This document shows, in pieces, positions 1 through 64,000 of a stretch of DNA of 64,000 nucleotides (its first letter is position 1; each line of letters begins with the position of its first letter). The notes below the pieces were generated by a model. It was not told where the DNA came from, searched no databases, and saw nothing but the letters and a program-made list of their open reading frames with translations. A program made the position numbers and the translations under genes. This DNA is from Aminobacterium sp. MB27-C1 (GTDB taxonomy: Bacteria; Synergistota; Synergistia; Synergistales; Aminobacteriaceae). The stretch spans positions 1,736,001 to 1,800,000 of the forward strand of contig NZ_CP133089.1 in NCBI RefSeq assembly GCF_030908405.1, in the 5' to 3' direction.

Positions 1-1
1 C

Positions 2-469
2 CGAGGAACACCGTTGCTCATACAACTTTTCCTCATTTACTTCGGATTACCATCTCTCGGAATTAATCTTCCGGCTTTTGCTGCTGGCATTATAGGTTTG
101 TCTATTAATTCAGCTGGTTATGTCGGAGAGATAGTACGAGGAGGAATTGAAGCTGTGCCTAAGGGACAATGGGAAGCCGCTCAGGTCCTTGGCCTTTCGT
201 ACTTCAGAACAATGCGACACATTATTCTTCCTCAAGCTATACGAAATATGCTTCCGGCTTTCGGGAATGAATTCGTCACTCTTATAAAGGAATCATCCTT
301 ATTATCTACACTCGCCATTGCTGAATTGACAATGGTAGGGCAACAGGTTCGAAGTGTTACCTATGCTTCTTTTGAAACTTTCATTATGGTGGGACTCATC
401 TATCTCTGTTTAACAAGCTGTACAAGTATTGCACTTCAATTTCTTGAGAAACACTGGCAAGTTAATTAA
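2..469 (+). CDS. Polar amino-acid ABC transporter permease (5' truncated)
   Basis: C-terminal part of an inner-membrane permease of the HisM/GlnP/ArtQ family, which pairs with an ATPase and a periplasmic binding protein to import polar amino acids. The frame is open from the window edge. It begins with the family signature RGTPLLIQLFLIYFG and carries the EAA-type cytoplasmic loop (EAVPKGQWEAAQVLG), where the ATPase docks, followed by RHIILPQAIRNMLPAFGNE. About 155 residues remain of the usual 215-230. It ends at TAA just before a strong hairpin terminator. The substrate cannot be told from this fragment. Confidence 0.93.
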   Translation, partial: RGTPLLIQLFLIYFGLPSLGINLPAFAAGIIGLSINSAGYVGEIVRGGIEAVPKGQWEAAQVLGLSYFRTMRHIILPQAIRNMLPAFGNEFVTLIKESSLLSTLAIAELTMVGQQVRSVTYASFETFIMVGLIYLCLTSCTSIALQFLEKHWQVN

Positions 470-483
470 AATCATAAAAGAAG

Positions 484-514
484 AAAAAAGCGAGGAACTT
501 TTCCTCGCTTTTTT
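484..514. terminator. Bidirectional Rho-independent terminator
   Basis: Perfect 14-bp inverted repeat (AAAAAAGCGAGGAA / TTCCTCGCTTTTTT) with a 3-nt loop, lying between the convergent ABC permease and the minus-strand gene ending at 513. The A-run on the left and T-run on the right let it work on both strands. Confidence 0.9.
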
Positions 515-1433
515 AATGCGGATATGTTGTTGTTTCTCTTCGTTTGCCGTAAAGTTCCATTTCCCTCATCGCTTCTTTCGCCTCTAAATACCCCCAAGAA
601 GCAGATATTATTTCCCGTATAGAAAGTTTTCTCTTTTCACGAAGTTCATTCCAAAGGTGAAGAGGAAGATAGAGCCAAATTCTGAATACTGTCTCAGACT
701 TCTCGAAAGATTGCTCAGAAAGAACAAGATAACCAGAACGGCTAAATAACACTACAGGTCGAGAACGTTGAGAATTCATGCGTTGGAGATCATCAAGAGT
801 AAAGGACAAATTTTCCAGATCAGCCAATTCTTTTCGGCCAGGCAAATCTGTTAAGGAGAACCATAAATGTACTCCTTGTGCAACTTCATCAAAAAGGCTT
901 CCAACACTTTTCAGCCATGCCTTTATACGGGCAACTGACGTATAATCATTTCTCGCCAAGGCAAAACGTATACCCCAGTAGGCTTGTTTTACAGATAAAT
1001 CTCGCTCTATAAGATCTAAAATAAACTGCTCATCTTTGAGCGTTTCTTCTGTTATAACATCAGCCATTTCGTTACGAAGCAATCCTTTAAGAATCAAAAC
1101 CGCAGGCATATGTTCGCCAGGAGGCTCTGTTTGCGAAAGTAACAATTTACGAAGCTCAGCGACAACTTCTTCGCTAAGGGAAATGGGACGAAGACCCTCT
1201 ACAGACAATATCAGAGGCTTATTCTGATACAAAAACACCTCTGCCATTTGTTCTTCTCCGATTTTTCCCCACACCCACTTTTCAAGGTTTAAAGAAGATG
1301 AGGTTCCTATTAAAACCCTGTTGTACGGGAGGAGAAGAACAACGTTTGGAGCTTCTATCTTCGGTAGTCCAGAAATAGTCATTGCATCTGGAAGCCTTAC
1401 AATGTTACCAGTAGACATTAATTCATAGATCAC
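513..1433 (-). CDS. Conserved hypothetical protein, about 306 aa
   Basis: I do not recognise this protein. It is soluble-looking, with no signal peptide or membrane segment, and ends in a charged helical tail (REKRKLSIREIISASWGYLEAKE). The open frame extends back to 1565, inside the upstream acyltransferase gene. I prefer the GTG at 1433 because a very strong ribosome site (AAAGGAGGGG) lies 6-8 nt before it and it clears the upstream stop by 49 nt. It is last in an apparent minus-strand unit with the acyltransferase and the GT-B-like protein, so a cell-envelope link is possible but unproven. Confidence 0.75.
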   Translation of the reverse strand: MIYELMSTGNIVRLPDAMTISGLPKIEAPNVVLLLPYNRVLIGTSSSLNLEKWVWGKIGEEQMAEVFLYQNKPLILSVEGLRPISLSEEVVAELRKLLLSQTEPPGEHMPAVLILKGLLRNEMADVITEETLKDEQFILDLIERDLSVKQAYWGIRFALARNDYTSVARIKAWLKSVGSLFDEVAQGVHLWFSLTDLPGRKELADLENLSFTLDDLQRMNSQRSRPVVLFSRSGYLVLSEQSFEKSETVFRIWLYLPLHLWNELREKRKLSIREIISASWGYLEAKEAMREMELYGKRRETTTYPH

Positions 1434-1482
1434 CGAAATCCCCTCCTTTCCTAAAGAAGCATACCACGAGGGGATAACGTTA

Positions 1483-2343
1483 TCAAGGTAAACGGGTATG
1501 CCAACGACGATGGAGCCAAAGCCATTGATCTGGATGCCTGCATACCATTTTTTCAAGAGTCTCATCTGCCATATGAGTGATACTCTCTATTCTTTCTTTC
1601 CTTTTCCCCTCTGTAGGCAGACACAACGGCGGAGAAATTATAATCTGATGCTTAAAAGGTGAAACACGATATGAAATTACAGGAACGATAGGCGCGTTAG
1701 CCATAAGAGATATTGCAGCAGGCCCGTTCACAGTCGTACATTTTTGCCCTAAAAAAGTTGAGGCAATCCCTGAAGGCCCTCCGTCCTGGTCAGCTAAAAC
1801 TCCTAAAAAAGCACCATTCTGTACTAAACGAACAGCTTCTTTCATTACAAATCTTTTCTTCAATGTCTGAAGACCAACACGGGAACGATACTTTTCAACA
1901 ACATCTGCTACGTCTTCATCGTCTGGATCTCTTACTATGGCATAAAGAGGGTAGCCCCGTTGACATAACCATGCTGCCAAAAGTTCCCAGTTACCCAGGT
2001 GCCCTGTAAGAATAACAGCACCTTTATTCTCTTTGGCCAGCTGCTCTAATATTTCTTCACCTTCAACGTCTACTACCCAATCGAGAACATCTGCTGGATT
2101 ATCAACTAACGTTAAAAATTCTGTAACAGTCCAGGCAATATGACGATACACGCCAGAAAGAGTTTTATCTCTCCATCCCTCTTCGTGAGGGAAAGATGAT
2201 TTTGACATATTTTCGAGAGCAACAGCTTTCCTGGGATGAAACCCTCGAAGAAGTCCGTTCAAAAGGCTGGCCGTAACGTGAGCTCTCCATCCTTGAGCAG
2301 TAAATTTTTGAAACAATTCCAATAAATAAGAGCCTGAACTCAC
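1483..2343 (-). CDS. LpxL/HtrB-type lipid A acyltransferase
   Basis: Member of the lysophospholipid/lipid A acyltransferase family (LpxL/LpxM/HtrB). These peripheral inner-membrane enzymes move a fatty acyl chain from acyl-ACP onto the lipid A precursor. The catalytic HX4E motif is visible as HLGNWE (about residues 115-120), followed by LADQDGG and the typical ANAPIVPVISYR segment. Length 286 aa is close to the usual 290-310. The hydrophobic N-terminal anchor seems weak. The start is GTG, 3 nt after the stop of the upstream GT-B-like gene, so the two are probably co-translated. It supports a Gram-negative outer membrane. Confidence 0.88.
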   Translation of the reverse strand: MSSGSYLLELFQKFTAQGWRAHVTASLLNGLLRGFHPRKAVALENMSKSSFPHEEGWRDKTLSGVYRHIAWTVTEFLTLVDNPADVLDWVVDVEGEEILEQLAKENKGAVILTGHLGNWELLAAWLCQRGYPLYAIVRDPDDEDVADVVEKYRSRVGLQTLKKRFVMKEAVRLVQNGAFLGVLADQDGGPSGIASTFLGQKCTTVNGPAAISLMANAPIVPVISYRVSPFKHQIIISPPLCLPTEGKRKERIESITHMADETLEKMVCRHPDQWLWLHRRWHTRLP

Positions 2344-2345
2344 CT

Positions 2346-3242
2346 TTATACACCGTCTTCCTGAGAATAAAGTGACATGAGGGCCTGAAGCCCCCTATCA
2401 ATTGCCCATGAAGAAAGAAGATAATTTCTCCCCTTCAGGGCATGTTCTTTCCCCATAGAATCAAAAGCACTCTGGAGAGTATGAAGAAGTTCCCTCTCGT
2501 TTTCCTGAGATGTTATCGTTATATAACCTTCCCTGCTCAAAAGCTCATCAAGGCGCTTCGAAGGGGTACTTATAATAGGAACCCCCAATATGGTCGCATG
2601 AGCCGCCAACAAAGCAAGTGAAGGAGAAGAAGATAACAGTAAAAGCGCACCACCTCGTTGCCCCATATAAGATGATACGAGAGAAGAATTGGGAAAGATT
2701 CTACCTGGCCACATATTCGCTTCAGGAAAGGGAATTTTAAAAAGAGGGGCTTCCCACGCAGATAAAACATTTTTATACCAACGATTTTTTTTGTGAGGGG
2801 AACCTGCCATGTATAGAGAAGGAGTTCCTTCACAACTATTTCTTTCAGACATTGTCCAAGCAATCTTCGATTCAAAAATAGGCGGAATATATGTACTCAT
2901 TTCATCCTCATCAGAAGAGAAGAATGTTAAATGAGTTCCTCTTGAAGGTACTGTTTTTTCGCATAATCCATAAAATAAACGAGAACGAAGGGAAAGGAAG
3001 GAACCCCACCATGGAGTTCCTCCCCAAAAGTGCCATACATTACCTTGAGAAAGCGCCACCCAAAGTTTCTCTCTCTCCGTTAAAGAAGACCAACATTCTG
3101 TTGATATGAAAGATCTATCTAATTCTTCTTCCGCATATATAGAGAGAGCTATTCCACGTTCTCTCATATTCCGAGCGAAGGAATAAATAATCGCAAGTTC
3201 CCACGTTGGAAAGTTTTGAGAAAGAAACCATATTGGTGACAA
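2346..3242 (-). CDS. Putative GT-B-like glycosyltransferase
   Basis: 298-aa protein with weak resemblance to GT-B glycosyltransferases. The N-terminus has an opening strand and helix (SPIWFLSQNFPTWELAIIYS) and a HFWGGTPWWG segment. The C-terminal half has a nucleotide-sugar-like stretch (SPSLALLAAHATILGVPIIS, then a Glu/Gly-rich loop) typical of the second Rossmann domain. I see no firm catalytic signature. Its position between TyrRS and a lipid A acyltransferase suggests surface glycoconjugate work. Family assignment is tentative; it could be an unrelated lineage-specific envelope protein. Confidence 0.5.
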   Translation of the reverse strand: MSPIWFLSQNFPTWELAIIYSFARNMRERGIALSIYAEEELDRSFISTECWSSLTEREKLWVALSQGNVWHFWGGTPWWGSFLSLRSRLFYGLCEKTVPSRGTHLTFFSSDEDEMSTYIPPIFESKIAWTMSERNSCEGTPSLYMAGSPHKKNRWYKNVLSAWEAPLFKIPFPEANMWPGRIFPNSSLVSSYMGQRGGALLLLSSSPSLALLAAHATILGVPIISTPSKRLDELLSREGYITITSQENERELLHTLQSAFDSMGKEHALKGRNYLLSSWAIDRGLQALMSLYSQEDGV

Positions 3243-3247
3243 AAATA

Positions 3248-4531
3248 CTACCTCTTTATCTCAATAAGGAAAAATCTTTTTTTACCGAGACGAACGAAGA
3301 TATGGCGACCGCCAATAAGATGATCTTCATCAATAGAAGCAGCTTCATCTTCAATTCTGTCTCCGTTAATATATACTCCGCCACCACGAAGAAGACGCTT
3401 AGCCTCCCCCTTGCTCTTACATGCTCCTACAGAAGCAAGGATATCTACTACCGCAACAGGAAGAGCAACATCAAGAGTTTCGTATGGGACCTCTTCTGCA
3501 AGCATCTCCATCATTTCTTCCGTCATGTCTTCGTGCGTAATTTCTCCGCTAAAGAGAATTTCACTTGCTCGCGCAACTGTATCAGCTGCATGAGAGCTAT
3601 GAACCAAAGCTGTTACTTCCCAAGCTAAACGTTTTTGTGCCTCACGTTTTTCAGGAGCAGCAGCATGTTTCTCCATAATTGCTTTAATTTCATCCAAAGG
3701 CAAGAACGTGAAGAATTTAAGAAGTTTTTCGACCATCTCGTCTTCAGTATTAATCCAGAACTGGTAAAATCGGTATGGAGATGTTCGTTTAGGATCAAGC
3801 CAGACTGCTCCACCTTCTGTCTTCCCGAACTTAGTTCCTGAAGATGTTAAAAGCAAGGGGTTGGTCCACCCATAAACTTGTTCACCTTTTCTTTTGCGAA
3901 TAAGATCTATGCCAGAAACTATATTCCCCTGCTGATCGTTTCCACCCATTTGAACTTGACATCCGTAACTCTCAAGCAGATGCATAAAGTCAAAAGCCTG
4001 CAGGAGAGTATAAGAAAATTCTGTATATGAGATACTCTTCTCAGGATCGTTGAGACGAGACTTTACGTGCTCTTTATTAATCATATAATTCACTGAAAAA
4101 TATTTTCCCACGTCTCTTAAAAAATCAAGAAAGGAAATACTTTTCAGCCAATCATAGTTATTAACGATAATGGCGGAATTCTCACCACAATCAAAATCCA
4201 TAAAATGCTCGAGCTGTTTTTTTACACCTTTAATATTTTCCTGAACAGCTTCTGGAGAAAGGAGATTTCTTTCTTTGCTTTTCCCTGATGGATCTCCAAT
4301 CATTCCAGTTCCTCCACCGGCCAGACAAATAGGTCTATGTCCCATACGTTGCAACCAGCTCAGAGTCATAATAGGAATAAGATGTCCCACATGAAGGCTG
4401 TCAGCTGTAGGATCAAAACCTATATACGCTGTAATCCTTTCTCCCGTGTTAAAAAAAGCATCCAAATCTTCTGGATGACTACACCATTCCACTAGACCTC
4501 GCTCTTCTAGAGCGCGGAAAGCATTGACCAT
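3248..4531 (-). CDS. tyrS: Tyrosyl-tRNA synthetase
   Basis: Class I cytosolic enzyme charging tRNA-Tyr. It shows the N-terminal YIGFDPTADSLHVGHL block (HIGH motif HVGH), the tyrosine-binding GGNDQQGN segment and the second signature KFGKT. It ends in an S4 RNA-binding domain (SVGACKSKGEAKRLLRGGG), as in bacterial TyrS. Length 427 aa is normal for the family. Only 37 nt separate it from the upstream gene, so there is no room for a T-box leader. It probably shares the transcript of the 4569-6083 gene. Confidence 0.97.
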   Translation of the reverse strand: MVNAFRALEERGLVEWCSHPEDLDAFFNTGERITAYIGFDPTADSLHVGHLIPIMTLSWLQRMGHRPICLAGGGTGMIGDPSGKSKERNLLSPEAVQENIKGVKKQLEHFMDFDCGENSAIIVNNYDWLKSISFLDFLRDVGKYFSVNYMINKEHVKSRLNDPEKSISYTEFSYTLLQAFDFMHLLESYGCQVQMGGNDQQGNIVSGIDLIRKRKGEQVYGWTNPLLLTSSGTKFGKTEGGAVWLDPKRTSPYRFYQFWINTEDEMVEKLLKFFTFLPLDEIKAIMEKHAAAPEKREAQKRLAWEVTALVHSSHAADTVARASEILFSGEITHEDMTEEMMEMLAEEVPYETLDVALPVAVVDILASVGACKSKGEAKRLLRGGGVYINGDRIEDEAASIDEDHLIGGRHIFVRLGKKRFFLIEIKR

Positions 4532-4568
4532 CGATACATATCCTCCCGTTTTATATAATTCAATAATT

Positions 4569-6083
4569 TTACATTTCTGTTTTTTCTTCAGATTCTTCGT
4601 CTGTATCTTGTGGGATTGTCCACTTTAAGGAACCTTCATCAATTGTAGGCATCACTAATGAAATTTCTCCCACTTGACGCAGCTCTTCCGCTGCTTTCGT
4701 CAATTCATCTGCATTGATCCCTACATCGCTTCCCAACTTGTCTGCCATAGCACTCGCCCGTGCAACAACATCAAGGGCATCTGCAAGACGTTCCCCATGA
4801 GCGTACCCCCAAGCAAAGGCTCCACCACTATTTTTAAGGGAAGGGATAGCGTTGTTGATCTTTTTCTCAACCTTTATATCACTTTTCTGAATAATGCCAA
4901 GAACTGCGAGGTCATCTCTTGCCGCTCCCAAAATAGTGAAAGGAACGCTGGCGGTTCCCCCTGTATGAAACCCTTCCAGGCTTTCTATTGACGGAACAAG
5001 CATTCTCCACTCCTGCGACCAGAATTCGTTCACAAGCTTTACGCCCGCTGTTCCTCTATCTGGTAGTTGTAAAACAAAGCCTGGCAAAGAAAAGAAAATA
5101 ACCTTACTATTACCTGCGACTGTAAGGCATACGGGTCCATGAAGCAACGTTAAGAGTTCCTCAGCAGAAAAAGGAAATTCTTCTGGCATTTCCTTAACCA
5201 ACTCACTTGCCATTTCCGTTTCTCGGATATCAGGAATATTGATACCTGCCGCTAAAAGAAGAGGTTCGGGGGCAATTATTCTCTGATTCCACTGAATTGG
5301 CATAAGTTTTTCATAAAGGGTAGCGGGAATAACACCGTCTATACCAGATGTTTTCCAACTCAATTCTCCCTTTTCATCGTTCTTGTACCATGATGCATTA
5401 AAAATAAAGGGGACAAGCGATACTTTCACTCCATCTAACGAAAGAAGCTGAGAGAGCAACCCCCCGTCGTAAAAACGGAAATGGTTTTTCCAATCAGAAG
5501 AGACCTTCCATTCCATATCCAAATTCTCTTTAGTCTTGTGAAGAACATCTTTCATTAGTTGAAGTCCTTCTTTTGATGTCGAAAGAAGAGAAAGTCCACC
5601 ATCAACATCCATGTATAAAGAAGGAATTCCGTTTTTCCATGTCAGAAGGGTTATATTATTTTCATCTTTACTTAAGGTCAGTCTTTCTTCAAGATTTTTC
5701 CATTCGGCAGGGAGTTCAGCCTTCTTTAAATTTTCCGTAACAGAGACACTGAATAGAGCCGAAGCGTAAAGATGAGGTTCGTTTTTATCCCAAGCAACAA
5801 GACATGCGCTATCCTTTGAAAATGAAAGAATGGGAGAAACACCCTGAACGGCCAACAAAAATGGACGAGCCTGTCCAGACTCTTCAAGAAGCTCTTCTGG
5901 AAAATCAAATTTGAACGAGGCTCCGTCTCCCTCTAGATAAACATAGGGAGATGATGCTTCAGGAACAGGAATAGACTCTGTTATGGATCGTTGTTCAGGT
6001 TCTTTACCTACTAAAAAAATGACAAGGGCAATGATTGCAAAACAGAGTCCGAAAGCACTCCAAAAAAACAGTCCTTTCCGCAT
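4569..6083 (-). CDS. Membrane-anchored hypothetical protein, 504 aa
   Basis: One N-terminal membrane helix (about residues 6-26, AFGLCFAIIALVIFLVG) precedes a large extracytoplasmic domain of about 475 residues. The layout, an anchored protein with many hydrophobic beta segments and repeated references to a scalar variable-like core (SFKFDFPEELLEE and PGFVLQLPDRGTAGVKLV), resembles DUF3352-type proteins, but I cannot assign it. No lipobox Cys is seen. Good ribosome site (GGAGGGAG) before the ATG. It lies upstream of tyrS in the same direction. Confidence 0.75.
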   Translation of the reverse strand: MRKGLFFWSAFGLCFAIIALVIFLVGKEPEQRSITESIPVPEASSPYVYLEGDGASFKFDFPEELLEESGQARPFLLAVQGVSPILSFSKDSACLVAWDKNEPHLYASALFSVSVTENLKKAELPAEWKNLEERLTLSKDENNITLLTWKNGIPSLYMDVDGGLSLLSTSKEGLQLMKDVLHKTKENLDMEWKVSSDWKNHFRFYDGGLLSQLLSLDGVKVSLVPFIFNASWYKNDEKGELSWKTSGIDGVIPATLYEKLMPIQWNQRIIAPEPLLLAAGINIPDIRETEMASELVKEMPEEFPFSAEELLTLLHGPVCLTVAGNSKVIFFSLPGFVLQLPDRGTAGVKLVNEFWSQEWRMLVPSIESLEGFHTGGTASVPFTILGAARDDLAVLGIIQKSDIKVEKKINNAIPSLKNSGGAFAWGYAHGERLADALDVVARASAMADKLGSDVGINADELTKAAEELRQVGEISLVMPTIDEGSLKWTIPQDTDEESEEKTEM

Positions 6084-6169
6084 AGTATTCTCCCTCCCTG
6101 CGGTAAAAATAAGACTATAAGTGTATCATAAGCTCTAAACGGCTTAAAAGCCAGAGAAGCCAGTTTATC

Positions 6170-7780
6170 CTATTCCTTTTCTTCTACAATTCCCGCTTTC
6201 TGACTAACTGTTTCAAGAAGAACAACCGTAGATTGAAGCAAAGGAATTAAATCTCCCGGATCTTCTGCCTTATCTGCTTTTGTTCGAATAGACGCTGCTA
6301 ATCCTGAAATATTGGCAAGAAGAGTGTTAACTTCCTCACAACGTTTTTTTTCTATACAAATAGGAGAAATAACCGACGTGGTTATATCCTTCTGCGGTGT
6401 CAACTCAAACTCCTCACCAATAACTGGGACAACTGCTTTCAAATTATTCTCCTGAAGAGATGCTGCTAAAGCCTGGGATGATTTGGGTTCGCCGTGGGTT
6501 ACAAAAAAGACAGGCGATGTTTCGAAATTTCCAGCCCATGCTAAAAGATCTTCCCGATCTGCGTGAGCAGAAAAGCCATTTATAGTATGAAGTTGTGCAT
6601 TTACTGTAACCTCTTCACCGGCTATTCGAAGTATCTTCTCACCATCGATAATGCGACGACCCAATGTTCCACGAGCCTGATACCCCACAAAGATAATTCT
6701 ATTATCGGGGTTCCATACTCCATGCTTTAAATGATGCACTATTCGTCCACCGTTACACATTCCACTTCCGGCCAAAACAATGGCGTGCTTTATATCGTTA
6801 ATTCTCCGCGAATCTTCAACACTTTCTACATAATGAAGTTGATTCGGAGTAAAGGGATCATCTCCCTGTTTTACATGATTCTGTATCTCCCCGGAAAGAA
6901 GGCTTAAATGACTATTATAAATTTCCGTCGCCTTGACTCCCATGGGGGAATCAAAAAAGATGGGAACGTTGTCTCTTAAAATACCCTCTTTCTGCAACAA
7001 CATCATTTCGTAAAGAAGACGCTGTGCCCGATCAACAACAAATGTAGGGATCATAACTTTGGCTTTAGACTTTAACGCCTCCGTAATGACCTGTCTGAAT
7101 TCTTCTCGTGTTTCCTTGTTCGATTTATGCGATCGATCTCCATATGTGGATTCAATAATGACATAATCAGCCCGTGAAATATCTGCAGGGTTGCGTTCCA
7201 TTACTGTCTGTTGAGGCCCCAAGTCTCCGCTAAAAACAACTTTTACTTCTTTTCCATCTTCTTCCATCCAGACTTCTATAATGGCACTTCCGAGAATATG
7301 GCCTGCATCACGGAAACGAACGGTAATGCCAGGTGCCACTTCAATTTTATCGTCGTATGTAGCCGGAGTTAAAAGATGAGCAGCCTTTTGGGCATCTTCT
7401 TCTTTATAGAGTGGCTCGACAGGAGGTAGTCCCTTTCGTTCGTTCTTTCGAGTCTTCCATGCCGCTTCTTCCTTCATTAAGCGAACTGAATCCTGCCATA
7501 AGACACTGACTAATTCCACAGTAGGAAGTGTCGCCCAAATTTTTCCCTTAAATCCCTTCTGTACTAAAAGAGGAACTCGCCCAGAATGATCTATATGAGC
7601 ATGGGTAAGCAAAACAGAGTTAAGACTCGAAGGAACAAAATCAAACTGTGCTCTATTTTTCTCGTCGTCACCTTTTCCCTGATACATACCGCAATCAATC
7701 AATACTCGACTTGATCCACATTCAAGCAAATAGTTCGAACCAGTTACTTCTCCTGCTGCGCCTAGAACTTTTAATCTCAT
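6170..7780 (-). CDS. Beta-CASP metallo-beta-lactamase RNase
   Basis: Zinc-dependent ribonuclease-like protein of the beta-CASP family (YSH1/CPSF-type). Motif 2 is HAHIDHSG, and the expected metal ligands continue in GHILGSA, FSGDLG and STYGD. The beta-CASP segment has SGMCNGGRIVHHLKH, and the RMMBL-like motif is GFSAHADRED. About 460 residues form the catalytic region, and the last 70 are a helical extension. Length 536 aa is close to the long bacterial members. It probably acts in RNA processing or decay in the cytoplasm. The start site has only a weak ribosome site. Confidence 0.9.
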   Translation of the reverse strand: MRLKVLGAAGEVTGSNYLLECGSSRVLIDCGMYQGKGDDEKNRAQFDFVPSSLNSVLLTHAHIDHSGRVPLLVQKGFKGKIWATLPTVELVSVLWQDSVRLMKEEAAWKTRKNERKGLPPVEPLYKEEDAQKAAHLLTPATYDDKIEVAPGITVRFRDAGHILGSAIIEVWMEEDGKEVKVVFSGDLGPQQTVMERNPADISRADYVIIESTYGDRSHKSNKETREEFRQVITEALKSKAKVMIPTFVVDRAQRLLYEMMLLQKEGILRDNVPIFFDSPMGVKATEIYNSHLSLLSGEIQNHVKQGDDPFTPNQLHYVESVEDSRRINDIKHAIVLAGSGMCNGGRIVHHLKHGVWNPDNRIIFVGYQARGTLGRRIIDGEKILRIAGEEVTVNAQLHTINGFSAHADREDLLAWAGNFETSPVFFVTHGEPKSSQALAASLQENNLKAVVPVIGEEFELTPQKDITTSVISPICIEKKRCEEVNTLLANISGLAASIRTKADKAEDPGDLIPLLQSTVVLLETVSQKAGIVEEKE

Positions 7781-7818
7781 ACTGTTCGCCCCGTATGGGC
7801 CTGCCTCCCTTCCTAATC

Positions 7819-9195
7819 CTAATTCTCATCGTTGTCTTGTACAATAGGTACAAGACAACGCAAAAGAGTTCCTTTGCCTGGTACCGACTCTACTTCAAAT
7901 TCACCTCGAAGCGTCGTTATACGTTCCATAATGTTCGCTAATCCGCGATGACCGTTAAGACGAAGTTCTTCATAGCTTTTATTAGGTTCAAAACCTTTTC
8001 CGTTATCCTGAATTTCAAACATCACTGTCGTATCATCAAGTTGGCTTACTTCTCCCTTTACCTGCGTCGCCCTTCCATGATGCACAGCATTCGAGACACC
8101 CTCTTGAAATATTCTGAAGAAGGCCAACACAACTTCCGACGGCATGTATATCTGCTCGTCTACATCTATTGTCACATCAATGGCATTATGCCTAGATAAA
8201 CGATCGGCCAGTTCTGTAAGAGCATGCTCTAAACCGAGATCAAGCCATGGAGGTGAAAGTTCATCGCAAAGTTCCCGCAAATCCCTTACGGCTATCTGAG
8301 CCGCTTCTTCAGCCAATTTTAAATGAGACGTCTCTCCAGAGGGACACGAATTCATATTGAAAAGACGCATCTGCTGGATCATCGCCGTAATATCCTGCAG
8401 CGGGCCATCATGAATATCTCTGGCTATCCTCTTCTTCTCTTCTTCCTGCACGCTTACAACATCATGAACGTAACGATTCCTTAAATCGTCACGCTCAATA
8501 GCTGTTTTGGCAAGACGGTAAAGTGCTCTGCGAAGACGTCCAAGTTCAAAGACTGCTTGCGGATCATCTTGTTCTGGCAATTCCTTTCCCCAGATGAGAG
8601 AATCAACTTCTATTACCATTTTTCGAAGAGGAAGAATCAACCAGTGCCACATCGCCCATACGGCAATAAGAGTGGTCAGTGTCATGAGCACGATGAGAAC
8701 AGGCCAAATATGCCCAAAGCGAAGCATTGGACCGATAAGCTGACGCCACGCCACAGCAGCAATAACTAGATGGTTGCCCCCATCTAAAGGATACACAGCT
8801 ATTGTATAGCGATCTCCCTGGCGATCACGAACCTCTACCGCACGCCCTATAGGGATACGCGGGTCCCAGATGGCTGCCAAGTTGCTAACGCCAGGAGAAG
8901 CCATCAAGATTTTTCCTTCTGACGTTATTACAGCCACCCATCCAGGCAAAGAAGGCCCCCACGAAAAGACTCGAAGTTTCTTTACTATCGATGAAAAAGA
9001 ATCTCTTCCCCCCCACAATGGTGGTTCGAGATTAAGCCATGATGCTACATTCTCAGCCAAATCCTCAACATATGAATGGGTAACAGCCTCCATAGCCCAT
9101 TCCTGATGAATCATAGCAACACTTGAAACTACAAGAACAGCCATGGTCGGCAAAGTAATGGCCAAGACAAGAAGCAAGAGCAGATGACGCCTCAT
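7819..9195 (-). CDS. NarL-type sensor histidine kinase
   Basis: Membrane sensor kinase with two membrane helices (about residues 6-28 and 163-187) around an extracytoplasmic sensor of about 130 residues, then a HAMP-like linker. The HisKA_3 phosphoacceptor is RIARDIHDGPLQD (His262), and the HATPase_c domain has EGVSNAVHHG (N box) and DNGKGF (G1). It would phosphorylate the response regulator encoded immediately upstream, whose stop overlaps its start by 4 nt. The signal is unknown; the sensor has no family signature that I recognise. Confidence 0.93.
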   Translation of the reverse strand: MRRHLLLLLVLAITLPTMAVLVVSSVAMIHQEWAMEAVTHSYVEDLAENVASWLNLEPPLWGGRDSFSSIVKKLRVFSWGPSLPGWVAVITSEGKILMASPGVSNLAAIWDPRIPIGRAVEVRDRQGDRYTIAVYPLDGGNHLVIAAVAWRQLIGPMLRFGHIWPVLIVLMTLTTLIAVWAMWHWLILPLRKMVIEVDSLIWGKELPEQDDPQAVFELGRLRRALYRLAKTAIERDDLRNRYVHDVVSVQEEEKKRIARDIHDGPLQDITAMIQQMRLFNMNSCPSGETSHLKLAEEAAQIAVRDLRELCDELSPPWLDLGLEHALTELADRLSRHNAIDVTIDVDEQIYMPSEVVLAFFRIFQEGVSNAVHHGRATQVKGEVSQLDDTTVMFEIQDNGKGFEPNKSYEELRLNGHRGLANIMERITTLRGEFEVESVPGKGTLLRCLVPIVQDNDEN

Positions 9196-9827
9196 TCCAG
9201 CAATTCCTCAAGAGTAACAACACCATATTTCAGCGCTAAAAGAAGCGCTTCCGTTTTATTTCGAGCTCCAAGTTTGTCGTAAATGGAAGCCAGGTGAGTT
9301 TGAACAGTTCGCTCACTAATAAAAAGTTCTCCTGCTACTTCTTTGCTCGACAATCCCTTCGATGCCAAAACGAGAACTTCCCTTTCTCTTGCAGAAAGAG
9401 ACTCTGGCACAAGCTCTCGCTCACCCACAACTGTAGCAACTTCAGAGTCAAGGTAAAGCCCTCCCTGTACTACAGTCTGAATAGCTCGAATTAAATCTTG
9501 TGGCGTCGCAGTCTTTAAAACAAATCCGCGAGCCCCTGCCCGCAAAGATGCAACAACATACTGATGAGCATCATAAGAGGTAAGCATTACCGGAATAACT
9601 GGAAGCTTCTCTTCTTTAATACGTCGTGCTATAGAAACACCATCTTCACCTGGCATTCGTATGTCAAGCAAAGCTACATCTGGTTTAAGTTCATTAATAA
9701 GCTTCCACGCTTTTTCCCCATCATCTGCTTCTCCAACAAGCTCTATGGTGCTCTCTTGTTGAAGATACGCAGAAAGACCCGCTCTGGTAAGGGGATGATC
9801 GTCTGCCAATATGACACGTATTGTCAT
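9192..9827 (-). CDS. NarL/LuxR-family response regulator
   Basis: DNA-binding response regulator of 211 aa. The receiver has the acidic pair DD (residues 9-10), phospho-acceptor Asp55 (LLDIRMPG) and the switch Lys in FVLKTA. The C-terminal LuxR helix-turn-helix reads LSAREREVLVLASKGLSSKE and SERTVQTHLASIYDKL. The ATG has a GGAGGGAG ribosome site. It is first in an operon with the kinase. A promoter and a pair of direct repeats lie just upstream, so autoregulation is plausible. Confidence 0.95.
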   Translation of the reverse strand: MTIRVILADDHPLTRAGLSAYLQQESTIELVGEADDGEKAWKLINELKPDVALLDIRMPGEDGVSIARRIKEEKLPVIPVMLTSYDAHQYVVASLRAGARGFVLKTATPQDLIRAIQTVVQGGLYLDSEVATVVGERELVPESLSAREREVLVLASKGLSSKEVAGELFISERTVQTHLASIYDKLGARNKTEALLLALKYGVVTLEELLE

Positions 9828-9879
9828 AGTACTCCCTCCAAGGTCTATATATCTCGCTTAATATTTTTGATTCCCTTTT

Positions 9880-9920
9880 ATAATAGCGAATCGACCTTAT
9901 TTGACAATCAGCGAATTGAC
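9880..9920 (-). promoter_or_regulatory. Promoter and direct repeats before the two-component operon
   Basis: On the minus strand TTGTCA (9907-9902), a 16-nt spacer and TATTAT (9885-9880) form a sigma-70-like promoter. GCGAATCGAC (9886-9895) and GCGAATTGAC (9911-9920) form a 9/10 direct repeat with a 25-bp period; one copy lies in the -10/-35 spacer and the other just upstream of -35. They may be operators for the response regulator. Inferred from position only. Confidence 0.45.
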
Positions 9921-9941
9921 TGAACTATAGCTCCGCCGTTA

Positions 9942-10517
9942 TTACGCTAACCCCAATCCGAGTTCCTGCTCGATGGGACGAAGTGCCTCTAAAACTCCGT
10001 TAACCATTTCTTCTAAATTCATATCGAGCAAATCTACTCCCTTTTGGATTACATCACGATCGACACCCCGCGCAAATGCCTTATCCTTCCATTTTTTCTT
10101 TACTGACTTTACGGTAAGATCCTGAAGAGACTTGGAAGGTCGAACAAGGGCTGCAGCAATAATAAGACCAGTCAACTCGTCAACGGCAAAAAGTGTCTTC
10201 TCCATAAGAGAACGAGGTTCCACATCTGACGTTATTCCCCAACCATGGGCTTGAATAGCTCTGATAATATCGTCAGCATATCCCTTTGCCTTGAGCCATT
10301 CAGCTGCAAGATGGGTGTGCTTCTCAGGCGTTTGCTCAGTCTGTTCCCAATCAATATCATGAAGCAAACCGACAAGCCCCCACTTCTCTTCGTCCTCTCC
10401 AGCTTTTTTAGCGAAATATTTCATGGTCGCTTCAACAGCCAGAGCATGTTTAATGTGAGCGTCTTCGTTGTTATATTCTCTCAAATGTTCCATAGCCTGT
10501 TCACGAGTAAATGTCAT
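9942..10517 (-). CDS. HD-domain hydrolase
   Basis: 191-aa cytoplasmic HD-superfamily phosphohydrolase. Metal ligands are visible as His in AHIKHALAVE, the HD pair in GLLHDIDWEQ, and later His and Asp residues (THLAAEWL, AVDELTG). It belongs to the short HDIG-type group, often annotated as HD family hydrolase; the substrate is unknown but is usually a nucleotide. The ribosome site AGGAGGGG lies before the ATG. It stands between the dCMP deaminase and the two-component operon on the same strand. Confidence 0.85.
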   Translation of the reverse strand: MTFTREQAMEHLREYNNEDAHIKHALAVEATMKYFAKKAGEDEEKWGLVGLLHDIDWEQTEQTPEKHTHLAAEWLKAKGYADDIIRAIQAHGWGITSDVEPRSLMEKTLFAVDELTGLIIAAALVRPSKSLQDLTVKSVKKKWKDKAFARGVDRDVIQKGVDLLDMNLEEMVNGVLEALRPIEQELGLGLA

Positions 10518-10547
10518 AATATTCCCCTCCTAATCTATATTCTAACC

Positions 10548-11048
10548 TTATTGATCCAAGAAGGCTTTGAGAGCTCCATCCATCTCCTGAAAAACTTCCT
10601 CAGAAAGCTGACATACTTCCAATTTTGCTTCTTGGCGCATTTGAGCCGCCAATGGGTCGGGATACCCGAACACAAAGACAATCCGATGGATACCCGCGTT
10701 TATAATGGCCTTGGTACAAAAGGAGCAAGGTTCATGGGTACAGTAGAGAACCGCACCCTCGGTACTAGTTCCTACAGCAGCCGCTTGGGCAATTGCGTTT
10801 ATTTCTGCATGGGATCCCCTGCATATCTCATGTCGTTCTCCTGAAGGGATACCTAATTTTTCTCTTAAACACCCTACTTCTGAGCAATGGGGTAATCCTT
10901 TGGGAGCTCCATTATAACCAGTACTGATAATTTGAAGATCTTTAACGATAACAGCCCCGACCTTTCGCCGTAAACATGTTCCCCGAGTAGCTGCCACCGC
11001 AGCAATCATCATAAAATACGAATCCCAATCTGGACGATGAAATGTCAT
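10548..11048 (-). CDS. dCMP/cytidine deaminase-family protein
   Basis: Zinc deaminase of the dCMP deaminase (ComEB-like) family, which converts dCMP to dUMP for thymidylate synthesis. The zinc site is [13 protein letters not shown] (His and catalytic Glu) and [11 protein letters not shown] (two Cys). An extra HC...C zinc site ([12 protein letters not shown]) is typical of bacterial dCMP deaminases. The frame is open back to 11087, but GGAGG sits 5 nt before the ATG at 11048, which I use; the ATG at 11051 is the alternative. Length 166 aa is usual. Confidence 0.92.
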
Positions 11049-11177
11049 CATAACCTCCATAATGTTTAAAGTGTTTAAAGTTTTCAATTAATCGACATTA
11101 TATCATTCAAAATATATCTGCACTGTCATCCGTCGCTATGGTACTATCAATTATATTCCCTCTATAGGAGGACTTTC

Positions 11178-12461
11178 GTGAAAAAATTGAGGCGGATACT
11201 TCCCAAAGACAAAAAAACAACATCATGGTGCCTTTATGATGTCGGAAATTCGGCTTTTGCAACAACAATCATGGCAACCATACTTCCTGTTTATTTCAAA
11301 GAAATTGCGACACCCTTTCTTAAAGGCAATCTTTCCACTGTATATTGGGGATATGCTTCTGCTTTAGCCCTACTATGCAGCGCCATCGTCGCACCTCTCC
11401 TCGGTGCCATTGGAGATATCAGCCAAAAGAAAAAAAAGATGTTGGGCCTCTTTACATTATTGGGGATTATCTCTACAGCTGCACTTTTTTTTGTACAACA
11501 CGGTCACTGGAAAGCCGCGCTTTTTTTTATGGTTCTAGGTACAATTGGTTTTTCAGCCTCTATGATTTTTTATGACTCTCTCTTGCCTCACATTGTTCCT
11601 CTTAATGAAATAGATATGGTTTCCTCTCAAGGCTATGCCCTTGGATATTTAGGTGGTGGCATATTGTTAGCCATCAATCTAGTTATGATCTCTATCTTTC
11701 CAGGAACACTCGGCCCCCGGCTCTCTTTTCTTTCCGTAGCTCTTTGGTGGGGACTTTTCTCTATACCTCTCTTTATTTTTGTACCTGAGCCCTACGCGAA
11801 ACCTCCTATTAACAGGCGTCATAAATGGATTGCAGGAGAAGCCTGGCTTCGCCTTCGACAAACATTTTCTGAAATTAGAAAATATCGCGACTTATTCAGA
11901 TTTCTTATAGCTTTTTGGTTTTATAATGACGGCATTGGCACCATGATACGGATGGCTGCCATCTATGGTGCCAATGTAGGTATTTCCAAGCTTCACCTCG
12001 TAGGAGCGCTTCTTATGACCCAATTTATAGGCGTGCCGTTTTCCCTTTTCTTCGGTCAATTCGCTTCAAAGGTCGGAAGCAAAAAGGCTATTCTTACAGG
12101 GCTGAGCGGCTATGTTTTAATCTCTATAGGCGCCCTGTTTTTATCAAAAGCATGGCATTTTTGGCTCTTAGCTCTTGCCGTAGGAACAGTTCAGGGTGGA
12201 ACGCAGGCTATAAGCAGAAGTTTATACGCCAGTCTTGTTCCTCCTTCGCGTAGTGCCGAGTTTTTTGGCTTCTACGACATTTCAAGTAAATTTGCAGGAG
12301 TAATGGGGCCTGCACTTTTTGGCTTCATTACCCATATTACAGGATCAAGTCGAATGGGCATCGCTGTTATAAGCATAACATTTATTATAGGAGCCATTAT
12401 TCTTTTTGGAGTTAATGTAATGCGAGGTATCAAAAATGCATCGCTCCAAAATTCTTTATAA
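11178..12461 (+). CDS. UMF1-family MFS transporter
   Basis: Twelve-helix major facilitator protein of the UMF1/Atg22-like group, recognised by the N-terminal SWCLYDVGNSAFATTI and the later GGTQAISRSLYASLVP segment. It is an inner-membrane exporter or importer of unknown substrate. The start is GTG, with TAGGAGGA 7 nt upstream. The asparaginase gene follows 28 nt later on the same strand, so the two may be co-transcribed and the transporter could act on amino acids, but this is inference. Confidence 0.9.
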   Translation: MKKLRRILPKDKKTTSWCLYDVGNSAFATTIMATILPVYFKEIATPFLKGNLSTVYWGYASALALLCSAIVAPLLGAIGDISQKKKKMLGLFTLLGIISTAALFFVQHGHWKAALFFMVLGTIGFSASMIFYDSLLPHIVPLNEIDMVSSQGYALGYLGGGILLAINLVMISIFPGTLGPRLSFLSVALWWGLFSIPLFIFVPEPYAKPPINRRHKWIAGEAWLRLRQTFSEIRKYRDLFRFLIAFWFYNDGIGTMIRMAAIYGANVGISKLHLVGALLMTQFIGVPFSLFFGQFASKVGSKKAILTGLSGYVLISIGALFLSKAWHFWLLALAVGTVQGGTQAISRSLYASLVPPSRSAEFFGFYDISSKFAGVMGPALFGFITHITGSSRMGIAVISITFIIGAIILFGVNVMRGIKNASLQNSL

Positions 12462-12489
12462 GCATTTTTGCTGAAAGGTGGTGCTGGTT

Positions 12490-13506
12490 TTGAATCGTTT
12501 TCTTGTTGTTTCCACAGGAGGAACAATAGCCTCTGCGCAAGGAGAAGATGGCCTTGCCCCTGCGTTAACAGGTAATGAGCTTTTAAACTATATTCCTGCG
12601 TTGCAAGATTTCGGAGATATTGATATTCACGATCTACTTTCTAAAGACAGCTCGAATATGTCGCCCTTCGATTGGAAAAGAATCGCGTCTTTTCTTCTCG
12701 AACAAGAGAGAAATTACGACGCCTTTATTATTCTTCATGGAACAGACACTATGGCTTACACAGCTTCTGCCCTTTCTTTCATGATTCCCTATTTTTCCAA
12801 ACCTGTAATTATTACAGGCTCAATGCAACCTATCATAGTTCCAGGAACAGACGCGGTAGACAACATTTATACGTCTTTCCTATTTGCCCAGGCCATGGTA
12901 GAAAACAAGCGTAGAGGAATAACTATCTCTTTCGGAAATCAACTCATACATGGACCTCGATCTCAAAAAATTCTAAGCCATGACTATACAGCCTTTTCAA
13001 GTATTAACTATCCTCATTTAGGCCATATTGAAAGAGGGAAAGCTTTATTAACACATGTACCTAACCTAGAAATGGAACCTTTTCCGTTACGTACGAAAAA
13101 TCATGATTTCGACCTTGAAACAGCTGTCTTTCTTGTAACTCTTTTTCCTGGATTTCCCGCCAAGTATCTGGAATATGTTGTTAACATGGAACCTAAAGCT
13201 ATCGTCATAGAAGCTCTCGGTCTTGGAGGTGTCCCTTACCTTGGAGAAAGCTTGCTCCCTCCGTTGAAAATTTCTCAAGATATGGGAATACCCGTCGTCA
13301 TCACCACTCAATGTGTCTATGGCGGCGTTGATTTGAATGTGTATGAAGTTGGACGAAAGACCCTCAAAATGGGGGTTATTTCAGGAAAAGACATGACGCG
13401 AGAGGGCATTATTACTAAACTTATGGTTTTATTACCTCATATACGTCCTTACGAAACTGAAAAATGGTTACACACTAATTTTTGCGACGAGATTACTCTC
13501 GAATAG
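12490..13506 (+). CDS. Type I (cytosolic) L-asparaginase
   Basis: Hydrolyses asparagine to aspartate and ammonia. Both catalytic signatures are present: VVSTGGTIAS near the N-terminus (first catalytic Thr) and LHGTDTMAYTAS (second Thr-Asp pair). No signal peptide, so cytosolic. The start is uncertain: GTG codons at 12478 and 12481 are in frame, but AAAGGTGG lies 8 nt before TTG 12490 and gives the usual start of the family (MNRFLVVSTGG). Length is about 338 aa. It supplies aspartate to an amino-acid fermenter. The 3' end overlaps the convergent gene by 14 nt. Confidence 0.93.
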   Translation: MNRFLVVSTGGTIASAQGEDGLAPALTGNELLNYIPALQDFGDIDIHDLLSKDSSNMSPFDWKRIASFLLEQERNYDAFIILHGTDTMAYTASALSFMIPYFSKPVIITGSMQPIIVPGTDAVDNIYTSFLFAQAMVENKRRGITISFGNQLIHGPRSQKILSHDYTAFSSINYPHLGHIERGKALLTHVPNLEMEPFPLRTKNHDFDLETAVFLVTLFPGFPAKYLEYVVNMEPKAIVIEALGLGGVPYLGESLLPPLKISQDMGIPVVITTQCVYGGVDLNVYEVGRKTLKMGVISGKDMTREGIITKLMVLLPHIRPYETEKWLHTNFCDEITLE

Positions 13507-14359
13507 AAGACGATACGCCATCATTGCATTGTTCAATAAGTTCAGCTATATGTAGTTCTGAACGGATTCCAAAACGGGTTAAAGCAAAATCGTACCGTGT
13601 AGGATCGCGGGGAGCTATTTTCTGAAAGGCACGAGTTACTTCTATAACGGTTTTTAAATCAGCCTGTTTTCGTTCTGTAAAATGAAGAGACCTCGCAATT
13701 TTATGCATATGTGTATCTATTGGAAAATATAGATCAGCAGACGAAATAGCAGACCATCCACCAGGATCAACAGCATCGTGCCGTACCATCCACTTAAGAA
13801 AAAGAAAATAACGTTTGCAGGCACTCCCATCAGCAGGTGAAGCGATAAGAGAGGTTGCTCCTCCTGCTGCTTTTTTTATGCTATCTGCAAAAGCAGTCAA
13901 TCCATCAAAAATGCTACTGTTTGAAGACAAACAAGCAATAATGCACTCTTCCAGAGATAAGTACCTTTTCAAAATTTTCTGTACCCCTAATAAAAACTGT
14001 ACCAATTCACTGCCCGAAGTAAAACGATGTCTAAAATCAGAGTAGAGCCTTTCCAACTCTTTTTCGGACGTAGAAAGTATAAAAGAAGCCGGTTTATCTC
14101 CCATGGGGGTAAGGACTTTGCTTACACTGTTATGAATCTGCTGAACTCTTCCGTATGCAAGAGATGACGCTATAAGCGCCACAATCTCTCTATCTCTTAC
14201 ATCTGCATACCTCCGCGGGAACTCCACGGGGTCTGGATAGATAAGTTCGGCTCGTGTGTAGGTCTTATATATATTTTCCAACACGGTATGAAAGCATTCA
14301 GGGGAGAATTCTCCCCTGAATGCTGATATCGCTACTTTATCAGGCTTTATTTGCTTCAT
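13493..14359 (-). CDS. DUF2400 / TIGR02757 family protein
   Basis: Helical protein of the DUF2400 family, whose fold recalls HhH-GPD DNA glycosylases; its function is unknown. Family blocks seen are DREIVALIASSLAYGRVQQI, the central MVRHDAVDPGGW and the C-terminal RDPTRYDFALTRFGI. The ATG at 14359 overlaps the fprA stop, but the first 25 codons contain a perfect 32-bp palindrome. A GTG at 14284 (residue 26) would begin close to where the family usually begins. Neither start has a clear ribosome site, so the N-terminus is unsettled. Confidence 0.85.
   Translation of the reverse strand: MKQIKPDKVAISAFRGEFSPECFHTVLENIYKTYTRAELIYPDPVEFPRRYADVRDREIVALIASSLAYGRVQQIHNSVSKVLTPMGDKPASFILSTSEKELERLYSDFRHRFTSGSELVQFLLGVQKILKRYLSLEECIIACLSSNSSIFDGLTAFADSIKKAAGGATSLIASPADGSACKRYFLFLKWMVRHDAVDPGGWSAISSADLYFPIDTHMHKIARSLHFTERKQADLKTVIEVTRAFQKIAPRDPTRYDFALTRFGIRSELHIAELIEQCNDGVSSSIRE
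14293..14324. repeat. Perfect 32-bp palindrome after fprA
   Basis: 16-bp arms with no spacer (AGCATTCAGGGGAGAA and its complement), with GAATTC at the centre. It starts 16 nt after the fprA stop on the minus strand. As RNA it would form a very stable hairpin, but only TTT follows, so it is a weak Rho-independent terminator at best. It also lies in the possible 5' coding part of the DUF2400 gene. Confidence 0.85.
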
Positions 14360-15548
14360 AAATTGCTTCAGCTACGCTCTCTCCCATAGCAAAACATTCA
14401 TGTAGATCGCTTTCCCGGGGAACATATTTTACCTTTATTCCTGGATGAACGATGTTGATCTTCATAGCTTCCAATTCTTGGTTGAGAAGTTTAAGCGATT
14501 CGCCTGCCCATCCGTAAGAACCAAAAGCAGCTCCAACTTTTTTTATGGGACGTAATCCTTTCACGTAGCAGACAAGATCGGCCATTCTCGGTAAATATCC
14601 AGTATTTAATGTCGGGGAACCGAGAAGGAGTCCTCTCGCATCAAGAATTTCTGTCATTACATCGCTATGGTGCGTCACCCGTAAATCCATAACATGAGTT
14701 TCGATACCTTTATTGATAAGCCCCTCTGCAATATGGCGTGCCATGTTCTCTGTACTATGCCACATCGTATCGTATGTTACTACAGCTTTATCGAGACATT
14801 TCCCTTCAGCCCATTTACGATATGCAGATAAAATTTCAGGGATGTGGCTTCTCCAAATAATGCCATGGTCTGGGGCTATCATATCTATTTCTATATTCAT
14901 AGATCCTATCTCGTCAAGTTTCTTAAGCATTATGGGAGAATAGGGTAATAGAATGTTCGCATAATATTTAGCCGATTGGTGCATCAACTCTCCCCAGTCA
15001 GCTTCGTCATCAAAGCGAACACTTGTGGAATAATGCTGGCCGAAACCATCGTTGGAAATAAGAACGCGGTCTTCCTTTATATACGAAAACATGCTATCGG
15101 GCCAATGAAGCATACGCGCTTCAATAAAAGAGATAGTTTTTCCGCCGAGAGAGACTTCATCTCCTGTGGCAACAATCTGCAAGGGCCAACTTTCAACAAC
15201 ATCTCCAAAGTGAGCTATAAGTGCATCTTTGCAGGGTTTAGAAAGAAAAATTTTCTCAGGTTTTACTCTATCTACAACCATAGGAAGACTACCTGAATGA
15301 TCCATTTCCGCATGATTGACAACAATGTAGTCAATCTTCTCTACGTCTACTATTTCTTCTAATCTCTCTATAAATTCGTCAAAGTGGGTTGTCTTTACTG
15401 TATCGAAAAGGGCTATTTTATCTCGCCCTTTAACAACATACGCATTGTACGTTGAACCTTTTTCTGTAGAATACCCATGAAAATCCCTTAAGGTCCAATC
15501 CAAAACGCCTGCCCAAAAAATACCAGGTTTTATCTCAAGTGGTGTCAT
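14340..15548 (-). CDS. fprA: FprA-type flavodiiron protein
   Basis: Two-domain A-type flavoprotein that reduces O2 to water (or NO to N2O) in the cytoplasm of anaerobes. The N-terminal beta-lactamase-like domain carries the diiron ligands HAEMDHSG and PDHGIIW. The C-terminal flavodoxin domain (from about residue 255) binds FMN with TYDTMWHSTENMARH and GSPTLNTGYLP. Length 402 aa is normal. AAGGAGG precedes the ATG. It sits beside a flavin reductase, ferritin and superoxide reductase, making an oxygen-defence cluster. Its electron donor (rubredoxin) is not encoded here. Confidence 0.96.
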   Translation of the reverse strand: MTPLEIKPGIFWAGVLDWTLRDFHGYSTEKGSTYNAYVVKGRDKIALFDTVKTTHFDEFIERLEEIVDVEKIDYIVVNHAEMDHSGSLPMVVDRVKPEKIFLSKPCKDALIAHFGDVVESWPLQIVATGDEVSLGGKTISFIEARMLHWPDSMFSYIKEDRVLISNDGFGQHYSTSVRFDDEADWGELMHQSAKYYANILLPYSPIMLKKLDEIGSMNIEIDMIAPDHGIIWRSHIPEILSAYRKWAEGKCLDKAVVTYDTMWHSTENMARHIAEGLINKGIETHVMDLRVTHHSDVMTEILDARGLLLGSPTLNTGYLPRMADLVCYVKGLRPIKKVGAAFGSYGWAGESLKLLNQELEAMKINIVHPGIKVKYVPRESDLHECFAMGESVAEAIYEANKA

Positions 15549-15585
15549 TCTTATCCTCCTTGCTCTTTACCTATTAAGATTATTC

Positions 15586-16110
15586 TTATTTTATAGTATT
15601 GAATATAGCTGAGGGAGCCTTATCTGGAGATTTTCCCTTTTTAATAGTGTGATAATCTGCATAAAGCAAGGGTTTACCTTCTTTTATAACCTCCGCGGCT
15701 TCAACTTGCGCTATAAACAATTTATGGGTATGAACTTCTGTTACAGAAAGAACACGTGCTTCAATAGAAGCCAACGAATATTCTGTAACTATGGGAATTC
15801 CTGTTTCTCCTCTTTTATATATACAGGCACTGAACTTGTCAAAATCCCGTCCGCAACGGAAGCCAAATACTCCTATAAATTTTAAGGGAACTGTTTCTTC
15901 CAAAACTGAAATCGATAAGCGTCGACTTTTTTCAAGTAATTCCGTAGTGTAATTATCTCTATGAAGACACGCAGCTATACAGATAGGCTTACTTGTCAGC
16001 TGTATCAAAGCATTGAGAATTTGTCCATTTTTTTGACCTTCATATTCCGTACTTAAAATATACATCCCATAACTTAAAGAGAAAAGAGCTTTGGCATCAA
16101 TATGCGCCAT
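15586..16110 (-). CDS. Flavin reductase-like domain protein
   Basis: About 174-aa FMN-binding split-barrel protein of the flavin reductase-like (DIM6/NTAB) family, similar to the flavoprotein half of high-molecular-weight rubredoxins. The start block ALFSLSYGMYILSTE and ACLHRDNYTTELLEKS are typical. The open frame runs 21 codons further upstream, but AAAGGGAGGG lies just before ATG 16110 and the upstream part covers a terminator hairpin, so I use 16110. It has no rubredoxin extension. It may pass electrons to the neighbouring FprA. Confidence 0.88.
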   Translation of the reverse strand: MAHIDAKALFSLSYGMYILSTEYEGQKNGQILNALIQLTSKPICIAACLHRDNYTTELLEKSRRLSISVLEETVPLKFIGVFGFRCGRDFDKFSACIYKRGETGIPIVTEYSLASIEARVLSVTEVHTHKLFIAQVEAAEVIKEGKPLLYADYHTIKKGKSPDKAPSAIFNTIK

Positions 16111-16135
16111 GGTGTAACCCTCCCTTTTCACAAGA

Positions 16136-16167
16136 AAGGGGCACAAGCATAATCTGCTTTGCCCCTT
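16136..16167 (-). terminator. Terminator hairpin after ferritin
   Basis: AAGGGGCA and AAGCA pair with TGCTT and TGCCCCTT (13 bp with one bulged C, 5-nt loop). On the minus strand it follows the ferritin stop by about 30 nt and is followed by TTTCTT. It may partly separate the ferritin/superoxide reductase unit from the flavin reductase. Confidence 0.65.
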
Positions 16168-16198
16168 GATCATCTATTTCTTCGTTAATAATAGGAAG

Positions 16199-16714
16199 TT
16201 ATTCTTCTTCAGTTGCAAGTGGAGTATATACCCTTGCTCCCAATTCTTTATCAAGCATATATATGCCATGCTTAGACTCAGAAACAAACTCTAGTTTATG
16301 AATAATTTCTTCAGCATTTGCTTCTTCTTCCACTTGCTCCGTCACATACCACTGAAGGAAAATGTTACTTGCATGATCTTTCTCTTCTATGGCAAGATCA
16401 ACTAAGTCATTAATGCGCCGAGTAACATAGCGCTCATGGTCAAGTGCCGCTTTGAAAACATCAATACATGATTTCCATTCAAAGGGAGGCTCGGCAATAG
16501 CCTGTAACTTTACTCTTCCTCCACGCTCTACAATGTGATTATAGAATTTCATTGCATGGTCTTTCTCTTCTAAAGCCTGGATATGCATCCAATTTGCCAT
16601 GCCCATAAGATTCTCTTCTTCAAAATAGGCAGCCATAGCTAAATATAAATAAGCGGAATAGAGCTCTGCATTAATCTGATCGTTTATTGCATCCTGCATT
16701 TTTTTAGATATCAT
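16199..16714 (-). CDS. ftn: Ferritin
   Basis: Non-haem bacterial ferritin (171 aa) that oxidises and stores iron in a 24-subunit shell. Ferroxidase ligands are seen in NAELYSAYLYLAMAAYFEE, in the EEKDHAMKF helix (Glu and His), and in QWYVTEQVEEEANA. It starts 3 nt after the superoxide reductase stop, so the two are almost certainly one transcript. This fits removal of free iron during oxygen stress. Confidence 0.96.
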   Translation of the reverse strand: MISKKMQDAINDQINAELYSAYLYLAMAAYFEEENLMGMANWMHIQALEEKDHAMKFYNHIVERGGRVKLQAIAEPPFEWKSCIDVFKAALDHERYVTRRINDLVDLAIEEKDHASNIFLQWYVTEQVEEEANAEEIIHKLEFVSESKHGIYMLDKELGARVYTPLATEEE

Positions 16715-16717
16715 ATT

Positions 16718-17083
16718 CTACTTACCTGCCTTCCATAATCCATGAACATTACAATATTCTCTACTCATCTCTGGAGTAATTTCACCAAATTCTGCTTCGG
16801 GATCCTCTCCTGGGTTCAGGAATTGACGATAAATTTTATCTCCAGATATAACCTCAATCCATTCAATGTAATGCTCGTCTTTCATCGGATGAGGAACACT
16901 TCCTACCTTCACTTTGTTACCTTCGACAACAGGAACGTGTTTTTCTGTAGCAGAATCTGCTGTCTGCTCTTCAAGAAGTTTCATAGGTTGGCCGCAGCAA
17001 ACGAGTTGGCCTGCTCCGGCATGAAGAACTTCAACAATGTTGCCGCACAACTCACACTTATATACTTCTAATCTTTTAGCCAT
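16718..17083 (-). CDS. dfx: Desulfoferrodoxin (2Fe superoxide reductase)
   Basis: 121-aa class I superoxide reductase reducing superoxide to peroxide without making O2. Centre I has four Cys ligands at residues 10, 13, 29 and 30 (CELCG and LVCCGQP). Centre II has EKHVPV (with the conserved Glu-Lys pair), [13 protein letters not shown] and the Cys-His pair in [10 protein letters not shown]. First gene of the dfx-ftn unit, with GGGAGG before the ATG. Upstream there is a good -10, a poor -35 and an inverted repeat, suggesting regulated expression. Confidence 0.97.
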
Positions 17084-17122
17084 CCTTGTACCTCCCTTAA
17101 TCCATTTTCAAACATTTTTTTC

Positions 17123-17165
17123 ATTATAACATTTTATTGAATGGCTTACCCTACTAAAATAGTAG
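17123..17165 (-). promoter_or_regulatory. Superoxide reductase promoter with CTACTA-TAGTAG operator
   Basis: On the minus strand TATAAT (17128-17123) is a perfect -10, while the -35 position (GGGTAA, 17151-17146) is poor. A perfect inverted repeat CTACTA-AAA-TAGTAG (17151-17165) abuts the -35, the usual place for an activator or redox regulator. It does not match the Fur, PerR or Rex consensus sequences that I know. Confidence 0.5.
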
Positions 17166-17228
17166 AGTTAATTTTGTTTATATACACTATAGGGGAGATG
17201 GGTATTTTTGTCAAGTTTTAAAAATTAA

Positions 17229-17252
17229 AAAGCTGCCTTTAAAGGCAGCTTT
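17229..17252 (-). terminator. Terminator of the NCS2 permease gene
   Basis: Perfect 24-bp palindrome (AAAGCTGCCTTT and its complement), 45 nt after the permease stop on the minus strand and followed by a T-rich tract (TTAATTTTT). Confidence 0.85.
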
Positions 17253-17297
17253 AGATCTTCGTATTAAGAAATTGTTCTTTAATTACGTTTTGTAATG

Positions 17298-18665
17298 TTA
17301 GTCTGTTATTCCTCGTTCTTTATTCGTTCCAGGAACAATCGAATCCCAAAAAGCTGCGCAAATTCCTGCCACTGCCATGGGGGTTTTCATAACGGCCCAA
17401 AGAACCTGGCCACCGATACCAAGTGCAAAAAAGGCATCCTTCTGAGCTTCTACCCAGCCAGGAAGACCTAATGCCATAAGAAAAGCAAAACCAACAATAA
17501 GAACGTTTCTCTGACTCGTCATATCGGCTCGAAGCAATACCTGAATTCCCAACGTTCCGATAATGCCGAAAAGGGCAATATAAGCTCCTCCAATAACTGG
17601 ACTAGGTATTGTTGCAATAAGAGCTCCAATTTTTCCAATAAAGCTCATTATGATGAGAAGCACAGCTCCTGTACGAACAACCCAGCGAGAAGCAACTCCA
17701 GTTAAGCCAATAAGACCAATATTCTCTGTATATGAAGTGGTAGCAACTGCACCAAGTGTTCCAGCTATAGCACAGTTGAGACCTTCCGCACCAATTCCTC
17801 TATTGATTGTAGATGGTTCAGGATCTGGTAAACCAGCCACATAGGAACAAGAGTGATAATCTCCAATCGACTCGATCATAACCGCGAAAAATCCAGCAAT
17901 AATTGCTCCGAAAGAAACGAGATCAAACTTAGGAACCCCCCAGGGCATGAAACCAGTGAAACGGAACCATGGAGCTTCTACAACACTGGCAAGATTAATA
18001 AAAGCGGGATGATCAGCCGGGAAAAAGCCCGAGAGAGAACCAGCAAGTGCTACCAGATAAGCAATTGTAATAGATGCAAGAATTGCGAATATATTAAAGT
18101 ATTTATTTTTGCTCATGAGGCTAAAGAAAAAGACGCAAAAAACAACAATAAGGGAAATAGGCCAATAATTGGCAGCGTTGAACTGGATGGCAACAGGCGC
18201 CAAAGAGAAGCCAATAGCCATAATGGTTGGTCCGATAACAACGGGAGTGATAACTTTTCTAATAATACCCACTATCCGACTGTACCCGATAACAGAAAGA
18301 ATAAGTCCTCCAGCAATGAGTGCTCCACCAACATGCTGCATAACAACTGATGGTCCAGAAGCACCATATGCAGCGATGATTGTCATAATAGGAGGAATAA
18401 AACTAAAACTTGACCCTTGAACGATAGGAAGCCCCGATCCTAGTTTAGGGTGAGTCTGTATAAGAGTCGCGATTCCCATCGCTAGATATACACAAGAAAT
18501 AAAAAAGCCTATTTCTGCCGTTGTCATACCCATGGCAGGTCCAAAAATAAGAGGAACAAGAGTAGTAGCACCAAACAAAGTTAAGACGTGCTGAAATCCC
18601 GCCAAGACCATAATAGGGAAAGGCGGCTTATCATCAACACCATAAATGAGATTTTTTATAGCCAT
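17298..18665 (-). CDS. NCS2 uracil/xanthine permease
   Basis: Inner-membrane nucleobase:cation symporter-2 of 455 aa. Seen are the opening block FQHVLTLFGATTLVPLIFG, the substrate-site region MIESIGDYHSCSYVAGLP with the conserved acidic residue, and the NCS2 signature region near SYTENIGLIGLTGVASR. About 14 hydrophobic segments. Whether it carries uracil, xanthine or another purine cannot be decided by eye. GGGGGTG precedes the ATG. Divergent from the sirtuin gene; the 123-bp gap shows no purine riboswitch. Confidence 0.92.
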   Translation of the reverse strand: MAIKNLIYGVDDKPPFPIMVLAGFQHVLTLFGATTLVPLIFGPAMGMTTAEIGFFISCVYLAMGIATLIQTHPKLGSGLPIVQGSSFSFIPPIMTIIAAYGASGPSVVMQHVGGALIAGGLILSVIGYSRIVGIIRKVITPVVIGPTIMAIGFSLAPVAIQFNAANYWPISLIVVFCVFFFSLMSKNKYFNIFAILASITIAYLVALAGSLSGFFPADHPAFINLASVVEAPWFRFTGFMPWGVPKFDLVSFGAIIAGFFAVMIESIGDYHSCSYVAGLPDPEPSTINRGIGAEGLNCAIAGTLGAVATTSYTENIGLIGLTGVASRWVVRTGAVLLIIMSFIGKIGALIATIPSPVIGGAYIALFGIIGTLGIQVLLRADMTSQRNVLIVGFAFLMALGLPGWVEAQKDAFFALGIGGQVLWAVMKTPMAVAGICAAFWDSIVPGTNKERGITD

Positions 18666-18788
18666 TCTATAACACCCCCGTTATTAAGCTGGCGATATTG
18701 TAACAAATTGGTCAATCGGTTGCATAAATTTTTGATTAAAAATACAAAGAAATATTTTGGGATATAATGTCACATGGAGGTGATCGGA

Positions 18789-19556
18789 GTGGAAGAAAAC
18801 ATAGAGACACTCACTCAACAATGCGCAGAGGCACTTTCAAAATCACGAAAGGTTGTTCTTCTCAGCGGTGCGGGCATGTCTACCAATGCTGGCATTCCTG
18901 ATTTCAGAGGTCCAAATGGTGTTTATAAAAGGAAGATGAAGACCGACCCCGAACTTATTTTTGATATTGATTATTTTCGCCAAAACCCTAAATTCTTTTA
19001 CGAATTTCACAGAGAATTTCTTCATACCATAAATACAATACGCCCAACGTTTTCACACCACTTCTTCGCAGAGCTTGAAAAGAAGGGGGTACTGAAAGGA
19101 ATCATTACACAAAATATCGATGCGCTTCATCAAAAAGCAGGCTCAAAGAAAGTTTTTGAAATCCATGGCAGTACATGGGAAAGTTTCTGTACCCATTGTG
19201 GTCAAAGATACGATTATGATTTGTCATATGAAAAAACATTTAAAGAAGAAGTTCCTCATTGTGATAAATGCGGTGGCATTATAAAACCTGACATAGTGTT
19301 TTTTGGCGAAAACGTCAAATATCTTTATGAATGTCAAGCTCTTGTAGAAGATGCTGACCTTCTATTTGTTGTAGGGTCATCTCTGACGGTAACCCCAGCA
19401 GCATTTCTTCCTTCTATGTGCCACGGGAAAATTGTTATTGTCAATAAAGGGGAAATATCTACGTCGTATATTAGCCCAAGACGTCTCTTTATTCGTGCGG
19501 ATTGTGATATTGATGAATTTTTTAAAGCTCTAGATAAAGAACTAAATCACCGATAA
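18789..19556 (+). CDS. cobB: Sir2-family NAD-dependent protein deacylase
   Basis: Removes acyl groups from lysines using NAD. NAD-binding motifs are SGAGMSTNAGIPDFRGPNG and TQNIDALHQKAG. The catalytic His lies in EIHGS and the zinc Cys pairs are CTHC and CDKC. An ATG at 18774 is in frame, but it falls in the ribosome site itself: GGAGGTGATC (nearly perfect anti-SD match) sits just before GTG 18789, so I use that start, giving 255 aa. No other gene nearby indicates its targets. Confidence 0.94.
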   Translation: MEENIETLTQQCAEALSKSRKVVLLSGAGMSTNAGIPDFRGPNGVYKRKMKTDPELIFDIDYFRQNPKFFYEFHREFLHTINTIRPTFSHHFFAELEKKGVLKGIITQNIDALHQKAGSKKVFEIHGSTWESFCTHCGQRYDYDLSYEKTFKEEVPHCDKCGGIIKPDIVFFGENVKYLYECQALVEDADLLFVVGSSLTVTPAAFLPSMCHGKIVIVNKGEISTSYISPRRLFIRADCDIDEFFKALDKELNHR

Positions 19557-19594
19557 ATAAAGGAGAAAGAGTAGATTTTTCCTGGGGTGAAGAG

Positions 19595-20590
19595 ATGAAA
19601 ATATTACGTTGCTTAAAAATTTGGGGACTCTCTATGTTAACAATCACGCTAATAACAGCAAGTGGACATTCTAGAGAGCTTCAAAAAGCGTCTATTTCTG
19701 TAGAAGTTATGCAAACGATGAACACCAGTGGTTATGAGGTTTGGCATAGTCGCTTTTATCCAATTGATGTGTTGGAAGAAAAAATCACCTCATACTGCAT
19801 TTCCCAATTGAAGAGATCTCCATTTATTAGGATTTATAATGAAACGGCATCAACTGGGCAGGCTAAAAAAGATATATCTCTTCAGCTTGAGATTTATTCG
19901 TTGTTAGAAAAAGATAAAGATTTTTTCGTACAAGACAAGAGAAGTACTGTACGTATGAGAATGAAACTTTACGACACTTTAGGAACAGAAATTCCTTATG
20001 TTACAAGTGTTGTAAAAAAAGATCAACGTATTATCCCCTCTCCAGGAGATGACCGGTTATTTTTTCTCTCAGCTCGAGGCTTCTCTCCTTTTGATCCCTT
20101 ATATAAAGATGGTATAGATCTGTTCAGACTTGCTCCCCGAGAAGACAAAAACAATTTTACTCATCCGGTCTGGGATGACTTTAAGCACTCTACAACATGG
20201 GCTGCCTGTAAAAAAGCAATAGATGCGATGCTCGACGAAGTTACAGAAGGCTTTACGGGTCTTTATCATACGGCAAGCATTTTGCGAAGTATAACAACTA
20301 ATGATGTAAAGGGGAAAGAGAAATCTACTCCTCATGTGCAATACATCATTTCAGCAGGTCACTTTGAAGGAATTAAGAAAGGCGATATTCTTACAGTATT
20401 TAGAGAAAAAACATACAAAGGAATCTCTTCCAAAAAGCACGAAACAACATTCCCAGAAGAGGTAGGAAAAGTTGTGGTTGTTCAAGTATCAGCACATAAT
20501 GCCATTGTAGAAACGGTGTTAAAAGAAGAAGGAGAACGAGACGAGGTTACTCTCTCTGATATAGTTTTTATCCCCATCATTAGGCAGTAA
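19595..20590 (+). CDS. Exported hypothetical protein, 331 aa
   Basis: Unrecognised. An N-terminal signal peptide (KIWGLSMLTITLITASGHS) suggests export, with cleavage near residue 26-28 and no lipobox. The C-terminal 90 residues (GHFEGIKKGDILTVFREK, then EEVGKVVVVQVSAHNAIVE) recall the beta domain found at the end of FlgT and some CsgG-like outer-membrane-associated proteins, where a polypeptide reads intrinsic oligosaccharide or pore contexts; this is a weak likeness. It follows the sirtuin by 38 nt and ends before a strong terminator. Confidence 0.7.
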   Translation: MKILRCLKIWGLSMLTITLITASGHSRELQKASISVEVMQTMNTSGYEVWHSRFYPIDVLEEKITSYCISQLKRSPFIRIYNETASTGQAKKDISLQLEIYSLLEKDKDFFVQDKRSTVRMRMKLYDTLGTEIPYVTSVVKKDQRIIPSPGDDRLFFLSARGFSPFDPLYKDGIDLFRLAPREDKNNFTHPVWDDFKHSTTWAACKKAIDAMLDEVTEGFTGLYHTASILRSITTNDVKGKEKSTPHVQYIISAGHFEGIKKGDILTVFREKTYKGISSKKHETTFPEEVGKVVVVQVSAHNAIVETVLKEEGERDEVTLSDIVFIPIIRQ

Positions 20591-20632
20591 TAAAATAGAC
20601 AATAAAGAAAATAAGTCAGAAGAATACATTAG

Positions 20633-20678
20633 GACATCTAGCCACTTTTCAAGTTTAAAGGTTGGTTAGATGTCTTTT
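20633..20678 (+). terminator. Terminator after the exported protein
   Basis: GACATCTAGCCA pairs with TGGTTAGATGTC (12 bp with one G-T pair), extended by CTTT/AAAG inside, then TTTT. It lies 43 nt after the stop and also separates this gene from the convergent rRNA operon. Confidence 0.8.
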
Positions 20679-20755
20679 CCTATATCAAAGACTTCATAAT
20701 TATAGAATTATCATAGGGAATTATGGTAAGGAAGGATGAGGGTATAAAAAAAGAT

Positions 20756-20874
20756 CTCTGGCGGCGACCTACTCTCCCACAGATAGCCTCTGCAGTACCA
20801 TCGGCGCTGGAGGGCTTAACTTCCGGGTTCGGCATGGAACCGGGTGTGACCCCTCCGCTATTACCACCAGAGAT
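20756..20874 (-). rRNA. rrf: 5S ribosomal RNA
   Basis: The minus strand reads as a complete 5S rRNA: TCTGGTGGTAATAGCGGAGG at the 5' side, the conserved CCGAACCCGGAAGTTAAG core, and GGGAGAGTAGGTCGCCGCCAGA at the 3' side, whose ends pair. A run of seven T follows on the minus strand (20751-20745) and probably ends transcription. Ends are approximate to a few bases. Confidence 0.95.
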
Positions 20875-20940
20875 CTCAAACTTTTATTCTTTCGTACTCT
20901 AAACACAGAAATCGAGGAAAGAAAACCAAGAGAAAGTGAG

Positions 20941-23922
<2,982 letters not shown>

Positions 23923-24039
23923 TCTTACTTTCCCTCGATTACTTCCCTCTATTCCTATGTCAAGGTACAAAAGCGAAACAGGTAAGACGAAAATTCTTCA
24001 CAGTCATTATCTACAAGAGAATATACATCCCCTTGTCAT

Positions 24040-25580
<1,541 letters not shown>

Positions 25581-25670
25581 TTTCTTTTAAATTGACTGGC
25601 TTCCTCTTCGTCTCACCTATTCACTTTACAAGGTCCTGCGCTGCGCCGCTCTCCGTCGCAGTGCCCGAAG

Positions 25671-25699
25671 ATAATACTTGAGAAACGCGAGACTGTCAA
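25671..25699 (-). promoter_or_regulatory. rRNA operon promoter
   Basis: On the minus strand TTGACA (25699-25694), a 17-nt spacer and TATTAT (25676-25671) lie about 90 nt before the 16S 5' end. A GC-rich discriminator follows (CTTCGGGCAC), as in stringently controlled promoters. The sequence upstream to the recA stop (25700-25869) is AT-rich and holds no gene that I can see. Confidence 0.8.
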
Positions 25700-25869
25700 C
25701 ACCTACTTATGGATTACTTTTAAGTAGCATAGCAATCCATTTGACTGCAAAAGCTTACATATATTTATTTTCTGTTAGAATTTATCAAGACATATGTTAC
25801 ATAAAATGCTTTTTTATCTTAAAAGATAAGAATATTGAGTTCGACTAAAATATTTCTGTATAAATTATT

Positions 25870-26985
25870 TTATTCATCGTCCAGTTCAAGAATTCCTTCT
25901 TCAATAGCCAATTCGTCCTCTTTTTCAAGAGAATCCTCGTCATCACCTTCTTTGTCTTCTCCGATGACAAAGCCTAATCCTTCAGCTACTTTTGACATAA
26001 TTTCATTCTTAATCTCTTCCATGAGGTCTGTATGTTCTTCAAGGTATTGGGCTACATTATCTTTTCCCTGGCCTATTGTCTCTCCTTTATAAGCAAGCCA
26101 TGAACCCTTTCGCTTAACAATTTCAAGGTCAATAGCCATATCAAGCAATGACATTCCCACAGGAACGCCCTTCCCATAAATAAGACTGGCATGGGCAGTT
26201 CTGAAGGGAGGAGCCTGCTTGTTCTTTACTACTTTCATCCACAACTCATGCCCTATAGCCTCGTCACCTTTGCTTATAGTCTTTCCACGTTTAACCTCTA
26301 TACGAACCGAACTATAAAACTTTAGAGCCCGGCCACCTGTAGTCGTTTCCTGGGGGCCACTGCTGTACCCTGTGCTGATCTTTGCCCGCAATTGGTTTAT
26401 GAAAACAACAACACAGTTACTTTTTGAAATAGCCGATGTCAAACGTCGCAATGCATAAGACATAAGGCGGGCTTGTAAACCAAGCTGACTATCTCCTATT
26501 TTCCCATCTATTTCAGCTTGTGGCGTTAAAGCTGCTACAGAGTCAACAACAACTAAATCGACAGCCCCACTGCGCACCAACGTGTCAAGTACGTAAAGAG
26601 CTTGTTCTCCGCTATCTGGCTGTGCCACATATAGAGATTGCACATCTACGCCGAGAGAGGCGGCCAATCTTGGATCAAGAGCGTGTTCAGCATCTATAAA
26701 AGCTGCTATTCCTCCCGCCTTCTGTGCTTCCGCTATTGCATGAAGAGCGACAGTTGTTTTTCCCGATCCTTCAGGCCCAAAAACTTCAACAATCCGCCCT
26801 TTTGGAAGACCCCCTATTCCCAAGGCAACATCAAGAGGAAGTATTCCAGTTGAGATGACTTCCACCTGAATCTTGAGGGGATCCCCCAGACGCATAATGG
26901 AACCTTCACCAAACTTTCCACGAATGTCATCTATTGCCTGTTCAAGAATATCTTCCCGTGTTTGTGGATTTTTCTTTTTCGCCAT
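25870..26985 (-). CDS. recA: Recombinase RecA
   Basis: DNA-dependent ATPase that pairs homologous DNA and triggers LexA cleavage. Walker A is GPEGSGKTT, Walker B region [13 protein letters not shown], and loop L2 includes FINQLRAKI and [11 protein letters not shown]. The acidic C-terminal tail ([18 protein letters not shown]) is typical. The frame is open 11 codons further, but GGGAGG before ATG 26985 gives the standard start MAKKK. 371 aa. It is the last gene of a long operon, after cinA and thpR. I see no clear LexA box, and no U-tract terminator before the rRNA operon. Confidence 0.98.
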
Positions 26986-27042
26986 AAAGTAAAAACCTCC
27001 CGATTTTTCAGTCCCCAAGGTCTCTTAAACGTTATCTATACC

Positions 27043-27609
27043 TTAACACTTTAATAAATATGTTTCCAGTGGGGTATAGTTTGCACCTTCAGGACGTAAA
27101 TCACTTTTCATTAGAGTGATAGATTCTACTTTCCAAACAATATCATGAAACGTATATTTTTTTAATGTCTCTATGAGCTCTGGGGTAATAGACGAATTTG
27201 TCCTTATTCGAGCAAGAGTCAGGTGGGGATGAAATGTCTTTTTTTCTTTTTCGAAACCCGTTTTTTCTCCTGCCCTTTCTAAAAGTTCCTCTAAAAAGCA
27301 AAGATCCTTCTTTCCTTTATCTACGCCAATCCAAAGAGTTCGTGGTCTTGATAAAGAAGGAAACCCTCCGACACTATTCAAAGAAACTGTGAAAGAGCCA
27401 AGAGAAGAGTTCTGAAGTTCTTGTGTTATGAGGGAAGAAAATGAGTTCACCACATCTTCAGGCTGTTCACCACAAAACTTTAAAGTGAGATGAAGAGTTT
27501 TTGGATGGACCCATTTTATGTCCGGGAAATTTTTTTTCAAAAAGACAAGCTTGGAAGCCAATATTTTACGATATTGCTCTGGTATATCTACGCAAACGAA
27601 GGTCCTCAT
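27043..27609 (-). CDS. thpR: RNA 2',3'-cyclic phosphodiesterase
   Basis: 2H-phosphoesterase (LigT/ThpR family) of about 188 aa opening RNA 2',3'-cyclic phosphates. Both HxT motifs are present: KTLHLTLKFCGE and FHPHLTLARIR. The ATG at 27609 overlaps the cinA TGA in an ATGA quartet, which sets the start; ATGs further upstream lie inside cinA. An AGGAGGG sits about 13 nt before it. Located between cinA and recA. Confidence 0.93.
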   Translation of the reverse strand: MRTFVCVDIPEQYRKILASKLVFLKKNFPDIKWVHPKTLHLTLKFCGEQPEDVVNSFSSLITQELQNSSLGSFTVSLNSVGGFPSLSRPRTLWIGVDKGKKDLCFLEELLERAGEKTGFEKEKKTFHPHLTLARIRTNSSITPELIETLKKYTFHDIVWKVESITLMKSDLRPEGANYTPLETYLLKC

Positions 27610-28829
27610 ATGCCTGAGCATCCCTCCTCTTTTAAAGATCTCCACATATGCTCAAGAGCTACAGCCGCTGACCTTTTTCTGACTCTATCACGATCCCCTG
27701 AAAAGCATTTTACAAAGGTACGAGTTTTCTGAGAAGTAGCAACTCCAAACCAAACTGTCCCAACCGGCTTCTCCGACGACCCTCCATCAGGCCCTGCTAT
27801 GCCTGTAACAGAAACAGCTATATCTGTCTTATAAGCTTTTAAAGCCCCCTCGGCCATGGCTGCTGCACATTCAGAGCTCACTGCTCCAAATTGTTCAAGA
27901 ATATGGACTGGCACAGCAAGAATATTGTGTTTGGCATCATTACTATAACAAACGGCACTTCCACAAAAACAACGAGAAATACCTGGGATATCCGTCAATG
28001 CAGCACCAACCATTCCTCCTGTACAAGATTCTGCCGCAGAAAGAGTAATACCTTTGAGTGAAGCTTCATGATAGATAGCCTCTGGAATTGAACGGCAACC
28101 GGCAGGAAGACAGTCATGGGGCAGTAAAGAAAGAACATGAGTTCCTACTTCGTTAACAATTTTTTCACTGCCACTGAGTGCCAACTCAATAAGGTTGATT
28201 GAAGGAAGAATTGAAATATGCAAATCATTTCTTAATAAGACAGAGGATAAATGATCTTTTAAAAGGCTCTCTGCCCATCCCGTAACAAAAATTGAAAGCC
28301 GCGCCCCGTAATCTTGAGCCAATAAGGGAAGAATCTGATCTTCAGCCATGCGCTGAAATTCATCTGGAACTCCCGGAAAGGAAAAAATATTCGTCTGCTT
28401 GTAAGGGAAAAAAATACCTAGTGCCGATCCCTTGGAATTATGAACCGACGTCGTTCCTTGGGGAACGGTTCCTTGAGTATCTCTCGACCTTTCAACTGCT
28501 TCTCGTTCTGAAGGATTATATCTCTCCACTATTTTGTTATAGGCCTTATGGTCGCAAACCAAAGATACGCCGAGAAAATCTGCAATAGCCTGCCGTGTTT
28601 TATCATCATGAGTAGGGCCTAATCCTCCCGAGAGAACAAGCATATCCACAGAACCTGCCCAGCGACCCAAAGCACCGACAATATCTTCCTTTTCATCGGA
28701 AACAAATTCTATCTCTTTGATTTGCCACCCTGCATCTGCAAATTTAGAAGCTAACCACGAACAATTTATATCTCTTCGAATTCCACTGAGTAACTCATCA
28801 CCAATAGCTAAAAGTACTGCCCGTTTCAC
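27606..28829 (-). CDS. cinA: CinA (NMN deamidase, competence/damage-inducible family)
   Basis: Two-domain cytoplasmic protein of 407 aa. The N-terminal MoaB/MogA-like domain (AIGDELLSG and SGGLGPTHDD) is the ADP-ribose pyrophosphatase-type COG1058 domain. The C-terminal PncC domain (SAAESCTGG and SVTGIAGPDGG) deamidates nicotinamide mononucleotide to NaMN. The cinA-recA neighbourhood is also known from streptococci. Separated by 6 nt from pgpA and coupled by ATGA to thpR. Confidence 0.95.
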   Translation of the reverse strand: MKRAVLLAIGDELLSGIRRDINCSWLASKFADAGWQIKEIEFVSDEKEDIVGALGRWAGSVDMLVLSGGLGPTHDDKTRQAIADFLGVSLVCDHKAYNKIVERYNPSEREAVERSRDTQGTVPQGTTSVHNSKGSALGIFFPYKQTNIFSFPGVPDEFQRMAEDQILPLLAQDYGARLSIFVTGWAESLLKDHLSSVLLRNDLHISILPSINLIELALSGSEKIVNEVGTHVLSLLPHDCLPAGCRSIPEAIYHEASLKGITLSAAESCTGGMVGAALTDIPGISRCFCGSAVCYSNDAKHNILAVPVHILEQFGAVSSECAAAMAEGALKAYKTDIAVSVTGIAGPDGGSSEKPVGTVWFGVATSQKTRTFVKCFSGDRDRVRKRSAAVALEHMWRSLKEEGCSGI

Positions 28830-28835
28830 AACGAA

Positions 28836-29303
28836 TCATCTCCCAAGAAGAAGCTGAAAACCTCCTCCATAATAGAGCCAATGTATTCCCCATAGGATTA
28901 GATTTGTTATTATTCCGCCAACAACGTCATCGGCCATAATTCCAAGCCCACCGGGAAATTTTTCAGCGGTAGAAACTGGTATGGGTTTTATAATATCCAC
29001 AATTCTAAAAAGGAAAAGGGCAGGGAGCCAAAACCCCCTGGGGAGGCAAAACATAGAAATCCATGTTCCGATAACCTCATCAATGACCACTTCTTTCGGG
29101 TCATTTTGTTGTGTTTCTTTCGCATATACATCAGCTGCCCAAATACCAAGCAACATCACAGCTATAATGCCCAGCAAGGGCACCGGCAAAAAAACATAAA
29201 AAAGGAAGGCCGCTCCTGACCCCACTGTACCAGGCATGGAAGAGAAGAAGCCAAGACCCCCTAAAGTCGCAATATTTCCCGCTATTGAAAGTTTTTGTTT
29301 CAT
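28836..29303 (-). CDS. pgpA: Phosphatidylglycerophosphatase A
   Basis: Inner-membrane enzyme removing phosphate from phosphatidylglycerol phosphate in phosphatidylglycerol synthesis. PgpA blocks seen are GTVGSGAAFLFYVFLP, DPKEVVIDEVIGTW and MADDVVGGI, which hold the acidic catalytic residues. Four membrane helices; 155 aa is usual. Its ATG overlaps the rimO stop (ATGA), indicating coupled translation. Confidence 0.95.
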   Translation of the reverse strand: MKQKLSIAGNIATLGGLGFFSSMPGTVGSGAAFLFYVFLPVPLLGIIAVMLLGIWAADVYAKETQQNDPKEVVIDEVIGTWISMFCLPRGFWLPALFLFRIVDIIKPIPVSTAEKFPGGLGIMADDVVGGIITNLILWGIHWLYYGGGFQLLLGR

Positions 29304-30592
29304 TCTTTTATCTCCAAACCCAGAAGGTCGTATTCCTGCGCATCTGTGATTTTAACATTAACAAAGGAGCCTTTCGCTAAATGTGAACCGTTGATAACGC
29401 CTACAAGGCCATCAACTTCCGGAGCATCTCTGTATGAACGTCCCCATGCCATATTGTCTTCCATATCGATATTTTCTATCAAGACTGTTAATTCTTTTCC
29501 AACAAAAAAGTTCTGTCTTTTCAATGAAATCTCGCTCTGCAATTCCATAAGTCGTGCATAACGCTCTTCTTTAATGTGTTGAGGGATTTGGTCAGGCAAT
29601 TTAGCAGCAACAGTTCCCTCTTCGGCGCAATATGTAAAGGCACCAACTCTGTCAATTTCCATGTCTTCCATAAAATCAAGAACCTCTTGAAAATGTTTCT
29701 CTGTTTCTCCGGGAAAACCAACGATGAATGTTGTCCGCAAAGCAAAAGAAGGATACTCTTTTCTGATATAACCAAATAAATTACGAAGGCTTTCTTCGTT
29801 CTCGGTTCTATTCATGGCCTTCAAGATTTCCCCGTCAACATGCTGTATGGGTATATCAAGATAAGGTAAAACTTGTTTCTTCGATGCAATGTAATCCACG
29901 AATCTTTCGTCTATTCGTGCTGGATGAAGATATAAAAGACGTAACCATATATCTTTTGGCAATGCCTCTGTCAAAGCATCAAGCAAAGGAACAAGAGACG
30001 ATTTGCCATAAAGATCTCGTCCGTAAATGGTAAGATCCTGGCCTACGAGACAAATTTCTTTGGCACCTTTTTCTGCAAGCTGGCATGCTTCGTGCGTAAG
30101 TTTTTCTATAGGATTACTCCGTGCTCTTCCTCGAATAGAGGGGATAGTACAATACGAACAGAAAGTATCGCACCCTTCTCCTACTTTCAAATATCGAGTC
30201 CAAATCTTGGTTTCTGGCAATATTCCTCGTTGCCAAGAAGAGGAAGGTGCACCTCCTAGTTGACGAATAACTGTTTCCCAATCTTCGGCCTGAGCCCAGA
30301 TATCGACAGAAGGAAATTCTTTCTTCAAATCTTCTCCGTAACGATTGACCAAACAACCAACTACACCAATCCGAAGAAGCTGCCCTTCTTCTTTTAATTT
30401 TTCCAGATCCAGAATAACGCCTATATTCTCTTCCACTGCCGGTTGAATAAAGCCACATGTGTTAACAATTGCTACTTCCGCGTCATCTATAGTATCAACA
30501 ACCTTAAAACCAGCAGATTCCATCATCCCGATAAGGTTTTCGCTATCGACTGAGTTTTTTGCACATCCAAGACTTATAAAATAAATGTTCAC
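29300..30592 (-). CDS. rimO: Ribosomal protein S12 methylthiotransferase RimO
   Basis: Radical-SAM enzyme adding a methylthio group to an Asp of ribosomal protein S12. The N-terminal UPF0004 domain has SLGCAKNSVDSE and Cys47/Cys81-type ligands (NTCGF and GCLVNRY). The radical-SAM cluster is CDTFCSYCTIP, and a TRAM domain ends the protein. 430 aa. RimO rather than MiaB is supported by CAKNSVDSE and SIRGRARSNP. ATGA overlaps occur at both ends (with the RodZ-like gene and pgpA). Confidence 0.96.
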   Translation of the reverse strand: MNIYFISLGCAKNSVDSENLIGMMESAGFKVVDTIDDAEVAIVNTCGFIQPAVEENIGVILDLEKLKEEGQLLRIGVVGCLVNRYGEDLKKEFPSVDIWAQAEDWETVIRQLGGAPSSSWQRGILPETKIWTRYLKVGEGCDTFCSYCTIPSIRGRARSNPIEKLTHEACQLAEKGAKEICLVGQDLTIYGRDLYGKSSLVPLLDALTEALPKDIWLRLLYLHPARIDERFVDYIASKKQVLPYLDIPIQHVDGEILKAMNRTENEESLRNLFGYIRKEYPSFALRTTFIVGFPGETEKHFQEVLDFMEDMEIDRVGAFTYCAEEGTVAAKLPDQIPQHIKEERYARLMELQSEISLKRQNFFVGKELTVLIENIDMEDNMAWGRSYRDAPEVDGLVGVINGSHLAKGSFVNVKITDAQEYDLLGLEIKE

Positions 30593-31512
30593 TCGCTCAC
30601 CCTGCCTGTCTTTCCATCAGAAGAATAAAATATATGAACGACACGAGAGCCATCACCAGGGCGACCGAGATCTTCACCTTTCCATGAAACAAGAACATCG
30701 CTTGCACGCCCATATGTAACCGTTACTCTCTCTTTTACTTCAAGTGTATAGTTTTTCCCTTTTTTCAAAATTCCTTGGTAGAGGATTCCACTTTGGGAGC
30801 GCACACGCACCCAGCACTCACCTTTACTTGTTATATCAAGAACAGGCAATTTTGAAACAGCTTGAGATTCAATATCTTCTTTTTCAGGTTTCTCCGCATT
30901 TTCACTAGAAGATTGACCTTCTCCTTGTGACGTTGTCACAAGAGATGCTGCGTCACCGCTCTTTTCAGTAACATCAATAGATGCCCCATCAGAAAGAGGA
31001 GAGGTATCTTGGGAAACCACATCGGAAGAGGCAACCACATTATTTCTTTCTCCCAGCATCTTTTCCTCATTTTGTTGGGCTACCTGGTCAACAGAGAAGC
31101 CACCTTCTCTCCATGAATACCATACATACCATCCTGTTCCAATTACGGCCAAAATCAATACTACTATTACCCAAAAACGTGATGCTTGGCGAAACCCCTT
31201 CGCTGGGGGAGAACATGCGCCAACAACTTTATCCGCCTCTGCATCTTGTTTGTGCATATCATATAGGAGAGGCTTGTAATATTCCCATAAATCATCAGCA
31301 TCTATTGTTCGTAATACAGTCCGTAAAAAACCCCGAGCATAGACCAACCCCGGCAATTTCTCAAAGCGGCCTTCCTCAATGCTCTCTAAGAATTGAACAC
31401 GTATTTTCGTCAGATCTGCTACGTCCTGAAGACTTAACTCTAATTCTTCTCTTCTCGTTTTGATAGCTCTACCTAGTTCTTCAAGAGTTATTTGACGTCG
31501 TTCCTTTTTCAC
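30589..31512 (-). CDS. RodZ-like HTH membrane protein
   Basis: N-terminal cro/C1-type helix-turn-helix (TLEELGRAIKTRREELELSL), a membrane helix (FWVIVVLILAVIGTGWYVWY), a Ser/Glu-rich linker and a C-terminal beta domain of the DUF4115 type (GECWVRVRSQSG). This is the layout of RodZ, which links MreB to the envelope. GTG 31512 is preferred because AGGGGGG lies 9 nt upstream; GTG 31533 is the alternative. 307 aa. It overlaps the end of rpe by 32 nt. No mreB in the window. Confidence 0.87.
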   Translation of the reverse strand: MKKERRQITLEELGRAIKTRREELELSLQDVADLTKIRVQFLESIEEGRFEKLPGLVYARGFLRTVLRTIDADDLWEYYKPLLYDMHKQDAEADKVVGACSPPAKGFRQASRFWVIVVLILAVIGTGWYVWYSWREGGFSVDQVAQQNEEKMLGERNNVVASSDVVSQDTSPLSDGASIDVTEKSGDAASLVTTSQGEGQSSSENAEKPEKEDIESQAVSKLPVLDITSKGECWVRVRSQSGILYQGILKKGKNYTLEVKERVTVTYGRASDVLVSWKGEDLGRPGDGSRVVHIFYSSDGKTGRVSE

Positions 31513-32212
31513 AGACCGCTGCCCCCCTAACACATTCTCTCAGCTCACGAATCGTTTCAGCAGGGTCAGGAGTTCCAAAGACGGAACTTCCCATAACGAC
31601 TACATCGCATCCTGAGTTCACTACCTGCTTTATCGTTTCTCTTCCGATCCCTCCGTCCATTTCAATAAGGAAGGAGAGGTTGTGAGCTGCACGATACCTA
31701 AAGAGATCTACTGTTTTCTGTAGCGTCTCACCAATAAAAGATTGACCGCCAAATCCTGGATTAACAGACATTACAAGAACTAAATCTACCATCGATAGAA
31801 TAGGAGAAACCCATTCTATCGGCGTCGCGGGATTAATAGCTACACCTGGCCGGCAACCAAGTTCCCGTATTCGCGAAATTACACGATGGAGATGAGGTGT
31901 TGCCTCTACATGAACAGTAAGATAGTCAGTTTTTGTCGCTGCAAAAGCCTCAATAAAATCTTCTGGTGGCTCTACCATCAAGTGCGTATCTATAACAGCA
32001 GATGGATATTTTTTTCGGAGGGCCTTTGCCAAACTAGGCCCATAAGACAAATTAGGAACAAAATGACCGTCCATAATATCCAGATGAAGCCAATCATAAG
32101 TATCCTCAAGGGAAGCAATACTTTTTTCCATATATAAAACATTGGCAGAAAGAAGGGACGGGGCTACAAGAAAAGACCTCCGTTCTTTCTCTAGCGGTAA
32201 CGATCCTGCCAT
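31481..32212 (-). CDS. rpe: Ribulose-phosphate 3-epimerase
   Basis: TIM-barrel enzyme of the pentose phosphate pathway interconverting ribulose-5-P and xylulose-5-P. Metal and catalytic motifs are APSLLSAN, LHLDIMDGHFVPN, HLMVEPP, VMSVNPGFGGQ and EMDGGI. 243 aa, slightly long at the N-terminus. The ATG is preceded by GGAGGTG within the end of the PASTA gene, so the 22-nt overlap is convincing. Confidence 0.96.
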   Translation of the reverse strand: MAGSLPLEKERRSFLVAPSLLSANVLYMEKSIASLEDTYDWLHLDIMDGHFVPNLSYGPSLAKALRKKYPSAVIDTHLMVEPPEDFIEAFAATKTDYLTVHVEATPHLHRVISRIRELGCRPGVAINPATPIEWVSPILSMVDLVLVMSVNPGFGGQSFIGETLQKTVDLFRYRAAHNLSFLIEMDGGIGRETIKQVVNSGCDVVVMGSSVFGTPDPAETIRELRECVRGAAVCEKGTTSNNS

Positions 32213-33375
32213 ACAAATTCACCTCCGAGAAAGATAGTAACTACCCCTTCATCTACATAAGGAGCTTCAAGAGAAATGTACTCTCCACCTTTTACATCAC
32301 GGTTTAAAAGAACTGTTGTGCCGCGATCATCAACCATTTCAATCTTTAATGGCATTTGTTTAGTAAGTGGAGGCACTTGATACCGTATTTTTGCAATTTT
32401 GCTGCCCGCTGGTAAAGGCGCAGGTTTTGTAATGGCCTCTTTTTGAGAAGGCTTCGAAACAGGAGCTACCGTCGATGACTGCTGAGATTGAGGCTTCGAA
32501 GACGGCGGCATAACAGGAACGAGCGTTCCTGTTTGCGTTACAGACTTGGGCTTGGAAGCGACCTCCGCCTGACTTTCCGATTGCTTCACAGATACTGACG
32601 GAGCAAGCCCGGGAGCAGCAATCTGTAGCTGTTCCGTTTCAGCCTTTTGTTCCGTCACAGTTTTTTTCATGGAAGCTACCTGAAGAATGACCCCTTGTCC
32701 CCGTTTCAAAGATGTTCCTACTTTCGGACGAATAGATATAACCATTCCCTCTGGAGAATTTTGAGTGTAGACATATTCTACATTGGCAACAGAAAGCCCC
32801 GACTCCTCCACTAGCTTTCTGGCAATTTGTTCCTGACGTTGCAAAACATCAGGAACAGCTATCAAGCCATTCTGAGAAATTTGTCCCTGGCTTACGAGTA
32901 AATCAATTTTCCTCGTGCTCTCTACCATGACAGGAGCAGCCGGACTTTGAGCTATAACAGTTCCTGCCGCTCTTGAATCATCATTGACACGTATAATATC
33001 TCCAACCTGGAATCCAGCTTCTTCTAACTTTTTAAGAGCCTGAGAATACTCAAGACCTCGCACGTCGGGAAGAGCCAATCTGTTCCCGCCTTTGCTTACT
33101 TTCAGCACAACAGTGGTATCTTTTTTCATTCTGGCTCCTGGATCTGGCCATTGAGCTAAAACGGTTCCGCCAGGAAGATTAGATTCTATCTGTTCTACCT
33201 TTACTTTAAAACCAATGCGATTTGCCTCATCAACAGCCTCAACAAGAGACATTTCTTTTAATGGTGGTACAGCTATGCCCTTGCCACCCTTCCAGATAGT
33301 CAATACGGCCATTCCACCAGAAACTACAATAATAAGAAGAATCAGGACCATGACCCATTTATACATTTTACTCAT
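32191..33375 (-). CDS. PASTA-domain membrane protein without kinase domain
   Basis: One N-terminal membrane helix (VMVLILLIIVVSGGMAVLTIW), then three PASTA repeats (about residues 35-100, 101-167 and 173-235), which bind peptidoglycan-type ligands. A low-complexity linker rich in Ser, Lys, Pro and Gln follows (about 240-325), then a C-terminal beta domain. PASTA repeats usually sit on Ser/Thr kinases or PBPs; here there is no kinase or transpeptidase. It is 2 nt from rsmB, in the place where many bacteria keep a PASTA kinase gene. Confidence 0.9.
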   Translation of the reverse strand: MSKMYKWVMVLILLIIVVSGGMAVLTIWKGGKGIAVPPLKEMSLVEAVDEANRIGFKVKVEQIESNLPGGTVLAQWPDPGARMKKDTTVVLKVSKGGNRLALPDVRGLEYSQALKKLEEAGFQVGDIIRVNDDSRAAGTVIAQSPAAPVMVESTRKIDLLVSQGQISQNGLIAVPDVLQRQEQIARKLVEESGLSVANVEYVYTQNSPEGMVISIRPKVGTSLKRGQGVILQVASMKKTVTEQKAETEQLQIAAPGLAPSVSVKQSESQAEVASKPKSVTQTGTLVPVMPPSSKPQSQQSSTVAPVSKPSQKEAITKPAPLPAGSKIAKIRYQVPPLTKQMPLKIEMVDDRGTTVLLNRDVKGGEYISLEAPYVDEGVVTIFLGGEFVWQDRYR

Positions 33376-33377
33376 TT

Positions 33378-34706
33378 TTAACCCTCCTGAGTTCTTTTCA
33401 GGATTGCAGCCATGTAAAATCCGTCAAGCCACGGCAGCTGTGGCCATATATATGTTCCCCACGGCCGTCCCTTACGTAAATATCGTCCTGAAATAGGAAG
33501 AGACATTTCCACTAGGCTCTTATCTTCTGCCAATATTTCTGCTATAACCTGCTCGTTTTCCTGCCGCAACAAGCTACATGTAGAGTAGAGGATAATTCCT
33601 CCTTGTGCAACAATTTCAACTGCTTTTTTCAAAAGTTTTTTCTGAAGTAATACAAGCTCTTCTAGTTTTTCTTTAGTAAAAATCCATTTTGATTCAGGAT
33701 GCCTGCTCCACGTTCCACTTCCTGAGCATGGGGCGTCCAAAAAGACTAAATTAGGTGTAGAACGAGGGGTCATCTTAAGAGAATCACCTTGATGTATCGT
33801 AACGTTTCGTGCACAAGAAAGACGCTGCATTTCTTTTTTTGAGGCGATGCTTCTTCCCTTTGAAAGTTCCCATGCTTCTATTAAAGTAGAGGGTAATAAT
33901 GTTGCTATTTGTCCAGTTTTGATTCCTCTGCCAGCACACATATCGAGAATGGAACCTTCTTTCCACAAACGGCGTACCATTTCAGCAACGAGCATAGACG
34001 ATTCACTCTGCACTGTAACTGTTCCCTCGTTAAAACCTGGGATCTCCGGAGGAAAGGCAAAGGAAGCCGTTCTTACAGAATAGTCGACCAACGGAGAAGG
34101 CCAACCGTATATGCGATTTTTTTTCAGGTTCTCCAAAAGATCGGGGATATTTGTCTGAGGCAAAACCCTTAAAGAGGCATAAGGGCGTACACGAAACAGA
34201 TTAATCAGTTTAGAGGCTTCACCCTGACCGAAAGCATCTTTCCATTGGTAAGCAACCCAAAGAGGGATTCCCCCAAAGAGAGCTTTATCTTGAAAAGAAG
34301 TGCTCCTGTGAATTTCTTCCATGACTATATGTCCACGCTCTTCCACTCTATGAAGAACAGCATTAACTATACGAGACTCGTTCTGTTGGCCTTTTCTTTT
34401 TACTTCGTCAACCAAGGCACTTACAAGCACCTGAGGAGAAAAATGTTTCAATTCTAAAATCCCCGCTGTACCGACAACCAGAGCGTGACGTGTCGGCCAA
34501 GAAAGAGAATCGAAAGGATGGCGTAAAAAAGTTTCACTGATTTTTCTCCAAAGTGTTTGACGTCGAAGAACTGCATAGATAAGGGTTGAAGCTAATATTC
34601 TATCGCCTTCCGTCATATGATTTGACACGCGACGAAGAGATTCGCTAGCAAATCGCCCTTTTGAAACGTCTGTTAATACATGTAAAGCTGCTTCTATTCC
34701 TCTCAT
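33378..34706 (-). CDS. rsmB: 16S rRNA m5C967 methyltransferase RsmB
   Basis: N-terminal NusB-like RNA-binding domain (about 1-130) followed by a SAM methyltransferase domain. SAM site DMCAGRGIKTGQIA, catalytic motifs LDAPCSGSGTWSRHP and YSTCSLLRQENE with both active-site Cys residues. 442 aa, normal for RsmB. The ATG overlaps the upstream stop (ATGA), with a GGAGG site. Confidence 0.95.
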   Translation of the reverse strand: MRGIEAALHVLTDVSKGRFASESLRRVSNHMTEGDRILASTLIYAVLRRQTLWRKISETFLRHPFDSLSWPTRHALVVGTAGILELKHFSPQVLVSALVDEVKRKGQQNESRIVNAVLHRVEERGHIVMEEIHRSTSFQDKALFGGIPLWVAYQWKDAFGQGEASKLINLFRVRPYASLRVLPQTNIPDLLENLKKNRIYGWPSPLVDYSVRTASFAFPPEIPGFNEGTVTVQSESSMLVAEMVRRLWKEGSILDMCAGRGIKTGQIATLLPSTLIEAWELSKGRSIASKKEMQRLSCARNVTIHQGDSLKMTPRSTPNLVFLDAPCSGSGTWSRHPESKWIFTKEKLEELVLLQKKLLKKAVEIVAQGGIILYSTCSLLRQENEQVIAEILAEDKSLVEMSLPISGRYLRKGRPWGTYIWPQLPWLDGFYMAAILKRTQEG

Positions 34707-35398
34707 GAAAAAAGAACCTCCGGTTCAAGCACTTGGGATTTTTGTCGCGTTCGAATAAAAAGCTGCGTCGGGCCATATACATACATCCCGCCCAAGCTCT
34801 TATGAGCAGATCGTACCTCTATACCCGATATTTCAAGACTTCGAACGTTAGAATCTGTAGTAATATATCGTTGAGCAAGTGAGCTTGTCATTGGCCCCAA
34901 TATATGAGCAATGAACAAAGCTATTACAACATTTAGCACACTCAAAGATCCTGTAGATAAAAGCAATAGGATGAACAACAGAGAAGAGAGTGTATTGACA
35001 ACAACAACTGTCGTGCCACACCGAGGATGAATCGCCAACGACGACTCCCCACGTTTCATTCGCTCAAGAGCCTCCTGGGCAGCATAGAGAGCTACTGAGG
35101 GTTCTACCAACCCTTTCAAAGAAAAGCCATCTTCATATGACATTCCTTCAATATTGCACCGTCCCAAAGACTCTTCAAGAACATGTATTGCCCCGTGCTC
35201 TAAAGCGTGATTTTTCCGCACTTTTTTATTAAATAACACTCGAAAAAGCTGTGTAGGACCAACAATAAGCCACATAAAAGAACTCGCGGCAAAGCCTAAC
35301 GGTAAAAGGATGAGGAAAAAAACAACAAAAAAGAGTAATGCAACCAACCCTGCCCACGGAGCAATAAAAAACATGAGTAGTAAAAGTAAAAAAGGCAT
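34703..35398 (-). CDS. Conserved membrane protein (DUF6391-like)
   Basis: About 231 aa with an N-terminal pair of membrane helices and two more near residues 140-190, around a conserved cytoplasmic block (KNHALEHGAIHVLEESLG) that recalls DUF6391. Function unknown; the His-x3-His pattern could bind metal. ATG 35398 is preferred over the in-frame ATG 35407 because AGAGGATGG lies 8 nt upstream. Coupled to rsmB by ATGA. Confidence 0.8.
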   Translation of the reverse strand: MPFLLLLLMFFIAPWAGLVALLFFVVFFLILLPLGFAASSFMWLIVGPTQLFRVLFNKKVRKNHALEHGAIHVLEESLGRCNIEGMSYEDGFSLKGLVEPSVALYAAQEALERMKRGESSLAIHPRCGTTVVVVNTLSSLLFILLLLSTGSLSVLNVVIALFIAHILGPMTSSLAQRYITTDSNVRSLEISGIEVRSAHKSLGGMYVYGPTQLFIRTRQKSQVLEPEVLFS

Positions 35399-35421
35399 AA
35401 AAACCATCCTCTTATTAAAAT

Positions 35422-35452
35422 AAAAAGTGAGGCAGCATTATCGCCACCCCAC
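35422..35452 (-). terminator. Terminator after the zinc protease gene
   Basis: On the minus strand GTGGGGTGGC pairs with GCTGCCTCAC (10 bp with three G-T pairs, 6-nt loop) and is followed by TTTTTATTTT. It falls between the protease gene and the membrane-protein gene, so the long operon probably starts after it. Confidence 0.65.
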
Positions 35453-35486
35453 CATCATATCGCACCTTTTGCAGGGACGAAAGCCA

Positions 35487-36182
35487 CTAATCGCGATTAC
35501 CAAACATTCCACGAAGAAGTAAGAGACGAGCTAATTGTGCAAAAGCCATGACGGCTGCGGCGACATATGTTAAGGCTGCGGCGTTTAAAACAGCCTTTGC
35601 TCCACCAACTTCGTCGGAACCAAGAATTCCCGTATCACCGAGAAGCTTCAGGGCTCTCGAACTTGCGTCGAATTCCACCGGAAGAGTAACGAGATGGAAT
35701 ATTATTACTCCCACAAAGAGGAGAATACCCACGTCCATAAGAAGCGGTCCTCTAAAAAGCAACCCCAAGAAGAAAAGTGGGAAAGCCAGTGACGAACCAA
35801 TTCCAACTACTGGGACTACAGCATTACGAAACTTCAAAGGAGCATAATTTTTCTGATGCTGCACTGCATGTCCAACTTCGTGAGCGGCAACACCTATAGC
35901 AGCAATACTCGTGCTGTTATAGACTCCTTCCGATAAGTGTAATGTTTTATCTCGAGGATCGTAATGATCCGTAAGTTGTCCCGCTACCCTTTGAATGGGC
36001 ACATTGTACATTCCAAACTGATCAAGGAGTGCTCGAGCCGCCTGAGCTCCCGTTACTCCCTTTCGTGAAAGAACACGGCTATATTCCGAATAGGCTGTTT
36101 TAACCTTCATCTGAGCCCAAAAGGCCAGAATTACTGCTGGAATCAGCAAAACAAAAGTAGGATCGAAAAACAACGGAAACAC
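35487..36182 (-). CDS. Membrane zinc metallopeptidase (YugP family)
   Basis: Integral-membrane neutral zinc protease of the YugP/DUF type, 231 aa. The metal site AAHEVGHAVQH (HExxH) is clear, with a further acidic ligand expected in LPVEFDASSRA. Hydrophobic segments lie at the N-terminus, about 120-165 and at the C-terminus. The start is GTG with GGAGGTG 5 nt upstream. Substrate unknown. Confidence 0.92.
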   Translation of the reverse strand: MFPLFFDPTFVLLIPAVILAFWAQMKVKTAYSEYSRVLSRKGVTGAQAARALLDQFGMYNVPIQRVAGQLTDHYDPRDKTLHLSEGVYNSTSIAAIGVAAHEVGHAVQHQKNYAPLKFRNAVVPVVGIGSSLAFPLFFLGLLFRGPLLMDVGILLFVGVIIFHLVTLPVEFDASSRALKLLGDTGILGSDEVGGAKAVLNAAALTYVAAAVMAFAQLARLLLLRGMFGNRD

Positions 36183-36287
36183 GCCATCACCTCCAACACT
36201 ATGGCATTTTAGTTTATTTTATAGAAATATTATTTTTATACATCCGTATTTTACACGGTTGGAGGATAAAGAGCAATATTGGTCAAA

Positions 36288-37421
36288 TTACTTAGAGTAA
36301 TAATCGGCTATTGAAGAAACAATATATCTTTGCTCCTCTTCCGTCAGCTCTGGGAAAATAGGTAACGCAAGACATTCATGGCTTAACTTTTCTGCAATAG
36401 GGAAATCCCCTTCTTTATAATTCAACGAGCCGAAACACTGTTGAAGATGAAGGCAAAGCGGATAGTATACACGCGTCGTTATTCCCTTCGTTGCGAGATA
36501 AGAAGAAACGCCATCACGATCAGAAACTCTCGGAACATACTGATGATAAATATGATAATTTCCTTCTAATTCTTCTGGAGCATCTACTTTATCGAGAAGG
36601 TCATATTCAGCAAAAAGCGTCTTATACCGATCTGCAACAAGACGTCGTTCCTCGTTCCATTCATCCAAATGATGCAGTTTAACTCTTAAAACAGCTGCTT
36701 GTATAGCATCAAGACGGCTGTTAAGTCCCACCTCTTCGTGTATATATGTTGTTCCTGCCCCGTGTACTCTGAGTTTTTTCAGACGTTCAGCCAGTTCTCC
36801 ATCCGAACTTACAACCATGCCACCGTCTCCATATCCTCCCAAGTTTTTAGTGGGGAAGAATGAATAACAACCTATAGTCCCCCAAGCGCCAGCTCGTCTT
36901 ATTCCCCCATTGGCCTTTCTCCAAGCTCCAAAAGCTTGAGCAGCATCCTCTATTACAGCAATTCCCTTTCCTTTCAATTCTTCCTCTATCTCTTCAAGAG
37001 GAACCATTTGTCCAAAAAGATGAACCGGGATAAGGGCTTTTGTCTTAGACGTAATTTTCTCGCGAACCTGATTGAGGTCAAGATTATAGGTTCGCGGATC
37101 TATATCTACAAAAACAGGGACAGCTCCAAGTCGAGTTATACAGCTTACTGTAGCAAAAAAGGAATAAGGGGTCGTTATTACTTCATCCCCTTCTTTTATA
37201 TCTAAAGCCATAAGAGCAAGATAGAGGGCATCACTTCCCGACGCACAACCAATAGCAGTTGCCCCCTCAAGATAACTGGAGACTTCATCTTCAAAATTCT
37301 TCACAGCAGGGCCAAGAATAAAGTATTGGCTCTCCAAAACTTCATTTATGGCTTCTCGCACCTCATCTTTAATACGAGCATAATTTCTAGTAAGATCAAG
37401 TGTTGGTATTTTCATTTCCAT
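36288..37421 (-). CDS. DegT/DnrJ/EryC1/StrS aminotransferase
   Basis: PLP-dependent sugar aminotransferase acting on nucleotide-linked keto-sugars. Start block IPTLDLTRNYARIKDE, ASGSDALYLAL, the DAAQAFGA block and the PLP Lys in SFFPTKNLGGYGDGG. The frame is open 13 codons further, but GAGGAGG lies 9 nt before ATG 37421; 377 aa. There are no sugar-nucleotide genes beside it, so it may serve LPS or glycan synthesis encoded elsewhere. Confidence 0.94.
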   Translation of the reverse strand: MEMKIPTLDLTRNYARIKDEVREAINEVLESQYFILGPAVKNFEDEVSSYLEGATAIGCASGSDALYLALMALDIKEGDEVITTPYSFFATVSCITRLGAVPVFVDIDPRTYNLDLNQVREKITSKTKALIPVHLFGQMVPLEEIEEELKGKGIAVIEDAAQAFGAWRKANGGIRRAGAWGTIGCYSFFPTKNLGGYGDGGMVVSSDGELAERLKKLRVHGAGTTYIHEEVGLNSRLDAIQAAVLRVKLHHLDEWNEERRLVADRYKTLFAEYDLLDKVDAPEELEGNYHIYHQYVPRVSDRDGVSSYLATKGITTRVYYPLCLHLQQCFGSLNYKEGDFPIAEKLSHECLALPIFPELTEEEQRYIVSSIADYYSK

Positions 37422-37528
37422 ATTATATTTCCTCCTCAAATACAAACTTATAAAAGGCATTATGACAAAAAAGCCCCTTCTCTGCTATATATCTTCACAT
37501 GATCCCATGTATTTTTGGCAAAAAAAAG

Positions 37529-37548
37529 AGGCTGGATTGCTCCAGCCT
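37529..37548 (-). terminator. Terminator of the FCD-type GntR gene
   Basis: Perfect 8-bp stem AGGCTGGA / TCCAGCCT with a 4-nt loop. On the minus strand it follows the regulator stop by about 30 nt and is followed by CTTTTTTTT. Confidence 0.85.
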
Positions 37549-37578
37549 TTCTCATCTTAAAAATATTGAAGTAAAGTT

Positions 37579-38235
37579 TTACTCTTCTCTTGCTCTTCGT
37601 AAACCTTCAATAGCATCTTGAAGATGGGCTCTTAAAAGTTTTACACATTTTTCAGAATCGTGATGACGAAGCGCCACTAAAATTTCTCTATGAGCATCAA
37701 TGCTGGGCATCGTCTCAAGCTGATAAAATGGATCATAAAATACTACATAAGCATTTGTGCGAGCCAAAATATTTTCTACATATTCGGATAAAACTTTATT
37801 ACCGCTTGCGTCGGCAATAGCTTTATGGAAGGCTTCATTGACCTCAAGATACTTTTCAAGGTCTTTTTCTTCTATGGCTCGACCCTCTTCTATCATCGCC
37901 TCTTCCAGGCGGCGAAGATGTCTGTCTCCAATCCTCTCAGCAGCAAGCTTGATTGCTAAAGTCTCCAACTGGTCTCGTACCAAAAAGGTATCCTCTATCT
38001 CTCGCGCTGTAGGTGCAGCAAGACGAGCTCCACTATTAGGGATAATAATAACCAGACCCTCGCTCGCTAATCTTCGTAGCGCCTCGCGGACAGGAGTACG
38101 GCTGACCCCCATCTGAACAGCAATATTCACCTCCGGAAGTCTCTGCCCTGGTTTTAACTGCTTTGTTATGATTTTGTGACGTAATTCCTGATAGGCATAG
38201 TCAGCAGAGGTTGTATATAATCTCGCTTCTCGCAT
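37579..38235 (-). CDS. GntR-family (FCD) transcriptional regulator
   Basis: 218-aa regulator with an N-terminal winged helix-turn-helix (LPEVNIAVQMGVSRTPVREA) and a C-terminal all-helical FCD ligand domain (from about residue 85). The FCD metal ligands are visible as Asp in LVRDQLE and His in NEAFHKAIA and DAHREI. Such proteins usually sense organic or amino acids. AAGGAGG precedes the ATG. A 14-bp inverted repeat lies 28 bp upstream, possibly its own operator. Confidence 0.94.
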   Translation of the reverse strand: MREARLYTTSADYAYQELRHKIITKQLKPGQRLPEVNIAVQMGVSRTPVREALRRLASEGLVIIIPNSGARLAAPTAREIEDTFLVRDQLETLAIKLAAERIGDRHLRRLEEAMIEEGRAIEEKDLEKYLEVNEAFHKAIADASGNKVLSEYVENILARTNAYVVFYDPFYQLETMPSIDAHREILVALRHHDSEKCVKLLRAHLQDAIEGLRRAREE

Positions 38236-38262
38236 TTAAAAATTCCTCCTTGATTCAAGTAA

Positions 38263-38276
38263 ACAATTTTAATTGT
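38263..38276. promoter_or_regulatory. Inverted repeat before the FCD regulator
   Basis: ACAATT-TT-AATTGT, 28 bp upstream of the regulator ATG, in the divergent gap to the 73-aa gene. Short AT-rich palindromes of this size are usual for GntR/FCD operators. The rest of the gap (38236-38427) shows nothing else convincing. Confidence 0.4.
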
Positions 38277-38427
38277 ATAAGAGTCTGTCTTTTGCATAAA
38301 TAACTTTAACATACGTCATACGGCTCTACAAGATGTAAAAATGGTAAAATACGCTAAAAATAAAAAAATAACTGAATTGATCTCATTATACAGCATACCT
38401 AATAACGCATACAATAGGAGGTCTCCC

Positions 38428-38649
38428 ATGAGACAATGTGTATTGTTACTCTCTTTTGCAACTATTATTTGTTATGGATATGCCCTTGCCGGGCTTGGAG
38501 GTTTTTTTCTTGGAAAAGGAAACGTCTTATACATCGGTCTCGGACTGCCAGGAGGTACAGTATGTGGCATTTTAGCCATATGGCTGTGGAAAAAGTATTT
38601 ACATGCCCTTCAAGAAGAAAATGACCTCTATAAAAACGCTCACAAATAG
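38428..38649 (+). CDS. Small membrane protein, 73 aa
   Basis: Two hydrophobic helices (about residues 4-28 and 33-55) joined by a short GKGN turn, then a charged tail (KKYLHALQEENDLYKN). I do not recognise it. AATAGGAGGT is 7 nt before ATG 38428, a strong sign that it is a real gene; the longer frame from 38341 lacks one. It converges with the MocR gene, overlapping it by 10 nt. Confidence 0.65.
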   Translation: MRQCVLLLSFATIICYGYALAGLGGFFLGKGNVLYIGLGLPGGTVCGILAIWLWKKYLHALQEENDLYKNAHK

Positions 38650-40016
38650 ACTGAAGGACGTAAAAAAGAACCCCATGCATCATAGAGACATTGAACAACA
38701 CAGTTCATATGTTCACTCGAAACACCGCAAACAGACAAGCGGACAGCTTCGACTCGTTTCTCATCTAAAGAAAAAACATTTCCAGGAGTTACGAGAACTC
38801 CGTGGTGGCAGGCTTTTTGTGCTGCATCCCACCCATCAAGACCTGGCAAATGAAGCCAGAGATAAATTCCTCCGTCAGGTATCGTAAAAAAAGATGTCGG
38901 TAGTATCGCCGATAAAGCGGAACCTAAAGCTTTCATTCGAGATTCCATAATACCCCGAGCCGATTCGAGGGCTGATTCAAGCCCTTTATTTTCTATAAAT
39001 TTCTGCACTATAAACTGATCAAGCGAGGATACAGGCCCCCATTTACTTGCTTGGAGAGAAAGAAAAACTTCCATCAATCGATCTGGAATAAGAGCATATC
39101 CCAATCTCAATCCAGGAAACAAGACCTGACTGAAAGACCCAAGATAGAGTACTCTCTCTGAATTTTCCATAGCCTTGAGAGCCGAGACACTTGCCTCACC
39201 ATAACGTAATTCCCCGTAAGCATCATCTTCCAATATCCAAAATCCATTTTGGGAACTCGCCTGCAAAATCATCTGCCGAACTGCAACAGAAATGGTCTTT
39301 CCCGTAGGGTTTTGAAAACTGGGAACCAAATATAACACATCAGATCCAGACAGGCATTCATACCACGTTTCAGTTATTTCTTCAAGAGGCGGCAGCACTT
39401 CAATACATACCCCTTCAGAACGAGCAATCATTACAGCGTCAGGGTAGGTCAATTTTTCCACCCACATTTTTCGTATACCAATATTTTTTAGGGCTTCAAT
39501 AGAAAGAGCCAAACCGTGGCGTCCCCCTGCAGTGACAAAAACATCTTTCCAAGATGCAGGGATTCCCCTTGATGCGCTGTGTTCAACTAAAACTTGTCTA
39601 AGAGAGTTAAGTCCAGCATGTGGTGCTTCACATAAAGCATTATGTCCCCAAAAAGCAAGAACATCCCGTGCAATACGTGATAAGTCTAAAGAAGGAATAA
39701 GATCTGCAGAAGGTCGAACTGTATCTAGATTCCAATATGTATCGGTTTCTTCTTCTATGCTCTCTTTCTCTATCACTTTTGGGGTGACATATGTTCCACT
39801 TCTCCCACGCTCTATAACATAGCCATAGTCAGATAAAAGCGAGTACGCCTCTGTGACTGTAACCCTTCCGACACCAAGATCTTTAGCTAATTTTCTAGAC
39901 CCCGGCAATTTCAAACCTGCCGGTAAGGCTCCTTTTTCTATCATTTTTTTAAGATGAAAAGCTATTTGCCGATATAAAGGTGTTTCAGATTCGTGATCAA
40001 GAGGAATTTCGATCAT
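38640..40016 (-). CDS. MocR-type GntR/aminotransferase regulator lacking the PLP lysine
   Basis: 458-aa fusion of a GntR winged helix (PLYRQIAFHLKKMIEKGALP and LGVGRVTVTEAYSLL) and a class I aminotransferase-like domain (about 115-445), the MocR/PdxR/GabR layout. Aminotransferase landmarks NPTGKTIS and EDDAYGELRY are kept. The block that normally reads SFSK, where the Lys forms the Schiff base with PLP, is GSFSQVLFPGLRLGY here: residue 297 is Gln (CAG, 39126-39128). So it may bind PLP weakly, or another ligand. Target genes unknown. Confidence 0.93.
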   Translation of the reverse strand: MIEIPLDHESETPLYRQIAFHLKKMIEKGALPAGLKLPGSRKLAKDLGVGRVTVTEAYSLLSDYGYVIERGRSGTYVTPKVIEKESIEEETDTYWNLDTVRPSADLIPSLDLSRIARDVLAFWGHNALCEAPHAGLNSLRQVLVEHSASRGIPASWKDVFVTAGGRHGLALSIEALKNIGIRKMWVEKLTYPDAVMIARSEGVCIEVLPPLEEITETWYECLSGSDVLYLVPSFQNPTGKTISVAVRQMILQASSQNGFWILEDDAYGELRYGEASVSALKAMENSERVLYLGSFSQVLFPGLRLGYALIPDRLMEVFLSLQASKWGPVSSLDQFIVQKFIENKGLESALESARGIMESRMKALGSALSAILPTSFFTIPDGGIYLWLHLPGLDGWDAAQKACHHGVLVTPGNVFSLDEKRVEAVRLSVCGVSSEHMNCVVQCLYDAWGSFLRPSVYL

Positions 40017-40162
40017 TATATTTACCCCTTTTAAAAAATGTATTTATTTCAACAAAACATTATAGCTAATTAAAATGCGAAATTGTTACGTTGCAAAAAA
40101 AGAACATTCAACAGATACTATCAAGAGATATGATCAATTACATAAATACGGAGTGAGATAAA

Positions 40163-41311
40163 ATGAAATATGAGAAAAATTCATATTTTTCCCATGACGT
40201 GTCAAAAGATGTTTCTTTAAAAGATACAGATTTATTGTACCGTCAACTTTTTTACAGAATTTTTGACCCGCTCGCATTATATAAAGTTAACTACGACGCG
40301 AAAGGAAAGGCAACCAGCGTTGTTTTTCTCGATATCAACCCTGCATATGAACGTGTAATGGGGGTCAAAAGACAAAATATTATCGGGCGGTCTTTTAGCG
40401 AAGTCTGGGGGGCTTCAGAAAAGGAATGGCACGATATAGTTTTACAAGTTGCAAAAACAGGAAAATCAACTCATTACGAAGGACTTAGTCCAGCGACAGG
40501 AAAGTATCTTCATGCTTTGGCGTTCAGCCCACTGGAACGTCAAGTAGCTGTGATCTTCCTTGATCTAACAGAATGGAAACGCTCAGAAGATGCCTTGCAA
40601 CGAAGTGAAGCACGACTTATAGAGTACAGGGAAGAACTTAGAAACCTGGCAGCACAACTTTCGCTAACAGAAGAAGCTACGCGCCGCAAATTTGCAACAG
40701 ACCTTCATGACCGTGTGGGGTATTCTTTGGCAACTATTATGCATCGCCTTGAAAAGTTAAGCAAAGAAGCTCCCAGTGAATCTTTTAAAAAAGAGATAGA
40801 AAATACAATGGGAATGCTCAGTGATGTTATTCAGGATACTAGAGCAATGACTTTCGAGATAAGTTCCCCTATTCTCTATGAAGTAGGTCTTGAGGCCGCC
40901 CTGGAATCTCTCACCGAACAACTTCTACGTCCGCGAAACATTACTTATGATTTTAAGCAAAACGGCATTCCAAGCCATACAATAGATAAGAATATCAGTA
41001 TCTTACTCTATCAAATGACTCGTGAACTTCTCATAAATGTAATCAAGCACTCAGAAGCAAGTCATGTATCAGTACGTGTCTATCGGGGACAAAAAAGAGT
41101 GCGAGTTGTTGTCGAAGATAACGGAAAAGGGTTTAAAAAACAAAACGAACCACACTGGGGGAAATGGTCTGGCTATGGCCTTTTTAGTATTCGCGAGAGG
41201 CTTCACACTATAGACGGTTCAATTCAAATCATCTCTGAACCTGAAAAAGGAACAACCATTTCTCTTGTTGCACCAACACATATGGAGATTCGTAAGGGGG
41301 CATTCGCATGA
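40163..41311 (+). CDS. PAS-domain cytoplasmic histidine kinase
   Basis: 382 aa with no membrane helix. A PAS domain (about residues 25-135, with VFLDINPAYERVMGV) precedes a HisKA_3 phosphoacceptor (FATDLHDRVGYSLATIM, His182) and a HATPase_c domain (LLINVIKHSEASH, then EDNGKGF). Being soluble with a PAS domain it likely senses an internal signal such as redox state or a metabolite. ATGA overlap with the response regulator gene. The pair runs directly into the grd operon. Confidence 0.94.
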   Translation: MKYEKNSYFSHDVSKDVSLKDTDLLYRQLFYRIFDPLALYKVNYDAKGKATSVVFLDINPAYERVMGVKRQNIIGRSFSEVWGASEKEWHDIVLQVAKTGKSTHYEGLSPATGKYLHALAFSPLERQVAVIFLDLTEWKRSEDALQRSEARLIEYREELRNLAAQLSLTEEATRRKFATDLHDRVGYSLATIMHRLEKLSKEAPSESFKKEIENTMGMLSDVIQDTRAMTFEISSPILYEVGLEAALESLTEQLLRPRNITYDFKQNGIPSHTIDKNISILLYQMTRELLINVIKHSEASHVSVRVYRGQKRVRVVVEDNGKGFKKQNEPHWGKWSGYGLFSIRERLHTIDGSIQIISEPEKGTTISLVAPTHMEIRKGAFA

Positions 41312-41973
41312 ATAAGAAAATACGCATCCTTCTCGCCGACGATCATAAAATTTTTCTCGATGGACTGAAAGATTTACTCATAAAAGAAGAAAATTTCAGC
41401 GTCATTGCCATTGCTGAAAATGGCCTGGAAGTTTTGGAGCTTATCCCCCAAAGCCAACCCGATATTATCATCATGGATGTGACAATGCCAGGCCTCAACG
41501 GTATCGAAGCAACACGTATAATATCGAAAAAGTACCCTAATATAAAGATTATTGCACTATCTATGCACTCAGATAAACGAATTATTTCAGAAATTTTAAG
41601 TGCAGGTGCACGAGGCTATATCTTAAAGGAGTGCAGCATTTCAGAGTTCGTACAAGGCATTAAGACTGTTATGGAAGAAAATGTCTACCTTACTCCTAAA
41701 GTTTCAACTATACTGCTTGAAGATTATTTACGTCTTCGCAATGAAGCCTTCCACCCACAAGAAAATAAGCTTTCTCCTCGGGAAGCAGAAGTTTTGAAGC
41801 TCTTAGTAGAAGGCAAAAATACGAAAAAAATTGCTTCTGAATTATCTATTAGTAAAAACACTGTCGACACTCACAGAAGAAATATTATGGATAAACTTGG
41901 TTGTGCAAACATGGCGGAACTTACCCGATACGCTCTCCGAGAGGGACTTGTCGACTTAGACGAAGACCTATAG
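41308..41973 (+). CDS. NarL/LuxR-family response regulator
   Basis: 221-aa partner of the upstream kinase. Receiver Asp57 (IIIMDVTMPG), acidic pair at 11-12 and Lys in YILKE; LuxR-type helix-turn-helix LSPREAEVLKLLVEGKNTKK and SKNTVDTHRRNIMDKLG. Translationally coupled to the kinase. It lies 153 nt upstream of grdA in the same direction, and repeats in that gap could be its sites, so control of the reductase operon is a reasonable inference. Confidence 0.95.
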   Translation: MNKKIRILLADDHKIFLDGLKDLLIKEENFSVIAIAENGLEVLELIPQSQPDIIIMDVTMPGLNGIEATRIISKKYPNIKIIALSMHSDKRIISEILSAGARGYILKECSISEFVQGIKTVMEENVYLTPKVSTILLEDYLRLRNEAFHPQENKLSPREAEVLKLLVEGKNTKKIASELSISKNTVDTHRRNIMDKLGCANMAELTRYALREGLVDLDEDL

Positions 41974-42045
41974 TGTTTTTTGTGAATAGGAAATCATACT
42001 TTTACTTATAGCGTCTAACACCTTCTTCTTTTTATACTTAGCCTG

Positions 42046-42097
42046 CGAAAACAAAAAAATAGTTTGTTTTCGTCTTCGCAAGTGAAAACGAAAACAA
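42046..42097 (+). promoter_or_regulatory. grdA leader: alternative hairpins / CGAAAAC repeats
   Basis: Hairpin 1: CGAAAACAAA (42046-42055) pairs with TTTGTTTTCG (42063-42072). Hairpin 2: TTGTTTTCGT and TTC (42064-42077) pair with GAA and ACGAAAACAA (42084-42097), with one C-A mismatch. They share 42064-42072, so only one can form. The grdA ribosome site (GGAAGGAGGTG) follows at 42111. The same bases form repeats that a protein could bind as DNA. Weak promoter-like TTGTGA-17-TACTTA at 41980-42008. Confidence 0.4.
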
Positions 42098-42126
42098 GTT
42101 CAAAGAAGGCGGAAGGAGGTGTAACT

Positions 42127-42603
42127 ATGGCTCCATTTGAAGGCAAAAAGTTTGTACTTCTTGGTGAAAGAGACGGTATAGCCGGTCCTGTTATGGAAAC
42201 AATTCTCAAATCCATAGGATGTGAGGTTGTTTTTTCTGTAACTGAATGCTTCGTTTGAACCGCAGCAGGTGCAATGGATTTGCAAAATCAACAGCGAGTT
42301 AAAGATGCCGCAGATAAATTTGGTCCAGAAAACGTAGTCGTTGTTCTTGGAAGTTCCGATGCAGAAGGCGCTGAAATTTACGCTGAAACTGTTACCGCTG
42401 GAGATCCTACATTTGCAGGTCCATTAGCAGGAGTCCCGTTGGGACTCGCAGTTTTTCACATTTTTGATCCCCTATTTAAAGACAAAATTGATCAGGCTGT
42501 ATGGGAAGAACAGCTTGGCATGATGGAAATGGTACTGGACGTCGATGCTCTCGTCGAAGCTGTTAAAGGCATGCGAGAAGAACATAGCCAGTATCCTTTA
42601 TAG
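42127..42603 (+). CDS. grdA: Glycine/sarcosine/betaine reductase selenoprotein A
   Basis: Small selenoprotein (158 aa) that takes the carboxymethyl group from protein B as a selenoether and passes it on as a ketene-like form to protein C to yield acetyl phosphate, regenerated by thioredoxin. It is one gene read through TGA at 42256-42258: the frame gives VTECFVU then [13 protein letters not shown], the classic CxxU redox motif with Sec at residue 44, as in known GrdA. GGAAGGAGGTG precedes the ATG. A SECIS-like hairpin lies 12 nt after the TGA. Confidence 0.97.
42270..42284 (+). promoter_or_regulatory. SECIS-like hairpin of grdA
   Basis: TGCAA-TGGAT-TTGCA: a 5-bp stem and 5-nt loop whose second base is G, beginning 12 nt after the UGA. 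Bacterial SECIS elements lie just after the UGA, inside the coding region, and carry a conserved G early in the apical loop to bind SelB. Confidence 0.6.
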
Positions 42604-42693
42604 GTCTGTTGTGTTCCGGCAACAGATCTTTTGTTGCTGGAACTTTACGGCTCGATAAGAGCTACTCCCAAAAGTGAAAGGAAGCGTGACTCG

Positions 42694-44004
42694 ATGAAAC
42701 TCGAGATCGGAAAGTTTTTTGTGAAAGATATCGTTTTCGGAGACGAAACAGCTTACAACAACGGTATTCTCACTATAAATAAAGAAGAAGCGTTGCAAGT
42801 CGTTATGGAAGACAGCCACATGACCGAAGCCGATCTTCATATCGTCCGTCCAGGAGATGAAGTTCGTCTTGTACCTGTAAAAGATGCCTTTGAGATGCGT
42901 TGCAAAGTCTCTGGAAGTGAAGGAGTTTACCCTGGTTGCACATCTCCTGTTGCTCCAGTAGGTTTTGGTCGCACGCATGCCTTGGCTGGTTGTTCTCTCC
43001 TTGTTGTAGGAAAGCACTGGGGCTCATTCCAGGATGGCCTTATCGATATGAGCGGTCCCGCACAGAGAAATACCATTTACGGTTTGATGCCTAACCTCGT
43101 TCTCGTTGGTGACACAGATGAAGAGTTCGAGCGTCGCGAGCAGCAGAAGAAAAACAAAGCTCTTCGCTGGGCTGGTATGAGACTCTCTGAGTATGTCGGC
43201 CGCTGTGTAAAAGATATGACACCTGAAAGCATTGAAACATGGGATCTTGAACCAGTTAACAGAAGAACTTCCGAAGTACAGCAATTACCTTCAGTTGTGT
43301 ACGTAGCTCAGCCTCAAACGCAGATGGAAGCCATGGGATACAACACTCTTGTTTACGGTTGGGATGGAAACCATATGCTCCCCACCTTTATGCATCCCAA
43401 TGAAATTTTAGACGGAGCTGTCGTCTCTGGAAGTTTCATGCCTGTATCATCAAAAATCTCTACCTATGAATGGGTTAACAATCCAACAGTTAAGCGTCTT
43501 ATGAAGGAACATGGAAAAACTATCAACTTCCTAGGCGTCATTATGTCAAACCTTAATGTTGTTATGGAAGAAAAAATTCGTTCAGCCAATATGGTAGCAC
43601 GTATGGCATTAAACCTTGGTGCTGATGGGGCAATCGTAGCTGAAGAAGGATATGGAAACCCCGACGTAGACTATATTCAGACAATAGTTGAGCTTGAAAA
43701 CGTCGGGATAAAAACAGTCGGACTCTCCAACGAGTGTACAGGTCGAGATGGAGCCTCTCAGCCCCTCGTTGCCCTTGATGAAAAGGCTACAGCCCTCGTA
43801 TCATCAGGAAACGTTTCTCAGATTCATGAACTTCCTCCGATGAAAACAGTTCTCGGAGAACTTGAATCTCTTGCACGTGACGGACTTTCTGGTGGATGGG
43901 AAGGATGCGTTCGAGAAGACGGGTCCATAATCATGGAGAATAACGCTATGTTCTGCGCTGATCATATCAGTGGATTCTCCGTAAAAACCTGTGCAGACTT
44001 CTAG
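42694..44004 (+). CDS. grdE: Glycine/sarcosine/betaine reductase protein B proprotein subunit
   Basis: Substrate-specific alpha/beta proprotein of protein B, which forms a Schiff base with glycine or a related amine via a pyruvoyl-type carbonyl made from an internal Cys after self-cleavage. MKLEIGKFFVKDIVFGDET at the start and the block LSNECTGRDGASQPLV are family-like; 436 aa. ATG 42694 has AAAGGAAG upstream; the longer frame is discarded. Odd point: no Cys occurs between residues 171 and 348 and there is no Asn-Cys dipeptide. Assignment as grdE or grdG cannot be settled by eye. Confidence 0.88.
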   Translation: MKLEIGKFFVKDIVFGDETAYNNGILTINKEEALQVVMEDSHMTEADLHIVRPGDEVRLVPVKDAFEMRCKVSGSEGVYPGCTSPVAPVGFGRTHALAGCSLLVVGKHWGSFQDGLIDMSGPAQRNTIYGLMPNLVLVGDTDEEFERREQQKKNKALRWAGMRLSEYVGRCVKDMTPESIETWDLEPVNRRTSEVQQLPSVVYVAQPQTQMEAMGYNTLVYGWDGNHMLPTFMHPNEILDGAVVSGSFMPVSSKISTYEWVNNPTVKRLMKEHGKTINFLGVIMSNLNVVMEEKIRSANMVARMALNLGADGAIVAEEGYGNPDVDYIQTIVELENVGIKTVGLSNECTGRDGASQPLVALDEKATALVSSGNVSQIHELPPMKTVLGELESLARDGLSGGWEGCVREDGSIIMENNAMFCADHISGFSVKTCADF

Positions 44005-44020
44005 GAGAGGTGAATTCCTG

Positions 44021-45346
44021 ATGAAAAAAACTATCCATTATATAAATCAGTTTTTTGGACAAATAGGCGGCGAAGACAAGGCTGATTTTGAACCTGTTAT
44101 TCATGAAGGAACAGTAGGTCCCAGCCTGTTATTAGATCAGAGCATGAAAGAAGTTTCAGTAACTCATACAGTGATCTGCGGAGATAACTTCATGGCATCT
44201 CACCCAGAAGAAGCTGTTTCCAGAATTCTCAGCATGCTTGAAGGCCTTGAATTTGACATGTTTATAGCTGGTCCAGCATTCCTTGCTGGTCGTTATGGAA
44301 CAGCCTGCGGAACAATATGCAAAGCTGTACAGGAAAAATTCAACGTGCCCGTATTCAGTTCCATGAATGTTGAGAACCCTGGAGTAGAAATGTTTAAAGG
44401 ACATCTTTATATCTTTGAAGGTGGACGAAGAGCGACCTACATGAAACAGGATATAGAAAAGCTTGCCTCTTTTGCAGATAAAATTGCAAAGGGTGAAAAG
44501 ATTCTTCCTGCTTCTATAGAGGGCTATTTCCCCCGTGGAATACGTCACGAAGTCTTCCTTGAAGATTTAGGCCTTGAGCCTAAGATGGCAGCGGATAGAG
44601 CTGTCGACATGCTCGTCAAAAAACTTACAGGGCAAGAGTTTATAACAGAACTTCCTATTCCAAAGCAGGATCGAGTAGACATTGCTCCTGCCGTAGCAGA
44701 TCTTCGAAAGGTTAAAATTGCTCTCGTTACTTCTGGCGGTATCGTTCCTCGAGAGAACCCTGATCATATTCAGTCTTGCTCTGCAACAAAATGGGGCGAA
44801 TATGATGTTTCCAAGCTTGATAGACTACCTGCCCCAGAATATAAAACCATACATGCCGGGTATGACCCTGAGCAGGCAGATAAAAATCCTAACGTAGTTG
44901 TTCCCCTTGATGCTATTCGCGCATATCAAAAAGAAGGTCGTATAGGTGAAGTCGATGATTACTTCTATACAACTGTAGGGACAGGAACAACACAGGGTGA
45001 AGCTGCACGTATGGGTAAAGAAATAGCAGAAAAGCTCAAAGAAAGAGGCGTAAGTGCTGTTATTCTGACATCCACCTGAGGAACCTGTACTCGTTGCGGG
45101 TCAACGATGGCAAAAGAAATTGAAAGAGCAGGTCTTCCAGTCGTAGTTATGTGTAACCTCGTAAATATTGCTAAAACTGTTGGAGTCAACCGTATCGTTC
45201 CTACAGTTTCGGTTCCTTATCCTCTCGGCAATCCAGCTCTTCTTCCTGAAGATGAGTGGAAGCTACGATATCATCGAGTAGGAGTGGCACTGGGCGCTCT
45301 CGAAACTGATATTTCTGATCAGACTGTATTTCCAGTTAAAATCTAG
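44021..45346 (+). CDS. grdB: Glycine/sarcosine/betaine reductase selenoprotein B
   Basis: Catalytic selenoprotein subunit of protein B (GrdB/GrdF/GrdH family), 441 aa. One gene read through TGA at 45077-45079: TSTU then GTCTRCGSTMAKEIERAG, the known UxxCxxC site with Sec at residue 353. HYINQFFGQIGGEDKA and TGGTG-like TTVGTGTTQGEAARMG blocks are typical. Starts 16 nt after the grdE stop with AGGAGAGG. Without recoding it would lack the last 89 residues. Substrate may be betaine or sarcosine rather than glycine, given the BCCT transporter downstream. Confidence 0.96.
45091..45107 (+). promoter_or_regulatory. SECIS-like hairpin of grdB
   Basis: TCGTTG-CGGGT-CAACGA: a perfect 6-bp stem and 5-nt loop with G second, starting 12 nt after the UGA, the same spacing as in grdA. 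Confidence 0.65.
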
Positions 45347-45356
45347 CTTCTAATAA

Positions 45357-45391
45357 CAATGAGGAGGGCAATAAACTCGCCCCCCTCATTG
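45357..45391 (+). terminator. Intercistronic hairpin between grdB and the BCCT gene
   Basis: CAATGAGGAGGGC pairs with GCCCCCCTCATTG (13 bp with one mismatch, 9-nt loop), 10 nt after the grdB stop. There is no T-run (TATATAAA follows), so it may act as a partial terminator or an mRNA-stabilising element that lowers transporter output relative to the reductase. Confidence 0.5.
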
Positions 45392-45420
45392 TATATAAAA
45401 TGGCAGAGAGGTGTCGTGAA

Positions 45421-46938
45421 ATGAATAACGAATCAAAAAACAATTCTGTCTACATTATTTCTATGATATTTACTTTAATCATTGTTGCCTGGGGACTTTT
45501 TTCTCCGTCAACTTTTGATTCTGCAGCTAAAGGACTTTTCAACTTCCTCATTCAAGATTTTGGATGGGGATACATGTTGGCTATGAGCATTTTCGTAGTT
45601 TTCCCCATCTGCCTTGCTTGCAGCCGTTTTGGAAAATTAAAATTAGGACCAGATGATTCTAAACCTGAATTCAGTACAATTTCGTGGTTCGCTATGCTTT
45701 TTTCCGCAGGAATGGGTATTGGCCTTGTATTTTATGGTGTAGGTGAACCTGTCTTTCACTTTCTCAATCCTCCTTTCGGAGCAGAACCAGGCTCAGTAAA
45801 AGCAGCAACTGATGCCATGAGGATTTCTTTTTTCCACTGGGGTCTTCACCCATGGGCCAACTATAGCGTTATCGCTCTTCCTCTGGCCTATTTCCAATTT
45901 AGAAAGAATGCACCAGGACTCATCAGCAGTCTCTTCCTTCCCGTTTTGGGAGAAGAGGGTGTTCGGGGCCCTATTGGTAAAGCCATAGATATTCTCGCAA
46001 TTTTCGCTACAGTAGCAGGTATTGCCACATCGTTAGGTCTTGGCGTACTCCAAATTAATAGTGGTTTAAAATATCTCTTCGGCATTCCCCAAACGATTAT
46101 GGTTCAGTTTATCATTATTCTCGTTTTAGGAATTTTATACACGGGTTCCGCCATATCTGGACTGGAAAAGGGTATTAAGCTTATATCTAATCTCAATCTT
46201 TTCATTGCCTGTTTGCTTGCGGTAAGCCTCTTCTTGCTCGGACCAACTATTGCCATTATAGAATCTCTCTTAACTGGTATAGGCGAATATCTCGCTAATG
46301 TTATTCCAGAAAGCTTTGTTATGGCACCATATGGTGGCGGCTATAAAGAGTGGATGGGTGGTTGGACACTCTTCTACTGGGCATGGTGGATAGCCTGGGC
46401 TCCTTTTGTAGGCTCCTTCATAGCTCGCATATCAAAAGGAAGAACGATCCGTGAATTTGTAACAGGTGTTCTCATAGTGCCAGCTCTCGGAAGTTTTACA
46501 TGGTTTGCCATTTTTGGCACGTCCGGACTTCACTTGGAATTAAGTGGAATAGCTCAAATTGCATCAAAGGTCAGTGCGGATATTTCCACTGGAGTTTTTG
46601 AAATGTACAGCCATTACCCTCTTGGAATGGTTATGTCGATTATTATGGTCGTCCTCATTTCTACTTTCTTTATTACATCTGCAAACTCAGCAACATTTGT
46701 ACTTTCAATGTACTCTACCCGAGGAAACCTCAATCCTCCCAAATCGAAAATGGGAATTTGGGGAGTTCTTCAGGCAGCTCTTGCCTTTGTTCTTCTTATG
46801 ACTGGAGGTTTGAAAGCGCTACAAATAGCGTCTATAGCTGCAGCCGCTCCTTTTGCCATCATCATGGTTCTTGCCTGTTACTCTCTTGTTAAGGCATTAA
46901 AGAAGGATGAAGAAGAAGAAAAAATAGTGCAGATTTAA
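45421..46938 (+). CDS. BCCT-family transporter
   Basis: Twelve-helix inner-membrane betaine/carnitine/choline transporter of 505 aa. Family marks are FSAGMGIGLVFYGVGEP and WWIAWAPFVGSFIARISKGR. The ATG at 45421 has GAGAGGTG upstream; an ATG at 45400 is in frame but lies before that site. BCCT proteins import quaternary amines such as glycine betaine. Together with grdA/E/B this suggests uptake of betaine or sarcosine as reductase substrate. It ends before a strong bidirectional terminator. Confidence 0.95.
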   Translation: MNNESKNNSVYIISMIFTLIIVAWGLFSPSTFDSAAKGLFNFLIQDFGWGYMLAMSIFVVFPICLACSRFGKLKLGPDDSKPEFSTISWFAMLFSAGMGIGLVFYGVGEPVFHFLNPPFGAEPGSVKAATDAMRISFFHWGLHPWANYSVIALPLAYFQFRKNAPGLISSLFLPVLGEEGVRGPIGKAIDILAIFATVAGIATSLGLGVLQINSGLKYLFGIPQTIMVQFIIILVLGILYTGSAISGLEKGIKLISNLNLFIACLLAVSLFLLGPTIAIIESLLTGIGEYLANVIPESFVMAPYGGGYKEWMGGWTLFYWAWWIAWAPFVGSFIARISKGRTIREFVTGVLIVPALGSFTWFAIFGTSGLHLELSGIAQIASKVSADISTGVFEMYSHYPLGMVMSIIMVVLISTFFITSANSATFVLSMYSTRGNLNPPKSKMGIWGVLQAALAFVLLMTGGLKALQIASIAAAAPFAIIMVLACYSLVKALKKDEEEEKIVQI

Positions 46939-46957
46939 AGTTTGATTCCCCCCCGAA

Positions 46958-46992
46958 AAAGAAACGGGTCCTTTCAAAGGGCCCGTTTCTTT
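46958..46992. terminator. Bidirectional terminator after the BCCT gene
   Basis: AAAGAAACGGGTCCTTT pairs with AAAGGGCCCGTTTCTTT (17 bp, one G-T pair, minimal loop). It lies between the convergent BCCT gene and the minus-strand gene ending at 47009. Confidence 0.88.
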
Positions 46993-47008
46993 ATATACTC
47001 TTCTCTTT

Positions 47009-48007
47009 CTAGATACTTCGTATAACTGAATGTGCAACGTGAGGAAAAAGGTCATAAACCATTTCATATTTTTCATGTACATTCCTCAATGCTTCAAGGC
47101 TTAAAATCCATACGTCAAGTGGACGAGCCGGACCGATAAGGCTTTCTTCCATAGGATCAAGAATTTTATGCAAGGATAAGGCTTCCTCTTCAGTATCAAC
47201 TATCCAAATAATCCAATTCAGAGAATCCTGGTCAGCAGAATCCAGATCTACATATCCGGGGATGTACATGCGACGTTGATTAAGAAGAAAAAGGTGAACC
47301 TTTCCTATTGTTTCAATATAAGAATCGACATGTTCAAAAGGTTTCGGTGCCTGGAAGCAAAAAAATTTATCTGCATTGACAAGGCCTAACACGTCATTCG
47401 GATGTTTAGGATAGTGCATATAATAAGCAAAATCGTAACGCCCCAATAGAAGAAGATCGACATAGAAAAAACTGCTCGGCACATTATTAAGTTTATGCCA
47501 TTCTTTAATTTCTTCTAGTGTGCGAGGAGTCTTTTCTCTCGCCTTGACACCAGAGAGAGAAAAGTCTTCCTTCATCTTTTTAACAAGAGGGTGAGAATCG
47601 TATGTCCAGACAATATGTGATGATTCGTTCACGAAAAAATCCTTACCTGAAAGAGCTGGGGAATATTCAAGGTGAAGGCCCAAATGATAATCTTTCGCCC
47701 CCCACCGCGCAACAAAACTACGATCAAGCAAGCTCTGAAATGTTGTACGCCATAAAAAATACTTTTGTGCGGCTTCATCTAAAGATTCCTCTACCGGCAC
47801 AGTTTCGCAAAACCATTGAGAGGAAAGAGTTTTAAAAACATCAATTCCTTTTGCAGATAAAAAATAACGATCAGTATTTTTATCCAAAAGCCCCTCTACA
47901 TGGAGGCGACCAAGGCTTTCAGGGTCTTCTCCTGCTAAAAAAACGCTCTCTTCATTCCAACAAGGATGAAGATGATCAAAAAGTAACAGGACCATTTCGT
48001 CACTCAT
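47009..48007 (-). CDS. Hypothetical protein, 332 aa
   Basis: Unrecognised soluble protein with no signal peptide or membrane helix. Residues 1-65 may form a winged-helix-like unit (LGRLHVEGLLDKNTDRYFLS then AKGIDVFKTLS). The rest is rich in aromatic and acidic residues. AGGAG precedes the ATG. It is divergent from the HAD gene (94-bp gap). Probably restricted to close relatives. Confidence 0.7.
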   Translation of the reverse strand: MSDEMVLLLFDHLHPCWNEESVFLAGEDPESLGRLHVEGLLDKNTDRYFLSAKGIDVFKTLSSQWFCETVPVEESLDEAAQKYFLWRTTFQSLLDRSFVARWGAKDYHLGLHLEYSPALSGKDFFVNESSHIVWTYDSHPLVKKMKEDFSLSGVKAREKTPRTLEEIKEWHKLNNVPSSFFYVDLLLLGRYDFAYYMHYPKHPNDVLGLVNADKFFCFQAPKPFEHVDSYIETIGKVHLFLLNQRRMYIPGYVDLDSADQDSLNWIIWIVDTEEEALSLHKILDPMEESLIGPARPLDVWILSLEALRNVHEKYEMVYDLFPHVAHSVIRSI

Positions 48008-48101
48008 ACCCTATCAACTCCTTCTTCTCTCTTTTTCCAAAATGCCTTTCCTCATGTATTATTATGCAAGAAAACGATTGTTTATTAAAGGAGATTAGGA
48101 T

Positions 48102-48956
48102 ATGAACTTTTCAATTGGGCAAAAAGCAGATCTTCTTATTTTCGATGTAGATGGAGTTCTCATCGATACATCCCTTTCATACCCATTTGTCGCTCAAGAT
48201 AGCGTACATTGGGTCTGGAAAAATATTCTTAATCATTCCATTGACAGTAACGGTTTCACAATGGATCACTTTTACGCAGCAAAACAACACCCTTCTTTTA
48301 ATGACGATTACGACATTGCATGGGTTTTTTTATGTATAACGCTGACAAAAGAAAGAGAGAATCTTGCCGATTCCGCCCCTACTCTTTTAGAGTGGAAACA
48401 ACTTTTGAAAACATGCAAAGGAAGTAACGTTAAGGAATGGGTTGAAAAAAGTTTCGGAGAAAGAGTTTCTCGTCTCATGGTTCGCAGGATCTGTGAAGAA
48501 TTCTATTATGGGAAAGAAGAGATGCAGACAATTACGGGAGAAAAATGCCTCTTTGTAACTTCATCTCAAGGGTACTGGAAGAGAGAAACACCAATGCTCA
48601 ACTATCATTGGAAAGAATTACCCCTGCCATCTGCTATTTATACAGGCAGGCCGGAAGGCGAAATGAAGTTGGCCCTTTCATTATTAGGATGGGAGGATTT
48701 TCCCAAAGACCGCATTATAACGCCAGAATCTGGCATCACAAAACCTTCCCCCAAAGGGTTAGAAAAGCTCTGCTCCCTTTTTAAAGCTTCGTATCCTCTT
48801 TATTTTGGTGATGCAGAAAGTGACAGAAGAAGTTTTCAAGCTTTTGGAAAGGGAGCGTTTATAGCTATTGGTAATACTCTTTCTGATCATGATTTGAGAT
48901 TTGAAACTACATCTCAAGCACTTGCTTCTCTCTTTGATTCGTCAAAACAGTTTTGA
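48102..48956 (+). CDS. HAD-superfamily hydrolase
   Basis: 284-aa phosphatase-like protein. HAD motif I is FDVDGVLIDTS (nucleophile Asp), motif II lies in AIYTGRPEGE, and motifs III/IV are KPSPKGL and YFGDAESDRRS. The insertion between motif I and II is long (about 150 aa), as in class C1 cap members. Substrate unknown. Its 3' end overlaps the heptose kinase gene by 50 nt. AAAGGAGA before the ATG. Confidence 0.88.
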   Translation: MNFSIGQKADLLIFDVDGVLIDTSLSYPFVAQDSVHWVWKNILNHSIDSNGFTMDHFYAAKQHPSFNDDYDIAWVFLCITLTKERENLADSAPTLLEWKQLLKTCKGSNVKEWVEKSFGERVSRLMVRRICEEFYYGKEEMQTITGEKCLFVTSSQGYWKRETPMLNYHWKELPLPSAIYTGRPEGEMKLALSLLGWEDFPKDRIITPESGITKPSPKGLEKLCSLFKASYPLYFGDAESDRRSFQAFGKGAFIAIGNTLSDHDLRFETTSQALASLFDSSKQF

Positions 48957-49950
48957 GACGAGAAGCCATAGCTGCCATATCTTCAGAGTAACATCCTGTC
49001 AGAACTTCTTGAAGACTGACAATGGATGTTCCGCGTTTTTGAACAGCCATACCGGCTGCCATATTCGCAAAAAGGCATGCTTCTTCTATGGGGAATTGTC
49101 CGCCAATAGTAAGGGAAAGCGCAGCTGCTACAGTATCACCAGCGCCAGATACATCGTAGACTTCCATTGAAAGAGCAGGTAAATGAAAGGTTTTATCCAC
49201 ACCAGCATAGGTCATTCCGTCACTTCCCTGAGTAATAAGGATACCTTCAAGAGATAAAGCCTGTCTCAGTTCCTGAGCTCCCTGCTCTACATCTTCCTGA
49301 TGTAAAAGGTCCCGACCTACGAGTCGGCCTGCCTCAGAAAGATTGGGAGTCATGAGTGACGCTCCCATAAAACGATGGATATGAGGAGGTTTGGGATCAA
49401 CTATAACCGGTATATGGCGGGATTGCCCCCACGATATAAGTTTTCTCGCCAAGGTGGACGTTATTGCCCCTTTTGCATAGTCTGAAAGAACAAGTACTGT
49501 AGGTAACGGGGATATGTTATCAAGGGAGGTCAAAATGCCTTCTTCTTCTTTTCGTGTCAACGAAACCTTACGTTCCCGATCAATCCGAACAACTTGCTGA
49601 TTAAGAGCTAATACTCGCGTCTTTACTATTGTCGGAACTTCTGTTCTTTTCAAAGAGCACTCTACGTTAACACCCTTTTCCTTCACAACATCTAAAAGGA
49701 TACTTCCCGCATGGTCAGCTCCGACAGGACAAACTAGTGTTGCCTTCCCTCCAAGTGCAACTATATTCGAAGCTACATTCGCAGCTCCTCCTGCTCTGTA
49801 CTCGTCATTTCCCACTACAACGACAGGAACAGGAGCTTCTGGGGAGAGACGAGAAGCCCCTCCCCAAATATAATGATCAAGCATAGCATCGCCAATAACA
49901 ACTACATGTACATTCCGCAAAAGTTCTGATAAAAAATCAAATGACTCCAT
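48907..49950 (-). CDS. hldA: Heptose-7-phosphate kinase (RfaE domain I)
   Basis: PfkB-type kinase phosphorylating D-glycero-beta-D-manno-heptose 7-phosphate for the LPS inner core. GDAMLDHYIWGGASRLSPEA and GGAANVASNIVALGG are diagnostic of RfaE domain I, and the catalytic VSGAGDTVAAALSL is near the C-terminus. At 347 aa it lacks the nucleotidyltransferase domain of fused HldE, so a separate domain II gene is needed elsewhere. It follows the acyl-CoA ligase by 3 nt. Supports a heptose-containing LPS. Confidence 0.93.
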   Translation of the reverse strand: MESFDFLSELLRNVHVVVIGDAMLDHYIWGGASRLSPEAPVPVVVVGNDEYRAGGAANVASNIVALGGKATLVCPVGADHAGSILLDVVKEKGVNVECSLKRTEVPTIVKTRVLALNQQVVRIDRERKVSLTRKEEEGILTSLDNISPLPTVLVLSDYAKGAITSTLARKLISWGQSRHIPVIVDPKPPHIHRFMGASLMTPNLSEAGRLVGRDLLHQEDVEQGAQELRQALSLEGILITQGSDGMTYAGVDKTFHLPALSMEVYDVSGAGDTVAAALSLTIGGQFPIEEACLFANMAAGMAVQKRGTSIVSLQEVLTGCYSEDMAAMASRLKTVLTNQREKQVLEM

Positions 49951-49953
49951 TTA

Positions 49954-51432
49954 TTATCCTTCTCTCAGTTTTCTCCTCAAAACTTTTCCTAAACTGTTAC
50001 GAGGAAAATCTTCTACAAACTCATAAAGACGAGGAACCTTGTAATGGGCAAGCTGTTTTCTGCAATATGCCATCAACTCTTTTGTCGTAACAGCAGGATC
50101 GTCTCGTATAATAAACGCCTTAACAATCTGACCGCTTATAGAGTGAGGAATACCTACTACAGCCGACTCCTTTATGCCGGGATAGTTATTCAGAATTTCT
50201 TCAACTTCCTGAGGGTAAACATTGAATCCTCCTACGATGATAATATCGCTTACTCTATCAATAATAGTTATATACCCTTCATCATCAATACGGACTAAAT
50301 CTCCTGTATTAAACCAACCCTCGTGAAATTTCTGAGACGTATTTTCAGGATCTCTGAAATATTCTCTAACTACTGAATTCCCCTTCAACCAGAGAATGCC
50401 CTCTTTTCCTTCTGAGATAACATTGTTATTTTCATCCCGCAATTCATATTCAAAACCTGGCAATAGTGTTCCTACCGTACCTATTTTTCGCCTCGTAACA
50501 TCGGGATTTACAGCAACCACAGGAGAACATTCCGTTAATCCGTAGCCCTCCATAACATTAACCCCGAAATATTCTTTAACGCGAGCATCAAGAGCCACTG
50601 GGAAACGGTCCCCACCACTCACTATCGTAGAAACATGTTTAGGCACGTTACCATTCGTTCGTACTGCTGCAGCTACTAATAAAGCAATCATAGCCGGTAC
50701 AGCAACTATGAAATTAACTTTCGCAGCAGAAATAGCCTTTAATGTTCTATCTGGAGGCATAAAAGATGGAACAATCGCTTGACGTGCACCTTTTAAAAGA
50801 GGCAAAAGTCCGCTTGTTGAATATCCTAGAGTGTGGAAATTAGGTAAAGCATTGAGCAGTACGCATTCGTCAGCTTCAAAAGCAGAAAAATGAAGAGCTG
50901 CCGCTTCCACATTGCTGTAAATATTCTCGTGACTCAAAGGAACCGCTTTGGGTAAACCTGTTGTACCTGAAGTATAAAATAAGACAGCTACATCATCATT
51001 GGAGGGAGTCTGACACACTCCCTTAAAAGAAGGCATTTGTCCATCTATATTTGCAGGAATCACTGGAATTTGCGTCTTTTGCAAGGTTTCCATATCCAAA
51101 GGAATAGAATCTGGTACAACAATAACGAAGGGTTCTGCATGCTTTATGCTCCGTTTAAGAGATTGCGGCCCTGCTAACATATTCAGGGGAACAATTGCTC
51201 CCCCCAGATGCCAGCATGCGACGGAAAGAGCCAAGAGAAGGGGACAATTAGGAAGCAATGTTACAATTCTCTGGCCAGAACTAAAACCTGATTCTGTGAG
51301 AATTTTTTCAACAGATGACGTAATATCATAAAAACGTTTTCTACTCCACCATTCGTCTTTCCACCATATATAATCTCTGTCCGGAGCTTCGAGGCAAAGA
51401 TTACCAACAACATCACTCAAATTTTTCCCCAT
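49954..51432 (-). CDS. AMP-binding acyl-CoA synthetase
   Basis: 492-aa ANL-superfamily ligase that activates a carboxylic (probably fatty) acid through an acyl-AMP. P-loop FYTSGTTGLPKAVPLSH, EGYGLTECSPV, GWFNTGDLV, the hinge DRVSDIIIVGGFNVYPQEVE and catalytic Lys in NSLGKVLR. GGGGAGG before the ATG. Long-chain acyl, OSB or another acid cannot be told apart by eye. It is between the CobB-like gene and the heptose kinase on the same strand. Confidence 0.92.
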   Translation of the reverse strand: MGKNLSDVVGNLCLEAPDRDYIWWKDEWWSRKRFYDITSSVEKILTESGFSSGQRIVTLLPNCPLLLALSVACWHLGGAIVPLNMLAGPQSLKRSIKHAEPFVIVVPDSIPLDMETLQKTQIPVIPANIDGQMPSFKGVCQTPSNDDVAVLFYTSGTTGLPKAVPLSHENIYSNVEAAALHFSAFEADECVLLNALPNFHTLGYSTSGLLPLLKGARQAIVPSFMPPDRTLKAISAAKVNFIVAVPAMIALLVAAAVRTNGNVPKHVSTIVSGGDRFPVALDARVKEYFGVNVMEGYGLTECSPVVAVNPDVTRRKIGTVGTLLPGFEYELRDENNNVISEGKEGILWLKGNSVVREYFRDPENTSQKFHEGWFNTGDLVRIDDEGYITIIDRVSDIIIVGGFNVYPQEVEEILNNYPGIKESAVVGIPHSISGQIVKAFIIRDDPAVTTKELMAYCRKQLAHYKVPRLYEFVEDFPRNSLGKVLRRKLREG

Positions 51433-51470
51433 TTAATAAAGCCTCCCCCTATACCCGGTTGTATGTGTGT

Positions 51471-52862
51471 TTAACGTTTTCTTAATGTAAGCCAGTGAAC
51501 AACAGCTTCTATGCAACTCCAAAGCTCAAGTACAACGTGGGAGACAGCCCCATACCCTATTTCCCACCCTGTTTGAGACGTCTCTTTTAATGATTCTGCA
51601 TCAATACAACTCCATAACCCCTTCTCCAAGGAATCTTGGGATGATATAGATAGATAAGGAACAGAATATCCCCTTGCTTTTCCTCCTCTATCAAAGAAAA
51701 TTCCTCGAGTAAAGGCATTGATATGATATTTTAAAGACTCTCTCTGGGACATATTAAAATTATACTTGCTTTCAAAATCGAAAAGTGAGAGACCTTCATA
51801 AGAACGATCTTGAGAAAGAGCAAAGCGACTGCCAAAAAGAGGAGCCGCTCCACCATTGACAAATATTGGTTTTCGGGAAAGGAAAAGATTTTTTAGCACA
51901 TTCGATTTTTCTTTAGAACCTATTAACATCTCGGCAGCAAGAAACCCCATACCATGCGGGATGTAAAGAGCATCTGCATTATGAAGCTTCTTTTCGTCTA
52001 GCTCTGAAAATTTCTCCACGGAGCATCCCAAATACGAAAAAAGCTGAGTTGCGTTATCGCCATTGAGGCAAAAAGCCGGGTGATCATAAATACCCACTGT
52101 TAAAGAAGGCAACTGTCGTCGATTTGAATCACTCACTGCCTCAAACTTCTCATCAATTCTCGACAATGTTGCAAAAGTAGCCCATTCCACTTGGTCAACA
52201 AGAGCTATAAGTTGGGCTGCTGCTGTCTTTAAAGACAATGCAACCTGTCTTCCCCTGTCTTCAAGCAAAAGGTGTAACAAAGAAACACTCTCTCGCTCCA
52301 GATATTTAGGAATATAGCCAAGGCCAATTAAAGGCGTTTTTCTTCCCTGTTCAATCTCTAAAAGCTGATACTCTCTGGGATTAAAGACAGACATATATAA
52401 AATAGCCAAGATAGAAGCACCGCCACCTGCTATGCCATTGCATTGAGAGACAATGTGTTCAACTGATCGGGCAGTAAGAGTCGCAGATGTATCTCCGTAA
52501 AGGACAGGAACAATTCCACATCCTAAAGCTCTTGCAATTTCAAGAGTATCAGACGATACTGTCAACGTATCTTCACGTTGACGTTCTCCGAGTGGCGCAA
52601 CAATGAAATTGATTGCATCTTTTTGAGCAGCATGTTGAAAAAGGATTTTTAACGTTTTTTGGCTACCACAAAGAAAGGGATCAATAACTGTAACAGGTTG
52701 TGAGCATACAAGTTGTAAAATCTGGATGAGTTCTTCGTCTGGCTCGGAAACGAAGATACGAACAGGATATCCCATTTGCTGCATTGCACTGATTATTAAA
52801 ACTGCAGGAGGGATAAAACCCGTTCTTCTTTCATCCGCAATTATAAGTCGGGGAATATCCAA
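51471..52862 (-). CDS. Degenerate CobB-like (cobyrinate a,c-diamide synthase-like) protein
   Basis: 463 aa with the two-domain order of CobB/CbiA: an N-terminal dethiobiotin-synthetase-like ATPase domain (with IPKYLERESVSLLHLL like the CobB IPERHLGL block) and a C-terminal class I amidotransferase-like domain. Both active sites look lost. The expected P-loop near residues 7-20 reads ADERRTGFIPP, without GKT, and the nucleophile elbow expected as ECGG reads FVNGGAAPLFG. Start is TTG with AGGAG 8 nt upstream. No other cobalamin gene is nearby. Confidence 0.72.
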   Translation of the reverse strand: MDIPRLIIADERRTGFIPPAVLIISAMQQMGYPVRIFVSEPDEELIQILQLVCSQPVTVIDPFLCGSQKTLKILFQHAAQKDAINFIVAPLGERQREDTLTVSSDTLEIARALGCGIVPVLYGDTSATLTARSVEHIVSQCNGIAGGGASILAILYMSVFNPREYQLLEIEQGRKTPLIGLGYIPKYLERESVSLLHLLLEDRGRQVALSLKTAAAQLIALVDQVEWATFATLSRIDEKFEAVSDSNRRQLPSLTVGIYDHPAFCLNGDNATQLFSYLGCSVEKFSELDEKKLHNADALYIPHGMGFLAAEMLIGSKEKSNVLKNLFLSRKPIFVNGGAAPLFGSRFALSQDRSYEGLSLFDFESKYNFNMSQRESLKYHINAFTRGIFFDRGGKARGYSVPYLSISSQDSLEKGLWSCIDAESLKETSQTGWEIGYGAVSHVVLELWSCIEAVVHWLTLRKR

Positions 52863-52887
52863 AGAAAACGCTCCTTTTTACAGATAT

Positions 52888-52913
52888 GTGACTTAGTGTA
52901 TCATATAAGTCAC
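52888..52913. promoter_or_regulatory. Inverted repeat between the CobB-like gene and asnS
   Basis: GTGACTTA and TAAGTCAC, perfect 8-bp arms with a 10-nt spacer, in the 86-bp divergent gap. It could be an operator for either gene or a hairpin in the asnS leader. Confidence 0.4.
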
Positions 52914-52948
52914 TCGTAATATACATGACAAGACGGAGGTTGGTCTAG

Positions 52949-54253
52949 ATGTCCGAATCATGGATTTATATCAAAGATCTGGTCAAACATGAAGGCCAAA
53001 AGGTTACCGTAAAGGGATGGATGTACAACAAACGAAGTTCTGGGAAAATACACTTCCTTCAACTTCGAGATGGTACAGGAACAGTTCAAGGCGTTATGGT
53101 AAAAAAAGAAGTATCAGAAGAAGCTTTCGAAGATGCCAAACGGCTCTGGCTTGAAGCATCTGTGGAAGTCGAAGGCATTGTTCGGCTTGATGAACGGGCG
53201 CCATCCGGGGTGGAATTGACTGTCACAGCTTTACATGTTATTCAAAACCCCACTGAAGAATACCCGTTAGGGAAAAAGGATCATGGCATCGATTTTCTTC
53301 TCGATCACCGACATCTCTGGTTACGCAGCAGCCGCCAGCAAGCTATTATGAAAATACGGGAACGAGTTATTTGGGCAGCAAGAGAATACTTGCACAATGA
53401 GGGTTTTATGCTCATAGACAGCCCTATTTTAACCGGTTCTATAGGAGAAGGTGCATCAGGGCTTTTCGAGCTTAATTATTTCGAGGATACAAAAGCCTAT
53501 CTTGCACAAACTGGACAGCTTTATGCAGAAGCAGCAGCTGCTGCTTTTGGAAAAGTCTATTGTTTTGGCCCTACATTCAGAGCTGAAAAATCCAAAACCA
53601 GACGGCATCTAACAGAGTTCTGGATGCTCGAACCAGAAGTTGCCTACTATGATCACGAAAAGAACATAGAACTTCAAGAGAATTTAGTCTCTTACATCGT
53701 GGAACAAGTGCTTCTCCATTGCAGGAAAGAACTTGAATCTATTGACCGCGATATAACGAAACTGGAAAAGGTAAAAGCTCCTTTTTATAGGATAACCTAT
53801 GACAAAGCCATGGAAATGCTTCACGAACTCGGAAGTTCTACTCCCTATGGAGATGACTTTGGAAATGAAGATGAGACAATTCTTACTCAACAATTTGATA
53901 AACCTATCTTCGTAGAATGCTATCCCAAAAAAGTCAAAGCATTTTACATGAAAGAGCATCCTGAAAATCCAGATTTAGTATTGTGTGACGACTTGCTTGC
54001 ACCTGAAGGATACGGAGAAATCATCGGAGGTTCTCAGCGAGAAGATGATCTAGAACGGCTTCTCGCCAGAATTCATGAAGAAGGTTTACAAGAAGAATCT
54101 TATGACTGGTATCTTGACCTGCGAAAATATGGAACCTTCGTCCATAGCGGCTTTGGAATGGGTATAGAGCGCGTTATAGCCTGGATTTGCGGTCTTGACC
54201 ATATTCGGGAAGCTATTCCCTGGCCCAGAACTATTTATAGGATAAAACCATAA
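52949..54253 (+). CDS. asnS: Asparaginyl-tRNA synthetase
   Basis: Class IIb synthetase charging tRNA-Asn. N-terminal OB anticodon domain (KVTVKGWMYNKRSSGKIHF), motif 2 RAEKSKTRRHLTEFWMLEPE and motif 3 GFGMGIERVIAWICG. AsnRS rather than AspRS is supported by RRHLTEFWMLE. 434 aa. GGAGG 9 nt before the ATG; no T-box in the short leader. Confidence 0.96.
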   Translation: MSESWIYIKDLVKHEGQKVTVKGWMYNKRSSGKIHFLQLRDGTGTVQGVMVKKEVSEEAFEDAKRLWLEASVEVEGIVRLDERAPSGVELTVTALHVIQNPTEEYPLGKKDHGIDFLLDHRHLWLRSSRQQAIMKIRERVIWAAREYLHNEGFMLIDSPILTGSIGEGASGLFELNYFEDTKAYLAQTGQLYAEAAAAAFGKVYCFGPTFRAEKSKTRRHLTEFWMLEPEVAYYDHEKNIELQENLVSYIVEQVLLHCRKELESIDRDITKLEKVKAPFYRITYDKAMEMLHELGSSTPYGDDFGNEDETILTQQFDKPIFVECYPKKVKAFYMKEHPENPDLVLCDDLLAPEGYGEIIGGSQREDDLERLLARIHEEGLQEESYDWYLDLRKYGTFVHSGFGMGIERVIAWICGLDHIREAIPWPRTIYRIKP

Positions 54254-54302
54254 TAATGTAATTATTATTTTATTATCAACGTAGAAAGGAGGCAGGAGGG
54301 CA

Positions 54303-56039
54303 ATGTCATATCAAGAATTTGATCCCATTCCTGTTTATAGGCATTATAAAAGACTTATAGGCACAGGTAAGGTGGGAGGTAAGGCCAAAGGGTTAGCCTT
54401 TGCTCATACCATCATAACAGGCAGCACCTTCGAATCCTTTGTGGATCTGCCTCCTATAAACTACGTGATAACAACAGACATTTTTCAAGAATTTGTCGAG
54501 GATAATTTGATTAAAAAAATTCTTGCTGACGCAATTGATGCCGCTCCTGAAAGTAGTGAGGAAGACGGTGCTGAATATATCTTTGCCGTTGTTTCAGAAG
54601 CTTTTCGAAACGGAAAGGTCAGAGAGTCTTTCAAAAAAAACCTAATTAGTGTAATAGAAGAGATTGGAGACATTCCTCTGGCTATTCGTTCAAGCTCTCT
54701 TCTCGAAGACTCAAAAAAACTCTCTTTTGCAGGTAAGTACGGAACTCGTTTTTCTGCCAATACAGGGTCTATAGAAGAACGTTACGAAAAAATTGAGCTG
54801 GCTATACGGGAAGTTTGGGCGTCTCTTTACAATCCCGCTGCACGGGCATACAGGAAAAAACATGGTTTCTGCGACGAAAATGAAGCAATGGCCGTGATTA
54901 TTCAACCCGTGATGGGAAAGCCTCACGGGAACATGTTTTATCCCGAAATAGCAGGAACTGTCTTTTCTAAAGTGTATAGAAGACCATCTACTCGCATAAA
55001 AAAAGATGATGGTATTATGCGCTATTGTTTCGGTATGGGAACTCGAACAGTAGACAGGGCAAAAGCATGTCAGGTTTTCTTGTCTCACCCCTCTCTGCGC
55101 CCTCAGGGGAACCAACCAGAAGATATTGCACAAACGAGCCAGATTGAATTTGACTTTGTTGACCGTAACAGAGGTGAATTTACAACAGCAAACGTAGGAG
55201 ATCATCTTTCTTTTATTTTAAAAGAACATCCTATGGCTTCATCCTTTATAGAAATTTACTGTGATAATCTTCTATATTGGGCAGGATCAAGTCTTGGAAG
55301 AAAAGATGGATTACCTCTTTTTACATTTTCATCCTTTCCTCAAAGACATCCTAAATTTTTCTCTCGCATGAAGGATCTCGCTCACTTTTTGGAAGAATCT
55401 ATGGGAATGCCTGTCGATTTCGAGTTTACCTACGACACAGCAAGTGAGCAATTGTTCATTGTACAGTTGCGTCCTTTAGCAGCCTATGAAGAAATGGCAA
55501 AAGTACGCATTCCAGAGGTCAGAGAAGATCAGATCATACTTAGAGGGAACAGAATGGTCAGCAATGGCCGTCTTGAACATATAAAACATATTGTATATGT
55601 AGACCCATATTTATATGGCAAAGATGACACTTTTTATCAAGTTGCCCGAGAAATAGGGCGAATTAATGAAAAACTCGCCGGAACTAACTATATTTTGGTG
55701 GGTCCTGGTCGATGGGGAAGTTCAAACCCCAAATTGGGAACACCAGTACGTTACAACGAAATCTGTAATTGCGGCTGTCTCATAGAAGTCGGAATCACAG
55801 AAAAAAACTATACACCTGAACTCTCTTATGGAACTCATTTCTTTTTAGATCTCGATAACGATGGAATTCTTTATTTACCTGTTTTTTCCGGTTTCAAAGA
55901 CAACATCTTTAATCATGAATGGTTTAACACTGCTCCATACGAACAAAAGAGACACCCTGCTGTTCGATTTTACACTGGAGATTTTTCTGTTTTTTTGGAT
56001 GGTGACAAGGAAAAGGGCGTTATCATAGTAAATGAATAA
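54303..56039 (+). CDS. PEP synthase/PPDK N-terminal-type ATP-grasp protein
   Basis: 578-aa protein with the pyruvate/PEP-dikinase nucleotide-binding domain (GGKAKGLAFAH, AIRSSSLLEDSKKLSFAGKY and the nearby ATP-grasp residues through about 420). It lacks the phosphohistidine and PEP-binding domains, so it cannot be a complete PEP synthase; its reaction is unknown. AAAGGAGGCAGGAGGG precedes the ATG. Located after asnS, 49 nt apart. Confidence 0.85.
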   Translation: MSYQEFDPIPVYRHYKRLIGTGKVGGKAKGLAFAHTIITGSTFESFVDLPPINYVITTDIFQEFVEDNLIKKILADAIDAAPESSEEDGAEYIFAVVSEAFRNGKVRESFKKNLISVIEEIGDIPLAIRSSSLLEDSKKLSFAGKYGTRFSANTGSIEERYEKIELAIREVWASLYNPAARAYRKKHGFCDENEAMAVIIQPVMGKPHGNMFYPEIAGTVFSKVYRRPSTRIKKDDGIMRYCFGMGTRTVDRAKACQVFLSHPSLRPQGNQPEDIAQTSQIEFDFVDRNRGEFTTANVGDHLSFILKEHPMASSFIEIYCDNLLYWAGSSLGRKDGLPLFTFSSFPQRHPKFFSRMKDLAHFLEESMGMPVDFEFTYDTASEQLFIVQLRPLAAYEEMAKVRIPEVREDQIILRGNRMVSNGRLEHIKHIVYVDPYLYGKDDTFYQVAREIGRINEKLAGTNYILVGPGRWGSSNPKLGTPVRYNEICNCGCLIEVGITEKNYTPELSYGTHFFLDLDNDGILYLPVFSGFKDNIFNHEWFNTAPYEQKRHPAVRFYTGDFSVFLDGDKEKGVIIVNE

Positions 56040-56048
56040 ACCATAAAA

Positions 56049-56075
56049 AAAGGAGCGGCTAAAAACCGCTCCTTT
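56049..56075. terminator. Bidirectional terminator between the ATP-grasp gene and gdh
   Basis: AAAGGAGCGG pairs with CCGCTCCTTT (10 bp, 7-nt loop), with A/T runs on both sides, between two convergent genes. Confidence 0.88.
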
Positions 56076-56094
56076 CTCTGTACATAATTAAAAC

Positions 56095-57375
56095 CTAAAG
56101 GAAAATACCTCTCATACGAACAGCATCTGCAACTCTCTGAATCGCTGCCATAAAGGCTGCGCGACGCATTCTTACGTTCTTCTCCTGAGAATAGTCCCAG
56201 ACTTTCGCAAAGTTGCCCTTCATAATGCTGATCAGACGCTCGTTGTACTCTTCGATGCTCCAGAAATATCCACCAAGATCCTGAGCCCACTCAAAGTAAG
56301 ATCCGATAACGCCACCGGAGTTGGCAAGGAAGTCAGGAACAATCATTACGCCTTTTTCATCAAGAATTGCGTCTCCTCCTGGAGTGAGAGGGCCGTTAGC
56401 TGCTTCAACAATATATTTTGCCTTTACTTTATCTGCGTTCTTTTCATTGATAACGCCCTCAAGAGCGGCTGGGATAAAGAGATCGACATCAAGGAAAAGA
56501 ATATCGGTAAGACCCATCTTCTCAAGGCCAGGCTGCTCGTAACCTTCAAGAAGTCTCTTTGGATGAACGTTCTGTACATAGTTCATAGCCTTATCGATAT
56601 CAATACCATCTTTACAATAGTATGTTCCTGTAATATCGCTGATACCAACTACTTTTCCGCCGGCATCCTGCAAGGTCTTGGCTGCGTAGGTTCCAACATT
56701 ACCAAAGCCCTGAATTGCAAAAGTAGCGCCTTTTACGTCTTTTTTCAAAGCCTTGAAAAGCTCAAGAGCACATGTAGCAACACCGTAACCTGTTGCTGCT
56801 GTACGGCCCTTTGAACCCCACATGCCTATGGGTTTACCTGTAAAAATCGCAGGCTCAAGACGGCCTCTCATTTTGCTGATGGTATCCATGAACCATACCA
56901 TCTCGGGACCACCTGTGTTCACGTCTGGAGCAGGAACGTCTGTCCATGCACCAACCATGGGCTCTATACGAGCAGCATATGTTCTTGCCACACGCTCTTT
57001 CTCTCGTTTTGACATTTCGAGAGGATCGCAGCAAACTCCACCCTTGCCGCCGCCGTAAGGAATACCAGCCAAGGAACATTTCCAGGTCATCATCATTCCA
57101 AGAGCTTCACATTCATCAAGGCAAACTTCCGGATGGAAACGGACTCCGCCCTTGGATGGCCCTATAGCCGAGGAGTGCTGTACACGATAGCCTTCAAAAA
57201 CTTTGACTGTACCGTCATCCATCTCCACTGGAATAGAAACCGCTAATTTCCTTTCGGAATGACTTAAAATTTCGATAAGTCCATCTTCAAGACCCATCTC
57301 TTCAGCTGCTGCATAAAAGTTGTTCAGAGCTGTGTCAAGGAGCACATTAGAGGACGTACGCTTAACCACGGACAT
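56095..57375 (-). CDS. gdhA: Glutamate dehydrogenase
   Basis: Hexameric enzyme deaminating glutamate to 2-oxoglutarate with NAD(P), central to amino-acid fermentation. Substrate-binding GGVRFHPEV and the catalytic Lys in PYGGGKGGVCCDP are present; the Rossmann segment GFGNVGTYAAKTL follows at about 215. 426 aa. AGGAGGTG before the ATG. Coenzyme preference is not certain. A strong promoter and an inverted repeat lie upstream. Confidence 0.97.
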   Translation of the reverse strand: MSVVKRTSSNVLLDTALNNFYAAAEEMGLEDGLIEILSHSERKLAVSIPVEMDDGTVKVFEGYRVQHSSAIGPSKGGVRFHPEVCLDECEALGMMMTWKCSLAGIPYGGGKGGVCCDPLEMSKREKERVARTYAARIEPMVGAWTDVPAPDVNTGGPEMVWFMDTISKMRGRLEPAIFTGKPIGMWGSKGRTAATGYGVATCALELFKALKKDVKGATFAIQGFGNVGTYAAKTLQDAGGKVVGISDITGTYYCKDGIDIDKAMNYVQNVHPKRLLEGYEQPGLEKMGLTDILFLDVDLFIPAALEGVINEKNADKVKAKYIVEAANGPLTPGGDAILDEKGVMIVPDFLANSGGVIGSYFEWAQDLGGYFWSIEEYNERLISIMKGNFAKVWDYSQEKNVRMRRAAFMAAIQRVADAVRMRGIFL

Positions 57376-57419
57376 CTAACAAACACCTCCTGATATGCTG
57401 ACGGCTCACGCCGCTAGTC

Positions 57420-57476
57420 GTGTTCCATTGAATGGAGCACTTTGTTGATAATGATATCACGAATTTTACATACCAA
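57420..57476 (-). promoter_or_regulatory. gdh promoter with near-perfect inverted repeat at +1
   Basis: On the minus strand TTGGTA (57476-57471), a 17-nt spacer and CATTAT (57453-57448). GTGTTCCATT-G-AATGGAGCAC (57420-57440, one mismatch) would begin at about the transcription start, where a repressor would block or where the mRNA would start with a hairpin. The remainder up to 57586 is AT-rich without a gene. Confidence 0.45.
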
Positions 57477-57586
57477 CCAATAAAATACGCACTTTTCCTG
57501 CAAATAATCCTTAATACCTAAAAAAGGACTTCCAATCTGAAAAAAGTATAAATTATACTGTATTCTTTATTCAATCCTTTACATCA

Positions 57587-57620
57587 AAGAAGGGACTGTC
57601 CTTTTGAACAGTCCCTTCTT
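57587..57620 (-). terminator. Terminator of the HesB-like selenoprotein gene
   Basis: Perfect 13-bp stem AAGAAGGGACTGT / ACAGTCCCTTCTT with an 8-nt loop, starting 24 nt after the TAA on the minus strand. The 3' arm ends in TTCTT and little further U follows. Confidence 0.75.
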
Positions 57621-57643
57621 AATAGTTTATATTGTATCTCTTT

Positions 57644-57967
57644 TTAATGGCAGCTGCAACTACCACATCCCGAGCCTCGACTTGAGAGGGCAGAAACAAC
57701 AACTAAATTTGCTGCCCACAAAAAGCCCTTCAAATCTATTACTACCTCGTCATTCTGAAAAGACATGAAATCAGGAATCCAAAGAGTTACACCATCTACA
57801 TTGTATGAAGAATATCCTTCTTTTGCAGGTGGTTGTCCATTCTCAACGAGAACGGCTCGAACAGCGGCTCATCCTCCGCCTATATTTCTCTCAATAAGAA
57901 ATCCTTCTCCCATTTTTGACAGTCGTTCAAAAGCCTTGTCAGAAACCGATATTTTTAAATCTCTCAT
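57644..57967 (-). CDS. HesB/IscA-like selenoprotein
   Basis: 107-aa A-type iron-sulfur carrier-like protein read through TGA at 57871-57869. The frame gives MRDLKISVSDKAFERL, then IGGGU at residues 29-33, and continues to SGCGSCSCH and TAA at 107. IscA proteins have Cys near 35 in GGC(S)G and two Cys near 99-101; here Sec33, Cys101, Cys104 and Cys106 take those places, and the length equals IscA. HesB-like selenoproteins are a known family. GGAGGTG 8 nt before the ATG and a SECIS-like hairpin support it. Confidence 0.88.
57837..57855 (-). promoter_or_regulatory. SECIS-like hairpin of the HesB-like gene
   Basis: On the minus strand CCGTTCTC-GTT-GAGAATGG: an 8-bp stem (one G-U pair) with a 3-nt loop whose first base is G, starting 14 nt after the UGA. 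It fits the bacterial SECIS layout seen in grdA and grdB. Confidence 0.65.
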
Positions 57968-58002
57968 TCGCTACACACCTCCATACCCCTTGTCTGTATG
58001 TA

Positions 58003-58974
58003 TTATACCCCCTTGCAGTATTTCTGCCAACCCTTAATTTGCAAAAACTTATAAAAAAGGTTGTCAGGCTCCGCAGGAAATACTCTTCCCTCTAAATACT
58101 CAAGAGGCGCTTTCATATTATGAAAGGAAATGGACCAAGCATGAAGAAGAGGGTGACTCAGGTGGATTCGCCTATACCATTCTTTATTGACAGTAGACGC
58201 TCCATATTTGACATCGCCAACGACAGGGTAATTCAAAGAGGCCAAATGCACTCGTATTTGGTGAGAACGTCCCGTCAATAAATGCACCTTTAGAAGAGAA
58301 TATTTGTCATCTCCTGCTATCTTCTCAAAATGGGTGTGAGCCACCTGCCCCGAAGGATCAACTTTTACAATATTTTTATCCCTATCTTTAAGCAAGGGCA
58401 ATGTAATATCTCCTTCCTGAGGCGTTTTTCCATATACTGCAACTAAATATGTTTTTCGTACATCATCATCCCTAAAAGCTCTTTGAAGCTCCCTCACTGC
58501 CTGCCCATGAAGAGCCACTACAACAAGACCAGTTGTATTCCGATCAAGACGATGTACGGCACAGGCACGAAAATCTTCTTCGGGAGGCACTTCTGCCCAA
58601 ACCTGCTCAATAAGACTCTCTTCTCCACTTTCGTCAGGTTGAACAAGAAGGCCAGCTCTTTTGTTAAGAACCATAAGAAATTGATCTTTATAAACAACAG
58701 CAAGGGGAATTCTTCTCTCTGTTGTCTTTTTCTTTTCATTTTTTTGCATTGCGAAACTATGATTATGTTCTTCTGGCCTCTCCCAAGGGACATAAACAGA
58801 TTGTCCCTCCTCCAAACGAACAGAGCACGCAACCTTTTTCCCATCTACTCGAACAAGCCCTTTTCTAATTCCCTTCATCATTGCTCCAAGGGGAAGAGTT
58901 GGCCACAATGTTCGAATGACTTTATCCAACCTTCTTCCGTCATGATGCTCGGAAACAGTAAAGGTATAAGACAT
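58003..58974 (-). CDS. RluA-family pseudouridine synthase
   Basis: Isomerises uridine in rRNA (RluC/RluD type). An N-terminal S4 domain (about 12-75) precedes the catalytic HRLDRNTTGLVVVA (catalytic Asp) and GRSHQIRVHLASLNYPVVGD. 323 aa. Its ATG follows directly the TAA of the upstream nuclease gene, with GGAGC nearby, so it is coupled. Which rRNA site is modified cannot be decided. Confidence 0.94.
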   Translation of the reverse strand: MSYTFTVSEHHDGRRLDKVIRTLWPTLPLGAMMKGIRKGLVRVDGKKVACSVRLEEGQSVYVPWERPEEHNHSFAMQKNEKKKTTERRIPLAVVYKDQFLMVLNKRAGLLVQPDESGEESLIEQVWAEVPPEEDFRACAVHRLDRNTTGLVVVALHGQAVRELQRAFRDDDVRKTYLVAVYGKTPQEGDITLPLLKDRDKNIVKVDPSGQVAHTHFEKIAGDDKYSLLKVHLLTGRSHQIRVHLASLNYPVVGDVKYGASTVNKEWYRRIHLSHPLLHAWSISFHNMKAPLEYLEGRVFPAEPDNLFYKFLQIKGWQKYCKGV

Positions 58975-59994
58975 TTAATTTTGCTCCCATTTCCAGAAAC
59001 GCCGCTGAGCAGAGTAGTTCCATTCAGATATCTCTTTGCCATCGTCAATCTGATCAACAGCATCACGCCAACAATAGAGCTTAAAGTCAAGTTCATCTGC
59101 GGCTGACACAATCATCGCCTCTGGAGTAGCAGGAACGACTGGAGATCCGAATTCTTTGCTTCCATGGTGACTTACGATGATATGACCTAAAGCTGATGCA
59201 TATTTATCTTCGAGGCCAAACTCTTCTACGAGGCGAGAAAGACGATGATACCCCAAAACAATGTGATCTATAACTGTTCCCTCTACCGTCATTTCTGGAG
59301 CAGGAGAGAGTTTATACGAATCGACTTTACCAATATCGTGAAGGAGAGCTCCTGCTACAACAAGATCTCGATTCGCCCCGTACCCTGATTTGCTACTGGC
59401 ATCAGCCATGGAACAAGCCAACCGCGCAACACCGAGTGTATGCTCTAGCAATCCGGAAACATAGGCGTGGTGGTGAGAAACAGCCGCTGGCCAATCCTTA
59501 AACTGTTCCCAGAAAATACCGCTAAAAACAAATTTTAAGAAGTCGTGAACTGGAGATGCACAACTATCAATAAGAGACCCAAATTCAGCTTCCATCTCAT
59601 CTAAAGGGAACGGTGACCTTTGCACAAAAGAATGAGGCGGATATTGATTTTGATCTACATAATAAATAGCATTGAAGTTGTATTGTAGCTGCCCCCGGAA
59701 TTCGGAAACTTGCCCCAGCACTCCAATAGTCTGACCTGAGAGATCAGATACTTCTTCCCATTCCAGGGGATCTATTGTTTTCTGAGGATCCGTTCTCCGA
59801 TCCCACCACTGAGCATTGCCCCATATTTTCCCTTCGATAACTCCGTCGCTATCCATAAGAGAAAGTTCCCAATATGTTTTGTTATTTTTGTCCTTTTTAG
59901 AAATCAGTTTGCTAACAACACCGAGACAATAAAATTTATTGTCTTTTTGTAGTTTTTTAATCGAACTAGTACTCAAATATCCTGATTCAGCCAC
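58975..59994 (-). CDS. YhaM-like 3'-5' exoribonuclease (OB + HD)
   Basis: 339 aa with an N-terminal OB-fold nucleic-acid domain (about 25-125, KTYWELSLMDSDGVIEGKIW) and an HD domain (HHHAYVSGLLEHTLGVARL then GALLHDIGKVDSY and IVSHHG). This is the YhaM/CBF1 layout, an exoribonuclease acting on RNA and ssDNA. Start is GTG with GGAAG upstream. Co-transcribed with the pseudouridine synthase. Confidence 0.92.
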   Translation of the reverse strand: MAESGYLSTSSIKKLQKDNKFYCLGVVSKLISKKDKNNKTYWELSLMDSDGVIEGKIWGNAQWWDRRTDPQKTIDPLEWEEVSDLSGQTIGVLGQVSEFRGQLQYNFNAIYYVDQNQYPPHSFVQRSPFPLDEMEAEFGSLIDSCASPVHDFLKFVFSGIFWEQFKDWPAAVSHHHAYVSGLLEHTLGVARLACSMADASSKSGYGANRDLVVAGALLHDIGKVDSYKLSPAPEMTVEGTVIDHIVLGYHRLSRLVEEFGLEDKYASALGHIIVSHHGSKEFGSPVVPATPEAMIVSAADELDFKLYCWRDAVDQIDDGKEISEWNYSAQRRFWKWEQN

Positions 59995-60012
59995 GATAAC
60001 ACTTCCAATCTT

Positions 60013-61224
60013 CTATGCACCATATTTATTAAGCTTCAAACCGTGAGCCATCATAAGGCCAATAAGTTTATCTCCCTGCATACGTCCCAACGTCCCTGCT
60101 GAGCAGGCTTTCTCTCCAAATTCTACAGCATTGCAACGTCGTGCAAAGGGGCTCCACAACAAAAGAGGAACTTCATGCCAAGAGTGACCAGAAAGAAGGG
60201 AAGGCGTGCTGTGATCGCCAGTAATAGCTAACACATCTGGTTTCAAATCAAGAATTTTGGGCAAGAGACGGTCCACTTCTTCTATAATTTTTACCTTTTC
60301 AGCAAAGTTACCATCTTCTCCACGGCTGTCTGTATATTTTACATGAACATAAAAATACGAGTAATCTTTCCAGTAGTTCCCAACAGCGTCAAATAACTGT
60401 TCCAGCGTCTCTCCGGCATTTCCGATTTCCATGCCAACCAAGCGTGCAAGCCCTCTATACATAGGATATGTTGCCAACGCCATAGGTTTTATTTTATAAA
60501 GCTCCTTCAATGACGGAATGTGAGGGGCAGAAGAAAATCCTCTCAACAAACAACCATTGGCAGGATTCTCATCCTTCAAAACTTCCCATACTTTTCTAAT
60601 AAAAGCATTTATAATTTTTTCCGTACGAAGAGCTTTTTCATTACGTGCTTCTGCCCAGCGCATAGGGAGCCCTTCTTTTTGTGGATCAGCGTCATTTACT
60701 TCCTCAGAAAGGTTTTCTCCTGAAAAGACAACGACGAAACGGTGCTCTCTACCTGGATAAAATGTTACTTTCACATTTTCTATACTCTTTATTTCCTTCT
60801 GAAGCTTTTCAACAACTCGGGCACTCTCCTCTGAAGGAATCCTCCCCGCCCGTCTATCAAGAATAACGCCATCAGCATCGACCGTGCAGAAATTTCCCCG
60901 AGCGCAAATGTCCCCAGCCCCAACATGGGCTCCTACTCCAAGAGCTTCGAGAATTCCTCTGCCAATAGACCATGTCAATGGGTCATATCCAAAAAGAGAA
61001 AGATGCCCCGGCCCGCTTCCTGGAGTAATGCCTACATCAACCATAGAAAGAAGCCCTAGCTCGGATTCCGCGGCAAGACGATCCATCAAAGGAGTTTTTG
61101 CTTTTTCAAGCTCCGTCAAACCATCTTCCCCCGGAAGTCCGCCAAGACCGTCCATAACAAGTAAAACCATCTTTTTTTCGTTCTCAATCGCTAATGATTG
61201 CAATAAATCCATACGGGAAATCAT
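60013..61224 (-). CDS. apgM: Cofactor-independent phosphoglycerate mutase (archaeal type)
   Basis: Interconverts 2- and 3-phosphoglycerate in glycolysis/gluconeogenesis. Alkaline-phosphatase-fold landmarks are LLVMDGLGG (metal Asp), TPGSGPGHLSLFGYDP (catalytic Ser) and ITGDHSTPSLLSGHSWHEVP (metal Asp/His). Clearly the aPGAM subfamily. ATG 61224 has GGAGGTG 5 nt upstream, better than 61248; 403 aa. Confidence 0.94.
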   Translation of the reverse strand: MISRMDLLQSLAIENEKKMVLLVMDGLGGLPGEDGLTELEKAKTPLMDRLAAESELGLLSMVDVGITPGSGPGHLSLFGYDPLTWSIGRGILEALGVGAHVGAGDICARGNFCTVDADGVILDRRAGRIPSEESARVVEKLQKEIKSIENVKVTFYPGREHRFVVVFSGENLSEEVNDADPQKEGLPMRWAEARNEKALRTEKIINAFIRKVWEVLKDENPANGCLLRGFSSAPHIPSLKELYKIKPMALATYPMYRGLARLVGMEIGNAGETLEQLFDAVGNYWKDYSYFYVHVKYTDSRGEDGNFAEKVKIIEEVDRLLPKILDLKPDVLAITGDHSTPSLLSGHSWHEVPLLLWSPFARRCNAVEFGEKACSAGTLGRMQGDKLIGLMMAHGLKLNKYGA

Positions 61225-61302
61225 GCCTACACCTCCAAAACATTGCATTATATATCCTTCGGCTCTATTTTTCTTTACTGTATTCTATGCTTTGAGAATG
61301 AG

Positions 61303-61331
61303 TTAACGTTTTCACTCTCTTATGCTATCAT
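61303..61331 (+). promoter_or_regulatory. Promoter of the aminotransferase gene
   Basis: TTAACG (61303-61308), a 17-nt spacer and TATCAT (61326-61331) preceded by TGC, an extended -10. Lies 50 nt before the ATG. Confidence 0.5.
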
Positions 61332-61380
61332 TCAAAAGAGGTTCTGCTTCAAATTATACGTATAAGGGGGACGTTGTTAC

Positions 61381-62592
61381 ATGAGGTTTTCTAACAGAAT
61401 CACCGCTATGCAGTCTTCTCCTATCAGAAGGCTCATTCCATACGCAGATGAGGCAAAAGCAAAAGGGAAAAAAGTGTACCATTTGAATATCGGACAGCCG
61501 GATATCAAGACTCCTCCCTCTTTCCTCCAGGCTATTAAAGATTTTGCACAGGATGTTATCGCCTACTCCACTTCTCAGGGCAGCAATGAACTTCGAGATG
61601 CCATGAGAAAATATTACGAAAGCTATGACATCCACTTCGAAAGAGATCACATTCTCGTAACAAACGGCGGAAGCGAAGCCATTATGTTTTCTATTATGGC
61701 TACATGCGACCCTGGTGATGAAATTCTTATTCCCGAACCTTTCTACGCTAATTACAACGCCTTTTCAAGATGCGTTAACGTCAATATTGTCCCAATCACT
61801 ACAAAAGCTGAAGAAGGATTCCACCTTCCTCCGCAGGAAAAAATCGAAGCGGTCATTACTCCCAAGACACGATGCATTCTCATTTCCAACCCCGGTAACC
61901 CCACAGGTGCCATCTACACAATAGAAGAAATGAAGATGCTAGCCGACATTGCCAAGAAACACGACCTGTATATCATAGCTGACGAAGTCTATAGAGAGTT
62001 CGTCTATGACGGACTTAAATATACAAGTTTTGGCAATCTTCCTGACGTGGAAGATAGAGTTATTATCGTTGATTCCGTGTCAAAACGCTATAGCGCATGT
62101 GGAGCTCGCATCGGTTGTATAGCTTCGAAAAACGAAGCTCTTATGAAAGAAATTCTCAAGCTTTGCCAGGGTCGTCTCTGTGTTCCTACCATTGAGCAGG
62201 TAGGAGCTACTGCCCTGTATAGCACCCCCGTTTCATATCTTGAAGATGTAAATAAGGAGTATCAGACACGCAGAGACACTCTTTACAATGCACTGAAAGA
62301 AATACCCGGTGTCATTTGCGAACAGCCTAAAGGCGCTTTCTACGTTGTAGTCAAAATGCCCGTTGACGATGCCGAAAAGTTTGTCATCTGGATGCTTCTG
62401 AATTATGACATCAACGGAGAAACAATGATGGCTGCTCCAGCTGAAGGCTTCTACGGCACTCCAGGCCTGGGCAAAAACGAAGCTCGCCTTGCCTACGTAC
62501 TCAACAATGAAGATCTTGTAAAAGCCATGAAAATTCTTAAAGGTGCTCTTGAAGCCTATCCAGGACGTGTAGAGCCTGTATCAGCTCAGTAA
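61381..62592 (+). CDS. Class I PLP aminotransferase (aspartate aminotransferase-like)
   Basis: 403-aa class I/II aminotransferase. Landmarks are LNIGQPDIKTPPSF, NGGSEAIMFSIMATCDPGDE, ISNPGNPTGAIY, IADEVYREFVYDG and the PLP Lys in DSVSKRYSACGARIG, all intact. Substrate unknown but an aspartate/branched amino-acid type is likely. It removes amino groups for fermentation, feeding GDH. Starts at ATG 61381. Confidence 0.93.
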   Translation: MRFSNRITAMQSSPIRRLIPYADEAKAKGKKVYHLNIGQPDIKTPPSFLQAIKDFAQDVIAYSTSQGSNELRDAMRKYYESYDIHFERDHILVTNGGSEAIMFSIMATCDPGDEILIPEPFYANYNAFSRCVNVNIVPITTKAEEGFHLPPQEKIEAVITPKTRCILISNPGNPTGAIYTIEEMKMLADIAKKHDLYIIADEVYREFVYDGLKYTSFGNLPDVEDRVIIVDSVSKRYSACGARIGCIASKNEALMKEILKLCQGRLCVPTIEQVGATALYSTPVSYLEDVNKEYQTRRDTLYNALKEIPGVICEQPKGAFYVVVKMPVDDAEKFVIWMLLNYDINGETMMAAPAEGFYGTPGLGKNEARLAYVLNNEDLVKAMKILKGALEAYPGRVEPVSAQ

Positions 62593-62627
62593 AAATCGGT
62601 AATTAAAAGACTAATAGAAACTTCTTT

Positions 62628-62663
62628 AAGGCCCTTTCCGGAAGATTCACCGGGAAGGGCCTT
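62628..62663 (+). terminator. Terminator after the aminotransferase gene
   Basis: AAGGCCCTTTCCGG pairs with CCGGGAAGGGCCTT (14 bp with one T-G pair, 8-nt loop), followed by TTG and no long T-run. The next gene starts 48 nt later. Confidence 0.65.
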
Positions 62664-62711
62664 TGTGGTAGCATATACTCTGGTTGATTTTTTAGAAGGG
62701 AGCGCTTTTGA

Positions 62712-64000
62712 ATGCCACTACGAGTCAAAGAAGCTCTATCGAAAGATGTGGGAAGGTGTATTGCACGAATAGACCCAGAAGATATTAAAAGATATGGACT
62801 GTCTGAAGGTCAAATCATAGAAATTGCAGGCAAAAGAAAGACTCCAGCCAGAGTATTGGCTTGCGATTCTGGCGATATGGGACAAAAAACGATACAAATC
62901 GATGGAATAACCCGAGAAAACGCTCGCGTAGGTCTCGACGAAAAGATTTCTATACGGAAGACTGACCATCACTTTGCGGGCAGCATTACTCTCCGCCCTC
63001 TGACGTCTACCCCTCTTCTCGAAAAAGAACGGGATTCCGTCTATCTTAGTTCTCTTCTTGAAGGTCTGCCTGTTGTAGAAGGAGATCGCATACGAACCAA
63101 CCTTTACGGTACGAGGACATGTGATTTTCTTGTTGTTGACACTACGCCTAAGAATATTGTTCTTATCAGCAGTGCTACCTATATAAACGTTGAAAAACAA
63201 ATGACAAAAGAACAAAAAGCTACACGTATCTCTTATGAAGACATCGGCGGTCTTGGGCCTCAAATACAGCGCGTTCGAGAAATGATTGAGCTTCCCCTGC
63301 GTTTTCCTCAAGTTTTTGACAGACTCGGCGTTCAACCACCCAAAGGAGTACTTTTATATGGCCCGCCAGGAACAGGTAAAACTGTTATTGCCAGAGCTGT
63401 CGCAAACGAAACAGATGTATATTTCACTCATATTTCAGGGCCTGAAATTATAGGAAAATTTTATGGAGAAAGCGAAGAGCGCCTTCGTAATGTCTTTGAT
63501 GAAGCACAGGCACATGCTCCAGCTATTATTTTTATAGATGAAATAGATGCAATTGCTCCCAAACGAGAAGAAATGGGCGGGGAAAAGCAGGTGGAACGAC
63601 GTGTCGTTGCGCAACTTCTCGCTCTGATGGACGGACTTGAATCTAGAGGACAAGTTATCGTTATAGGTGCCACCAATATTCCCAACACTTTAGATCCAGC
63701 ACTTCGTCGTCCCGGACGATTCGACAGGGAAATTTCTGTTCCTATTCCCGACCGCAATGGACGTTTTGAAATTTTACAAATTCATACACGGGGAATGCCG
63801 TTGGCAGAAGACGTTGATTTAATGCGTCTCGCCGAAATTACCCACGGTTTCGTAGGTGCAGATATTGAAGCATTGGCCAAAGAAGCAGCCATGTCTTCCC
63901 TTAGACGTATTCTTCCCAGTATCGATTATGAAAAAGCCGATATTCCTTACGATGAACTCCTTTCAATGAATGTCTCTATGGGGAATTTTCTTGACGCATT
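62712..64000 (+). CDS. CDC48/VCP-type AAA ATPase (3' truncated)
   Basis: Open from ATG 62712 to the window end (429 codons), with AGAAGGGAG upstream. An N-domain of about 170 residues ([20 protein letters not shown], double-psi barrel type) is followed by the first AAA module: Walker A GPPGTGKT (217-224), Walker [13 protein letters not shown], sensor [10 protein letters not shown] and Arg-finger region [10 protein letters not shown]. This is the archaeal VAT / eukaryotic p97 layout, a protein-unfolding hexamer. The second AAA module should lie beyond the window. Confidence 0.93.

Follow-up and report, generated by a model that had tools for sequence, protein, structure and literature searches.

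An NF041239-family selenoprotein with a probable IscA-like fold and a candidate partner cysteine in Aminobacterium sp. MB27-C1

RESULTS

A reading frame with one in-frame TGA between rluA and gdh

The stretch of DNA analysed here (the window) comprises 64,000 nt, positions 1,736,001–1,800,000 of the genome of Aminobacterium sp. MB27-C1, which is a single contig of 2,427,830 bases. Translation of the window gives, at 57967–57644 on the minus strand, a protein of 107 aa whose frame contains a single TGA. This is a genuine small gene in which UGA almost certainly encodes selenocysteine (Sec). The features of the locus are as follows.

58003–58974, minus strand: RluA-type pseudouridine synthase (PF00849, 4.5e-33; synteny), the conserved upstream neighbour
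58002–58030, minus strand: promoter-like TTGGCA-17-TATAAT (11/12) between rluA and the gene, from a consensus scan only
57976–57982, minus strand: ribosome-binding site GGAGGTG, 8 nt 5' of the ATG
57644–57967, minus strand: selenoprotein gene, ATG 57967–57965, TAA 57646–57644, Sec33
57869–57871, minus strand: in-frame UGA for Sec33, with which almost all relatives align a TGA
57837–57855, minus strand: SECIS-like hairpin within the coding region, its stem of 8 pairs CCGUUCUC/GAGAAUGG closing a GUU loop, the G of which lies 22 nt past the UGA
57647–57667, minus strand: Cys-rich C-terminal tail CGSCSCH (C101, C104, C106), conserved in general at its first Cys only
57587–57620, strand not assigned: hairpin of 13 pairs, possible terminator, between the gene and gdh
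56095–57375, minus strand: Glu/Leu/Phe/Val dehydrogenase (gdh; PF00208; synteny), a frequent downstream neighbour

The initial annotation had described an overlooked HesB/IscA-like selenoprotein at this place. Its account of the gene agrees with the sequence in coordinates, ATG, GGAGGTG, the single TGA at 57871–57869 (residue 33, within IGGGU), the GCGSCSCH C-terminus and TAA, and on the gene's own strand the standard code indeed gives no ORF spanning 57644–57967 without interruption. The hairpin that it had taken for a terminator after the stop exists (57620–57587), but the scan calls a terminator there on the plus strand only. GGAGGTG also precedes the orthologues in genomes G030 and G031. 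A 90-aa ORF on the opposite strand (57765–58037) was considered as well, and nothing that we found supports it.

The order PGM-HD-rluA-gene-gdh, whole or for the most part, recurs in many families of Synergistota, and the neighbourhood is old, without a clear functional hint. A motif search 3' of rluA in 20 genomes, most of them lacking a tblastn match, recognised no orthologue; by this motif search, rluA and gdh lie near each other in G036 and G103.

UGA is almost certainly read as selenocysteine

Matches were found by tblastn in 58 of the 188 Synergistota genomes, and nearly all of them carry TGA in the same column, a homology that puts the UGA reading far beyond chance. At this column L031, a tandem paralogue, and L032, a syntenic orthologue, have cysteine. 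The protein is 81% and 78% identical to those of two congeners. Against the G030 orthologue dN/dS is 0.04 for the gene as a whole and 0.05 for the part ahead of the UGA, with synonymous sites saturated past codon 46, and against that of G031 it is 0.12 (codons 34–95), values which indicate that the gene is under purifying selection.

The hairpin that had been proposed as SECIS-like starts 13 nt 3' of the UGA, and it covaries. Over 39 sequences 86.2% of the cells are paired, while slid controls reach at most 51%; 30 double changes are observed versus 11.8 in shuffles (0 of 500 shuffles), and the loop holds G in 36 and U in all 39 sequences. It should be noted that conservation of the hairpin is partly at the protein level, since the encoded LVES motif overlaps it; the informative stems are the changed ones, such as GUCUUCA/UGAAGAC in L011. 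Two further properties are unremarkable and were dropped as weak evidence: the folding energy of the single sequence (z –1.3) and the openness of the frame after the TGA. Of the 394 ORFs in the window that end in TGA and span 32 codons or more, 22 are followed by at least 74 open codons.

The host genome contains selA (571 bits), selB adjoining it (362 bits), tRNA-Sec (73 bits) and selD, itself with an in-frame TGA. Sec machinery, a SECIS element after the UGA and Sec/Cys exchange among homologues, the features by which bacterial selenoproteins are recognised, are all found for this gene. That the organism decodes UGA had previously been surmised from other selenoproteins in the window, and these are confirmed as GrdA (42127–42603, plus strand; NF040748, Sec44, UGA 42256) and a GrdB/GrdH-type selenoprotein B (43991–45346, plus strand; UGA 45077), both in one glycine/betaine reductase cluster.

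Read with the standard code, the frame has one in-frame stop, as would a pseudogene decayed through a nonsense mutation. Against such decay stand dN/dS values well under 1, the TGA column common to dozens of species, the covarying hairpin and the full Sec machinery; we consider it ruled out, with a negligible residual probability, and take residue 33 as selenocysteine with high confidence.

The protein belongs to a named but little-studied family

With C in place of U, residues 5–90 of the protein match the NF041239 model at 43.5 bits (cut-off 40), and all 15 family members tested match this model too. When stops are read through, the curated model passes in only 7 of the 188 Synergistota genomes, the window locus itself scoring 37.0, and many more genomes carry the gene. 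TIGR01911, the HesB-like selenoprotein family to which the initial annotation had by implication assigned the gene, consists of small IscA-related proteins with Sec replacing a conserved Cys, and the window protein is alike in these respects. Its model, however, gives no match in the host genome, none over the cut-off in the 188 genomes, and none was reported for the 15 members that all match NF041239. The motif of TIGR01911 is UxGP (PMC13188914), which is absent from the window protein, where UAAV is found. Membership in TIGR01911 is therefore rejected, and that this is an ordinary HesB-like selenoprotein is very improbable.

NF041239, the 'CC/Se motif family (seleno)protein' (Moor_selen_rel), is an already named selenoprotein family (PMC13188914, Table 1), so the window protein, likewise small and with one Sec and scoring above the cut-off, is a member of a little-studied family and not a wholly new kind of protein. 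The published motif of the family is CxxU (PMC13188914), whereas the window protein has GGGU and a Cys in the C-terminal tail as the candidate partner; among the Synergistota Sec members listed, none has a Cys at –3 of Sec. Whether the gene had been overlooked is doubtful, since it may already be among the 13 known selenoproteins, with no new ones, given for Aminobacterium sp. MB27-C1 (GCA_030908405.1; PMC12013277, Table 2). Searches of plasmids and viral contigs returned no relatives, and neither did the window protein as a query against genome contigs; with A2 as the query against genome contigs, eight Synergistota metagenome contigs were found.

A remote link to the IscA fold

In a Pfam search the window protein has no PF01521 match; this model is weakly matched by 4 of the 15 members (best E 0.022), and a sequence search of the PDB gave nothing meaningful. 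The link to IscA is remote and is supported by profile–profile comparison and by an AlphaFold/Foldseek search. Aligned by hhalign with IscA, SufA and ErpA of E. coli, the family reaches a score of 31.4, with a probability of 64.5% and E 6.3e-5 for one comparison, and Sec33 falls on Cys35, as had been proposed when Sec33 was equated with the first IscA Cys. Decoys all score lower, at most 25.1 for 300 in which the IscA columns were shuffled and at most 19.0 for 200 shuffled from the family. An AlphaFold model, built template-free from 9 sequences, is of moderate confidence (pLDDT 75.6, pTM 0.64), with a disordered tail (pLDDT <50). A Foldseek search of the PDB with this model is headed by nine matches, made up of chains of IscA and SufA together with AQ_1857, YneR, HI1723 and DsrR, which we take from their names to be IscA/SufA relatives; E ranges from 0.001 to 0.06, all above 0.001, at TM of about 0.35–0.5. 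The fold predicted by this model is in all likelihood IscA-like.

Compared with the A-type carriers IscA/SufA/ErpA (PF01521), the family shares the predicted fold and strand order, with Sec33 on Cys35 and the tail Cys on the CGCG region; it differs in having no Pfam match, no conserved CGC pair and only one general tail Cys. Of the proposal that this is an IscA-like protein, the predicted fold thus stands, but the PF01521 match is missing and the C...CGC pattern of three ligand cysteines is not conserved: Sec33 and one tail Cys are kept and the rest is variable. The NF041239 family, named but uncharacterised, is hereby linked to the IscA fold.

PF01521 itself was found in none of the 188 Synergistota genomes; the same search was positive in 9 of 14 control genomes.

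The candidate partner cysteine changes its place between lineages

The Synergistota genomes are unevenly represented in our sample, and the counts below are uncorrected for kinship. In the raw table of the 67 members with U33, 44 have only a tail Cys, 12 only C34, three both and eight neither. In the three cases with both (L128, L129, L131) a TGA directly follows the domain and the tail Cys lies beyond it; we recounted these as C34 without tail, which brings this group to 15, a regrouping made after seeing the table. Among the eight with neither, seven have upstream hydrophobic stretches resembling signal peptides, and the eighth is L127. Exclusivity of tail Cys and C34 gives a Fisher P-value of 3e–13, which overstates the evidence because the test uses the regrouped counts, omits the seven exported-looking members and takes related genomes as independent, with no correction for kinship.

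The C34 form occurs at the rluA locus in at least two families (f2 and f5). Relatives outside Synergistota (in G300 and G355) have CFSU, CSTU or QCTU, motifs of the CxxU or CxU type, and no tail Cys; the NF041239 model scores 48.1 in G355 and 36.2, below the cut-off, for one G300 frame. By lineage, then, the presumptive partner Cys is a residue of the C-terminal tail in 44 members, the window protein among them, is adjacent to Sec in 15, and stands two to three residues upstream of it in relatives outside the phylum. That the Cys paired with Sec shifts between lineages, as these alignments suggest, is new in this analysis.

Locus L160 of G300, outside Synergistota, holds two neighbouring NF041239-like frames with CxxU.

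DISCUSSION

Computation supports the gene, its Sec decoding, its family, its fold class and the conservation of Sec and Cys as a pair. One movable Cys conserved together with Sec points to a functional Sec–Cys pair, acting in redox or as a metal site of two ligands, rather than to the classical carrier with three cysteines, as far as conservation can tell. A selenium-paired Cys that sits at one of three places according to lineage offers a concrete, testable mechanism, both for the identity of the Cys that pairs with Sec and for the ability of an IscA fold to serve in selenol redox chemistry.

Our first choice, held with a little better than even confidence, is that the product acts as a redox protein through Sec33 and Cys101 on an IscA-type scaffold. 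It would be a small cytosolic selenoprotein, in which SelB, guided by the hairpin inside the coding sequence, places selenocysteine at residue 33. In its IscA-like beta fold, Sec33 would occupy the first ligand-Cys position of A-type Fe-S carriers, and a flexible C-terminal tail would provide Cys101 as the partner, Cys104 and Cys106 being additional. The Sec33–Cys101 contact is only putative, since the model shows a disordered tail. The selenol/thiol pair might then cycle via a selenenylsulfide, in a reductase-like role or in redox transfer on a presumed substrate. The Cys in the tail or beside Sec, not both, speaks for such a pair, as does the fact that paralogues that look exported make up almost all of the members lacking both. 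Against the redox reading, the neighbours rluA and gdh indicate no redox pathway, in several paralogues that look exported no partner Cys for the Sec is detectable, and some orthologues keep the Cys tail with Ser or Arg at the Sec column.

Our second choice, to which we give roughly a one-in-three chance, is that Sec33 and the tail Cys bind metal as ligands in a divergent A-type carrier of Fe-S clusters or of a soft metal, selenium replacing the sulfur of the first ligand. The IscA-like fold with Sec33 aligned to ligand Cys35 agrees with this, as do the Cys-rich tail in this genus and the absence of PF01521 from all 188 Synergistota genomes; the protein would perhaps stand in for the missing IscA/SufA/ErpA. 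Yet the CGC ligand pair is unconserved, the tail of many members has a single Cys or none, exported-looking paralogues exist, and among the neighbours that are conserved we saw no gene for Fe-S assembly. The idea of a phylum-wide replacement of IscA is weakened and can hardly hold, since in most Synergistota, which lack PF01521 too, no member of the family was found.

A broader picture, which we offer tentatively and as doubtful in its entirety, is that Synergistota lack recognisable IscA-type carriers and that the family is a selenium-based A-type branch, cytosolic and exported, whose Sec–Cys pair with a relocatable Cys performs a redox or metal chemistry for which no protein of the IscA fold is known.

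Several variants were noticed beside the main family. In genus g29 the rluA-linked L033, L035 and L036 have Ser or Arg at column 33 and keep the Cys-rich tail, and selA is still present in the genomes. Exported-looking paralogues with an in-frame TGA include L040, L043, L047, L139–L143 and others, several of them without a detectable partner Cys. The host genome also carries, outside the window, a second, diverged paralogue (L159:1177–1578 approximately, G000:C1 about 290,680–291,080) with a signal-peptide-like N-terminus, the motif YRGIUGEDASALV and one in-frame TGA, after which comes a similar hairpin.
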